From positions 1-33,891 of IMG/VR virus record IMGVR_UViG_3300020183_000266: a DNA stretch of 33,891 nt; one strand, 5' to 3'. Within the stretch, counting starts at the first letter, position 1. Each line of letters starts with the position of its first letter. The DNA comes from a virus. The notes below the pieces were generated by a model, which had not been told where the DNA came from, ran no database searches, and saw nothing but the letters and a program-made list of their open reading frames with translations. The translations under genes and the position numbers were made by a program. Of the stretch, positions 1-33,891 are shown in pieces.

Positions 1-136
1 GGCTCCGTAAATAGTGAGCGAGGAAGTCATCTGCTATCTGGATGATGACAACCTTTATGACCCGCAACACATAGAAAAGAACGTAGGTTTTTTAGAGGAA
101 GAGGGGCTAGATTGGTGTTATTCCCTACGCAGGATC
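1..136. repeat. Left copy of the 136-bp terminal direct repeat
   Basis: The first 136 bases are repeated at 33756-33891 with a single difference: A at position 10 here, C at 33765. This is the signature of a circular (or circularly permuted) phage genome assembled as a linear contig with overlapping ends. The A turns a tyrosine codon (TAC) into TAA in the frame of the glycosyltransferase that crosses the junction, so this copy probably carries the error. Confidence 0.95.
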
Positions 137-493
137 ATTGACCAAAAAGGTTACTATGTGTGCGATGATTTAACCGAGAGTCTTGGGATTTACAACAACT
201 GCCACGCGACAAGACTTGTGGATAACTCATGTTTTATAGTCAAAACCAAGGTCGCGCAGAGGCATGGCCACGGCTGGATGCAACCGATTATTTCGGATCG
301 CGGGTTTTTATTGGAGCTGATGACAAACGGACTGAAGTGCGGTGGGCTGGGGGAGACAACCGTCAGCTATCGAATAAGTGAAGATGGTTCAAACCCAGAC
401 GGTGCGAAATACTTTTTACATTGGAACGAAGTGCAGAAAAATAAATATCAGGGGTCATACCCTTGGATGAAGAGGACGGTGTTTCAGACATGA
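14..493 (+). CDS. Family 2-type glycosyltransferase, C-terminal part (continues from 33514-33891)
   Basis: This is the larger part of a glycosyltransferase split by the contig ends. The reading frame enters from the right end of the window. Joined through the terminal repeat, the protein is about 244 aa, starting at the ATG at 33514. The GT-A nucleotide-sugar and metal-binding motif Y-L-D-D-D-N lies near residues 93-98 of the joined protein. Such enzymes transfer a sugar from an activated donor; the acceptor here (virion protein, host envelope or DNA) cannot be told. The GTG at 14 is only an internal codon left open after the TAA at 8-10, which exists only in this copy of the repeat. The stop overlaps the next ATG (ATGA, 490-493), implying translational coupling with the replication gene. 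Confidence 0.8.
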   Translation: MSEEVICYLDDDNLYDPQHIEKNVGFLEEEGLDWCYSLRRIIDQKGYYVCDDLTESLGIYNNCHATRLVDNSCFIVKTKVAQRHGHGWMQPIISDRGFLLELMTNGLKCGGLGETTVSYRISEDGSNPDGAKYFLHWNEVQKNKYQGSYPWMKRTVFQT

Positions 494-879
494 CTGAATT
501 TGATATCTTTTGGAAAGCCTACCCAAAGAAAAAGAGCAAACTTCAGGCGCTCCGCACATGGGAGAAGCTGGCAAGGATCAGACCGCCGATCCAAGAGCTT
601 TTAGCCGCGATAACCCGGGCGCGGAAGTCCGATCACTGGATCAAGGCCGGTGGCCAATTTATTCCGTATCCGAGCACATGGCTCAATGATGGGGGTTGGA
701 TGGATGTGGACGAGGTCGATATGCCTGAAATTGTTAACTCAAAGCCGTGGCATGAGAGCTGGCCCGGGATACAGGCCAAGGGCGCGGAGCTGGGGATATT
801 TGAGTTTAATTTCTCTGGCCCGCAGGAATTTAGAGCTGCGGTGCTCAAGGCCGCTAAAGAGGGTTTGAAGGCTGCATGA
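490..879 (+). CDS. Phage replication protein C-terminal-type domain
   Basis: The 129-aa product carries two motifs typical of the C-terminal part of phage replication initiator or helicase-loader proteins: F-W-K-A-Y-P-K-K near residues 7-14, and G-G-Q-F-I-P-Y-P-S-T-W-L at 54-65. In most relatives these follow an N-terminal winged-helix DNA-binding domain, which is absent here, so this is a stand-alone version. A loading or origin-recognition role is inferred from the family only. The ATG at 490 is chosen because it forms a 4-base ATGA overlap with the preceding glycosyltransferase; an in-frame ATG at 463 would overlap that gene by 31 bases. It is the only recognisable replication-initiation candidate on the genome. 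Confidence 0.7.
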   Translation: MTEFDIFWKAYPKKKSKLQALRTWEKLARIRPPIQELLAAITRARKSDHWIKAGGQFIPYPSTWLNDGGWMDVDEVDMPEIVNSKPWHESWPGIQAKGAELGIFEFNFSGPQEFRAAVLKAAKEGLKAA

Positions 880-882
880 CCT

Positions 883-1509
883 GTGAGTTACCTAATTGCG
901 TCCCTACCTCCAATTAAATGTTTCGTTAAGCGTGAGTTTCTGTATAACTTTGAGAAGGGTCACGGTGAATTAGAGCCAGCCGTCTGGGTGTCTCTGAAAG
1001 CTCTGCGAGGTCAGGTTTTTAGGATCGAGAGTCTATTGCCAAACTACGGCGCTCTGTACGACAAATTACCCATCCACGCCTACGTCTGGAAAGAGAGCGC
1101 AAGTGACCTAGCGATAGACACCTTGCAGCTTTGGGACTGTTTGAGTTACCAGTTTACGATCCACGAAAAAACGGTTTTAAGGAACCTTGGGGTTAAGTTT
1201 TTGGGCAAGGATAAGGTCTGGCATTTTGGGACTTATATGTTCACCGTTGACTTCTGCGCGGACGGCATGGATCTAGATACCACCTTTTCTGAACAGGCCG
1301 AGGAACATAAGAGCTTTAACTGGATAAAGCTAGACGGGGGTCAGTATGCCTGTCAGCCGAATAACAGGTGTCTCTGGTACGACCAGAGCCTAATTCCAGC
1401 TAACGTCAAGTTTCCAGACTTCCAAGCTGCCAAGAACTTGTGGTCGGTTGATGGGACACGGAAGTGGACGGCTGGCAAGGATTGGTTTTACACGATAGAT
1501 GAACAATAA
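883..1509 (+). CDS. Conserved-looking phage protein of unknown function
   Basis: The 208-aa protein starts at GTG 883, three bases after the previous stop. It is soluble, mixed alpha/beta and rich in aromatic residues (several W, Y and F), with no signal peptide or membrane segment. I do not recognise a catalytic motif. It sits between the replication-protein domain and the Ref-like nuclease, so a role in DNA metabolism is plausible by position only. Its end overlaps the next start (ATG at 1499) by 11 bases, consistent with one polycistronic message. Confidence 0.7.
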   Translation: MSYLIASLPPIKCFVKREFLYNFEKGHGELEPAVWVSLKALRGQVFRIESLLPNYGALYDKLPIHAYVWKESASDLAIDTLQLWDCLSYQFTIHEKTVLRNLGVKFLGKDKVWHFGTYMFTVDFCADGMDLDTTFSEQAEEHKSFNWIKLDGGQYACQPNNRCLWYDQSLIPANVKFPDFQAAKNLWSVDGTRKWTAGKDWFYTIDEQ

Positions 1510-1756
1510 GCTCACCGCCGCCCAGAGAAAGCACCTCGCCGCCGTTAAGTCTTTGGGATGCGGGGTCTGCGGAGCTACTGGCCCGTCAGACGCCCACCAC
1601 ATCGAGCAGGGGCTCCAATTTACCTGTATCCCTCTGTGTAAAGACTGCCATCAGGGGTCGTTTAACGGTATCCACGGCCAGAAAAGGATATGGAACGCAA
1701 TGAAAAAGACGGAAATGACGGTACTGAATGACACCATCGAAAAGCTCTTACGATAG
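1499..1756 (+). CDS. Ref-like HNH nuclease
   Basis: The 85-aa protein has the compact zinc-dependent HNH layout of the phage P1 Ref (recombination enhancement function) family. The pairs C21-x2-C24 and C47-x2-C50 are likely zinc ligands. The H33-H34 dyad follows a P-S-D-A segment, and the C-H-Q-G-S...N-G-I-H-G block spans about 50-60. P1 Ref is a RecA-dependent nuclease that cuts in displacement loops; activity here is inferred. It is much shorter than P1 Ref (186 aa) and corresponds to the catalytic globule without the disordered N-terminal extension. It overlaps the neighbour on each side. No good Shine-Dalgarno precedes it, so translation may rely on coupling. Confidence 0.78.
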   Translation: MNNKLTAAQRKHLAAVKSLGCGVCGATGPSDAHHIEQGLQFTCIPLCKDCHQGSFNGIHGQKRIWNAMKKTEMTVLNDTIEKLLR

Positions 1757-2099
1757 GCTGACGCTCCCGTGGCCACCAAAAGAACTCAGCCTGAACTACT
1801 CCGGGCATTGGGCTCCAAAGGCTGCGGCGGTCAAAAAATACAGGTTTGCGGTCAAGATTTTAGCGTTGCAGGCCAAGTGGCAGATACCAGAAGGAAAAGT
1901 CTATCTGGAGGTAGAGTTCTACCCCCCGGACAAACGGAAGCGAGATAAGGACAATATGCAGGGAGCCTTTAAGGCCGGGCAGGACGGTCTTGCGGACGCT
2001 TGGGGAATCAACGACAACTTTATCGATTGCACCTACAAAATAAGTGAGCAAAAGCTGGGAATGATCAAGGTAAGATTGCTTGGGGGCGGCACGAAATGA
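1728..2099 (+). CDS. rusA: RusA-family Holliday junction resolvase
   Basis: The 123-aa protein matches the RusA endonuclease family in size and core motif. R-D-K-D-N at residues 72-76 provides acidic residues D73 and D75; a lysine follows at K82, then D-G-L-A-D (86-90) and N-D near D96. RusA dimers resolve four-way junctions symmetrically, with metal held by the conserved aspartates. With the Ref-like nuclease upstream and the ERF/YqaJ/SSB set on the other strand, it completes a recombination toolkit that could resolve branched replicative DNA before packaging. The ATG at 1728 overlaps the previous gene by 29 bases, and its stop overlaps the next ATG (2096). Confidence 0.88.
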   Translation: MTPSKSSYDRLTLPWPPKELSLNYSGHWAPKAAAVKKYRFAVKILALQAKWQIPEGKVYLEVEFYPPDKRKRDKDNMQGAFKAGQDGLADAWGINDNFIDCTYKISEQKLGMIKVRLLGGGTK

Positions 2100-2428
2100 A
2101 TGCAAGTGAGATTCAGGTTGTGGTACACCCGCCCCCACAAGAAACCGTTTATAATAAGGCGATGGAACGCAAACCGCTTACACGCCGACCTTATCTCTCA
2201 AGGGATATTCTGAGGGTATTGAAAAGATTTCCAAACCTGACGCGCAGGGAAATAGCAGTTAAAGTCCATGCGAAGAATCACTCCGTGAAAGCAGTTTTAT
2301 TCAAGCTGGTAGCTGCGGGCAAAATTGAGTGCGCCAAGGGCAAGAGCACGACCGCAAAAACAGGCCCACGGGTACTCAACGTCTATTGCCTGAATCGCCA
2401 ACCAGAGGCAGAATTACATCATGGGTGA
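2096..2428 (+). CDS. Winged-helix/HTH DNA-binding protein
   Basis: The 110-aa product contains a helix-turn-helix-like stretch from about residue 32 (L-S-R-D-I-L-R-V-L-K) to 75 (V-L-F-K-L-V-A-A-G-K-I), with a typical T-R-R-E-I-A recognition turn and a following beta-wing. Its basic N-terminal half suits DNA contact, so it is a candidate regulator. The first ATG (2096) overlaps the resolvase stop as ATGA. An in-frame ATG at 2162 gives an 88-aa protein that starts immediately after a strong internal promoter (TATAAT at 2150-2155). The gene may thus be expressed both from the operon and from its own near-leaderless transcript. The specific family is not identified. Confidence 0.65.
   Translation: MNASEIQVVVHPPPQETVYNKAMERKPLTRRPYLSRDILRVLKRFPNLTRREIAVKVHAKNHSVKAVLFKLVAAGKIECAKGKSTTAKTGPRVLNVYCLNRQPEAELHHG
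2118..2155 (+). promoter_or_regulatory. Promoter inside the HTH gene, with AAACCGTT abutting a perfect -10
   Basis: A perfect TATAAT lies at 2150-2155, directly preceded by AAACCGTT (2142-2149), the arrangement seen at three other promoters in this genome. No good -35 is present at 16-18 bases. An inverted repeat, TTGTGG (2118-2123) and CCACAA (2135-2140), occupies that region and could be an activator or repressor site. Transcription would start close to 2162, at or next to an in-frame ATG. Confidence 0.5.
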
Positions 2429-2777
2429 CATGGAAGCATTCGCGCAGACGTTGCTACATTCAGCGACTTGCGCTCATATTCAGCATTGGCAGACCAAGAG
2501 TTATGCCCAGCACAAGGCTTTGCAGAAGTATTACGAGGCCATGCCCGGGCTGGTCGATGACTTGGTCGAGACCTACATGGGCAAAAACGGCATGGTGGGG
2601 AACTTTGAGCCCGAGTTTGAGATAGAAAAAGACCCCCTGAAGTACATGAAAGCCATGCAGGATTACGTTGAGGAGACCCGGACTGACCTCCCTCAAGACT
2701 CAGAGATCCAGAACCTAGTCGATACCATCATGGATCTGATCAACGCCACGATTTACAAGCTAGAGAACCTTAAATAA
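2421..2777 (+). CDS. DUF5856-like alpha-helical protein
   Basis: The 118-aa, all-helical product resembles the DUF5856 family found in phages, with the block L-H-S-A-T-C-A-H-I-Q-H-W-Q-T-K-S-Y-A near residues 12-29 and H31-K-A-L following. The pattern of H, E and W residues suggests a four-helix, ferritin-like (Dps-like) fold, but no metal site or activity is established. It overlaps the end of the HTH gene by 8 bases and precedes a run of very small genes. The family name is recalled from motif similarity, not searched. Confidence 0.65.
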   Translation: MGDMEAFAQTLLHSATCAHIQHWQTKSYAQHKALQKYYEAMPGLVDDLVETYMGKNGMVGNFEPEFEIEKDPLKYMKAMQDYVEETRTDLPQDSEIQNLVDTIMDLINATIYKLENLK

Positions 2778-2787
2778 GGAGTTTGTC

Positions 2788-2967
2788 ATGTCAAAAATCA
2801 AGTTTGAAATCCCCAAGCATTGCAACGAAAAAGGTGGCCGTAGCGAGCCCAAGAAAAACTCCGTGAGTCAGGCCGGCAAGAATAAGCCGATGGGCGAAAA
2901 GATGACCATGAAAGGTCGTGATACCAAAATGGGTACAAATAACTATGGCGAGATTTACCAGAAGTGA
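2788..2967 (+). CDS. Small basic unknown protein (59 aa)
   Basis: This is an ATG-initiated frame with a good Shine-Dalgarno (AAGGAG, 2776-2781) seven bases upstream. The product is hydrophilic and lysine/glycine/asparagine rich (K-G-G-R-S-E-P-K-K-N; M-K-G-R-D-T-K-M-G-T-N-N-Y-G), probably disordered. Its stop overlaps the next start as GTGA (2964-2967), which supports it as a real gene. Function unknown; small basic proteins of this kind are frequent in phage accessory blocks. Confidence 0.7.
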   Translation: MSKIKFEIPKHCNEKGGRSEPKKNSVSQAGKNKPMGEKMTMKGRDTKMGTNNYGEIYQK

Positions 2968-3146
2968 ACTGCGAGACCTGTAAATTTTTTCAGGCGTCAG
3001 GCAAGTTTGGTATGTGCCAGCGTTACCCCGAGTACGTTATGAAGCAGGCCGGTATGTGGTGCGGCGAGTATCAAAAGAAAGAAGCAGTTGTGGACATAGA
3101 ACCTAAAAGACGAGGGAGACCACCGAGTGATAAAACCGTTGCGTGA
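2964..3146 (+). CDS. Small Cys-rich, probably zinc-binding protein
   Basis: The 60-aa protein has four cysteines in a zinc-finger-like order: C3-x2-C6, C18 and C33. The pattern is C-E-T-C-K-F-F ... G-M-C-Q-R-Y-P ... W-C-G-E-Y. The basic tail P-K-R-R-G-R-P-P resembles an AT-hook and could touch DNA. The GTG start at 2964 overlaps the previous stop. The 3' end overlaps the GroES-like gene by 20 bases. Function unknown; a nucleic-acid-binding or protein-adaptor role is an inference from the motif and tail. Confidence 0.65.
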   Translation: MNCETCKFFQASGKFGMCQRYPEYVMKQAGMWCGEYQKKEAVVDIEPKRRGRPPSDKTVA

Positions 3147-3429
3147 CCGGATCGTTGTAAAACCTTTTGAGCGCCAAAAGAGTGCGGTGCTAGAAGTAAT
3201 CATGCGGGAAAACCCGAATATGGGTGAGGTGGTTGCGGTAGGGCCGGGAGAATACGACAAGAAAGGTCGGCTGGTTCCCAACCCCGCGAAGGTCGGTGAC
3301 AAGATCCGCTACGGGACAACAGGCGAGTATCTGACGTTTGAGCAGTACGAGGAAAACGGCGAGAATTACCTGATAATGAGCTGGAAGGACGTTTGCTGGG
3401 TGGACGAAAATGGCAAAAACTACCAATAA
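3127..3429 (+). CDS. groES: GroES-like co-chaperonin (Cpn10)
   Basis: The 100-aa protein has the length and landmarks of GroES. The N-terminus is I-K-P-L-R-D-R-I-V-V-K-P; G-E-V-V-A-V-G-P-G sits near residues 33-41 and V-G-D-K-I-R-Y-G near 56-63; the C-terminal strand is Y-L-I-M-S-W-K-D-V. The mobile-loop segment (about residues 14-31) is shorter than in E. coli GroES and lacks its usual I-V-L tripeptide; V-I-M near residues 24-26 could take that role. Phage GroES homologues such as T4 gp31 pair with host GroEL to fold the coat protein; P22-type coats are known GroEL/ES clients. No GroEL is encoded here. The GTG start at 3127 has GGGAG (3114-3118) upstream. Confidence 0.88.
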   Translation: MIKPLRDRIVVKPFERQKSAVLEVIMRENPNMGEVVAVGPGEYDKKGRLVPNPAKVGDKIRYGTTGEYLTFEQYEENGENYLIMSWKDVCWVDENGKNYQ

Positions 3430-3694
3430 ACCCATTCCTAAGACGACTGTCGGCAAGGGAAAGAACTACAAACCTACCGAACATGGTGCGGGAATGACCG
3501 CAAAAGGAAGGGCCGAATACAATGCAAAAAATAATTCAAACCTTAAAGCTCCAGCTCCAAACCCTAAAACAAAAGCTGACGCAGCTCGCAAAAAAAGTTT
3601 TTGCGCGAGGATGAGCGGTATGCCCGGGCCGATGAAGGACGAAAAAGGTCGCCCGACTAGGAAAGCAGCATCTCTTAAAAACTGGAATTGCTAA
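3410..3694 (+). CDS. Small conserved phage protein, DUF6321-like
   Basis: The 94-aa, highly basic, probably mostly disordered N-terminal half is followed by a conserved C-terminal block, K-S-F-C-A-R-M-S-G-M (62-71) ... R-K-A-A-S-L-K-N-W-N-C (84-94). I recall this block from many uncharacterised phage proteins grouped as DUF6321. The two conserved cysteines bracket a basic helix. It overlaps the GroES-like gene by 20 bases. No function is known; charge and position suggest nucleic-acid or virion association, which is speculative. Confidence 0.65.
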   Translation: MAKTTNKPIPKTTVGKGKNYKPTEHGAGMTAKGRAEYNAKNNSNLKAPAPNPKTKADAARKKSFCARMSGMPGPMKDEKGRPTRKAASLKNWNC

Positions 3695-3709
3695 CGAAAG
3701 GAAATAATC

Positions 3710-3919
3710 ATGGCAAATTCAATCTCCACCGGCGTTGCTTACGCCGACCCAGCAGTTACTTTAGTTCAGTATCAGGCTTACACCGTGGCTACGGTTCCAT
3801 CGGCTGCGACTGCTGGCCAAATGATTTATGTATCCAACGGTGCGGCTGGTAGCCCAGTTATGGCATTTTCTAACGGTACTAATTGGCTACGAGTCGATAC
3901 GCTGGCAGCCATTTCATAA
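3710..3919 (+). CDS. Small structural-type protein
   Basis: The 69-aa product begins at ATG 3710 behind a strong Shine-Dalgarno (AAAGGAAA, 3699-3706). It is Ala/Val/Thr/Gly rich, with P-S-A-A-T-A-G-Q-M-I-Y-V-S-N-G-A-A-G followed by A-F-S-N-G-T-N-W-L-R-V. That pattern is common in short beta-rich phage adhesin or decoration modules ('this much surface, this colour' fibre-tip domains). Its place, far from the tail-fibre block, is unusual. A minor virion or fibre component is the best guess. Confidence 0.55.
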   Translation: MANSISTGVAYADPAVTLVQYQAYTVATVPSAATAGQMIYVSNGAAGSPVMAFSNGTNWLRVDTLAAIS

Positions 3920-3930
3920 GGAAGTTATGG

Positions 3931-4092
3931 ATGGATGAGCAAGCTATACAAGCACGAATTGCGGAACTTAATCAACAACGCGCAATCGCCGTGGCAAACA
4001 TTCAAGCTCTGGATGGCGCGATTGCTGACTGTCATTGGTGGCTCGCAAGAATCCAAGCAGACACCGTCAAAATCAACGAAGGGAACGAATGA
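3931..4092 (+). CDS. Short coiled-coil protein (53 aa)
   Basis: ATG 3931 is chosen over an upstream in-frame start because AAGGA (3918-3922) sits at the right distance and an earlier start would run into the preceding gene. The protein is one or two helices (A-I-Q-A-R-I-A-E-L-N-Q-Q-R-A-I-A) with heptad-like spacing, suggestive of a short coiled coil. Function unknown. Its stop overlaps the next ATG as ATGA (4089-4092). Confidence 0.6.
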   Translation: MDEQAIQARIAELNQQRAIAVANIQALDGAIADCHWWLARIQADTVKINEGNE

Positions 4093-4253
4093 TGGCTACC
4101 GGACTTTACGCAAACATCCATCGAAAAAGGGAACGGATCAAGGCCCAGAAGGCGGCAGGCAAGACCCCAGAGAAGATGCGAACCCCCGGGTCAAAGGGAG
4201 CGCCGACCGCAAAGGCGTTCAAAGAGTCAGCCAAAACGGCAAAGAAAAGGTAA
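4089..4253 (+). CDS. Very small basic phage protein (54 aa)
   Basis: The start at 4089 overlaps the previous stop (ATGATG, giving M-M-A-T-G-L-Y). The sequence runs A-N-I-H-R-K-R-E-R-I-K then M-R-T-P-G-S-K-G-A-P-T-A-K-A-F-K, a pattern I recognise as recurring in many phage genomes without an assigned function. It is strongly basic (K, R) with little hydrophobic core. GAAGGGAA just upstream serves as ribosome-binding site. DNA or RNA contact is inferred from charge only. Confidence 0.65.
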   Translation: MMATGLYANIHRKRERIKAQKAAGKTPEKMRTPGSKGAPTAKAFKESAKTAKKR

Positions 4254-4255
4254 AA

Positions 4256-4399
4256 ATGCTCAAGAAATCTACGTCCGAGAAGGCATTTAAGTCCAACATC
4301 AAGACCGAAATGAAGTCTGGCAAGCCTCAGAAGCAGGCCGTTGCGATTGCATACGCAGTTAAGCGCGAAGCCAAAAAGGGTAGCAAAGGCAAGAAATAA
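4256..4399 (+). CDS. Very small basic phage protein (47 aa)
   Basis: ATG 4256 follows AAAGG by a few bases and lies two bases after the previous stop. The 47-aa product contains K-P-Q-K-Q-A-V-A-I-A-Y-A-V-K-R-E-A (about residues 24-40), a motif repeated in many small phage proteins of unknown role, with a poly-basic C-terminus (K-K-G-S-K-G-K-K). A longer open frame extends upstream to 3935, but that stretch overlaps two better-supported genes and looks fortuitous. The stop overlaps the next ATG (TAATG at 4397-4401). Confidence 0.65.
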   Translation: MLKKSTSEKAFKSNIKTEMKSGKPQKQAVAIAYAVKREAKKGSKGKK

Positions 4400-5808
4400 T
4401 GCCGACTCTTGCGGATCTTTTTAGTCTAGATCCAAACGTAGAGCGGCTCGGTTTAGTACCTCGATTGCGGGGCAGTCTAGCGTCAGACTACGGTCTTGGC
4501 CGTGAAATGCAAAACTCCGTCATGTTTGAGGGCAAGAAGGGGTTTATGCCGGACGTCATAGCCCCAAAGATCCTGTATGACTTTATCCGAGCCGTGAAGG
4601 CTCCGGGCCGAGCTGCGCGGGGTGAGGCGTTGGACGAAGAAGAGGCGCTGAACACGGCGCTCAATATGTTTGGCGGTGGGCTGGCCACAAGCGGTGGGAC
4701 GCCGTTAGGGTCGCTTGGGATGGGCGCCCGGGTAGGTGGGAAAACCATCCGCGAGCTTTTATACGGCGATAAACCAAACCTTACGCCTGCGGAAAAGTCA
4801 GCCATCACTCGATTTGAGAAAGAAATCCAAAATCCGACCGCTTTTGAGCGAGAGGTGATGCGGGCTACAGGCAAAACTCAAATCCAGCCAACGCCCAACA
4901 TGGTAATGATTAACGAAATAGGCAAGCATCCATCCTATTTGGTGGACAAGATCATTGTGCCGGTTTCAAGTGACTTATCAAGTTCTGGGGGAGCGGTTAG
5001 CCAGATAGCTGGGGTTCCACTAAATAAAAACGTAGTGCGGCAGGGTGGATTCCACTATATGTTGCAAAAACCTAACATCGAGGAGCAAGTAGCTTTTGCA
5101 TCAGAGCCCAGCGCCGCATCAAGCAAACTTGCGAATCTGAATCTGTACGGGGACAAGGACGTTATTGGCGTAAGCCTTGGAATGTCGCCATCAGGCACAA
5201 ACTTTAGCCACCATGTGGCTCAGGGCATGGTTAGACAATTAGGAACATTAAAACCACGGCCAGAAGCAATTCAAAAATTGAACGTTGAAATACAGAATTA
5301 CCCTGTTATAAATCAAGAAACTAAAAAGGTAACATATCCGTTCAGAGACTTTGCTGGCGTTGACTCTCCGAACATTGAGGAACAAATGAAAGGCAATGGT
5401 GAGTTGCGGAAAGCCATTGTTGAGGTAATGGGTAAGGCTGAATACCGAAAGGAAGGATTCCCGAGGTACGAAGATACGTTGGCGGCCATGAATAACCCAG
5501 AATTTAGACAGGGAGAAGCCGGTCGAGCCATGTTCTCTGCTATACCGGGGCGCGGTTTGGTTGACCCATCATTTCAGCACGAATCGTATTCCAAAGGGAT
5601 TCCGGGAATCTACCAAGGTGGACTACTAAACTCTCAAGGTCAAGTGGTTGGAGCGCCAGTTCAATTGCTGATGCCTAAAACTTACGAGCGAATGACTAAG
5701 GCTGGCAAGACACCGCATGGAATTGCGAGATCAATGCAAGTAGCTCACCACGGGGAAAAGTTTACTGAGGAAGCTCTTGACCCTCTGATGACGTTTTTAG
5801 GGTATTAA
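4399..5808 (+). CDS. Polyvalent-type protein of unknown function, upstream of terminase
   Basis: The 469-aa soluble protein has a glycine-rich N-terminal third (G-G-G-L-A-T-S-G-G near 94-102). Its C-terminal half (about 300-400) carries V-T-Y-P-F-R-D-F-A-G-V, E-L-R-K-A-I-V-E-V-M and G-F-P-R-Y-E-D-T-L-A-A-M-N-N-P-E-F. These resemble accessory domains in large 'polyvalent' phage and conjugative-element proteins that travel into the host with DNA; that similarity is from memory. No catalytic motif is clear, though histidines cluster at S-H-H-V and A-H-H-G-E-K. It is the last gene of the rightward accessory block and faces the minus-strand gene 5762-5968, overlapping it tail to tail by 47 bases. 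An injected effector or minor capsid protein is possible. Confidence 0.6.
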   Translation: MPTLADLFSLDPNVERLGLVPRLRGSLASDYGLGREMQNSVMFEGKKGFMPDVIAPKILYDFIRAVKAPGRAARGEALDEEEALNTALNMFGGGLATSGGTPLGSLGMGARVGGKTIRELLYGDKPNLTPAEKSAITRFEKEIQNPTAFEREVMRATGKTQIQPTPNMVMINEIGKHPSYLVDKIIVPVSSDLSSSGGAVSQIAGVPLNKNVVRQGGFHYMLQKPNIEEQVAFASEPSAASSKLANLNLYGDKDVIGVSLGMSPSGTNFSHHVAQGMVRQLGTLKPRPEAIQKLNVEIQNYPVINQETKKVTYPFRDFAGVDSPNIEEQMKGNGELRKAIVEVMGKAEYRKEGFPRYEDTLAAMNNPEFRQGEAGRAMFSAIPGRGLVDPSFQHESYSKGIPGIYQGGLLNSQGQVVGAPVQLLMPKTYERMTKAGKTPHGIARSMQVAHHGEKFTEEALDPLMTFLGY

Positions 5809-5968
5809 TAAGCCTTACCCGAAACTGGCGCTCATGCTCTAGCCGACTGATGACATCTTCTAAAAATATTACCCGTTGCGACTCAGTCAAGCCCAGATAC
5901 GCTTTACCCCATTGAACATAACCAGATACAGAATCGACACCACAATAAGCCATAATTTTTTTAGCCAT
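5762..5968 (-). CDS. Lone minus-strand small protein next to the late promoter
   Basis: The 68-aa helical protein (M-A-K-K-I-M-A-Y-C-G-V; E-D-V-I-S-R-L-E-H-E-R-Q-F-R-V-R-L) starts at 5968 behind a strong Shine-Dalgarno GGAGAATA, the same type used by the other minus-strand genes. It is the only minus-strand gene within the rightward units, and its tail overlaps the 469-aa gene. Its start lies about 65 bases from the -10 of the rightward late promoter, transcribed away from it. No family is recognised. Position suggests a regulator of the late genes, but no DNA-binding motif is obvious. Its own promoter is not clear. Confidence 0.65.
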   Translation of the reverse strand: MAKKIMAYCGVDSVSGYVQWGKAYLGLTESQRVIFLEDVISRLEHERQFRVRLINTLKTSSEGQELPQ

Positions 5969-6009
5969 CGTTATTCTCCTGATAGAAGAAACAGGTTACT
6001 ACGAAAAGG

Positions 6010-6038
6010 TTGCAGACTCAAGACAAACAGTTCACAAT
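6010..6038 (+). promoter_or_regulatory. Probable late promoter for terminase and structural genes
   Basis: TTGCAG (6010-6015), 17-base spacer, CACAAT (6033-6038), with AAACAGTT (6025-6032) directly abutting the -10. The first gene downstream (6079) begins the structural block. The -10 is weak (4 of 6), which would suit an activated late promoter. A related AACAGGTTA element lies at 5990-5998. Confidence 0.55.
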
Positions 6039-6078
6039 TCCACGCTACATGAGGAATTTATAGATTGAGCTAATCGAT

Positions 6079-6354
6079 ATGGGCGCACCGATAGGAAATA
6101 CCAATGGAGCAAAGGGCAAGATGTTCTATGACGCCCTGCGGAAAGCTCTAGTCCAAAACCCTACAAGACTGCCTCGGATAGTAGAGCAGCTCTTGGCGCA
6201 GGCTGAAGCTGGAGAGCCTTGGGCGGTGAAGGAAGTGATAGACCGCTTAGACGGGAAGGCCATCCAGATCAACCAGATGGAAAACGCTGACGGGTCGCCG
6301 ATCCTGAATGCGATACAGGTCACGTTTGTGAAGCCTGAAGTCATAGATGTCTGA
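6079..6354 (+). CDS. terS: Terminase small subunit-like protein
   Basis: The 91-aa product starts G-A-P-I-G-N-T-N-G-A-K-G-K and continues with a helical segment A-V-K-E-V-I-D-R-L-D-G-K-A, a pattern common in short phage TerS-like proteins next to TerL. Small terminases bind the packaging site and hand DNA to the large subunit. The assignment rests on this motif and on its place immediately before terL, which it overlaps by 8 bases. No strong Shine-Dalgarno precedes ATG 6079 (only GAGC). At 91 aa it is short, so an additional oligomerisation region may be missing or minimal. Confidence 0.65.
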   Translation: MGAPIGNTNGAKGKMFYDALRKALVQNPTRLPRIVEQLLAQAEAGEPWAVKEVIDRLDGKAIQINQMENADGSPILNAIQVTFVKPEVIDV

Positions 6355-7642
6355 AGTAGAGGATCGTGAGCTACTAGCTCAGGCGGTTGCCAAAGCTGAG
6401 TTCCCGGTAAAACTTGCGTGTCTCTTTGAGCCCAAGCGGTACAAGGTTCTCTATGGCGGTCGAGGCGGGGCAAAGTCTTGGGGGGTGGCCAGAGCTTTAC
6501 TGATCAAAGGAGCTAAAGACTCGCTGAGACTGCTTTGCGCCCGGGAGTTTCAGGTGTCAATTAAGGACTCAGTTCATAAGCTCTTGGCCGACCAGATCGA
6601 GCAGCTAGGACTTACGGAGTTCTATGAGATAACCAACAATTCGATTAGGGGCCGCAACGGGACAGAATTTGCCTTTGTGGGGCTGAAGAACAACATCATG
6701 TCGATTAAGTCATTCGAAGGCGTGGACATCTGTTGGTGCGAAGAGGCCCAGACTATATCCAAGACAAGCTGGAACGTCCTGATCCCAACGATCCGTAAGG
6801 ACAACAGCGAGATATGGGTGACCTTTAACCCGGAGCTAGAGACCGATGACACCTACCAGCGGTTTGTGATCAGCCCGCCTAATAACGCATTTGTGCAGAA
6901 GATTACATGGCGGGATAACCCGTGGTTCCCTCAAACCCTGCGGGAAGAAAAAGAGAACCTTGAGGTCAGGGATCACGATGCCTACCTCAATATCTGGGAA
7001 GGTTTGTGCCGCAGGACGGTCGATGGGGCGGTCTTTGCCCAAGAGCTGACGATGGCCGAGATGGACGGACGGATCACCAAAGTCCCGTATGACGCCGTAA
7101 AGCCTGTCCACGCCGTCTTTGATCTTGGCTGGGCAGATAACACCGCGATATGGTTCGTTCAGTTTGTAGGGTTTGAGATCCGGTTGATCCGCTACATGGA
7201 GGACAACCAAAAGACCATGAGCTACTACTTGGCCCAGATGCAGTCATTGGGTTATGTGTACGACACCATCTGGCTACCCCATGACGCCGAGAACACGACC
7301 CTAGCGGCGGCTGGCCGGTCGATTGCGGACATCGTCAGGCAGGCCAACTACAAGGTTCAGGTAATTCCGAGAGTCCCCGTAGCCGACTCGATCAATGCGG
7401 CTCGGACTATGTTTTCCAAGTGTTTTTTTGATAAGGAAAACTGCTATCAGGGGCTACAATGCTTGAGACACTATCGGTATGATGTAGATCCAGATACCAA
7501 GCAGTTCTCTAAATCGCCCCTGCACGACCTTTATTCGCATGGTGCGGATGCGTTTAGGTACATTGGTTTGGTGGTGAACGAACCCCGGAAGTCTGGGCCA
7601 AAGAAGCCGGTCTACCAGATCCCGGGATCATGGATGGGCTAA
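6347..7642 (+). CDS. terL: Terminase large subunit
   Basis: This 431-aa packaging ATPase/nuclease is of the PBSX/Terminase_3 type. The Walker A motif G-G-R-G-G-A-K-S is at residues 37-44, and the Walker B-like V-D-I-C-W-C-E-E-A at 126-134. W-V-T-F-N-P-E near 157-163 fits the coupling motif. The nuclease domain begins around V-F-D-L-G-W-A-D-N (258-265; D259 and D264 are candidate metal ligands), with P-H-D-A-E at 311-315 and a late H-D-L-Y-S-H-G-A-D-A-F-R-Y block. It pumps DNA into the prohead and cuts it, probably by headful. Length is typical. Confidence 0.93.
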   Translation: MSEVEDRELLAQAVAKAEFPVKLACLFEPKRYKVLYGGRGGAKSWGVARALLIKGAKDSLRLLCAREFQVSIKDSVHKLLADQIEQLGLTEFYEITNNSIRGRNGTEFAFVGLKNNIMSIKSFEGVDICWCEEAQTISKTSWNVLIPTIRKDNSEIWVTFNPELETDDTYQRFVISPPNNAFVQKITWRDNPWFPQTLREEKENLEVRDHDAYLNIWEGLCRRTVDGAVFAQELTMAEMDGRITKVPYDAVKPVHAVFDLGWADNTAIWFVQFVGFEIRLIRYMEDNQKTMSYYLAQMQSLGYVYDTIWLPHDAENTTLAAAGRSIADIVRQANYKVQVIPRVPVADSINAARTMFSKCFFDKENCYQGLQCLRHYRYDVDPDTKQFSKSPLHDLYSHGADAFRYIGLVVNEPRKSGPKKPVYQIPGSWMG

Positions 7643-7645
7643 AAC

Positions 7646-9808
7646 ATGGCAAAAGTAGACGTACCCAGCGCAATCCCAGCAGACTCGCGGATTCAGGAGG
7701 CAATCGACTTCCTGAAGTTTTCTAACGAGGCCGACACCGAGAACAGGCAACAGGGTCTTGATGACCTACGATTCTCAGCCGGTAACCAATGGCCAATCGA
7801 GGTTCAGAACTCCCGCCACCTTGAGGCTAGGCCGTGTCTGACGATCAATAAGCTGGACGCCTATGTCAGGCAGATTGTCAACGGAATGAGACAGTCTAGA
7901 CCCCGGATGCGGGCGCATTCCATGAACTCCGAGGCTAACGCGAAGGTTGCGGACATCCTGACGGGGATCTTTAAGCACATCGAGGTTAATTCCGATGCGG
8001 ATACAGCCTATGACACCGCCGGCGAATATGCGGTCAGGATCGGCTGGGGCTACTGGCGGGTTGTAACCGACTATGTGCGGGACGACAGCTTTGATCAGGA
8101 AATCTACCTAAGACCCATTGATAACCCGTTTTCGGTCTACTTTGACCCCAACTCAGTCCAGCCGGACGGATCAGACGCCGAGAAGGTCTTGATCACCCAG
8201 CTTATGAGCAAGGCCGACTTTGAGAAGCAGTACCCCGATGCAGACTCGGGTGGCGACTTTAACCAGCGCGGGACGGGCGACTTTGACCCAGATTGGGTGC
8301 AAAAGGAGGACATTCGTATAGCTGAATACTTCTACGTTGAGCGCAAAAAGACCAAGTTACTACTGCTATCCGATGGGACAAAGGTCTACAAGGACGAGGC
8401 GCCGAGCCCGGAAATCATGGCTGCGGCAGACATCATGGTTGTGGGTGAACGTGAAACCATGCGCCGGGAAATCAAGTGGTGCAAGCTCACAGGTCTTGAG
8501 ATCCTAGAGGAACGGACTTGGGCTGGACGCTACATCCCGGTCGTCCCGGTCTATGGCCAGATGCTGACCGTTGAGGATAAGCGCAAGAAGTATGGGTTGG
8601 TGCGAAACGCCAAGGACGCCCAGCGGATGTATAACTACTGGCAGACCAGCCTGACCGAGAGTATAGCCTTGGCTCCAAAGGCCAAGTGGCTGATGGCTGA
8701 AGGTCAGGACGAAGGGCATGAAAATGAGTGGGCGCAGGCCAACATCAAGTCGATGCCAGTTCTGCGCTACAAGCAGACGGACATTAATGGTAAGGAGGCT
8801 CCCTCGCCTCAACGACTACAACCGGAGCCGCCGCCAGCCGGGGTTATTTCTGCGGCGATGGCAATCGATAAGGACTTACAGTCGGTCGTAGGCATTTACG
8901 ACCCCTCTCAGCTCCCGCAAGGAAATATGTCTGGGAAGGCTATTCGCGGTCAGCAGATGCAAGTCGATATGACCAACTTCCATTTCTTTGACAACCTGAC
9001 CCGATCCATGAAGCACACCGGACGGATCATTTTGGATCTGATTCCGAAGATTTATGACCGCGAGCGGGTCATGCGGATTATTGGCTACGATGGCAAGCCA
9101 GAAATGGTAACAATTAACCAGCGAGTCCCTGATGAGATGGGCGTTGAGAAGATTTTGAATGATGTGACTGTCGGTGAGTATGACGTCTACATGGACACCG
9201 GCCCGGGCTATCAGTCTAAGCGTCAGGAGGCTGTCGAGGCCATGATGCCGATGATTGCCACCAATCAGGAACTCTTTAATCTTGCAGGCGACCTAGTCTT
9301 TAGGAACATGGACTTCCCCGGAGCGGAGGTGATTGCAGACCGTCTAGCTGCGGTCAACCCCCTGTCTCAGATTGACGAGAAGAGCGACATCCCGCCAGAG
9401 GTTCAGATGAAGCTCATGCAGGCCGAGAAGCAGATTGCGGATATGCAACAGATGATTGCCGCGATGCAGCTAGAGAAGCAGTACCGTGGGGACGTTGAGG
9501 CCATCCGTCAGGAAGGCGAGACCAAGCGCAAGCTCATGGATGTGACCTCTAGGGCGTACAACACCGACACGATCAACGAGGCCAAGGTCAACCAGCAGAT
9601 CCTTGCGACCAAGACCTCGCAGGACAAGACCGAGCTGGATGCCATCACCAAGATGCTTCTAAAACGCATGGACACCAGCCAGCTCCAGCAGGCCATCAGG
9701 GAGAAAGACATGGAGCAGGCTCAGATTGCGAGCTTTGCCGAGCGGGAGGTGAATCAGACCGAAAACCCGTTTATCCAACAGCAGAAACAAATTGCCGGAT
9801 TGGGATAA
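7646..9808 (+). CDS. P22-like portal protein
   Basis: The 720-aa protein sits directly after terL and matches the length of P22 gp1 (725 aa). The N-terminal part shows the family pattern R-F-S-A-G-N-Q-W-P ... R-P-C-L-T-I-N-K-L-D-A-Y-V-R-Q-I-V-N-G. A Gln/Met-rich helical C-terminal section (about 580-710: K-Q-I-A-D-M-Q-Q-M-I-A-A-M-Q) corresponds to the alpha-helical barrel that projects into the P22 head. The dodecameric ring forms the DNA channel at one capsid vertex and docks terminase, then the gp4-like tail factor. Confidence 0.9.
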   Translation: MAKVDVPSAIPADSRIQEAIDFLKFSNEADTENRQQGLDDLRFSAGNQWPIEVQNSRHLEARPCLTINKLDAYVRQIVNGMRQSRPRMRAHSMNSEANAKVADILTGIFKHIEVNSDADTAYDTAGEYAVRIGWGYWRVVTDYVRDDSFDQEIYLRPIDNPFSVYFDPNSVQPDGSDAEKVLITQLMSKADFEKQYPDADSGGDFNQRGTGDFDPDWVQKEDIRIAEYFYVERKKTKLLLLSDGTKVYKDEAPSPEIMAAADIMVVGERETMRREIKWCKLTGLEILEERTWAGRYIPVVPVYGQMLTVEDKRKKYGLVRNAKDAQRMYNYWQTSLTESIALAPKAKWLMAEGQDEGHENEWAQANIKSMPVLRYKQTDINGKEAPSPQRLQPEPPPAGVISAAMAIDKDLQSVVGIYDPSQLPQGNMSGKAIRGQQMQVDMTNFHFFDNLTRSMKHTGRIILDLIPKIYDRERVMRIIGYDGKPEMVTINQRVPDEMGVEKILNDVTVGEYDVYMDTGPGYQSKRQEAVEAMMPMIATNQELFNLAGDLVFRNMDFPGAEVIADRLAAVNPLSQIDEKSDIPPEVQMKLMQAEKQIADMQQMIAAMQLEKQYRGDVEAIRQEGETKRKLMDVTSRAYNTDTINEAKVNQQILATKTSQDKTELDAITKMLLKRMDTSQLQQAIREKDMEQAQIASFAEREVNQTENPFIQQQKQIAGLG

Positions 9809-9837
9809 TTGACACCTATCAAGAAACAGTTTTTAAT
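9809..9837 (+). promoter_or_regulatory. Strong promoter upstream of scaffold and coat genes
   Basis: A perfect -35 TTGACA (9809-9814), a 17-base spacer and TTTAAT (9832-9837, 5 of 6). AAACAGTT (9824-9831) fills the spacer end and abuts the -10. It lies in the portal-scaffold gap and would boost transcription of the scaffold and the highly expressed coat gene. Start is expected near 9844. Confidence 0.75.
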
Positions 9838-9849
9838 AGATACAACCTA

Positions 9850-9875
9850 CCGATGGGTTCATCGGGTTTATTCTT
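9850..9875 (+). terminator. Hairpin in the scaffold leader, possibly a leaky terminator
   Basis: CCGATG (9850-9855), loop GGTT, CATCGG (9860-9865), then GTTTATTCTT. It could attenuate read-through from the portal gene or form a 5' stem-loop protecting the message from the 9809-9837 promoter. The scaffold Shine-Dalgarno GGAG (9876-9879) follows at once. The six-pair stem and broken T-run make strong termination unlikely. Confidence 0.45.
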
Positions 9876-9885
9876 GGAGTGATCC

Positions 9886-10818
9886 ATGTCCGAAGTAGCG
9901 CAAGAAGTAGCGCAGGAGCCAGCCCGGAAACAGGCGGCGATGGTAGTAACGAGTGAGAATTTAGCCGAGTTTTCGTTAAAGAAAATAGGTTTAGCGCCCA
10001 ACGGAACTCCTATTGAGGCCGCAGAAGCGGAGCCAGTAGTCGAGCAAGAGGCGAGTGAGCCGACTAACGAAAGTGAGGCTGCGACAGGTGAGAAGAAGCA
10101 AAACCCGAAGCTAGAAAAGCGGTTTTCGGAACTGACTAAGCAGCGTGAACTGGCCCGCCAAGAAGCGGATCGGGAGCGTCAAGCGCGGTTAGAGCTGGAG
10201 AATCGGCTAAAAGAAATGGAGTCCAAGGTCTCTCCTCAAAAGGAACCTAGCGACCCTGATCCCAAACCCGATCCAAGCCAGTTCAATGACGCCTTGGAGT
10301 ACGCTGAAGCTCTGGCCGAATGGACGACTGACAAGAAGTTAAGAGAACGTGAGCAGGCAGAAATGGCTCGCAGGGCTCAGGAGGAACAGGCTAGGAAGTA
10401 TTCCGAGTTCCAAAAGAGAATGGAATCTGCGAAGTCAAAGCTGCCGGATTTTGAGGCAACGATTGCCTCTGGTGGGGACATTCCTGTGAGTGCGCCTGTC
10501 AGCGAAGCAATCATTGAGAGTGACTACGGGCCACAGATCCTGTACTACCTCGCCGACAATCCAGAGTTCACTAAAGGACTTCAAGACAGGTCGTTGACCG
10601 CACAAATTAGAGCTATTGGGCGACTTGAGGCCAAGTTTGAAGAAGCCCCTCAAGACAGCAAGAAGGAACCTGTGGCGAAAAAATCGAATGCTCCGGCTCC
10701 GATTTCGCCTATCAAGGCAAGCAGTTCTACGGTGGACGTAGGTCTAAATGCTGATCGTCAATGGCATGGGACTTACCAACAATGGAGAGCGGCTCGCCTT
10801 GCGGGAAAGATCAAGTAG
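9886..10818 (+). CDS. Scaffolding protein
   Basis: The 310-aa, strongly charged, helical and coiled-coil-rich protein lies between portal and coat, the position of P22 gp8 (303 aa). A repetitive N-terminus (E-V-A-Q-E-V-A-Q-E) leads into an acidic stretch. A long helix at about 75-120 (R-F-S-E-L-T-K-Q-R-E-L-A-R-Q-E-A-D-R-E) follows, and the C-terminal region ends W-H-G-T-Y-Q-Q-W-R-A-A-R-L-A-G-K-I-K. That basic C-terminus is where P22 scaffold binds coat. It directs prohead assembly and normally leaves before or during packaging. It has its own promoter and GGAG ribosome-binding site. Confidence 0.85.
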   Translation: MSEVAQEVAQEPARKQAAMVVTSENLAEFSLKKIGLAPNGTPIEAAEAEPVVEQEASEPTNESEAATGEKKQNPKLEKRFSELTKQRELARQEADRERQARLELENRLKEMESKVSPQKEPSDPDPKPDPSQFNDALEYAEALAEWTTDKKLREREQAEMARRAQEEQARKYSEFQKRMESAKSKLPDFEATIASGGDIPVSAPVSEAIIESDYGPQILYYLADNPEFTKGLQDRSLTAQIRAIGRLEAKFEEAPQDSKKEPVAKKSNAPAPISPIKASSSTVDVGLNADRQWHGTYQQWRAARLAGKIK

Positions 10819-10852
10819 GGGCAAATTGAAACCTTTTTTGGAGTTATAAAAA

Positions 10853-12100
10853 ATGGCAAATAATTTGCTAACCATCTCCATGATCACCAACGAGGCGTTG
10901 ATGGTCTTGGAAAACGAACTTACGTTCACGGCCCGCGTTGACCGTTCTTATGACGATCAGTTTGCGGTTACTGGCGCTAAGATTGGTAACACCGTAAACG
11001 TCCGGCGTCCCGGTCGTTTTATTGGTACTACCGGCCCTGCGCTCAACGTAGAGGACTTTAACGAGACTTCCGTCCCGGTGACCCTCTCAACCCAGTTCCA
11101 CGTTGACACCCAGTTCACTACTCAGGATCTGGCCCTGTCGTTGGATATGTTCTCTGACCGCGTTCTGAAGCCTGCTATCGCCGCCATCGCTAACAAGATG
11201 GACTTTGATGGCACGAACATGGCCGTAGACAGCACCGCGAACACCGTTGGAACCGCTGGTGTAGTCCCCTCTGACATTGCTACGTTCCTGACCGCACAGG
11301 CTTTTTTGGACGGTGAGGGCGCACCCCGCGATGGCAAGCGTTCCTGCGTGGTTGATCCGTTTACCGGCGCATCCATCGTTGGTTCGTTGAAAGGGCTCTT
11401 TAACCCGCAAGGCACGATTTCTGGCCAGTACGAGAAGGGCTTGATGGGTAAGGACACCATCGGCATGAACTGGTACATGGATCAGAACGTGGTATCACAT
11501 ACCTACGGTTCTTACGCAACTGCAACAATGTCTACCAACACAGCTACCTTTACCGGCTCGCTGACAACTGGTTGGGCTCAGACCAGCACGATTACGATTT
11601 CTGCCGCTACCGCCAACGCAGTCCTGAAGGCTGGCGACACGATCCAAATCGCTAACGTGTTTGCCGTGAACCCCCAGAACCGTCAGCCCTACGGCGGTAA
11701 CGTGTTGCGGTCGTTTAACGTGCAGTCCAATGTAACTATCACCTCTGGTAGTTCCGCTTCCGTGGTTGTGTCACCCGCAATCATCACCGGCGGTCAGTTC
11801 CAGAACGTGTCCGTTGCCTCAACCAGCGCAAGCGCCGTTGTCACGCCATTTAACAAGACCGGCGCAGTCAGCCCGCAGAATCTGGTGTTCCACAAGAACG
11901 CCTTTACTCTGGCTACCGCTGATCTGGAACTGCCCGATGGTGTTCATTTCGCTGGCCGCGCCTCAGACAAGCAGCTTGGTCTGTCGATTCGCGTTGTTCG
12001 TCAATACACGATCAACAACGACTCGATCCCGACCCGTCTGGATGTCCTGTATGGCTGGGCTCCCCTTTATCCTGAGCTGGCTTGCCGAGTGGCAGCCTAA
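10853..12100 (+). CDS. Major capsid protein, P22 coat family
   Basis: The 415-aa protein resembles P22 gp5 (430 aa), with HK97 fold inferred. The N-terminus L-L-T-I-S-M-I-T-N-E-A-L-M-V-L-E-N and the segment Y-D-D-Q-F-A-V-T-G-A-K-I-G-N-T-V-N-V-R-R-P are typical of this family. A beta-rich middle section (about 220-330) corresponds to the inserted domain of P22-type coats. It is read from the scaffold promoter with a good Shine-Dalgarno (GGAG, 10840-10843). P22-type coats depend on GroEL/ES to fold, which may explain the phage GroES-like gene. A terminator follows the next small gene. Confidence 0.92.
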   Translation: MANNLLTISMITNEALMVLENELTFTARVDRSYDDQFAVTGAKIGNTVNVRRPGRFIGTTGPALNVEDFNETSVPVTLSTQFHVDTQFTTQDLALSLDMFSDRVLKPAIAAIANKMDFDGTNMAVDSTANTVGTAGVVPSDIATFLTAQAFLDGEGAPRDGKRSCVVDPFTGASIVGSLKGLFNPQGTISGQYEKGLMGKDTIGMNWYMDQNVVSHTYGSYATATMSTNTATFTGSLTTGWAQTSTITISAATANAVLKAGDTIQIANVFAVNPQNRQPYGGNVLRSFNVQSNVTITSGSSASVVVSPAIITGGQFQNVSVASTSASAVVTPFNKTGAVSPQNLVFHKNAFTLATADLELPDGVHFAGRASDKQLGLSIRVVRQYTINNDSIPTRLDVLYGWAPLYPELACRVAA

Positions 12101-12123
12101 TTAACTGAGAAAGGAACTTAGAA

Positions 12124-12357
12124 ATGAGCAATCCCGGCCCAGCAAGTACCCAAACCACTAACTACCTGTTTAACGGTAACGCCTCTGACGGTGTTGCCCT
12201 TGGCGTGGCGGGTGGTGAGGTTGGTTTTTATGGCGAGACCCCAGTAGTCCAAGCAGCCGCAATCACCACGATTGCAGATGCCGCTACTGGTACTCAAATC
12301 GCCACAGCAGTAAACGCCATCATCACGGCGCTTAAAGACATCGGCATTACTGCCTAA
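12124..12357 (+). CDS. Head fibre / capsid decoration protein
   Basis: The 77-aa protein shows the pattern V-G-F-Y-G-E-T-P-V-V-Q-A-A-A-I (about 36-50) followed by a helix A-V-N-A-I-I-T-A-L-K-D-I-G-I. This matches the short Phage_fiber_2 type (phi29 gp8.5-like head-fibre N-terminus). Such modules sit on capsids or fibres and often mediate attachment to surfaces. Its place directly after the coat gene, before a strong terminator, fits a decoration protein made in large amounts. The Shine-Dalgarno is AAAGGAA near 12110. Confidence 0.72.
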   Translation: MSNPGPASTQTTNYLFNGNASDGVALGVAGGEVGFYGETPVVQAAAITTIADAATGTQIATAVNAIITALKDIGITA

Positions 12358-12375
12358 GATGTTTTGATGACCGAG

Positions 12376-12408
12376 AAAGCCGCCCCCAAAAGGGGTGGCT
12401 TTTTCTTT
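12376..12408 (+). terminator. Rho-independent terminator after the coat/head-fibre genes
   Basis: An 11-pair stem (12376-12386 with 12392-12402, one G-T pair) with a five-base loop, the 3' arm running straight into a T-rich tract (12400-12408). It closes the highly expressed scaffold-coat-fibre message from the 9809-9837 promoter. No new promoter was recognised before 12421, so downstream genes probably depend on read-through or antitermination. Confidence 0.88.
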
Positions 12409-12420
12409 ATCGGAGACTAG

Positions 12421-13125
12421 ATGAAACACATAATGATTGCGCTCCCAACGTACACGGGGGTCGTACATATAGGGACTGTCCACAGTCTTATTGATGACCT
12501 GATCCAACTGGTTCTACGGGGGGATAGGTTTACCCTAGTAGATGACGTAGGCAACTCGGCCATAGCTGACTGTCGCGGGGTCATCGCGTCTAATTTCTAC
12601 AAATCTGACTGCGATATGCTGGTTTTTGTAGACAATGACGTCTGCTGGGAACGTGGTGCTTTACTCAAACTTATCGACCACCCGGTTGACCTAGTAGCTG
12701 GAATCTACCCCCATCGAGTAGACCCCCTGATGTGGACAGTCCGCTGGGATCAAAACAAGAAAGAGCTATGGGCCGACCCCGAGACCAGACTCTTGGAGGT
12801 CGAGTGCATTCCAACGGGATTTATGAAGATTTCTCGGAACTGTATCGCCAAGATGATCGAGGCACACCCGGATACTTGGGTGCATGAAAAGGCCGAGGGC
12901 GGTGAGTTTTGGCCACTATTTGAGCCCCACTTAGATGTCGAAAAAAAGCATCGTTACGGGGAAGATTATTCGTTTTGCATAAAGTGGAGAGAACTAGGCG
13001 AAAAGGTCTGGATCGATCCTGAAATCGGTATGGGTCATGCGGGACTAAAAGTTTTTCAAGGACATATTGGAAATTGGCTCAAAAGTAGGATAATTTCACA
13101 ATCAACAACTGAGGTAAAAACATGA
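12421..13125 (+). CDS. Glycosyltransferase-like protein (GT-A, D-N-D motif)
   Basis: The 234-aa protein has an N-terminal Rossmann-like strand (H-I-M-I-A-L-P-T-Y), then D-C-D-M-L-V-F-V-D-N-D-V-C-W with the DxD metal/nucleotide-sugar motif at residues 71-73. A later G-E-D-Y-S-F-C-I-K-W-R block is typical of family 2-like phage enzymes (a possible catalytic acidic pair E-D). It is embedded in the structural block between head and tail fibre genes, so glycosylation of virion proteins or of the host receptor is plausible. It is distinct from the glycosyltransferase at the contig ends. CGGAGA (12411-12416) is the ribosome-binding site; the stop overlaps the next ATG. Confidence 0.75.
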   Translation: MKHIMIALPTYTGVVHIGTVHSLIDDLIQLVLRGDRFTLVDDVGNSAIADCRGVIASNFYKSDCDMLVFVDNDVCWERGALLKLIDHPVDLVAGIYPHRVDPLMWTVRWDQNKKELWADPETRLLEVECIPTGFMKISRNCIAKMIEAHPDTWVHEKAEGGEFWPLFEPHLDVEKKHRYGEDYSFCIKWRELGEKVWIDPEIGMGHAGLKVFQGHIGNWLKSRIISQSTTEVKT

Positions 13126-13454
13126 ATCAACTCAAGGTTTTAAGCCCAACTTACGCGCTCGCCCTAACTACGTCACCGTCCGCAGCTCTAAATATCGTTC
13201 CGAACACCCCGACCAGAGCTTTTCGGGTAGCTTTTTTGAATACTGGAGCTGGTACTGCCGCAATAACCTTTGGCACTACCAGTAGCAACATGGATACGCC
13301 TGCGATTGCTTCAACAGGTAACGGCGGGTCGTTTGTCTTGGCTCCAAATATGTTTTTACCGATCATTTTGGACTGCCCAGCCCCTGACTTTTACTTAAAA
13401 GCTATTTCGTCTGCTACCAATACGCTTTATGTGACGTTAGTGGCCACCGAATAA
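13122..13454 (+). CDS. Small beta-rich virion protein
   Basis: The 110-aa Ser/Thr/Ala-rich product begins in an ATGA overlap with the glycosyltransferase. It contains F-R-V-A-F-L-N-T-G-A-G-T-A-A-I-T-F-G-T, a pattern of small jelly-roll or immunoglobulin-like decoration and fibre-base proteins. No signal peptide or membrane segment. Placement just before the long tail fibre suggests a tail or decoration component. The family is not identified. Confidence 0.6.
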   Translation: MNQLKVLSPTYALALTTSPSAALNIVPNTPTRAFRVAFLNTGAGTAAITFGTTSSNMDTPAIASTGNGGSFVLAPNMFLPIILDCPAPDFYLKAISSATNTLYVTLVATE

Positions 13455-13464
13455 GGGGTTTTTC

Positions 13465-15576
13465 ATGGCAAACGATACTGCCAAGACGCAAACAGTAAAC
13501 TTTCTCCCCGTTCAGGCGACTTTTGAACCCCTACCGCCCTACGACATTATTACGTTCATTGGGCCTGCTGGAGAGCCGTTTTATGCCCCTGTAAGCCCTG
13601 TCTTAGACGGGGTGAGCATCACCAACAGCACAATCAATAGCACCACTATCGGGGCCACAACCCCGTCCACGGCGGCTTTTACGACCGCCTCGATGTCAAA
13701 CCAGCCCGCAAGCGATACTGACCTCTGCAATAAGCTATACGTTGACACCGTTGCCCTTGGGATTGCTTGGAAGCAGCCCGTATTAACAGCAACATCAGGA
13801 CCGATTACTCTGTCAGGAGCCCAAACCGTTGACACCGTCCCGGTCGTTGCGGGTGACCGAGTTTTAGTGAAAGACCAATCATTAGCTTACGAAAACGGTA
13901 TCTATATCGTTGGGACGCCTTGGACACGCTCGCCAGACGCTAATTCTTGGAATGAGCTGATTTCTGCGATGGTGTTTGTAGAGGAAGGCGGTCAAGCTGG
14001 ATCTGCTTGGTATTGCTCTGCACAACAGGGTGGGACGCTTGGGGTGACTGCAAACTACTGGTCAAATTTCTCCCTGACAGGCGTTTACAGCGCAGGAACC
14101 GGACTGACGTTAGTAGCAAACACGTTCAGTATTACAAACACCGGGGTCTCAGCGGCTACCTACGGGTCTGCGTCAACCGTTCCGGCTATTGTAGTCAACG
14201 CTCAAGGTCAGATTACTAGCGCAACTGACACCTCGATTGCGATTGCGGCCTCTGCAATCACCTCTGGGACTATCGATACCGCCCGTATATCAGGGTCATA
14301 TACAGGGATTACAGCGGTTGGAACCCTGTCGGGTCTGACGGTTAGCGCAACGATTTCTGGGTCAATTTCCGGTAACGCGGCGACCGCAACAACTGCGACC
14401 ACGGCCACAAGCGCAACAACCGCAACTAACCTTGCGGGCGGGGCAACAGGGAGCCTCCCGTATCAGAGCGGAGCTGGAGCTACTACATTTGTAGGGATTG
14501 GCTCTACGGGTCAGGTTTTAACCGTTGCGGGCGGGGTTCCATCTTGGGCTACACCAAGTGCGGGAACGGTTACAAGCGTTAGCGGAACGGGCACAGTCTC
14601 AGGCATTTCCTTGTCGGGAACGGTTACCAGCTCTGGAAACCTGACTCTAGGTGGAACGCTAGATTTATCCTCCCCGCCAACTATTGGAAACACGGTCGCA
14701 AATACTATTTCTGGCACGACCATTACGGCAACAACCAAGTTTGTTGGCCCGTACTTTGACGCTGCGTCATCGGCTGGTGGTGCGTTGCGAAACGCCTCCG
14801 GGGTTGCTCAACTTCAATGGGGCGCTGGTGGGGGTAGTAACGTAAGCCTAGATGTCTCTACTAATTTGAACGGGACTAACGCCCAGATTGACATCAGTCC
14901 TACGGGAACGGGTCACGTTCATATCAAGCCCGCCGGTGCTGGATCGATAGAAATTGCGCCAACAAGTTTGGGAACGATCAATAACATGAGTATTGGTCAG
15001 ACCACGGCAGCGGCTGGGTCGTTTACCAATCTTGGGGTAAGTGGCACGATTTCCCTTGCGGGATCGACAGGAATTTCGGGCTATGTCCTGACTTCCAACG
15101 GCGCGTCAGCCCCGACTTGGCAAGCAAACGCTAACGGCATCACGATTGCGGACGATACATCGACCAACGCAACCCGCTATCTGACGTTTGTAAGTGCGAC
15201 CTCTGGCACGGTTACGACCGAAAACGTATCGTCTACCAAACTGCAATTTAATCCCTCAAACGGGTTATTCGTTCTTGGTGGAACGTCAGCCATCCAGATT
15301 CAAACTGGAACGACCGCTGAGAGACCAACAGCAGCTACGGGGATGTTGCGGTTTAACACCACATCATCGACATTTGAGGGCTATAACGGATCAGCTTGGG
15401 GTGCGATTGGTGGCGGTAGCAACATCACAACCTACGGACTGTGGGAGAACGCCAACGCAATTAGTGCGAACTACACCATCGGCACAAACAATAATGGTCT
15501 GTCGGCTGGCCCGGTCACCGTAAATTCTGGTGTAACCGTAACAGTACCGAGCGGTTCAGTATGGACTGTGGTCTAG
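13465..15576 (+). CDS. Tail fibre protein
   Basis: The 703-aa low-complexity beta protein is rich in T, S, G, A and N. The N-terminal about 110 residues include D-L-C-N-K-L-Y-V-D-T-V-A-L-G-I-A-W-K, the fibre shaft module often followed by V-L-V-K-D-Q and N-G-I-Y. The middle has S-I-S-G-N-A-A-T-A-T-T-A-T-T-A-T-S-A-T-T tandem repeats, coded by a degenerate repeat around 14370-14430. The C-terminal third contains T-G-T-T-A-E-R-P-T-A-A-T-G-M-L-R-F-N-T, a common phage fibre module. It probably trimerises and reaches the host surface. Three tip-like genes follow it. AAGGGG (13453-13458) is the ribosome-binding site. Confidence 0.85.
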   Translation: MANDTAKTQTVNFLPVQATFEPLPPYDIITFIGPAGEPFYAPVSPVLDGVSITNSTINSTTIGATTPSTAAFTTASMSNQPASDTDLCNKLYVDTVALGIAWKQPVLTATSGPITLSGAQTVDTVPVVAGDRVLVKDQSLAYENGIYIVGTPWTRSPDANSWNELISAMVFVEEGGQAGSAWYCSAQQGGTLGVTANYWSNFSLTGVYSAGTGLTLVANTFSITNTGVSAATYGSASTVPAIVVNAQGQITSATDTSIAIAASAITSGTIDTARISGSYTGITAVGTLSGLTVSATISGSISGNAATATTATTATSATTATNLAGGATGSLPYQSGAGATTFVGIGSTGQVLTVAGGVPSWATPSAGTVTSVSGTGTVSGISLSGTVTSSGNLTLGGTLDLSSPPTIGNTVANTISGTTITATTKFVGPYFDAASSAGGALRNASGVAQLQWGAGGGSNVSLDVSTNLNGTNAQIDISPTGTGHVHIKPAGAGSIEIAPTSLGTINNMSIGQTTAAAGSFTNLGVSGTISLAGSTGISGYVLTSNGASAPTWQANANGITIADDTSTNATRYLTFVSATSGTVTTENVSSTKLQFNPSNGLFVLGGTSAIQIQTGTTAERPTAATGMLRFNTTSSTFEGYNGSAWGAIGGGSNITTYGLWENANAISANYTIGTNNNGLSAGPVTVNSGVTVTVPSGSVWTVV

Positions 15577-15585
15577 GAGAAAAAC

Positions 15586-16251
15586 ATGGCAGTCGTTATT
15601 AACGGAACAACGGGAATCTCAGGCGTAGACGGGTCTGCATCTACTCCAGCAGTTCAAGGAACAGATACTAATACGGGCGTTTTCTTTGGTGCGGATACTG
15701 TTACCGTTGCCACAGGCGGCACAGCCGCAGTCACCGTAGATTCTGGTCAACGCACCAAGTTCCCAACCACTATTGGTGTAGGTAATGCTACGCCATCTGC
15801 TTCTGGTGCTGGTATTACTTTTCCTGCTTCTCAATCCGCATCATCGGACGCAAACACGCTGGATGATTATGAGGAAGGGACTTGGACACCGACATTTTTT
15901 GGTTCCTCAAGTGCGGGAACAACTACATACAATAGTCGAAGAGGTAATTATACTAAAGTAGGTAGATTAGTTACAGTAAATGCTGATATGTCAATATCTT
16001 CTGCCACAGGAACCGGACAAGTAAACATAGGTGGTTTTCCTTTTACTTCTGCCACCGGCACTCAAGGGCGGTGCGTTCCGATGCTTAATAATGTTAATTG
16101 GACCGGTGGTACTTATTTAATTATTTTTATATTTGAATCAAACACAGTATGTGAAGTTTTTTATAGTGGAGATGATATAGCATGGGCAAATCAAAATATG
16201 ACTAATGAATCTATGGATTGGGTTTTTTCAATGACTTATGTTGCTGCTTAA
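15586..16251 (+). CDS. Receptor-binding tip protein, cassette 1
   Basis: The 221-aa protein has two parts. The N-terminal half (A-V-V-I-N-G-T-T-G-I-S-G; D-T-N-T-G-V-F-F-G-A-D-T-V-T-V-A-T-G-G; A-N-T-L-D-D-Y-E-E-G-T-W-T-P) matches a module common in marine and freshwater phage fibres. The C-terminal domain (about 105-221) is unique and coded by visibly more AT-rich DNA than its surroundings. The gene is paralogous to 17145-17714 through the shared T-P-S-A-S-G-A-G-I-T-F-P-A ... D-D-Y-E-E-G-T block. It probably recognises the receptor, with an exchangeable C-terminus. Confidence 0.75.
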   Translation: MAVVINGTTGISGVDGSASTPAVQGTDTNTGVFFGADTVTVATGGTAAVTVDSGQRTKFPTTIGVGNATPSASGAGITFPASQSASSDANTLDDYEEGTWTPTFFGSSSAGTTTYNSRRGNYTKVGRLVTVNADMSISSATGTGQVNIGGFPFTSATGTQGRCVPMLNNVNWTGGTYLIIFIFESNTVCEVFYSGDDIAWANQNMTNESMDWVFSMTYVAA

Positions 16252-16276
16252 CTTACCTACACCGGACTAAATAACC

Positions 16277-16864
16277 ATGTCACAGATAAAACTCGCCCCC
16301 AACGCAAGCGGCACGGGCATCTTCACGATTGACAGCCCAAATAGCAACACGAACAGAACGCTGTCTTTGCCTGACAATGCAGGAACAATTATTACTACTG
16401 GGTCTAGCGGTCAGTCTATTCCCAAGGCGGCGTTGCCTACGGGGTCGGTGTTGCAGGTGGTTCAAGGAACGCAAACTACAGGAACAAGCACAACATCGAC
16501 AAGTTATGTTGATACAAGTCTTTCTGCAACAATTACTCCAACAAGTTCATCAAGCAAGATACTTATAATAATGTATGGAGGAACAACAGATAGGATAGCC
16601 ACAGCAAATGAAGCCGCTAGATTTCAAATCATTCGTGGCGCAAGCACCTTTGTTCAAGGCGGTGGTAATTGGTATTTCAGCGCAACTGCTACCGATTTTG
16701 CGGCTCCAATAGGAGGAATGTCTTACTTAGATAGCCCCGCAACAACTTCTGCAACCACATATAAAGTTCAATTACAAAGCAGACTTGGTGGAGCGGCTAG
16801 TTTTAATACTAATTCCGGCGGTGGAAGCATAGCATCACTTATTCTTATGGAGATTGCGGCATGA
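16277..16864 (+). CDS. Receptor-binding tip protein, cassette 2
   Basis: The 195-aa protein has a conserved N-terminus (L-A-P-N-A-S-G-T-G-I-F-T-I; N-R-T-L-S-L-P-D-N-A-G-T-I) typical of phage fibre proteins. From about residue 60 a different, jelly-roll-like domain follows (S-S-S-K-I-L-I-I-M-Y-G-G; Y-K-V-Q-L-Q-S-R), on AT-richer DNA. It appears to be another tip or fibre-associated adhesin. Its stop overlaps the next ATG by four bases (16861-16864). Confidence 0.68.
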   Translation: MSQIKLAPNASGTGIFTIDSPNSNTNRTLSLPDNAGTIITTGSSGQSIPKAALPTGSVLQVVQGTQTTGTSTTSTSYVDTSLSATITPTSSSSKILIIMYGGTTDRIATANEAARFQIIRGASTFVQGGGNWYFSATATDFAAPIGGMSYLDSPATTSATTYKVQLQSRLGGAASFNTNSGGGSIASLILMEIAA

Positions 16865-17148
16865 TTACCAAAGCAGATGCTCTCATGTCTCTACGCCTTG
16901 GTGCTGAGTGGGTTTTGCGTGGTGATGAACTTGAATGGCTCGACCAAAATCAAACTCAACCTACTGAAGCAGAAATACAGGCTGAGATTGCAAGACTTGA
17001 GGCCGATTACGCCGCTAAAGAATATCAACGCCAACGAGCCAAAGAATACCCATCCATCGTTGACCAACTCGACCTGCTCTACCACGGCGGCATGGACGCA
17101 TGGAAGTCTGCTATTCAGGCCGTAAAAGATAGGTATCCCAAGCCATGA
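16861..17148 (+). CDS. Tail fibre assembly chaperone-like protein
   Basis: The 95-aa helical, charged protein ends with Y-P-S-I-V-D-Q-L-D-L-L-Y-H-G-G-M-D-A-W, a block found in many small phage proteins adjacent to fibre genes and related to the XkdW/tail-fibre-assembly type. It lacks the beta-rich composition of its neighbours. A role in folding or attaching the neighbouring tips is inferred from family position. It overlaps both neighbours (ATGA at 16861-16864 and 17145-17148), so it is translated with them. Confidence 0.6.
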   Translation: MITKADALMSLRLGAEWVLRGDELEWLDQNQTQPTEAEIQAEIARLEADYAAKEYQRQRAKEYPSIVDQLDLLYHGGMDAWKSAIQAVKDRYPKP

Positions 17149-17714
17149 GCACACTAAAAGTCAGTAACATACAAAACGGCTCCGCTACCAATGTAGCGAT
17201 GGTGCTAGATACTGCTGGCACAGTTAAAGCCTATTCCACCATCAGCGTAGGTAATGTAACCCCATCAGCAAGTGGTGCAGGCATCACATTCCCTGCTACG
17301 GCCTCTGCCTCAAGCGATGCTAATACCTTGGATGATTATGAGGAAGGAACTTTTGATGTAACACTTACTCCGGCAAGCGGTTCAATTACATTAAATTCAG
17401 GCTTAAATTCGTTAGCGTATACAAGAGTTGGAAGGTTAGTCACCTGCACCGGAAACATTGTAGTTTCTTCTGTATCAACTCCAACAGGGTCAATTACTCT
17501 AGGTGGGCTTCCTTTTTCAGTAGCCGGATTATCAGAAAATTCAGAACGGTTTGCTGGGTTGGCTGCTTTAACTGCATGGTCTTCAGGAAGTGGTTCTGGA
17601 TATTTATTGGTTGATTCAGGAACAAGCGGGTCTTTGCAATCTTCAGTTAATGGAACTCCTGTTTGTCAGGCAGGTGCAGAAGTATATTTTGGATTTTCTT
17701 ACTTTGCGGCTTAA
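17145..17714 (+). CDS. Receptor-binding tip protein, cassette 3
   Basis: The 189-aa paralogue of 15586-16251 shares the segment S-V-G-N-V-T-P-S-A-S-G-A-G-I-T-F-P-A ... S-S-D-A-N-T-L-D-D-Y-E-E-G-T, while the rest differs. The C-terminal half is on AT-richer DNA. The bases just after its stop resemble those after cassette 1 (start of the match near 16242 and 17705), so two cassettes share both flanks around different tips. This may be an alternative receptor-binding domain used by variants, or a second adhesin. Confidence 0.7.
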   Translation: MSTLKVSNIQNGSATNVAMVLDTAGTVKAYSTISVGNVTPSASGAGITFPATASASSDANTLDDYEEGTFDVTLTPASGSITLNSGLNSLAYTRVGRLVTCTGNIVVSSVSTPTGSITLGGLPFSVAGLSENSERFAGLAALTAWSSGSGSGYLLVDSGTSGSLQSSVNGTPVCQAGAEVYFGFSYFAA

Positions 17715-17718
17715 CTTA

Positions 17719-17748
17719 TCTACGCCAGACTAGCGTAGACGGATTTTT
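17719..17748 (+). terminator. Hairpin with short T-run after the tip cassettes
   Basis: TCTACGC (17719-17725), seven-base loop, GCGTAGA (17733-17739), then CGGATTTTT. It could be a weak terminator limiting downstream expression. Its left arm is part of a repeat also found after 16251, but the second arm is present only here. Confidence 0.45.
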
Positions 17749-17764
17749 ATAAAGGAGCATTAAA

Positions 17765-18013
17765 ATGGCAATCACTAAAGAAACAGTAGTAGATCAAGTT
17801 ACAGTCACAGAGAACGGCATCGTTCTGTATCGTGAGGCAACAAGGATTATTGAGGATGGCAAGGAACTGACCAAGACCTACCACCGTACTTCTCTGACAC
17901 CGGGACAAGACCTTGCGGGTCAGCCTGCCAATGTAGTGTCTATCTGTAACCTTACTTGGACACCAGAAGTCATTAGTGCTTATCAGGCTCAATTGGCGGC
18001 TAATCGCATATGA
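17765..18013 (+). CDS. Small phage protein of unknown function
   Basis: The 82-aa product (V-T-V-T-E-N-G-I-V-L-Y-R-E-A-T-R-I-I-E-D-G-K) is beta-rich in the first half with a short C-terminal helix [18 protein letters not shown] (17751-17757) is a strong Shine-Dalgarno. It stands between the tip cassettes and the connector genes and overlaps the next ATG. This layout recurs in related phages as I recall, but no function is known. A minor tail or chaperone role is possible. Confidence 0.6.
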   Translation: MAITKETVVDQVTVTENGIVLYREATRIIEDGKELTKTYHRTSLTPGQDLAGQPANVVSICNLTWTPEVISAYQAQLAANRI

Positions 18014-18300
18014 CTTTCGTCTGGAAAATTCTTGAGGTGTTGGCCAAAGATAATCGGGTCACAGGTGTCCGCTATCAATGTGACTGCCAAAATGTGCGGA
18101 CTGAGGGCTATTACACGTTCAAGAAAGACCAGCAGGGTTGCGAATACAAAGACATCAACGAGACCCTGTTAGTCCATTGGCTGCACCTCGACATGGGTGA
18201 CCAAAAGGCACTAATTGAGGCAAACTTAGAGCGCCAGCTAAACCCAGAAAACCCAACAAAACCGCCTTGGCACGTTGAAACCTTTAAGGTGACCTTATGA
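18010..18300 (+). CDS. Small phage protein of unknown function
   Basis: The 96-aa protein has [22 protein letters not shown] near its N-terminus and a basic/aromatic C-terminus ([11 protein letters not shown]). The C-D-C pair plus C44 could bind metal, but this is weak. It overlaps both neighbours by four bases, so it belongs to the connector operon. No family is recognised. Confidence 0.6.
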
Positions 18301-19265
18301 CCCAGCCGATTGACATCATTAGCCGCGCCATGAAGGACATCGGAGCCTTGGCGGCGGGTGAGACCCCAGCGCCTGCGGAAGCTCAAGACGCATTCGATAT
18401 GCTCAATGACATGATCGACCAATGGTCTAACGAGCAAATGATGGTCTACTACAAGACCGAGATTATCTTTACCCTGACCGCAGGCCAGACCCAATACACC
18501 ATCGGCCCCGGGGGTCAGGTGGACTCAAGTTTTACAGGTTCTATTTCGGGAACGACCCTGACGGTCACCAATATCCTCTCAGGCGGTATAGCTCTAGGGA
18601 TGACGCTCTCAGGTTCTGGGATCACCTCGGGAACCAAGATTACGGGGTTTGGAACGGGAGCTGGCGGGAACGTGAACTACGCTGGGACGTATACCGTAAA
18701 TACTTCACAGTCTGCGGCCAGCACCACAATTACTGCGTACTACGAGCGCCCGCTAGGTGTTAATTCAGCGTTTGTAAGGGTAAACACTAACGCTAATGGC
18801 CAGCCGATTATCAACGGCGGTCTGGACTACCCGGTTGCGATCCTAAACCTTGAGAACTACGAGCTGATTGGATTAAAGACTCAGAACGGCCCGTGGCCCA
18901 AGGCGATGTATTACCAGCCCTCCGAAGTTATGGGGACGTTTTACTTTTGGCCAAACCCATCTCAGGGCGAGATGCACATCTTCTGCGACACAATTTTCCA
19001 GAGATTCAACTCAATTAACGACAACATCGTGATCCCGCAGGGCTACATTATGTGCTTGCGGTGGTGTCTGGCTGAGAGGCTTATGCCCATGTATGGAAAG
19101 TCTAACCCCCAGCAGATTGCGATGATCAACGCCTATGCCTCGCAGGCTAAAGCTACGATTAAGCGAACCAACATGAGGCCCATGCAGTCTGCGCGGTATG
19201 ACGATGTGCTGGTCGTTGGTAAACGAGCTGATGCCGGTTGGATATTGACCGGAGGCTTCCAGTAA
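18297..19265 (+). CDS. P22 gp4-like head-completion / tail accessory protein, with inserted Ig-like module
   Basis: The 322-aa protein opens [14 protein letters not shown] and continues [16 protein letters not shown], as in P22 gp4-type proteins that bind the portal and extend the DNA channel. P22 gp4 is only 166 aa. A module of about 70 residues (about 79-147: [12 protein letters not shown] ... [10 protein letters not shown]) is inserted, and it recurs twice in the next gene. The C-terminal part (A-M-Y-Y-Q-P-S-E ... L-R-W-C-L-A-E-R-L) is the conserved family end. The stop overlaps the next ATG (TAATG). Confidence 0.8.
18531..18740 (+). repeat. Ig-like module copy in the gp4-like gene
   Basis: This stretch codes one copy of a roughly 70-residue beta-sandwich-like module with the signature S-I-S-G-T-T-L-T-V near its start and G-T-Y-T-V near its end. 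DNA identity with the copies at about 19664-19859 and 19877-20074 is partial, so the copies are not recent duplicates. Confidence 0.7.
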
Positions 19266-21139
19266 TGCCTGACTTTGGGTTCGTAGGAGCTGCTTACGAG
19301 GCTCCATCCATTACTCAGGATGCCCAAGAGTGCATCAACTTCTTCCCCGAAATCGACCCTACCAAGGCGCAGGGCGAGCGGGGAATAGTCGCTTTATATC
19401 CCACCCCCGGATTAGAGACCGTAGCCATCTTTCCTAATCAGGAAGAGGTCAGGGGGCTCAGAACCCTCTCTGGCGGTCAACAGGTGGTCGCGGTATGCGG
19501 AGACTTTGTCTACGTCTTGGAGGACGATTTAACCCCTAAGATGGTCGGTCAGTTAAATACCGCTACCGGGGTTGTTGGGATAGTCGATAACGGGGTCAAC
19601 GTCTACATTGTGGACGGAACCTATCGCTATGCGTGGTTCATTAGTAGCCCGTCTGCGGCCAGCTTTACCGGGTCTATATCAGGCACGACCCTAACCGTTT
19701 CTACGATGTTAAGCGGCACGATTGCGGTCGGTCAGGCCATCTTTGGTTCTGGGGTTCAGCAAAATACCGTCATTACAGCCCTTGGAACAGGATCTGGAGG
19801 CACGGGGACTTACACGGTTAGCGACTCACAGACGGTAGCTAGTACGTCAATTAACTCAACCGCAGCACCCGCTATCGTGACCGGATCTATTTCCGGCACG
19901 ACTTTGACCGTTAGCGCGGTGACCAGCGGTTCCCTAAAGATTGGCCAGACCATCGAGGGAACCGGAATTACCGATGGGACGATTATTGTCGAGCAGCTCA
20001 CCGGAACGGCTGGAAGCATCGGAACCTACACGGTAAGCGCCTCCCAGACGGTCTCTAGCACGACCATCTATGCGATCAACTGGACGGTCTTACCGGCCAA
20101 TGACGGGCCTTTTGAGGGTGGGGTGACGGTAGATATTTCGGACAACTACTTTGTCTACAATAAGCCCGACAGCCAACAATGGGCCGCAAGCGACCTCTTA
20201 TCACCGATTACTGACCCCCTGTCTTTTGCCTCAAAGGATGGCTCACCAGATGATCTAGTGGCCATTATTGTTGATAGGCGCGAGGTCTATCTCTTGGGTG
20301 AGATGTCATCTGAAGCGTGGCTAGACGTAGGCTCGGTTCCGTTTCCGTTTTCAAGAATTCAGGGCTCCAGCACCCAACAGGGGATTGCGGCAAAGTTTTC
20401 CTGCGCCCGGATGGGTAACTCATTTGCCTATGTTTCCAAGAACAACCGGGGCGAGGCCACCATCGTCCGCATGAACGGCTACTTCCCCGAGAGAATCTCG
20501 ACCCATGCGGTAGAAAACACCCTAGTCGGTCAGAATGTCTCAAACGCGGTCGCGTGGACTTACCAGCTAAATGGCCATGAGACCTATGTCGTGAGCTTTC
20601 CTGACATTGGAGAAAACGGCTTGACTTGGGCCTACGACAACACCACAGGGCTCTGGCATAAGTGGCTCTATACCAACGACCAAGGAAACTATGAAAGGCA
20701 TAGGGGGAACTGTTGCTGTTTCTTTAATCAACAGGTCTTAGTCGGAGACTATGAAAACGGCAAACTCTATAAATTAGACCTATCGCAATACACCGATGAC
20801 GGTCAATTGGTGCGGCGCGTCAGACGTTGCCCCCACATTACAACCGACCTCCAGAGGCAGTATTTTGCGGAGCTTCAGATCCAGTTCCAGCCCGGGGTGG
20901 GTCTATCGACAGGTCAGGGCGAGAACCCCCAAGCGATGCTTAGATTTTCAAGTGACGGTGGGTTTACTTGGTCTAACGAGAACTGGGTCTCTATTGGGGT
21001 GCAAGGTAACTACTACGCCCGGGCCATATGGCGGCGGCTAGGCTGGGCGCGGGATCGGATCTTTGAGGTCGTGATTACCGACCCAATCAAGGCGGTTATT
21101 GTCTCTGCGAACCTAAAAGCAGAGGCCGGGGATAACTGA
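19265..21139 (+). CDS. P22 gp10-like packaged DNA stabilisation protein, with two Ig-like modules
   Basis: ATG 19265 (TAATG overlap) is preferred to an upstream in-frame start at 19238. The 624-aa protein opens [14 protein letters not shown] then Q-E-C-I-N-F-F-P-E, the gp10 family N-terminus; P22 gp10 (472 aa) forms the hexameric tail hub closing the portal channel. The extra length is explained by two tandem modules at about 134-198 and 205-270 (S-I-S-G-T-T-L-T-V ... G-T-Y-T-V-S), also present in the gp4-like neighbour. The core ends with [14 protein letters not shown]. Confidence 0.85.
19664..20074 (+). repeat. Two tandem Ig-like module copies in the gp10-like gene
   Basis: Copy one spans about 19664-19859 and copy two about 19877-20074. 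Both carry [10 protein letters not shown] and G-T-Y-T-V-S with Q-T-V-(A/S)-S-T-(S/T)-I. They are spaced by a short A-A-P-A-I linker. Confidence 0.7.
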
Positions 21140-21360
21140 TGGCTCAACTACCCCAGAATCAGGTAATACCTACAAGCCCTTTAGCGAATGAAACCGGACG
21201 CCCGACCCCGGCATGGCAACTCTTTTTTCTAAACCTTTTGAACTTTACAAGCAGCTCTACGGCGACCGCTGGGTCTGCGACCCTGCCTGCGAACCCCCGG
21301 GGGTTTATCAATATCACCGTGAACGGGGAAGTTAAAAAGGTTCCCTACTACGATGTCTGA
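21139..21360 (+). CDS. Small protein between gp10-like and cupin genes
   Basis: The 73-aa product has a proline-rich start (L-P-Q-N-Q-V-I-P-T-S-P-L-A) and P-A-W-Q-L-F-F-L-N-L-L-N-F near residues 24-36. It ends N-P-R-G-F-I-N-I-T-V-N-G-E-V-K-K-V-P-Y-Y, a segment I recall from many small phage tail proteins. The ATG overlaps the gp10-like stop (TGATGG), and its end overlaps the cupin gene by 8 bases. A minor tail component is likely; the exact role is unknown. Confidence 0.6.
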   Translation: MAQLPQNQVIPTSPLANETGRPTPAWQLFFLNLLNFTSSSTATAGSATLPANPRGFINITVNGEVKKVPYYDV

Positions 21361-21808
21361 GCTTATAGAACAGTTCGTTCCCTCGCGGGAGATGATTGAC
21401 CGGCTCCAAGGCGAGATGGTCAAGATGCCGCAGGCAGAGTTAAAGACAGAACATTATTTTTCTGGCGGGATGTATTGCAGAAAACTGTTTCGACCAGCAG
21501 GCACGTTAATTGTTGGCAAGGTTCACAAACAGGATCATTTCTTTATGTGCGCCACCGGGGAAATTATTTCATGGTCGGAAAAGGGTATGGTTACCCTGCG
21601 TCCGGGCGATATAATCGAATCCAAAGCGGGAACCAAGCGGGTGACGCTGGCGGTGACTGACTCCATCGGGGTTACGTTCCACCGAACTGACAAGACCGAT
21701 TTGGATGAAATTGAGGCAGAGCTGATCGAGCCCGATGAGACTGCCTTGTTTGATTCACAAAACAGGCTTAAAGTTTTAGCAAACAGTTTGGACGGAGAAA
21801 AATTATGA
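21353..21808 (+). CDS. Cupin-fold protein
   Basis: The 151-aa protein has cupin-like strands: L-I-V-G-K-V-H-K-Q-D-H-F (about 51-62, with histidines in the first cupin-motif position), I-S-W-S-E-K-G, then L-R-P-G-D-I-I-E-S-K-A-G-T-K (about 82-95), and S-I-G-V-T-F-H-R-T with a late histidine. This fits a small beta-barrel that can bind metal or sugar, though no specific enzyme is evident. Cupins are occasionally seen next to P22-like tail genes. It may be a minor virion part or act on host glycan. Two AAACwGTTT palindromes lie inside it (21482-21490, 21781-21789). Confidence 0.65.
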   Translation: MSELIEQFVPSREMIDRLQGEMVKMPQAELKTEHYFSGGMYCRKLFRPAGTLIVGKVHKQDHFFMCATGEIISWSEKGMVTLRPGDIIESKAGTKRVTLAVTDSIGVTFHRTDKTDLDEIEAELIEPDETALFDSQNRLKVLANSLDGEKL

Positions 21809-22839
21809 CTTGGGTAGTGGCAGCAGTAGCTGGCAGTAGTCTGGTATCAGGCTACATGGGAGCCAAAGCGGCTAAAGACGCTGCTCGGATACAAGCTGAA
21901 GGAGCTGATCGTGCCGCAGCGCAACAACGTGAAATGTTTGACATTTCTCGGGCTGATTTAGCGCCGTATCGACAGCAAGGATACAGGGCCCTATCCGACA
22001 TCCAAAGGATGATGCCCTACTTTACCTCTCGCGTTGGTCAGCCAATGGCAAGGCAAACTCCGATCAGTCAACCACCGCAAACTGGTGGAGGATTCTCACC
22101 GCCGATGTTAGGCAATCAGCCGGTAGATATTTCAAAGTTAGGAACTCCGTTACCCGGGGGCGCTTTACAGCCCATAGCTGGAAGCATCGTTACCGATCCC
22201 CAGACAGGCAGACAGTTTACAGTCGGTGAGCCGATGGATATGTCGTTGGATACGACACAGGCTTACGAAAGGGCATTAGGCGCACAGGCCATGCCAACCA
22301 TGCCGCAAGATATGGGCGGCGTACCGATGGAAGGTGCAACGCTTTTATCTGAGTATCTTGATCCATCGATGGCGTTCCGCATGAAGTACGGAACACAAGC
22401 AACAGAGCGATTAGCAAACGTAGGTGGTGGAGCATTATCTGGAAATACCATGCGAGCCCTGCAAGAATTTGGACAGGGTTTGGCGTCCACCGAATACGGA
22501 AATGCGTTTGCTCGGGCTCAAGGCGAGCGCCAAAACATTTACAACACCCTTGCAAATATAGCTGGTATGGGACAAGGAGCGGTAAATACTGGTGTCCAAG
22601 CACAACAGGCGTTAGGGCAAAATCTTGCTGGTTTGACTACCGGGGCTGCGGCAGCTCAAGCGGCTGGTCAGGTGGGCGCTGCTAATGCTTACAGTCAAGC
22701 CTTACAAGGCCCTATGAACTACTTGCAGCTTTCTGCTTTGATGGGAAGAAATCCTTTTGGCCCCGTAACACCGGCGGCTGGCTTAGGTGGTGGCGCTCCA
22801 ACAAGTGCTGGCGTACCGTACACATCTAATTTGGCATGA
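21805..22839 (+). CDS. DNA ejection (injection) protein 1
   Basis: The 344-aa protein starts with a short hydrophobic, glycine-rich stretch (W-V-V-A-A-V-A-G-S-S-L-V-S-G-Y-M-G). A helical segment D-A-A-R-I-Q-A-E-G-A-D-R-A-A-A-Q-Q-R-E-M-F follows, then D-L-A-P-Y-R-Q-Q-G-Y-R-A-L, the typical opening of podovirus internal proteins of the gp7/gp14 type. The rest is Ala/Gly/Gln/Pro rich. These proteins leave the capsid with DNA and help cross the host envelope. It follows the tail hub genes and leads a three-protein ejection set. Confidence 0.72.
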   Translation: MTWVVAAVAGSSLVSGYMGAKAAKDAARIQAEGADRAAAQQREMFDISRADLAPYRQQGYRALSDIQRMMPYFTSRVGQPMARQTPISQPPQTGGGFSPPMLGNQPVDISKLGTPLPGGALQPIAGSIVTDPQTGRQFTVGEPMDMSLDTTQAYERALGAQAMPTMPQDMGGVPMEGATLLSEYLDPSMAFRMKYGTQATERLANVGGGALSGNTMRALQEFGQGLASTEYGNAFARAQGERQNIYNTLANIAGMGQGAVNTGVQAQQALGQNLAGLTTGAAAAQAAGQVGAANAYSQALQGPMNYLQLSALMGRNPFGPVTPAAGLGGGAPTSAGVPYTSNLA

Positions 22840-22848
22840 AAGTAAATC

Positions 22849-24246
22849 ATGGCAAACAACATAAAACCTGAAATTTCGCTGGGCGTAAAAGGCCCGCAAG
22901 CTATGACTCTCGGGGACTTAGTGGGAACTGCCACTAAGGCGATGGAGTTTCAGCGCCTGTCAGAGCTTTATCCCGAGTTAATTAAAAAGACTCAGACCGA
23001 AGTAGCTGCCGGAGAGCTTGGTCTTGCTGAAAAACGTCTAGTCGGAATTACGTCAGGAATGACCGCGCTAATTAACAATCCGTTGGTTGTGCAGGCAGAA
23101 GAAAACCCCGGGTCAGTAGATTCACAAAAACTGCTAAGTTTTGTTACTCAGAATGGTATGAACCAAGCTAAAGCTCTAGGTATACCGGATGACAAAGCAA
23201 AGGTATTGTTGGCCCCATACATAGAACTTGCTACTAGAAATCCCGGTGCGTTGCGTCAGTACGCAAAAGAACGATTGATTGCTGGTTTAGATACATCAGC
23301 CCGCGTAAACGTATTGGGTGGCCCAGAAGCTATCGGTGCGCTCAAGGTATTGCCTACTGTCCCGGCGGGGCCTCGCGGTGTAACTGGTACAGATATGACC
23401 GCACCAATCAATCGTCCTGCCGCACCTCCTGCCGCACCTCCCGCCGCTAGCCCAGCCGTACCGCCGGTAGCTCCACCAGTAGCCGCGCCAGCCGCACCGC
23501 CAGCAGCAGGCCCAGCCGCACCTCCTGCTGTTTCGGGTCGGACATCAGACCCCGGGTTTGCGTTGCAATATCCAGCCCCGATTCCGGGTGTGCCGCAGGC
23601 TGGTGGCCCAAGTATGCAAGCAGACCTATCTGCCGGTCAGCTCTATCGTACAAATTTGGCCAAAGGTCAGTCTGCTGTTCCGCTTGCAAGACGCAATGTA
23701 GAAGCGGTTATGGAAGGCGTAAGGGAGCTTGAAAAAGACCGCCGGTTTACAACCGCTGCGCCTGCGGAAGCTGAACGAAAAATTCGTGAATTTTTTGGTG
23801 ATGAGCGGTTCAAACAGCTTAGTAAAGATATTGCTAACGTGGAAATTGCGGTCATTGGCGCATCAGGACAAAGTCTATCAACCGATGCAGGCAAGTCCTT
23901 AGTAGCTAAAGCTAACGGCGATGAGACCTACCCGCCATCAGTTTTGATTTCCGTGGCTCGGCGTCTTGTTGGCGATTTGACCCGCTTAGATATGGAATCG
24001 CAAGCAGTCCAAAAGTTTGCCCAGCAATACGGTGATGCTAACTTATCAGCGTTTAGACAAGCATGGGCGGCTAACTCTGATCAGCGGATATTTGAGGCGC
24101 TTGCAATCAATAAAAATGAGCGAGACCCACGCCGCCGCCAAGAGGCGTTAGACAAATTATTGCCCAAGAGCAGAGAAGAGCTGAATGAGTTTTTAACTAA
24201 ATACGAAAACATCCAGCGCCTAACCCAGACCGGACGGCTCAAATGA
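22849..24246 (+). CDS. DNA ejection protein 2, with Pro/Ala-rich linker
   Basis: The 465-aa largely helical protein has a low-complexity Pro-Ala linker at about residues 186-228 (repeats of A-A-P-P and A-P-P-A). The linker separates an N-terminal helical domain (residues 1-150) from a C-terminal helical domain (residues 265-465). Position between ejection protein 1 and the 725-aa protein matches the P22 gp20/gp16 slots. The sequence is not enough to say which P22 protein it replaces. An extended linker could thread through the portal channel. The stop overlaps the next ATG by four bases. Confidence 0.65.
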   Translation: MANNIKPEISLGVKGPQAMTLGDLVGTATKAMEFQRLSELYPELIKKTQTEVAAGELGLAEKRLVGITSGMTALINNPLVVQAEENPGSVDSQKLLSFVTQNGMNQAKALGIPDDKAKVLLAPYIELATRNPGALRQYAKERLIAGLDTSARVNVLGGPEAIGALKVLPTVPAGPRGVTGTDMTAPINRPAAPPAAPPAASPAVPPVAPPVAAPAAPPAAGPAAPPAVSGRTSDPGFALQYPAPIPGVPQAGGPSMQADLSAGQLYRTNLAKGQSAVPLARRNVEAVMEGVRELEKDRRFTTAAPAEAERKIREFFGDERFKQLSKDIANVEIAVIGASGQSLSTDAGKSLVAKANGDETYPPSVLISVARRLVGDLTRLDMESQAVQKFAQQYGDANLSAFRQAWAANSDQRIFEALAINKNERDPRRRQEALDKLLPKSREELNEFLTKYENIQRLTQTGRLK

Positions 24247-26420
24247 AAGACGTATATCGACTGGAAAACATGACTTCCGAGCAGCTGCAGGGCGCTCGGC
24301 AGCAGATGATTGATCTTGGAATCAATGAAAACCAAGTCGATAGGATATTGATGAATGAGGGCGCGGCTGATGCATTTAATAAGCGCCCCATAGAAATCCG
24401 TCAGCAGTTTTTTGAAAAAGTTGGAGCGATGGATCTTGGAGATATCATCCGCAGACGGATTGAGACCGCTCCAGAGGAAAAGCCTGCGGACTTAGGCGCG
24501 ACCATCCGTGAGCGGATTGCGGCTATTGGCCAGCAAGAAAAGACTGCGGCCCAGCGCGAGCAACAGGTACTAGCCGCCGCTGTCCCAAAAGTAAGCCCTC
24601 AAGGTCAGGTCATGGAGACAGCATCAGCACCACCGCCGCGCCGAGCAAGATCCTTTACCGAGTTCTTAAAAGGTGCTGTTACTGGCGACCCAGAAGTCCT
24701 CAAAGCTTTGCGGCCTGATATTGTGCCTGCCGCTGAAGCCGTAGCTGCGCTAGGTTCTCAAGCGGTTGTAGCCCCCGTGGCGGCGACAGAACAGCTTTTG
24801 CGTGGCGGGGTGAAACCCGGAGCGCCTGACTACTTTGGTAAACGCATGGAAGCCGCGACCTATCAGCCCAAGACAGAGGCTGCTAAATCAGCCTTGCAAG
24901 AGCTGGGTCAGGCTTTTGAGGCTAGTAAGTTACCCCCGGTCATTACTGGTGCGCCACCAACTAGATTGCCCGCAGCTACTGCACCGGCTCAAAAGCCCAA
25001 GATCAGCTACCAAGAGTTCCAAGCGCAACGTGGAATTATTAGTCCTGATCCCGTTGGGTTGCCGGGCATGGCAAGCGTTGGAGCTGCTGGCCGTAAAGAT
25101 CCCGTAGCTGTTAGGGCTGCGATTGATCAGCTCCCGGTCGAACTACGGGCCGAGGCATCTAACGTACCAACGCAAAACGTCAATCTACCGGCCTTAGAGA
25201 CCCACGTTAAAGCCTTAAACCTACCCGAGCCGATCCAACTCACTCGCGGTCAGGCCACGGGTGATTTAGTAGCTTTGAGTAGAGAACTGAACCGCAGGGG
25301 TGAGCTACCAAACATAGCTCAACGTCTTGGCGACCAGAATCAAGCTCTGATTAAAAACCTGACTTTGATCCGCGACCGAGCCGCTCCCGATGCTTTTGGC
25401 GGTATGTCAGACTTGGGCAGACAAGTTATGGACGGTTATTTGGCTATCGATCGGGTTCGCAACGATAACATCAGTAAGCTGTATAGCGAATTACGCGATG
25501 CGGCTGGCGGTCAGTTTCCGATTGACGCCCAAAAGTTTGTTAATAACGCGGATCAGACGCTCCGCAAACAACTTAAAAGCGAATTTTTGCCGCCAGAAAT
25601 TGAACGTCAGATGCAACGGTATCGTGACGGTTCAGGCATGACGTTTGAAGAATTTGAGGCACTAAGAACTAACTTAGCCTCTGAGATCCGTAAAGCTGAC
25701 CGAGCCGGGGACGGAAACCGTAAAGCTGCGCTCAGTTTTGTCCGTGATTCTTTAGAAACTTTGCCTCTGACCGGAGAGGCCGCAAAACTCAAGCCTTTGG
25801 CTGACGCTGCTCGTAAAGCCGCTAAGGAACGGTTTGACGCTCTCAAAAAAGACCCCGCCTATAACGCTGCGGTCAATGAAAAAGTAGCGCCGGACAACTT
25901 TATTGAGACCTTTGTCTTATCTAAGGGAAAGGGAACCGAGGCCAACGTGCGCGAAATGATGTCAGCTTTGGGTAAGGGAACCCCGGAACAGCAGGCGGTA
26001 GCGGCTGGGCTGATGGAGATTATTTCTCGCAAGTCTATTGATGGCCAAGGCAACTTCTCTCAAGCTGCGTATAACAAAATCCTGAGAGACCTTGAGCCTA
26101 AGTTATCGGAAGTGTTTGATGCTGACTCGGCTAGGAATCTTAGAAATTTGGGCGAGATTTCCCGTAAAGTCATGGCTCAGCCCCGAGGCGGGTTTGCCAA
26201 TAACAGCAACACCTTAGTGGCTAGTCTCGGCGAGAAAGCTGGTAAAGCTCTTGAAATAGGTTTGAATATCTCAACAGCCAATTTAGTACCACTAGGGACG
26301 ATGGCTAAACAGGCAAGAGAAAGAAAAGCCGCACAAAAATTTGAACGTGAAAGTTTAGAACCGTTAGCTGGTGTCAAACAACCGCGCACCATAGCGGACA
26401 TTTTTAGAGGGAACCAATAA
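24243..26420 (+). CDS. DNA ejection protein 3 (large internal virion protein)
   Basis: The 725-aa, mainly helical and Ala/Gln/Lys/Arg-rich protein has repeated arms R-R-R-I-E-T-A-P-E and I-R-E-R-I-A-A-I near residues 60-95. The C-terminal half has long amphipathic helices, for example P-E-Q-Q-A-V-A-A-G-L-M-E-I-I-S-R. It occupies the third and last ejection position, analogous to P22 gp16 (609 aa), and has no lysozyme motif that I can see. Envelope crossing or DNA translocation is inferred. Overlap of start and stop with both neighbours indicates one message. Confidence 0.65.
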   Translation: MKDVYRLENMTSEQLQGARQQMIDLGINENQVDRILMNEGAADAFNKRPIEIRQQFFEKVGAMDLGDIIRRRIETAPEEKPADLGATIRERIAAIGQQEKTAAQREQQVLAAAVPKVSPQGQVMETASAPPPRRARSFTEFLKGAVTGDPEVLKALRPDIVPAAEAVAALGSQAVVAPVAATEQLLRGGVKPGAPDYFGKRMEAATYQPKTEAAKSALQELGQAFEASKLPPVITGAPPTRLPAATAPAQKPKISYQEFQAQRGIISPDPVGLPGMASVGAAGRKDPVAVRAAIDQLPVELRAEASNVPTQNVNLPALETHVKALNLPEPIQLTRGQATGDLVALSRELNRRGELPNIAQRLGDQNQALIKNLTLIRDRAAPDAFGGMSDLGRQVMDGYLAIDRVRNDNISKLYSELRDAAGGQFPIDAQKFVNNADQTLRKQLKSEFLPPEIERQMQRYRDGSGMTFEEFEALRTNLASEIRKADRAGDGNRKAALSFVRDSLETLPLTGEAAKLKPLADAARKAAKERFDALKKDPAYNAAVNEKVAPDNFIETFVLSKGKGTEANVREMMSALGKGTPEQQAVAAGLMEIISRKSIDGQGNFSQAAYNKILRDLEPKLSEVFDADSARNLRNLGEISRKVMAQPRGGFANNSNTLVASLGEKAGKALEIGLNISTANLVPLGTMAKQARERKAAQKFERESLEPLAGVKQPRTIADIFRGNQ

Positions 26421-27238
26421 TGGCAGTCAATCTTGCGCCAATAGGCAACGGTTTTCAGTTCTTTACCAATAACGGTGCGCCGTTGAACGCGGGTCAGATT
26501 TACACCTATCAAGCCGGGTCGAGCACCCCGCTTGCAACCTATACTGATAGCTCGGGTCTAGTAGCTAATACCAATCCGATCATCTTGGGTACGGACGGAC
26601 GGCCTGCCAATCAAATCTGGCTGACCGATGGGTTCTTCTATAAGTTTATTCTCAAAGATTCAGATGACGTAACAATCCAGACCTACGACAACCTGTATGG
26701 AATTATCGGTACTGCTCCTACCCCGCCGACACCCCTGCCGAGCGGTGCAATTATTTTATGGTCGGGTTCTATCGGATCGATTCCTGCTGGCTACTATCTG
26801 TGTAACGGCTCTAACGGGACACCTGATCTTAGGAACAGGTTTATTGTAGGTGCGGGTTCTACTTATGCGGTGGACGCTACCGGCGGCTCTACTGACTCAA
26901 TTGTTGTGTCGCATACGCATACTTTTAGTGGAACCACAGCAAATAACGGAACTCACAATCATTACGTTTTTGAGGGCGCTGGGTATGCATATAGTTATGC
27001 TGATCCAAACGTACCTAATCAGTCGATAAGCAACGGTCTAAATGATGGTGGCGCATCGTCATATTTAATGAGCGGGCCAAACACAACAACTAGCCAGCCT
27101 AAAGCAAATATGGGTTTATCAAGTAATGCCGGTGATCACAACCACACTTATAGCGGTACGACAGCATCGTCTGGATCATCAGGAACCAACGCTAACCTAC
27201 CCCCGTATTACGCGCTGTGCTACATAATGAAAGCGTAA
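26420..27238 (+). CDS. Tail fibre with head-binding-like N-terminus and collar domain
   Basis: The 272-aa protein has two clear modules. Residues about 1-95 show N-N-G-A-P-L-N-A-G-Q-I-Y-T-Y-Q-A-G-S-S and N-P-I-I-L-G-T-D-G-R-P, the N-terminal virion-attachment domain common in podovirus fibres. Residues about 108 onward form a phage tail collar domain (I-P-A-G-Y-Y-L-C-N-G; D-L-R-N-R-F-I-V-G-A-G) with His-x-His pairs H-T-H, H-N-H and H-N-H-T. T4 gp12-like tips bind metal through such pairs. It probably mounts on the gp10-like hub and contacts the host. The start overlaps the ejection protein stop (TAATGG). Confidence 0.82.
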   Translation: MAVNLAPIGNGFQFFTNNGAPLNAGQIYTYQAGSSTPLATYTDSSGLVANTNPIILGTDGRPANQIWLTDGFFYKFILKDSDDVTIQTYDNLYGIIGTAPTPPTPLPSGAIILWSGSIGSIPAGYYLCNGSNGTPDLRNRFIVGAGSTYAVDATGGSTDSIVVSHTHTFSGTTANNGTHNHYVFEGAGYAYSYADPNVPNQSISNGLNDGGASSYLMSGPNTTTSQPKANMGLSSNAGDHNHTYSGTTASSGSSGTNANLPPYYALCYIMKA

Positions 27239-27239
27239 T

Positions 27240-27506
27240 ATGGATTGGCAAACTGTTATCAATATCGGCCTTGGCGCGATACTGACGGGCCTTGGCTGGT
27301 TCGCCCGCGAGCTGTGGGACGCTATAAAGGAATTGCGTAGGGACATCCGCAGTATTGAAAAAGCGTTGCCCGAGGATTATGCTCGCCGGGACGAATTTAG
27401 AGACGCCATCAAGGAAGTGCGAACAGAAATGAATGGTCGTTTTGACAAACTGGAGAGCCTAATAAGTTTACTGTACGACAGACTAAACGATAAGGCAGAC
27501 AAATGA
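27240..27506 (+). CDS. Small membrane-anchored coiled-coil protein in lysis region
   Basis: The 88-aa protein has one N-terminal membrane segment (about 7-24: I-N-I-G-L-G-A-I-L-T-G-L-G-W) followed by charged heptad-like helices (L-R-R-D-I-R-S-I-E-K; R-D-A-I-K-E-V-R-T-E-M-N-G-R-F-D-K-L). The topology recalls an inner-membrane spanin or an XhlA-like lysis accessory protein. It starts one base after the fibre gene stop. It could pair with the lipoprotein encoded from the other strand, but that pairing is speculative. Confidence 0.6.
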   Translation: MDWQTVINIGLGAILTGLGWFARELWDAIKELRRDIRSIEKALPEDYARRDEFRDAIKEVRTEMNGRFDKLESLISLLYDRLNDKADK

Positions 27507-27509
27507 ATC

Positions 27510-27956
27510 ATGGCAGAACTAGACCCAGCAACAACGGCGAGGGCCGCATTAGGGGGGATTAAGGAAGCAATTAAGGTAGGTCGTGAAATTAAGGACACGG
27601 CCAAGGAAGTCAACGCATTTTTAGATGAAGAGGCTAAGGCTCGCGTAAGCTGGCGCAGAAAACAACAAGAAGTCCAGAGGCGCGGGGACATGATGTATAT
27701 CGATGCCATACACGAATATAGAATCCTGTATGACATCAAACGAGCTAAAGATGAAGCTTTAAAACAAATAGAAAAAGAATTCGGTAAGAAAGCAGTTGGT
27801 GAGGTGCAGAGCCTAGAAGATAGGCTACGGCGGGAACGCAGGGAGCTTCAAAAGGAATATGACTCAGACCGCAAACAGACTAGAAACGAATGGCTGGTCA
27901 TTGGGTTATTGGGTCTATTGATCTACGGAATCCTTAAATTTACAAAGGTGTGGTGA
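27510..27956 (+). CDS. Coiled-coil protein with C-terminal membrane segment
   Basis: The 148-aa product has a long charged helical region (about 15-125, including E-A-K-A-R-V-S-W-R-R-K-Q-Q-E and L-R-R-E-R-R-E-L-Q-K-E-Y-D) and a hydrophobic tail anchor at about 130-145 (L-V-I-G-L-L-G-L-L-I-Y-G-I-L). It follows the membrane coiled-coil gene closely and precedes another membrane protein and the holin. A role in lysis control is inferred from position. No family is identified. Confidence 0.6.
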   Translation: MAELDPATTARAALGGIKEAIKVGREIKDTAKEVNAFLDEEAKARVSWRRKQQEVQRRGDMMYIDAIHEYRILYDIKRAKDEALKQIEKEFGKKAVGEVQSLEDRLRRERRELQKEYDSDRKQTRNEWLVIGLLGLLIYGILKFTKVW

Positions 27957-28231
27957 TGAACAGAATGACGCCTGAAGAGATCGAAGTACGGGTCTGGGGC
28001 TTTATTGTCATCTGCATCATGGTGATGCTGACAGCGATTACGCTGGGCATATTGTGGGCGGTGACCTTTGAAGAACAGTCGATGGAGCTAGCGCCAATTG
28101 ATTCTATTTTCTTGGAAATTCTTAAAGCTGTTGCGTATATGTCTATCGGTACTCTCGGCGGTATTGCGGGTCGTAAGGTTACGAAAGCGGTTGCTGAAGA
28201 GATAGCCGAGAAAGATAAGGGAGAGTCGTGA
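27956..28231 (+). CDS. Two-transmembrane protein, possible holin or antiholin
   Basis: ATG 27956 (overlapping the upstream stop as TGATG) is chosen over in-frame GTGs at 27950 and 27953. The 91-aa protein has two hydrophobic helices, about 16-37 (I-V-I-C-I-M-V-M-L-T-A-I-T-L-G-I-L-W) and 60-75 (A-V-A-Y-M-S-I-G-T-L-G-G-I-A-G), and charged ends. Two-helix topology next to a 3TM holin suggests a second holin or antiholin, but no motif decides this. Its stop overlaps the holin start. Confidence 0.6.
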   Translation: MNRMTPEEIEVRVWGFIVICIMVMLTAITLGILWAVTFEEQSMELAPIDSIFLEILKAVAYMSIGTLGGIAGRKVTKAVAEEIAEKDKGES

Positions 28232-28641
28232 TGCTACCTATTGGAATGCTTTTAGAGGTCGGGGGCAAGATCCTCGACAAAGTAATCCCTGATCCTGAAG
28301 CTAAATCTAAAGCTCAGGCTGCGCTTATGGAAATGCAACAAAAGGGTGAGCTTGCCCAGCTTCAGGCTGATATGAACGAGCAAGACAACCTGACTAAGCG
28401 CATGGAAGCGGATATGAAGTCGGACTCTTGGCTATCCAAGAACATCCGGCCCATGACCTTAATTTTTATTCTGACGGTCTACACCACCTTTGCGGCGCTC
28501 TCAGCTCTGGATATTGAAGTCAACAACAACTACGTTGAGCTGCTTGGCCAATGGGGTATGTTGATCATGTCGTTTTACTTTGGCGGCAGAACCCTAGAAA
28601 AGATCATCGATATGAAGGGTAAAAATGCAACTAAGTCCTAA
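28231..28641 (+). CDS. Holin, 3TM/GTA-holin type
   Basis: The protein starts at ATG 28231 (136 aa), with an in-frame GTG at 28228 as an alternative. It has the N-terminal amphipathic region I-G-M-L-L-E-V-G-G-K-I-L-D-K-V-I-P-D-P-E, a Gln/Met-rich helix, then S-W-L-S-K-N-I-R-P-M-T-L-I-F-I-L-T-V-Y and a second hydrophobic stretch L-L-G-Q-W-G-M-L-I-M-S-F-Y-F-G-G-R. This pattern matches the 3TM holin family named after gene transfer agent holins. It would form the inner-membrane hole that releases the M15 endolysin encoded next, which it overlaps by 17 bases. GGGAGAG precedes it. Confidence 0.8.
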   Translation: MLPIGMLLEVGGKILDKVIPDPEAKSKAQAALMEMQQKGELAQLQADMNEQDNLTKRMEADMKSDSWLSKNIRPMTLIFILTVYTTFAALSALDIEVNNNYVELLGQWGMLIMSFYFGGRTLEKIIDMKGKNATKS

Positions 28642-29062
28642 TTTCACCCTTGAAGAACTGACCCGCTCGGATGCCGCCTCGCGTAACGGCTGGGACAACA
28701 CCCCGAATGAGGCTGAGATTGAGAACTTAAAGCGTCTTGCGGAGCTACTTCAGGTCGTCAAGACTGCCTTGGGTGGCAAGCCGGTGATGATCAACTCTGG
28801 GTTTCGGTCTAAGCAAGTGAACGACTCGGTGGGGTCTAAGGACAGCTCCCAGCACCGGATCGGGTGCGCGGCCGACATCCGAGTCCCGGGTATGACCCCC
28901 CGACAGGTCGTAGAGGCGTGTATTGCGGCCTCTGTGCCGTTTGATCAGATTATCCTAGAGTTTGATAGCTGGACGCACATCAGCGTCCCTAACACCCCAG
29001 AATTAGCCCCCCGAGGGTCAAAGCTGATCATTGACCGACAGGGAACCCGAACTTTCGCGTAG
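28625..29062 (+). CDS. Endolysin, M15-type D,D-/L,D-peptidase
   Basis: The 145-aa single-domain protein belongs to the peptidase M15 (M15_3) group. The zinc-binding pattern S-S-Q-H-R-I-G-C-A-A-D-I gives H77 and D84, and L-E-F-D-S-W-T-H-I-S gives E112 and H118. Such enzymes cut peptide bonds in peptidoglycan cross-links. There is no signal peptide, so export depends on the holin. It is the last plus-strand gene before the strong terminator at 29093-29123. Length is normal for this family. Confidence 0.88.
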   Translation: MQLSPNFTLEELTRSDAASRNGWDNTPNEAEIENLKRLAELLQVVKTALGGKPVMINSGFRSKQVNDSVGSKDSSQHRIGCAADIRVPGMTPRQVVEACIAASVPFDQIILEFDSWTHISVPNTPELAPRGSKLIIDRQGTRTFA

Positions 29063-29092
29063 TCTCCCCGCCTACTCCGGCGGCTTGAACAC

Positions 29093-29123
29093 CCCCCGGC
29101 CTGAGAACCGGGGGTCTTTTTTT
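29093..29123 (+). terminator. Strong rho-independent terminator at the convergence point
   Basis: CCCCCGG (29093-29099), eight-base loop, CCGGGGG (29108-29114), then TCTTTTTTT (29115-29123). It ends the rightward transcript right after the endolysin, and the opposing unit's last stop lies at 29122. A smaller GC hairpin (CCGCC/GGCGG, about 29068-29083) precedes it. On the minus strand the hairpin lacks a U-run, so leftward termination there is uncertain. Confidence 0.92.
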
Positions 29124-29373
29124 AATAAAGCGGGGCGCAAGTGACATCGATGACAACGTCCCTACTAACCCCTCCGACAATCCGTCTGCCGTAGATCACG
29201 ATGGCCCTAGTCTTAGCTGCCTGACAGTCTTGGATGGCGCTGGCGGTCTCCAAACGACTTAGGGCTACAACCTCCTTGTCTACAATTAAAGACTGCGCAG
29301 GCGGGTTATAGGTCGTGGGTATCGTTGTGGCGCACCCCGTTAAAAGTGCGGCGCTTAGTACGAGTAGTCTCAT
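29122..29373 (-). CDS. Small lipoprotein, candidate outer-membrane spanin
   Basis: The 83-aa product has a short lipoprotein signal peptide, M-R-L-L-V-L-S-A-A-L-L-T-G-C, with lipobox L-T-G-C at C14. The mature part is about 70 aa with two further cysteines. GGAG sits eight bases upstream. Its start lies inside the preceding membrane-protein gene (29306-29482), out of frame, which is how Rz/Rz1 spanin genes overlap. It is, however, not proline-rich and ends the leftward unit rather than the lysis operon, so spanin identity is a hypothesis. Confidence 0.65.
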   Translation of the reverse strand: MRLLVLSAALLTGCATTIPTTYNPPAQSLIVDKEVVALSRLETASAIQDCQAAKTRAIVIYGRRIVGGVSRDVVIDVTCAPLY

Positions 29374-29482
29374 TTTTTTTCTCCGATTTAATTTGATACA
29401 GACAAGTTACTGCAATTAAAACAATTATGGCCAAGAGGAACGCCCAGACGTCACCGGCGGCTAGGTGGGGGACGTATTTCAT
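29306..29482 (-). CDS. Small single-pass membrane protein (58 aa)
   Basis: ATG at 29482 overlaps the upstream stop (CTATGA), which fixes the start. One membrane helix at about residues 14-33 (W-A-F-L-L-A-I-I-V-L-I-A-V-T-C-L-Y) is followed by a highly charged tail (K-S-E-K-K-N-E-T-T-R-T-K-R-R). The overlap with the lipoprotein gene resembles an Rz/Rz1 pair, but the tail is short for an inner-membrane spanin. Function unknown. Confidence 0.55.
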   Translation of the reverse strand: MKYVPHLAAGDVWAFLLAIIVLIAVTCLYQIKSEKKNETTRTKRRTFNGVRHNDTHDL

Positions 29483-29676
29483 AGGACTTCTTTCACCGTG
29501 ATGGTCACCGCGATGGGGGTGGCTTTCTGACGCCAGTATTGGCTCGCCATGACCCATTCGGTAGCTTCCCTGCGGGTTCTAAAGACGTAAGTTTTAAACG
29601 GGTGTCGGGGGTCATCGTGGGTCTGCACGAATCGCCCATATTTGTCCCGTAGCGCCCAAGCTCTAGTCTTTGACAT
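29479..29676 (-). CDS. Small unknown protein (65 aa)
   Basis: The ATG at 29676 is used, with an in-frame TTG upstream rejected; it overlaps the previous gene's end by 14 bases. The protein is basic and mixed (W-A-L-R-D-K-Y-G-R-F-V-Q-T; F-R-T-R-R-E-A-T-E-W-V). No signal peptide or membrane helix. It belongs to the distal part of the leftward operon. No family is recognised. Confidence 0.55.
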   Translation of the reverse strand: MSKTRAWALRDKYGRFVQTHDDPRHPFKTYVFRTRREATEWVMASQYWRQKATPIAVTITVKEVL

Positions 29677-29842
29677 TTTTGCCAATCGCCGTCAGGGCGC
29701 GAGCTAAGTGCCAGCGCATATCTAAGATGATGTTTGTAATCCGATCCTTATCTGCGTCCATCATGGATCGGGTCTCCCGCTTTAGATCCAGCATCAGGCT
29801 ATCGATCTTAACGATGATGGTAGAAATATCGTCTTTTTCCAT
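29663..29842 (-). CDS. Small helical protein (59 aa)
   Basis: The product is 59 aa, M-E-K-D-D-I-S-T-I-I-V-K-I-D-S-L-M-L-D-L-K-R-E then R-I-T-N-I-I-L-D-M-R-W-H-L-A-R-A-L, a predicted helical hairpin or coiled coil. AGGA on the minus strand is about seven bases before ATG. It follows SSB by ten bases and overlaps the following gene. Function unknown. Confidence 0.6.
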   Translation of the reverse strand: MEKDDISTIIVKIDSLMLDLKRETRSMMDADKDRITNIILDMRWHLARALTAIGKNVKD

Positions 29843-29851
29843 GCCATTTTC

Positions 29852-30232
29852 CTAAAAAGGTATGTCGCTGATTAAACCCGTGGAATCGTAGTTTTCTACT
29901 GCCTCTGTCTTGGTCTTGGGTTCTCCGGCAAACTCCAGCTCATTAAGACGGGCTCTTAGAGACATACCCTCGGTTCCGTCCTTGCGTTTATATTCCTCGA
30001 TATGAGGTTCTCCAAGGGTCACAAAGAGCTGCTGGCCCTTGATCAGGTGCTGACTTAACTTCTCTACCCGATCCCCCCACATCGTTGCGGAGACCCATTG
30101 TGTCGGTCTCTTACCGTCCTGACCTTTCTTTCCGTAAGAGAAGGCTAGGGATAGATCCATGACGGGTTTGTTGTCCGGGGTGTATCGGACTACTGGGTCG
30201 TTACCCAGACGAGCTAAACCTACTAATAACAT
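29852..30232 (-). CDS. ssb: Single-stranded DNA-binding protein
   Basis: The 126-aa SSB-type OB-fold protein opens L-V-G-L-A-R-L-G-N-D-P-V-V-R-Y. Typical core segments follow (Q-W-V-S-A-T-M-W-G-D-R-V; L-I-K-G-Q-Q-L-F-V-T-L-G). The acidic C-terminus G-L-I-S-D-I-P-F matches the conserved tail that recruits recombination and replication partners. It coats single-stranded DNA made by the YqaJ-type exonuclease next door. GGAGAG precedes ATG 30232, two bases after the exonuclease stop. Confidence 0.92.
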   Translation of the reverse strand: MLLVGLARLGNDPVVRYTPDNKPVMDLSLAFSYGKKGQDGKRPTQWVSATMWGDRVEKLSQHLIKGQQLFVTLGEPHIEEYKRKDGTEGMSLRARLNELEFAGEPKTKTEAVENYDSTGLISDIPF

Positions 30233-30234
30233 CG

Positions 30235-30879
30235 TTACTCTCCTTTATCGAAATAGACTGCTTTGGTGTTGTAAAAATCAAAGAGCTGGTCGCATTCCTT
30301 TAAGAATGTTTCCGCAGCGGTCTCAATAGCTTTGATTTCTTCTGGCGTGGGTTTGAACTTTCGAATGAATAGGCGCTTGTCCTCGCTCATCCTCGGATCG
30401 AAAGACACAAACCATACGTCCCTGCCGGTGCAAGCTGCCTGCAAAATCATCTGCGGTTTGTAGTCATCAGGAACGACCTGACCCGATATGTATTCCATAT
30501 GTGTCCGAGTCTTTGGGCATTTGATTTCGATCAGGCATCCGTCAGACGTAAACCCGTCCGGTGAACAGCCTAGAAAACCGATGGTTGGGTGATCAATAAA
30601 GCCTACGTCCTCGACCTTGATGTTACACATAGCCTCAAAAGCCTCTTTTGCAAAAACCTCTTGCTCGGTTCCCCATGCCATGTCTGAGGTGACGTACTTA
30701 TCAGCAAAGGTATTGGTGATCCGCTCGGCCACAATTTCATAGCGCAGATTTTTGCGCTCGGTTGATTCTTTACCAGACTTTAAGAAGTTCATGGCCGCGC
30801 TCATACGCGAGCCGGTGAGCTTACCGAGTCTGTCGTTCCACCAGTTACCGTCCTGCTGAAAAGGATTGGGTTCACGCAT
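30235..30879 (-). CDS. YqaJ-type (lambda exonuclease-like) recombination nuclease
   Basis: The 214-aa protein has the PD-(D/E)xK core of YqaJ recombinases: G-T-E-Q-E at 70-74, C-S-P-D-G-F at 105-110 (D108) and I-E-I-K at 117-120 (E118, K120). The family degrades one strand of double-stranded DNA ends, as lambda Red alpha does, to leave tails for an annealing protein. It is flanked by the ERF-like annealing protein (8-base overlap, ATGCGTGA) and by SSB, the classical phage recombination trio. Its likely roles are concatemer formation and repair. Confidence 0.88.
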   Translation of the reverse strand: MREPNPFQQDGNWWNDRLGKLTGSRMSAAMNFLKSGKESTERKNLRYEIVAERITNTFADKYVTSDMAWGTEQEVFAKEAFEAMCNIKVEDVGFIDHPTIGFLGCSPDGFTSDGCLIEIKCPKTRTHMEYISGQVVPDDYKPQMILQAACTGRDVWFVSFDPRMSEDKRLFIRKFKPTPEEIKAIETAAETFLKECDQLFDFYNTKAVYFDKGE

Positions 30880-31405
30880 TTTGAGTCTCCTTTAGTTTTT
30901 TGCCATATGCCGCTACTTCTTCGCGCACCATTTCGCGCTCATCATCTTTTAATGCGCCCCAAAAGATAGCTAGCATCTGCGGGGTTGACGCATCGTTCAT
31001 AGCTTTGAGCAGCTCGTCTTTTGACCGGCTTTTTCTTTCCTCGACTTTAGCCTTGGGTTTGGCCTGCTGATGAATTGCATTTTGAACTTCGTTGGCAGAC
31101 GCAAACTCAGTACCGCCCCAGCCTGCCGCAGCTAACGCACGACCGATAGCAGAGGTCTCAGCGTTCTCTAGGGCAGAAGTGGAGTTAATTTGGCCGTTGG
31201 CGCGGAACTCTTCGGCGTGGCCGGTAGAGATACATTTGCCATCTTCTTTATAGATTCGGGCCTGCATAATTACCACTACGTCATCGGCCTTGATGATTTC
31301 TGTGGACAGCTCCCATTCGGGGTGAGCCTCGCGGAACTTCTGAACCCGCAGGGCTACGGTCTGATACTCCTTACCACGGATATTTACGACACCTGTATTT
31401 GACAT
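30872..31405 (-). CDS. ERF/Rad52-like single-strand annealing protein
   Basis: Start ATG 31405 (M-S-N-T-G) is used because GGAGAA is directly upstream; a longer frame begins at 31441. The 177-aa protein carries the hallmark S-A-L-E-N-A-E-T-S-A-I-G-R-A-L-A-A-A-G-W near residues 76-95 of ERF-type phage annealing proteins. A lysine-rich middle (K-P-K-A-K-V-E-E-R-K-S-R) and helical C-terminus follow. It should pair with the YqaJ nuclease to anneal complementary strands. The exact superfamily (ERF, RecT, Sak3) is not settled by reading alone. Confidence 0.72.
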   Translation of the reverse strand: MSNTGVVNIRGKEYQTVALRVQKFREAHPEWELSTEIIKADDVVVIMQARIYKEDGKCISTGHAEEFRANGQINSTSALENAETSAIGRALAAAGWGGTEFASANEVQNAIHQQAKPKAKVEERKSRSKDELLKAMNDASTPQMLAIFWGALKDDEREMVREEVAAYGKKLKETQNA

Positions 31406-31418
31406 GACTATTCTCCAG

Positions 31419-31514
31419 TTAGAAAGACACAAACAACACAACGAGATACAACATTACAAGCGTAGCAGTAAAGACTGCGTATTCTAGGTACTCGATAAAT
31501 TTATTTTTATCCAT
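31419..31514 (-). CDS. Tiny membrane protein (31 aa)
   Basis: The 31-aa product (M-D-K-N-K-F-I-E-Y-L-E-Y-A-V then F-T-A-T-L-V-M-L-Y-L-V-V-L-F-V) has one hydrophobic helix after a charged start. ATG 31514 overlaps the upstream gene's stop (ATGGATAA), with GGAG seven bases before it, both signs of a real gene despite its size. Function unknown; it could modulate a host membrane protein. Confidence 0.55.
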   Translation of the reverse strand: MDKNKFIEYLEYAVFTATLVMLYLVVLFVSF

Positions 31515-31719
31515 GTTTGGGCTCCCGCAGTAAGACATAACGTGCGTAGCGGACACCGTCTTTACCCTCGATCATGTGAGTGCTGATCAGCCAGCCGCGA
31601 CCCTTGAGCTTAAAGATAACGTCAGCAAGTCGAGTAGCGCGATACTTAGTAATTGCCTCCCAGCTAGTGATGTGTTTGTGTTTGCTTAAATGCGTAGCCA
31701 CATTAGCAATCTTGGTCAT
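31507..31719 (-). CDS. HTH_39-like winged-helix protein
   Basis: The 70-aa protein has a helix-turn-helix region H-L-S-K-H-K-H-I-T-S-W-E-A-I-T-K-Y-R-A-T-R-L-A-D (residues about 10-33) and a following wing G-R-G-W-L-I-S-T, typical of the phage HTH_39 family. It could bind DNA as a regulator; the target is unknown. GGAGAATA precedes ATG 31719. It is translationally coupled to the 31-aa membrane protein. Confidence 0.68.
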   Translation of the reverse strand: MTKIANVATHLSKHKHITSWEAITKYRATRLADVIFKLKGRGWLISTHMIEGKDGVRYARYVLLREPKHG

Positions 31720-31730
31720 TTCTATTCTCC

Positions 31731-31961
31731 TTATCGTGAATGATCGAACAAATCTTTAGCAATCTGACGAGCTGCTTCTTTTGTCAGCGTGATGCCAGCT
31801 TTGACGTTATCGGTGTTAACGTGCATCCACACAAAGTCGTCATCAGAGTGAATGTGGGTCTCAAACCGAGAGTCGACAAACGGGCCGGTAAACTTGCGAA
31901 CCTTAGATTCTGTTTCTTCTTGCTGTTCAAGCTGTTGCTGGTGGTGTAGTGCTTGGCTCAT
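31731..31961 (-). CDS. Small unknown protein (76 aa)
   Basis: The product begins S-Q-A-L-H-H-Q-Q-Q-L-E-Q-Q-E-E-T-E (Gln/Glu-rich) and ends K-A-G-I-T-L-T-K-E-A-A-R-Q-I-A-K-D-L-F, with D-S-R-F-E-T-H-I-H-S-D-D-D-F-V-W-M between. Start ATG 31961 overlaps the previous stop (ATGA), and GGGGAAA is upstream. No family is recognised. It belongs to the leftward early unit. Confidence 0.6.
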   Translation of the reverse strand: MSQALHHQQQLEQQEETESKVRKFTGPFVDSRFETHIHSDDDFVWMHVNTDNVKAGITLTKEAARQIAKDLFDHSR

Positions 31962-32128
31962 TTGATTTCCCCGCAGTTAATATGGTCAGCTAAGAATTTC
32001 TCGATGTCGCGAAACGTAGATACCCACGCCCGCAGGCCGCAGACGCATTTGTAGCTGGGTATGTTGTTCTCAATGATTTTCACCACATGATTGATCGGTT
32101 GATCGTGGTGCTGTGAGTAGACTGTCAT
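31958..32128 (-). CDS. Small zinc-finger-like protein (56 aa)
   Basis: The product is M-T-V-Y-S-Q-H-H-D-Q ... Y-K-C-V-C-G-L-R-A-W-V then F-L-A-D-H-I-N-C-G. The C-x-C ... H-x2-C spacing looks like a small zinc finger. The Shine-Dalgarno GGAGAGAATAA is identical to that of the gene before it. The stop overlaps the next ATG. Function unknown. Confidence 0.62.
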   Translation of the reverse strand: MTVYSQHHDQPINHVVKIIENNIPSYKCVCGLRAWVSTFRDIEKFLADHINCGEIK

Positions 32129-32145
32129 TTATTCTCTCCGAGTAA

Positions 32146-32159
32146 GGGGCCGAGGCCCC
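32146..32159 (-). promoter_or_regulatory. Leader hairpin upstream of the 32128 gene
   Basis: GGGGCC-GA-GGCCCC (32146-32159), 18 bases before the ATG and 6-7 bases from the GGAGAGAATAA ribosome-binding site. Not followed by a T-run on the minus strand. A hairpin in the same position precedes the 32458 gene, so this may be an mRNA processing or stability element. Confidence 0.45.
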
Positions 32160-32164
32160 GGTTG

Positions 32165-32458
32165 TTAGATTATTGCTTTGCCTGTTAAAACGTCAACAAC
32201 TTCGTCATTCCCAAACTCAGATTTAATTTCTGCAAGCTCTTCTTTTGAGTAACCGTTTTTCTCACGAAAAGAAATGTAACGTGCGATTGCTAGAGCATCT
32301 TCAACTGCTTTTTGTTGAACCGATGCTTGAACTTGTTGTTGGGTGATTACACCGTCAGCTAACAGACCAGCTAACGTATCAGCAAACGGAATGTTGTTGT
32401 TAGAAATCCAACGAACTACGTTGCCGTCTAGTTTGATGTTGTTTGCGTCTTTGTTCAT
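32165..32458 (-). CDS. First gene of the leftward early unit, unknown function (97 aa)
   Basis: The 97-aa soluble protein begins M-N-K-D-A-N-N-I-K-L-D-G-N-V-V-R-W-I-S-N-N. It has two helical stretches (L-A-G-L-L-A-D-G-V-I-T-Q-Q-Q-V-Q-A-S-V; A-L-A-I-A-R-Y-I-S-F-R-E-K) and an acidic tail. GGAGAGAATAA precedes ATG 32458, and a strong promoter lies about 40 bases upstream. As the promoter-proximal early gene it may act on the host or on regulation, but the family is not recognised. Confidence 0.65.
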   Translation of the reverse strand: MNKDANNIKLDGNVVRWISNNNIPFADTLAGLLADGVITQQQVQASVQQKAVEDALAIARYISFREKNGYSKEELAEIKSEFGNDEVVDVLTGKAII

Positions 32459-32476
32459 TTATTCTCTCCGGTTAAG

Positions 32477-32490
32477 CGGTCACATGACCG
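32477..32490. promoter_or_regulatory. Palindrome in the early leader
   Basis: CGGTCA-CA-TGACCG (32477-32490) lies at the predicted start of the leftward transcript, with GGAGAGAATAA next to it. It is either an operator or a 5'-terminal mRNA hairpin. A comparable 14-base hairpin precedes the next gene (32146-32159). Confidence 0.5.
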
Positions 32491-32498
32491 TGATATGA

Positions 32499-32526
32499 AT
32501 AGTAAACTGTTTATAGGCCATGTCAA
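32499..32526 (-). promoter_or_regulatory. Leftward early promoter
   Basis: On the minus strand a perfect TTGACA (32521-32526 in plus coordinates), 16-base spacer, and TACTAT (32499-32504). AAACAGTT (minus strand) abuts the -10, inside the palindrome TAAACTGTTTA (plus 32503-32513). Start is expected near 32492, just before the 97-aa gene. Confidence 0.78.
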
Positions 32527-32550
32527 CAGGTTTTTGAGCTTTTTTACAAA

Positions 32551-32581
32551 AATAGGGTAATCCCCTACAAAATGTAGGGTA
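32551..32581. promoter_or_regulatory. TAGGG/CCCTA operator cluster between divergent promoters
   Basis: Half-sites alternate in orientation: TAGGG (32553-32557), CCCTACA (32563-32569), TGTAGGG (32573-32579). Two inverted pairs share the middle half-site, with spacers of about 5 and 3 bases. The last half-site is three bases from the -35 of the rightward promoter, so a bound protein could control both directions. Confidence 0.5.
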
Positions 32582-32582
32582 G

Positions 32583-32611
32583 TTGGCAAGAACAGGTTAT
32601 TGCCCTATAAT
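32583..32611 (+). promoter_or_regulatory. Rightward promoter of the structured RNA
   Basis: TTGGCA (32583-32588), 17-base spacer, perfect TATAAT (32606-32611). The spacer holds AACAGGTTATTG (32591-32602), part of a near-palindrome shared with sites at 32524 and 32965. Start is expected near 32618. Confidence 0.8.
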
Positions 32612-32617
32612 CGGGGT

Positions 32618-32797
32618 GTCAGCAGGGTGGCACCTGTTGGAATCAAAGGGACGAGGCAATACCAGCGCAAGCCCGCATAAGTCTAGGGCGTGTGTAGCGT
32701 TAAAACCGATGAGTCGGCTTACTGGTATTGCCCCCTCATTGGTTTCAATGTCTGCTCATGCCAAGAGCCACGCTCTAGTCTTATGCGGGTTTTTTCT
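32618..32797 (+). ncRNA. Structured noncoding RNA candidate with interlocking helices and terminator
   Basis: This roughly 180-nt unit runs from a strong promoter to a terminator-like end. A 7-pair hairpin (32620-32626 with 32633-32639) opens it. Helix A (32655-32665 with 32722-32732) is 11 perfect pairs. Helix B (32672-32692 with 32769-32789) is 21 positions with one mismatch and one G-T, and runs into TTTTTTCTT. Helix C (32703-32713 with 32735-32745) is 11 pairs with one G-T. A crosses both B and C, so the RNA forms a pseudoknot or switches between folds. No ribosome-binding site with a convincing frame was seen inside. It may be a trans-acting RNA or an attenuating leader of the rightward operon. 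Confidence 0.6.
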
Positions 32798-32798
32798 T
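32769..32798 (+). terminator. Terminator at the end of the structured RNA
   Basis: The 3' arm of helix B (32769-32789) is followed by TTTTTTCTT (32790-32798). The 5' arm is 77 bases upstream, so this is a long-looped intrinsic terminator. A alternative pairing (helix A) could disrupt it. Confidence 0.6.
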
Positions 32799-32802
32799 GG
32801 TC

Positions 32803-32946
32803 GCTGGCTGCGCGAAACGCCAGCTAAGTAAAAGGCGTGGATGGGATAGAGGCCGGGGGATAAGTAGCCCCGGAGCCGGGGTCGACACCCGCTATATCCG
32901 TCTAGTAGTGGGCATGGCTACCTAGAGTACCGTTGTTACGGGATAC
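32803..32946 (+). other. Structured region: three-way junction and hairpin series
   Basis: This noncoding DNA is almost entirely self-complementary in order. Hairpin GCTGGC/GCCAGC (32803-32808, 32819-32824). A three-way junction at 32839-32899: GGAT-ggg-ATAG pairs with CTATATCC, enclosing CCGGGG/CCCCGG (32853-32858, 32868-32873) and CGGG-GTCGACA-CCCG (32877-32891). Then TCTAGTAG/CTAC-c-TAGA (32901-32926), and GTA-CCGT/ACGG-ga-TAC (32927-32946). The loop GTCGACA resembles a tRNA T-loop, but there is no D-arm, anticodon arm or CCA. Candidates are an antitermination or leader RNA, an origin, or a separate small RNA. Confidence 0.5.
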
Positions 32947-32963
32947 ATCTCCATGTAAGTCTG

Positions 32964-32981
32964 GCAAAAACCTGTTTTTGC
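32964..32981. promoter_or_regulatory. Palindromic operator, 18 bp
   Basis: GCAAAAAC-CT-GTTTTTGC (32964-32981) is a perfect inverted repeat. Its core AAAACAGGTTTT recurs as AACAGGTTTTTG (32524-32535) and AACAGGTTATTG (32591-32602). It overlaps the -35-like TTGCTA (32978-32983) of a possible rightward promoter, spacer 17, TTTAAG at 33001-33006. Confidence 0.55.
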
Positions 32982-33019
32982 TAGTTGGTCGGTCTATGGT
33001 TTTAAGGACAAAGAACAGC

Positions 33020-33046
33020 TTGCAAACAGTTTGCAGTTCGGATAAT
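33020..33046 (+). promoter_or_regulatory. Possible promoter directly before the 33055 gene
   Basis: TTGCAA (33020-33025), 15-base spacer, GATAAT (33041-33046, 5 of 6). The spacer is short, so the call is weak. The palindrome AAACAGTTT (33024-33032) overlaps the -35. Transcription would begin at or very near the ATG at 33055, where no Shine-Dalgarno is visible, so the message may be leaderless. Confidence 0.4.
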
Positions 33047-33054
33047 GTAATTCC

Positions 33055-33258
33055 ATGCAAAACGAAATCGACCAGCTCAAGAAGGTCGTCCCGTGGGCCA
33101 AAAAGGTCTGGGCGCAAAGCCTCGGGATAGTGCTTTCCCTCTTAATCGGGTTCGGTCTAGGGGTCTTACATACCGAGGGCCAAATCATCGATGACTGCCG
33201 GTACTCCAGCGTCTTTAGGATCGGATTACAGGCCTATAACTGCCAGAGGCGTAATTGA
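33055..33258 (+). CDS. Small single-pass membrane protein (67 aa)
   Basis: The 67-aa product (M-Q-N-E-I-D-Q-L-K-K-V-V-P-W-A-K-K) has one membrane helix at about residues 22-38 (S-L-G-I-V-L-S-L-L-I-G-F-G-L-G-V-L). A short C-terminal domain with two cysteines (D-D-C-R-Y and Y-N-C-Q-R) follows. It is the first gene of the rightward unit and has no visible Shine-Dalgarno. It overlaps the next start. Function unknown; host-membrane modification or superinfection exclusion are possibilities that the sequence does not decide. Confidence 0.6.
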   Translation: MQNEIDQLKKVVPWAKKVWAQSLGIVLSLLIGFGLGVLHTEGQIIDDCRYSSVFRIGLQAYNCQRRN

Positions 33259-33521
33259 CCAAAGGTGACCTACACGACCTAGCCGCTGGGGTGGGAATGA
33301 TCCGCACCGAGAGCGACCTGATTAGACCCCTGTGGACGGCCTCGGACAGCCAATTGACCCGGATGCTTGAGATAGTGATTAGGGACGTTAAGCAGAGCGC
33401 CTCGGAGGTCATGGTGGATGCGATTAAGAAGGCTGTTGCGTATGAGAGGGCTGAGTGCGCCAAAATCGCCGGGTATTCAAGCTCTGAGGCCGCTAAGGCT
33501 ATACGGGAGCGCGATGAGTAG
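33255..33521 (+). CDS. Small alpha-helical protein (88 aa)
   Basis: The TTG start at 33255 is used because GAGG lies six to nine bases upstream and the start overlaps the previous stop (TTGA). Alternatives in frame are GTG 33291 and ATG 33297. The product is charged and helical (L-T-R-M-L-E-I-V-I-R-D-V-K-Q-S-A-S-E-V-M; E-A-A-K-A-I-R-E-R-D). No motif is recognised. Its end overlaps the glycosyltransferase ATG at 33514. Confidence 0.55.
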   Translation: MTKGDLHDLAAGVGMIRTESDLIRPLWTASDSQLTRMLEIVIRDVKQSASEVMVDAIKKAVAYERAECAKIAGYSSSEAAKAIRERDE

Positions 33522-33891
33522 CGTAGCGGTGGTGACCTCAACAATCGGTAGAAAGACCTTAAAAGACTGTATCGAGAGCGTTAGAGCTCAGACCCGCAAG
33601 GCTACGCACTACGTCTTTATCCACGGAAAAAGTTTTATTAACGCCAAAAATGAGGTCATCGAGATAGCTACCGATCTCGAGCCAGATGTGGTTTTTGTGC
33701 AGCTACCCTTTAATAACGGGGGTAACGGGTTTGGGATGGCTCCCGTCTATGCGGCGGCTCCGTACATAGTGAGCGAGGAAGTCATCTGCTATCTGGATGA
33801 TGACAACCTTTATGACCCGCAACACATAGAAAAGAACGTAGGTTTTTTAGAGGAAGAGGGGCTAGATTGGTGTTATTCCCTACGCAGGATC
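33514..33891 (+). CDS. Family 2-type glycosyltransferase, N-terminal part (continues at position 137)
   Basis: This is the N-terminal 126 residues of the glycosyltransferase interrupted by the contig end. The N-terminus V-A-V-V-T-S-T-I-G-R-K-T-L-K-D-C-I-E-S-V is the first strand-loop-helix of GT2 proteins, and Y-L-D-D-D-N follows at about 93-98. The frame is open here, in contrast to the other end where the mismatch creates TAA. ATG 33514 overlaps the previous stop. Joined with positions 137-493 the protein is about 244 aa. Confidence 0.85.
   Translation, partial: MSSVAVVTSTIGRKTLKDCIESVRAQTRKATHYVFIHGKSFINAKNEVIEIATDLEPDVVFVQLPFNNGGNGFGMAPVYAAAPYIVSEEVICYLDDDNLYDPQHIEKNVGFLEEEGLDWCYSLRRI
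33756..33891. repeat. Right copy of the 136-bp terminal direct repeat
   Basis: This segment matches positions 1-136 with one mismatch (C at 33765 against A at 10). In this copy the glycosyltransferase frame is open, which argues that it is the correct version. Merging the two copies gives a circle of about 33,755 bp. Confidence 0.95.

Follow-up and report, generated by a model that had tools for sequence, protein, structure and literature searches.

A widespread family of pseudoknotted phage leader RNAs with a fast-changing but self-matching helix

INTRODUCTION

P4 CI RNA and the c4 antisense RNA (RF01695) are phage regulatory RNAs that gain their specificity through complementary segments. 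The IsrK RNA of the Salmonella prophage Gifsy-1 has its own promoter and terminator, a short form arising by termination and a long form arising by read-through; part of the short RNA is able to pair with sequence downstream of its own terminator, giving alternative structures, and IsrK acts on the translation of orf45/anrP (PMC4825925). HK022 put is an RNA of ~70 nt with two stem-loops that acts in cis on the polymerase, and putR, located ~270 nt after the PR start, acts in cis without a protein (PMC9378689). The function of the phage or prophage RNAs GOLLD and ROOL is unknown; their covarying kissing loops are intermolecular (PMC12286853).

The RNA described here, hereafter RNA1, is followed by a second structured RNA, RNA2. 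Judging from its sequence features, RNA1 resembles IsrK in having its own promoter and a terminator that would give a short form, and complementarity to sequence beyond the terminator is clear and covarying in most RNA1 relatives and weak in the window. Differences are that the two RNAs show no sequence relation and that the part of the IsrK account consulted (PMC4825925) reports neither a double pseudoknot nor a hypervariable helix. The locus resembles HK022 put in that a phage operon has a structured RNA in its early leader, but RNA1 ends in a terminator and has another architecture, and RNA2 is at least 190 nt long with nine helices; the size, shape and position of put (~70 nt, two stem-loops, ahead of the suppressed terminators) were found in neither RNA1 nor RNA2. 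GOLLD and ROOL are likewise ornate phage RNAs with covarying long-range loop contacts but are much longer and often located near tRNA islands; membership of RNA1 was rejected on the lack of an Rfam match and its length of 117-180 nt. As for the P4 CI/c4 type, RNA1 has no Rfam match to c4, and the pairing logic of that type is repeated in RNA1 only by H1/Z.

RESULTS

Promoter, helices and terminator of RNA1

The window, i.e. the whole stretch of DNA that was analysed, is a 33,891-base IMG/VR virus record from a podovirus-like phage (terminase, portal, scaffold). The features of RNA1 in the window are as follows.

32583..32611, + strand, sigma70-type promoter of RNA1: TTGGCA (32583-32588), 17-nt spacer, TATAAT (32606-32611)
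32618..32795, + strand, RNA1: ~178 nt, doubly pseudoknotted, with an intrinsic-terminator-like hairpin and U run as its 3′ end; 110 distinct homologues
32620..32639, + strand, hairpin H1: CAGCAGG/CCTGTTG, loop GTGGCA; in alignment A4, both-side changes in 4 of 7 pairs and 99.4% paired
32655..32665, + strand, 5′ strand of helix A, hypervariable: based on self versus non-self pairing and on both-side changes
32672..32692, + strand, 5′ strand of helix B, the terminator stem: both-side changes in alignments A2, A3 and A4
32704..32744, + strand, hairpin C: AACCGATGAG/CTCATTGGTT, with A′ in the loop; both-side changes in 5 of 10 pairs in alignment A4
32722..32732, + strand, A′ strand, within the hairpin C loop: same basis as the 5′ strand of helix A
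32755..32767, + strand, hairpin D, inside B: CTC-ATGCCAA-GAG, loop complementary to the H1 loop; exchange of CUC/GAG for CCC/GGG in alignment A4
32769..32795, + strand, B′ strand and U run, the terminator: read from the sequence, with a U run in nearly all homologues

The original prediction, made from the letters of the window, had claimed a near-consensus promoter, which matches the sigma70 consensus at 11 of 12 positions and keeps its place directly upstream of RNA1 in relatives whose sequences differ. Helix A (11 perfect pairs, 32655-32665/32722-32732), helix B (21 positions with one T-T mismatch and one G-T, 32672-32692/32769-32789) and helix C (11 pairs including one G-T, at about 32703-32713/32735-32745), their order A-B-C-A′-C′-B′, the crossing of both B and C by A, and the final U run of six T after B′ (32790-32795) were all found in the sequence as claimed, while hairpins H1 and D and the second structured RNA directly downstream are features beyond that prediction. 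The minimum free energy of 32618-32797, computed without the crossing helix A, is -78 kcal/mol versus -54.4 ± 4.4 for 200 shuffles (z = -5.42). The terminator hairpin of RNA1 is not listed by the terminator scan because the scan accepts only loops of 3-8. That the region is coding was dismissed on sight, since RNA1 varies freely in length (117-180 nt), and a search for tRNA and tmRNA found none.

Relatives of RNA1 and database searches

Relatives were drawn from IMG/VR viral contigs and comprise 110 distinct RNA1 sequences (96 of types I and II plus 14 of subtype Ic), falling into two sequence types and three subtypes and ranging from 117 to 180 nt. Neighbouring proteins gave 13 loci and DNA patterns gave many more, matching 90 stretches for RNA1 type II, 39 for RNA1 type I, 47 for RNA2-A and 25 for RNA2-B. 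Both RNA1 patterns include hairpin D and part of B′, meaning that the constancy there is in part imposed by the patterns themselves; neighbours independent of RNA1 also led to types I, Ic and II.

RNA1 is a previously unlisted RNA and is absent from Rfam 15. That is, at the gathering score there was no match in the window and none over RNA1 in the type I, Ic and II loci, and a permissive Rfam search returned chance matches only, with no family for RNA1, in keeping with the earlier statement that no known RNA family could be recognized. BLASTN of RNA1-RNA2 of several kinds against GenBank phages and PLSDB plasmids gave no match, and neither did exact patterns of RNA2-A and RNA1 type II in GTDB species genomes. 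No recognizable RNA1-RNA2 was present in the intergenic stretches inspected in the nearest GenBank podoviruses (MW202520 and MW202674).

Covariation supports a pseudoknotted fold

The percentage of paired cells, pseudoknots included, was 97.2, 90.1, 89.9 and 91.5% in the four RNA1 alignments (A2-A5), each of which exceeded all 500 shuffles and reached about twice the value of slid controls. Changes on both sides of a pair were seen for helix A in 6 of 10, 6 of 8, 10 of 11 and 5 of 7 pairs (the last figure being the main block in A5), for helix B in 5 of 14, 7 of 13 and 4 of 19 pairs in A2-A4, for helix C in 5 of 10 pairs in type I, and for H1 in all four alignments. MAFFT misaligns the fast helix A across subtypes, and the 61-68% of paired cells obtained for this helix in A3-A5 are therefore underestimates. 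The A′ strand lies within the hairpin C loop in every RNA1.

Since H1, A, B and C each carry compensatory changes, the pseudoknot of RNA1 is real by the covariation criterion. Furthermore, A, B and C occupy disjoint strands and each covaries, so that all three can coexist; of the pseudoknot or switch envisaged in the original prediction, the pseudoknot is thus upheld and the switch between helix A and terminator helix B is disfavoured. Chance pairing, which had been deemed very unlikely, is excluded through the covariation in relatives, and the idea of a structured noncoding RNA with its own promoter and terminator draws support from the folding z, the covariation and the promoter match taken together. 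Sequence comparison makes it virtually certain that RNA1 represents a real, widespread family of structured phage RNAs with the fold given above, and it is from the same comparison that its structure, position and hypervariability are established.

Helix A is hypervariable yet self-matching

The 66 type II RNAs carry 57 distinct A sequences, and the 30 type I RNAs carry 24. The mean A:A′ duplex energy was -17.7 kcal/mol for self versus -9.1 kcal/mol for non-self combinations in type II, and -19.5 versus -11.8 kcal/mol in type I, non-self meaning A from one RNA with A′ from another. For type II pairs with 3-5 other differences, divergence in A and A′ amounted to 0.232 per site versus 0.039 elsewhere (~6-fold). 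Two RNAs (L007 and L015) show 0 of 148 differences outside A and differ at two fully compensated pairs inside A, and another two (L010 and L051) show 1 of 113 differences outside A and 6 of 18 within. Distinct A types were also found together in one metagenome. The pseudoknot helix thus outpaces the remainder of RNA1 in its rate of change and yet is self-matching in every case, a pattern that is rarely so clean.

Such a pattern is expected for specificity determinants, as in plasmid copy-control RNAs, immunity RNAs and self-assembling RNAs, and comparison of the relatives allows helix A to be read as a specificity or identity element. A rather doubtful further possibility is that A:A′ serves as an RNA identity tag, RNA1 acting on, or assembling with, RNA of its own lineage only. 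If true, this would mean that related phages sharing a cell do not interfere with each other, and that the tag is carried by a modular leader in which one unrelated structured RNA replaces another as the second half; it raises the question of whether RNA pairing allows phages to distinguish their own early transcripts from those of rival phages. The fast change of helix A could possibly also result from relaxed constraint combined with template-switch repair of an inverted repeat, rather than from selection for identity.

Alternative pairings of the RNA1 5′ end

The loops of H1 and D are complementary in both types (GUGGCA/UGCCA in type I and GUGAC/GUCA in type II), and this exchange between types suggests a kissing contact. 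The loop pairs are invariant within types, and 7 of the 13 subtype Ic sequences, as aligned, have a broken pairing. Another helix in which the RNA1 5′ end can take part is P0, the strands of which are located as follows.

32618..32623, + strand, 5′ strand of P0, overlapping H1: GTCAGC, complementary to 32803-32808; class-by-class covariation in relatives
32803..32808, + strand, 3′ strand of P0, directly after the terminator: GCTGGC; weak in the window

H1 and P0 are mutually exclusive, both using the RNA1 5′ end. Across relatives, the P0 pairings are GUCGGAAGUG/CAUUUCCGAC, ACUGGAAGUG/CAUUUCCAGU, GUUGGAAGUG/CAUUUCCAAC, GUCAGC/GCUGAC and GUCAUCGG/CCGAUGAC, and each larger or informative class of 5′ end pairs well with its own partner; owing to overlap between partner sequences, a few cross-class pairings are equally strong. 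Of 108 extended transcripts, 63 have a 5′ end that favours P0 over H1 in silico. The window is not among these, its P0 consisting of six pairs including one U-G and being thermodynamically not favoured, and four type II loci with RNA2-A have no good P0. The position of P0 coincides with the joint where RNA1 types and RNA2 kinds get exchanged. At three loci (L094, L104 and L149), a 74-aa reading frame lies directly after the RNA1 U run, between RNA1 and RNA2; an AAGGGG-like ribosome site falls within the terminator stem and, by eye, a short P0-like complement follows the frame.

RNA2 and the replication operon

RNA1 is not isolated, being part of a leader that continues with a second structured RNA and then the replication operon. 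In the window, this second RNA is of type A.

~32807..32985, + strand, RNA2 type A, second structured RNA: own pseudoknot CATGG/CCATG; covariation in alignment A6

The RNA2-A alignment (A6) covers 47 pairs, 12 of them with both-side changes, and is 98.6% paired, a value reached in 0 of 500 shuffles. RNA2 type A is strongly conserved while the neighbouring proteins are 72-91% identical. The RNA2 of the window has no Rfam match, including to the Betaproteobacteria-1 class (RF02932). Overall, the RNA2 slot is filled by at least six unrelated kinds, which combine freely with the RNA1 types. One kind is reminiscent of a cobalamin riboswitch core (GAGCCGGTGCAAATCCG...CCTGCGACTGGC; L113, L144, L130, L157, L106 and L111), but cmscan of L113 gave no cobalamin riboswitch match.

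The order in relatives is RNA1, RNA2 and early genes, most often that of a replication-initiation protein, and RNA1 is located upstream of a replication-initiation gene in many unrelated backbones. At L024, L030 and L039, only RNA2 and a ribosome site lie between RNA1 and this gene. At four other loci (L107, L126, L150 and L176), Betaproteobacteria-1 fills the RNA2 slot and is thus a neighbour of RNA1, not RNA1 itself. This gives a genomic setting to an otherwise unexplained class, suggests that Betaproteobacteria-1 is a phage leader element, and hints at betaproteobacterial hosts.

Operator-like repeats AGTAAACTGTTTA (32501-32513) and TTGCAAACAGTTTGCA (33020-33035) flank RNA1-RNA2 in the window and overlap promoter-like sites, namely those of the leftward genes and of the gene at 33055. 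In phages of subtype Ic (L063-L086), the RNA1 promoter is closely preceded by TAGGCGTATGCCTA or AACCATGGTT repeats, which might be operators.

DISCUSSION

As a tentative but reasonable possibility, we propose that RNA1 is both a leader-derived small RNA and an attenuator of the replication operon, with A:A′ as an identity element. The leader transcript of the rightward early (replication) operon would have RNA1 as its short isoform, produced by termination and folding in the order H1, A, B, then C (the loop of which holds A′), D and B′, with the A:A′ pseudoknot established by comparison and a probable kissing contact between the H1 and D loops. Most transcripts would end at B/B′ and the U run, giving a stable small RNA, and a fraction, as gene order alone would suggest, may read through, fold RNA2 and carry the early genes. 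In most relatives, the 5′ end of the long transcripts could leave H1 and close the RNA1 domain via P0. A single leader might thereby serve as attenuator and small RNA, much as Gifsy-1 IsrK does with its short and long isoforms. The sequence of A:A′ would be free to change as long as it matches itself, leaving RNA1 unable to pair with the RNA1 of a co-infecting relative. Termination, read-through, action in trans and the identity role are functions that we infer for RNA1 from sequence. A further promoter-like site follows RNA2 in the window, meaning that read-through is not necessarily required for the early genes.

A rather unlikely alternative is that RNA1 and RNA2 together form a cis-acting antitermination leader like HK022 put, in which RNA2 would bind the polymerase and make it disregard the terminators of the long rightward operon, with RNA1 only tuning entry. 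A position in the early leader ~190 nt past the promoter, and an RNA2 that is structured, strongly conserved and ahead of the early genes in most loci, would fit this scheme. However, the RNA1 terminator precedes RNA2, which therefore cannot suppress it, and put measures ~70 nt with two stem-loops, whereas RNA2 is 190-290 nt long, and no fewer than six unrelated kinds of it occupy the same slot.

Control of immunity or superinfection by RNA, in the manner of P4 CI or c4, appears unlikely. A resident RNA1 would here pair with the incoming leader and stop the early operon, which is consistent with the leader position before replication genes, with a hypervariable self-complementary segment such as immunity specificity would predict, and with the occurrence of different A types side by side in a single sample. 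However, no integrase or repressor was seen among the genes scanned (part of the ORFs), making lysogeny doubtful, and A pairs best within its own molecule. Moreover, k-mers of A or A′ elsewhere in the phages' own contigs were not above control, so that no other phage target, i.e. no separate complementary segment in a phage transcript, was found.

A self-assembling, structural role for RNA1 on the model of GOLLD and ROOL, in which A:A′ (and H1:D) would form between molecules, is improbable. Such pairing is conceivable because A′ occupies a hairpin loop and A is a free strand; the covarying kissing loops of GOLLD and ROOL did prove intermolecular (PMC12286853), and a need for self-matching would keep co-infecting phages apart. 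Against this, RNA1 is 117-180 nt long versus at least 800 for many GOLLD RNAs, and covariation cannot separate intra- from intermolecular pairing. Finally, the switch in which an early helix A prevents terminator helix B is very improbable, as A and B share no nucleotide and covary within the same sequences, even though strand order implies that A:A′ would be complete before B′ is made and would enclose the 5′ strand of B in a closed loop.

Elsewhere in the window, the + strand encodes a GroES-like co-chaperonin (3127-3429; Cpn10, E = 2e-13) and a protein matching PHROG 3704, annotated as ferredoxin (883-1509; E = 5e-75).
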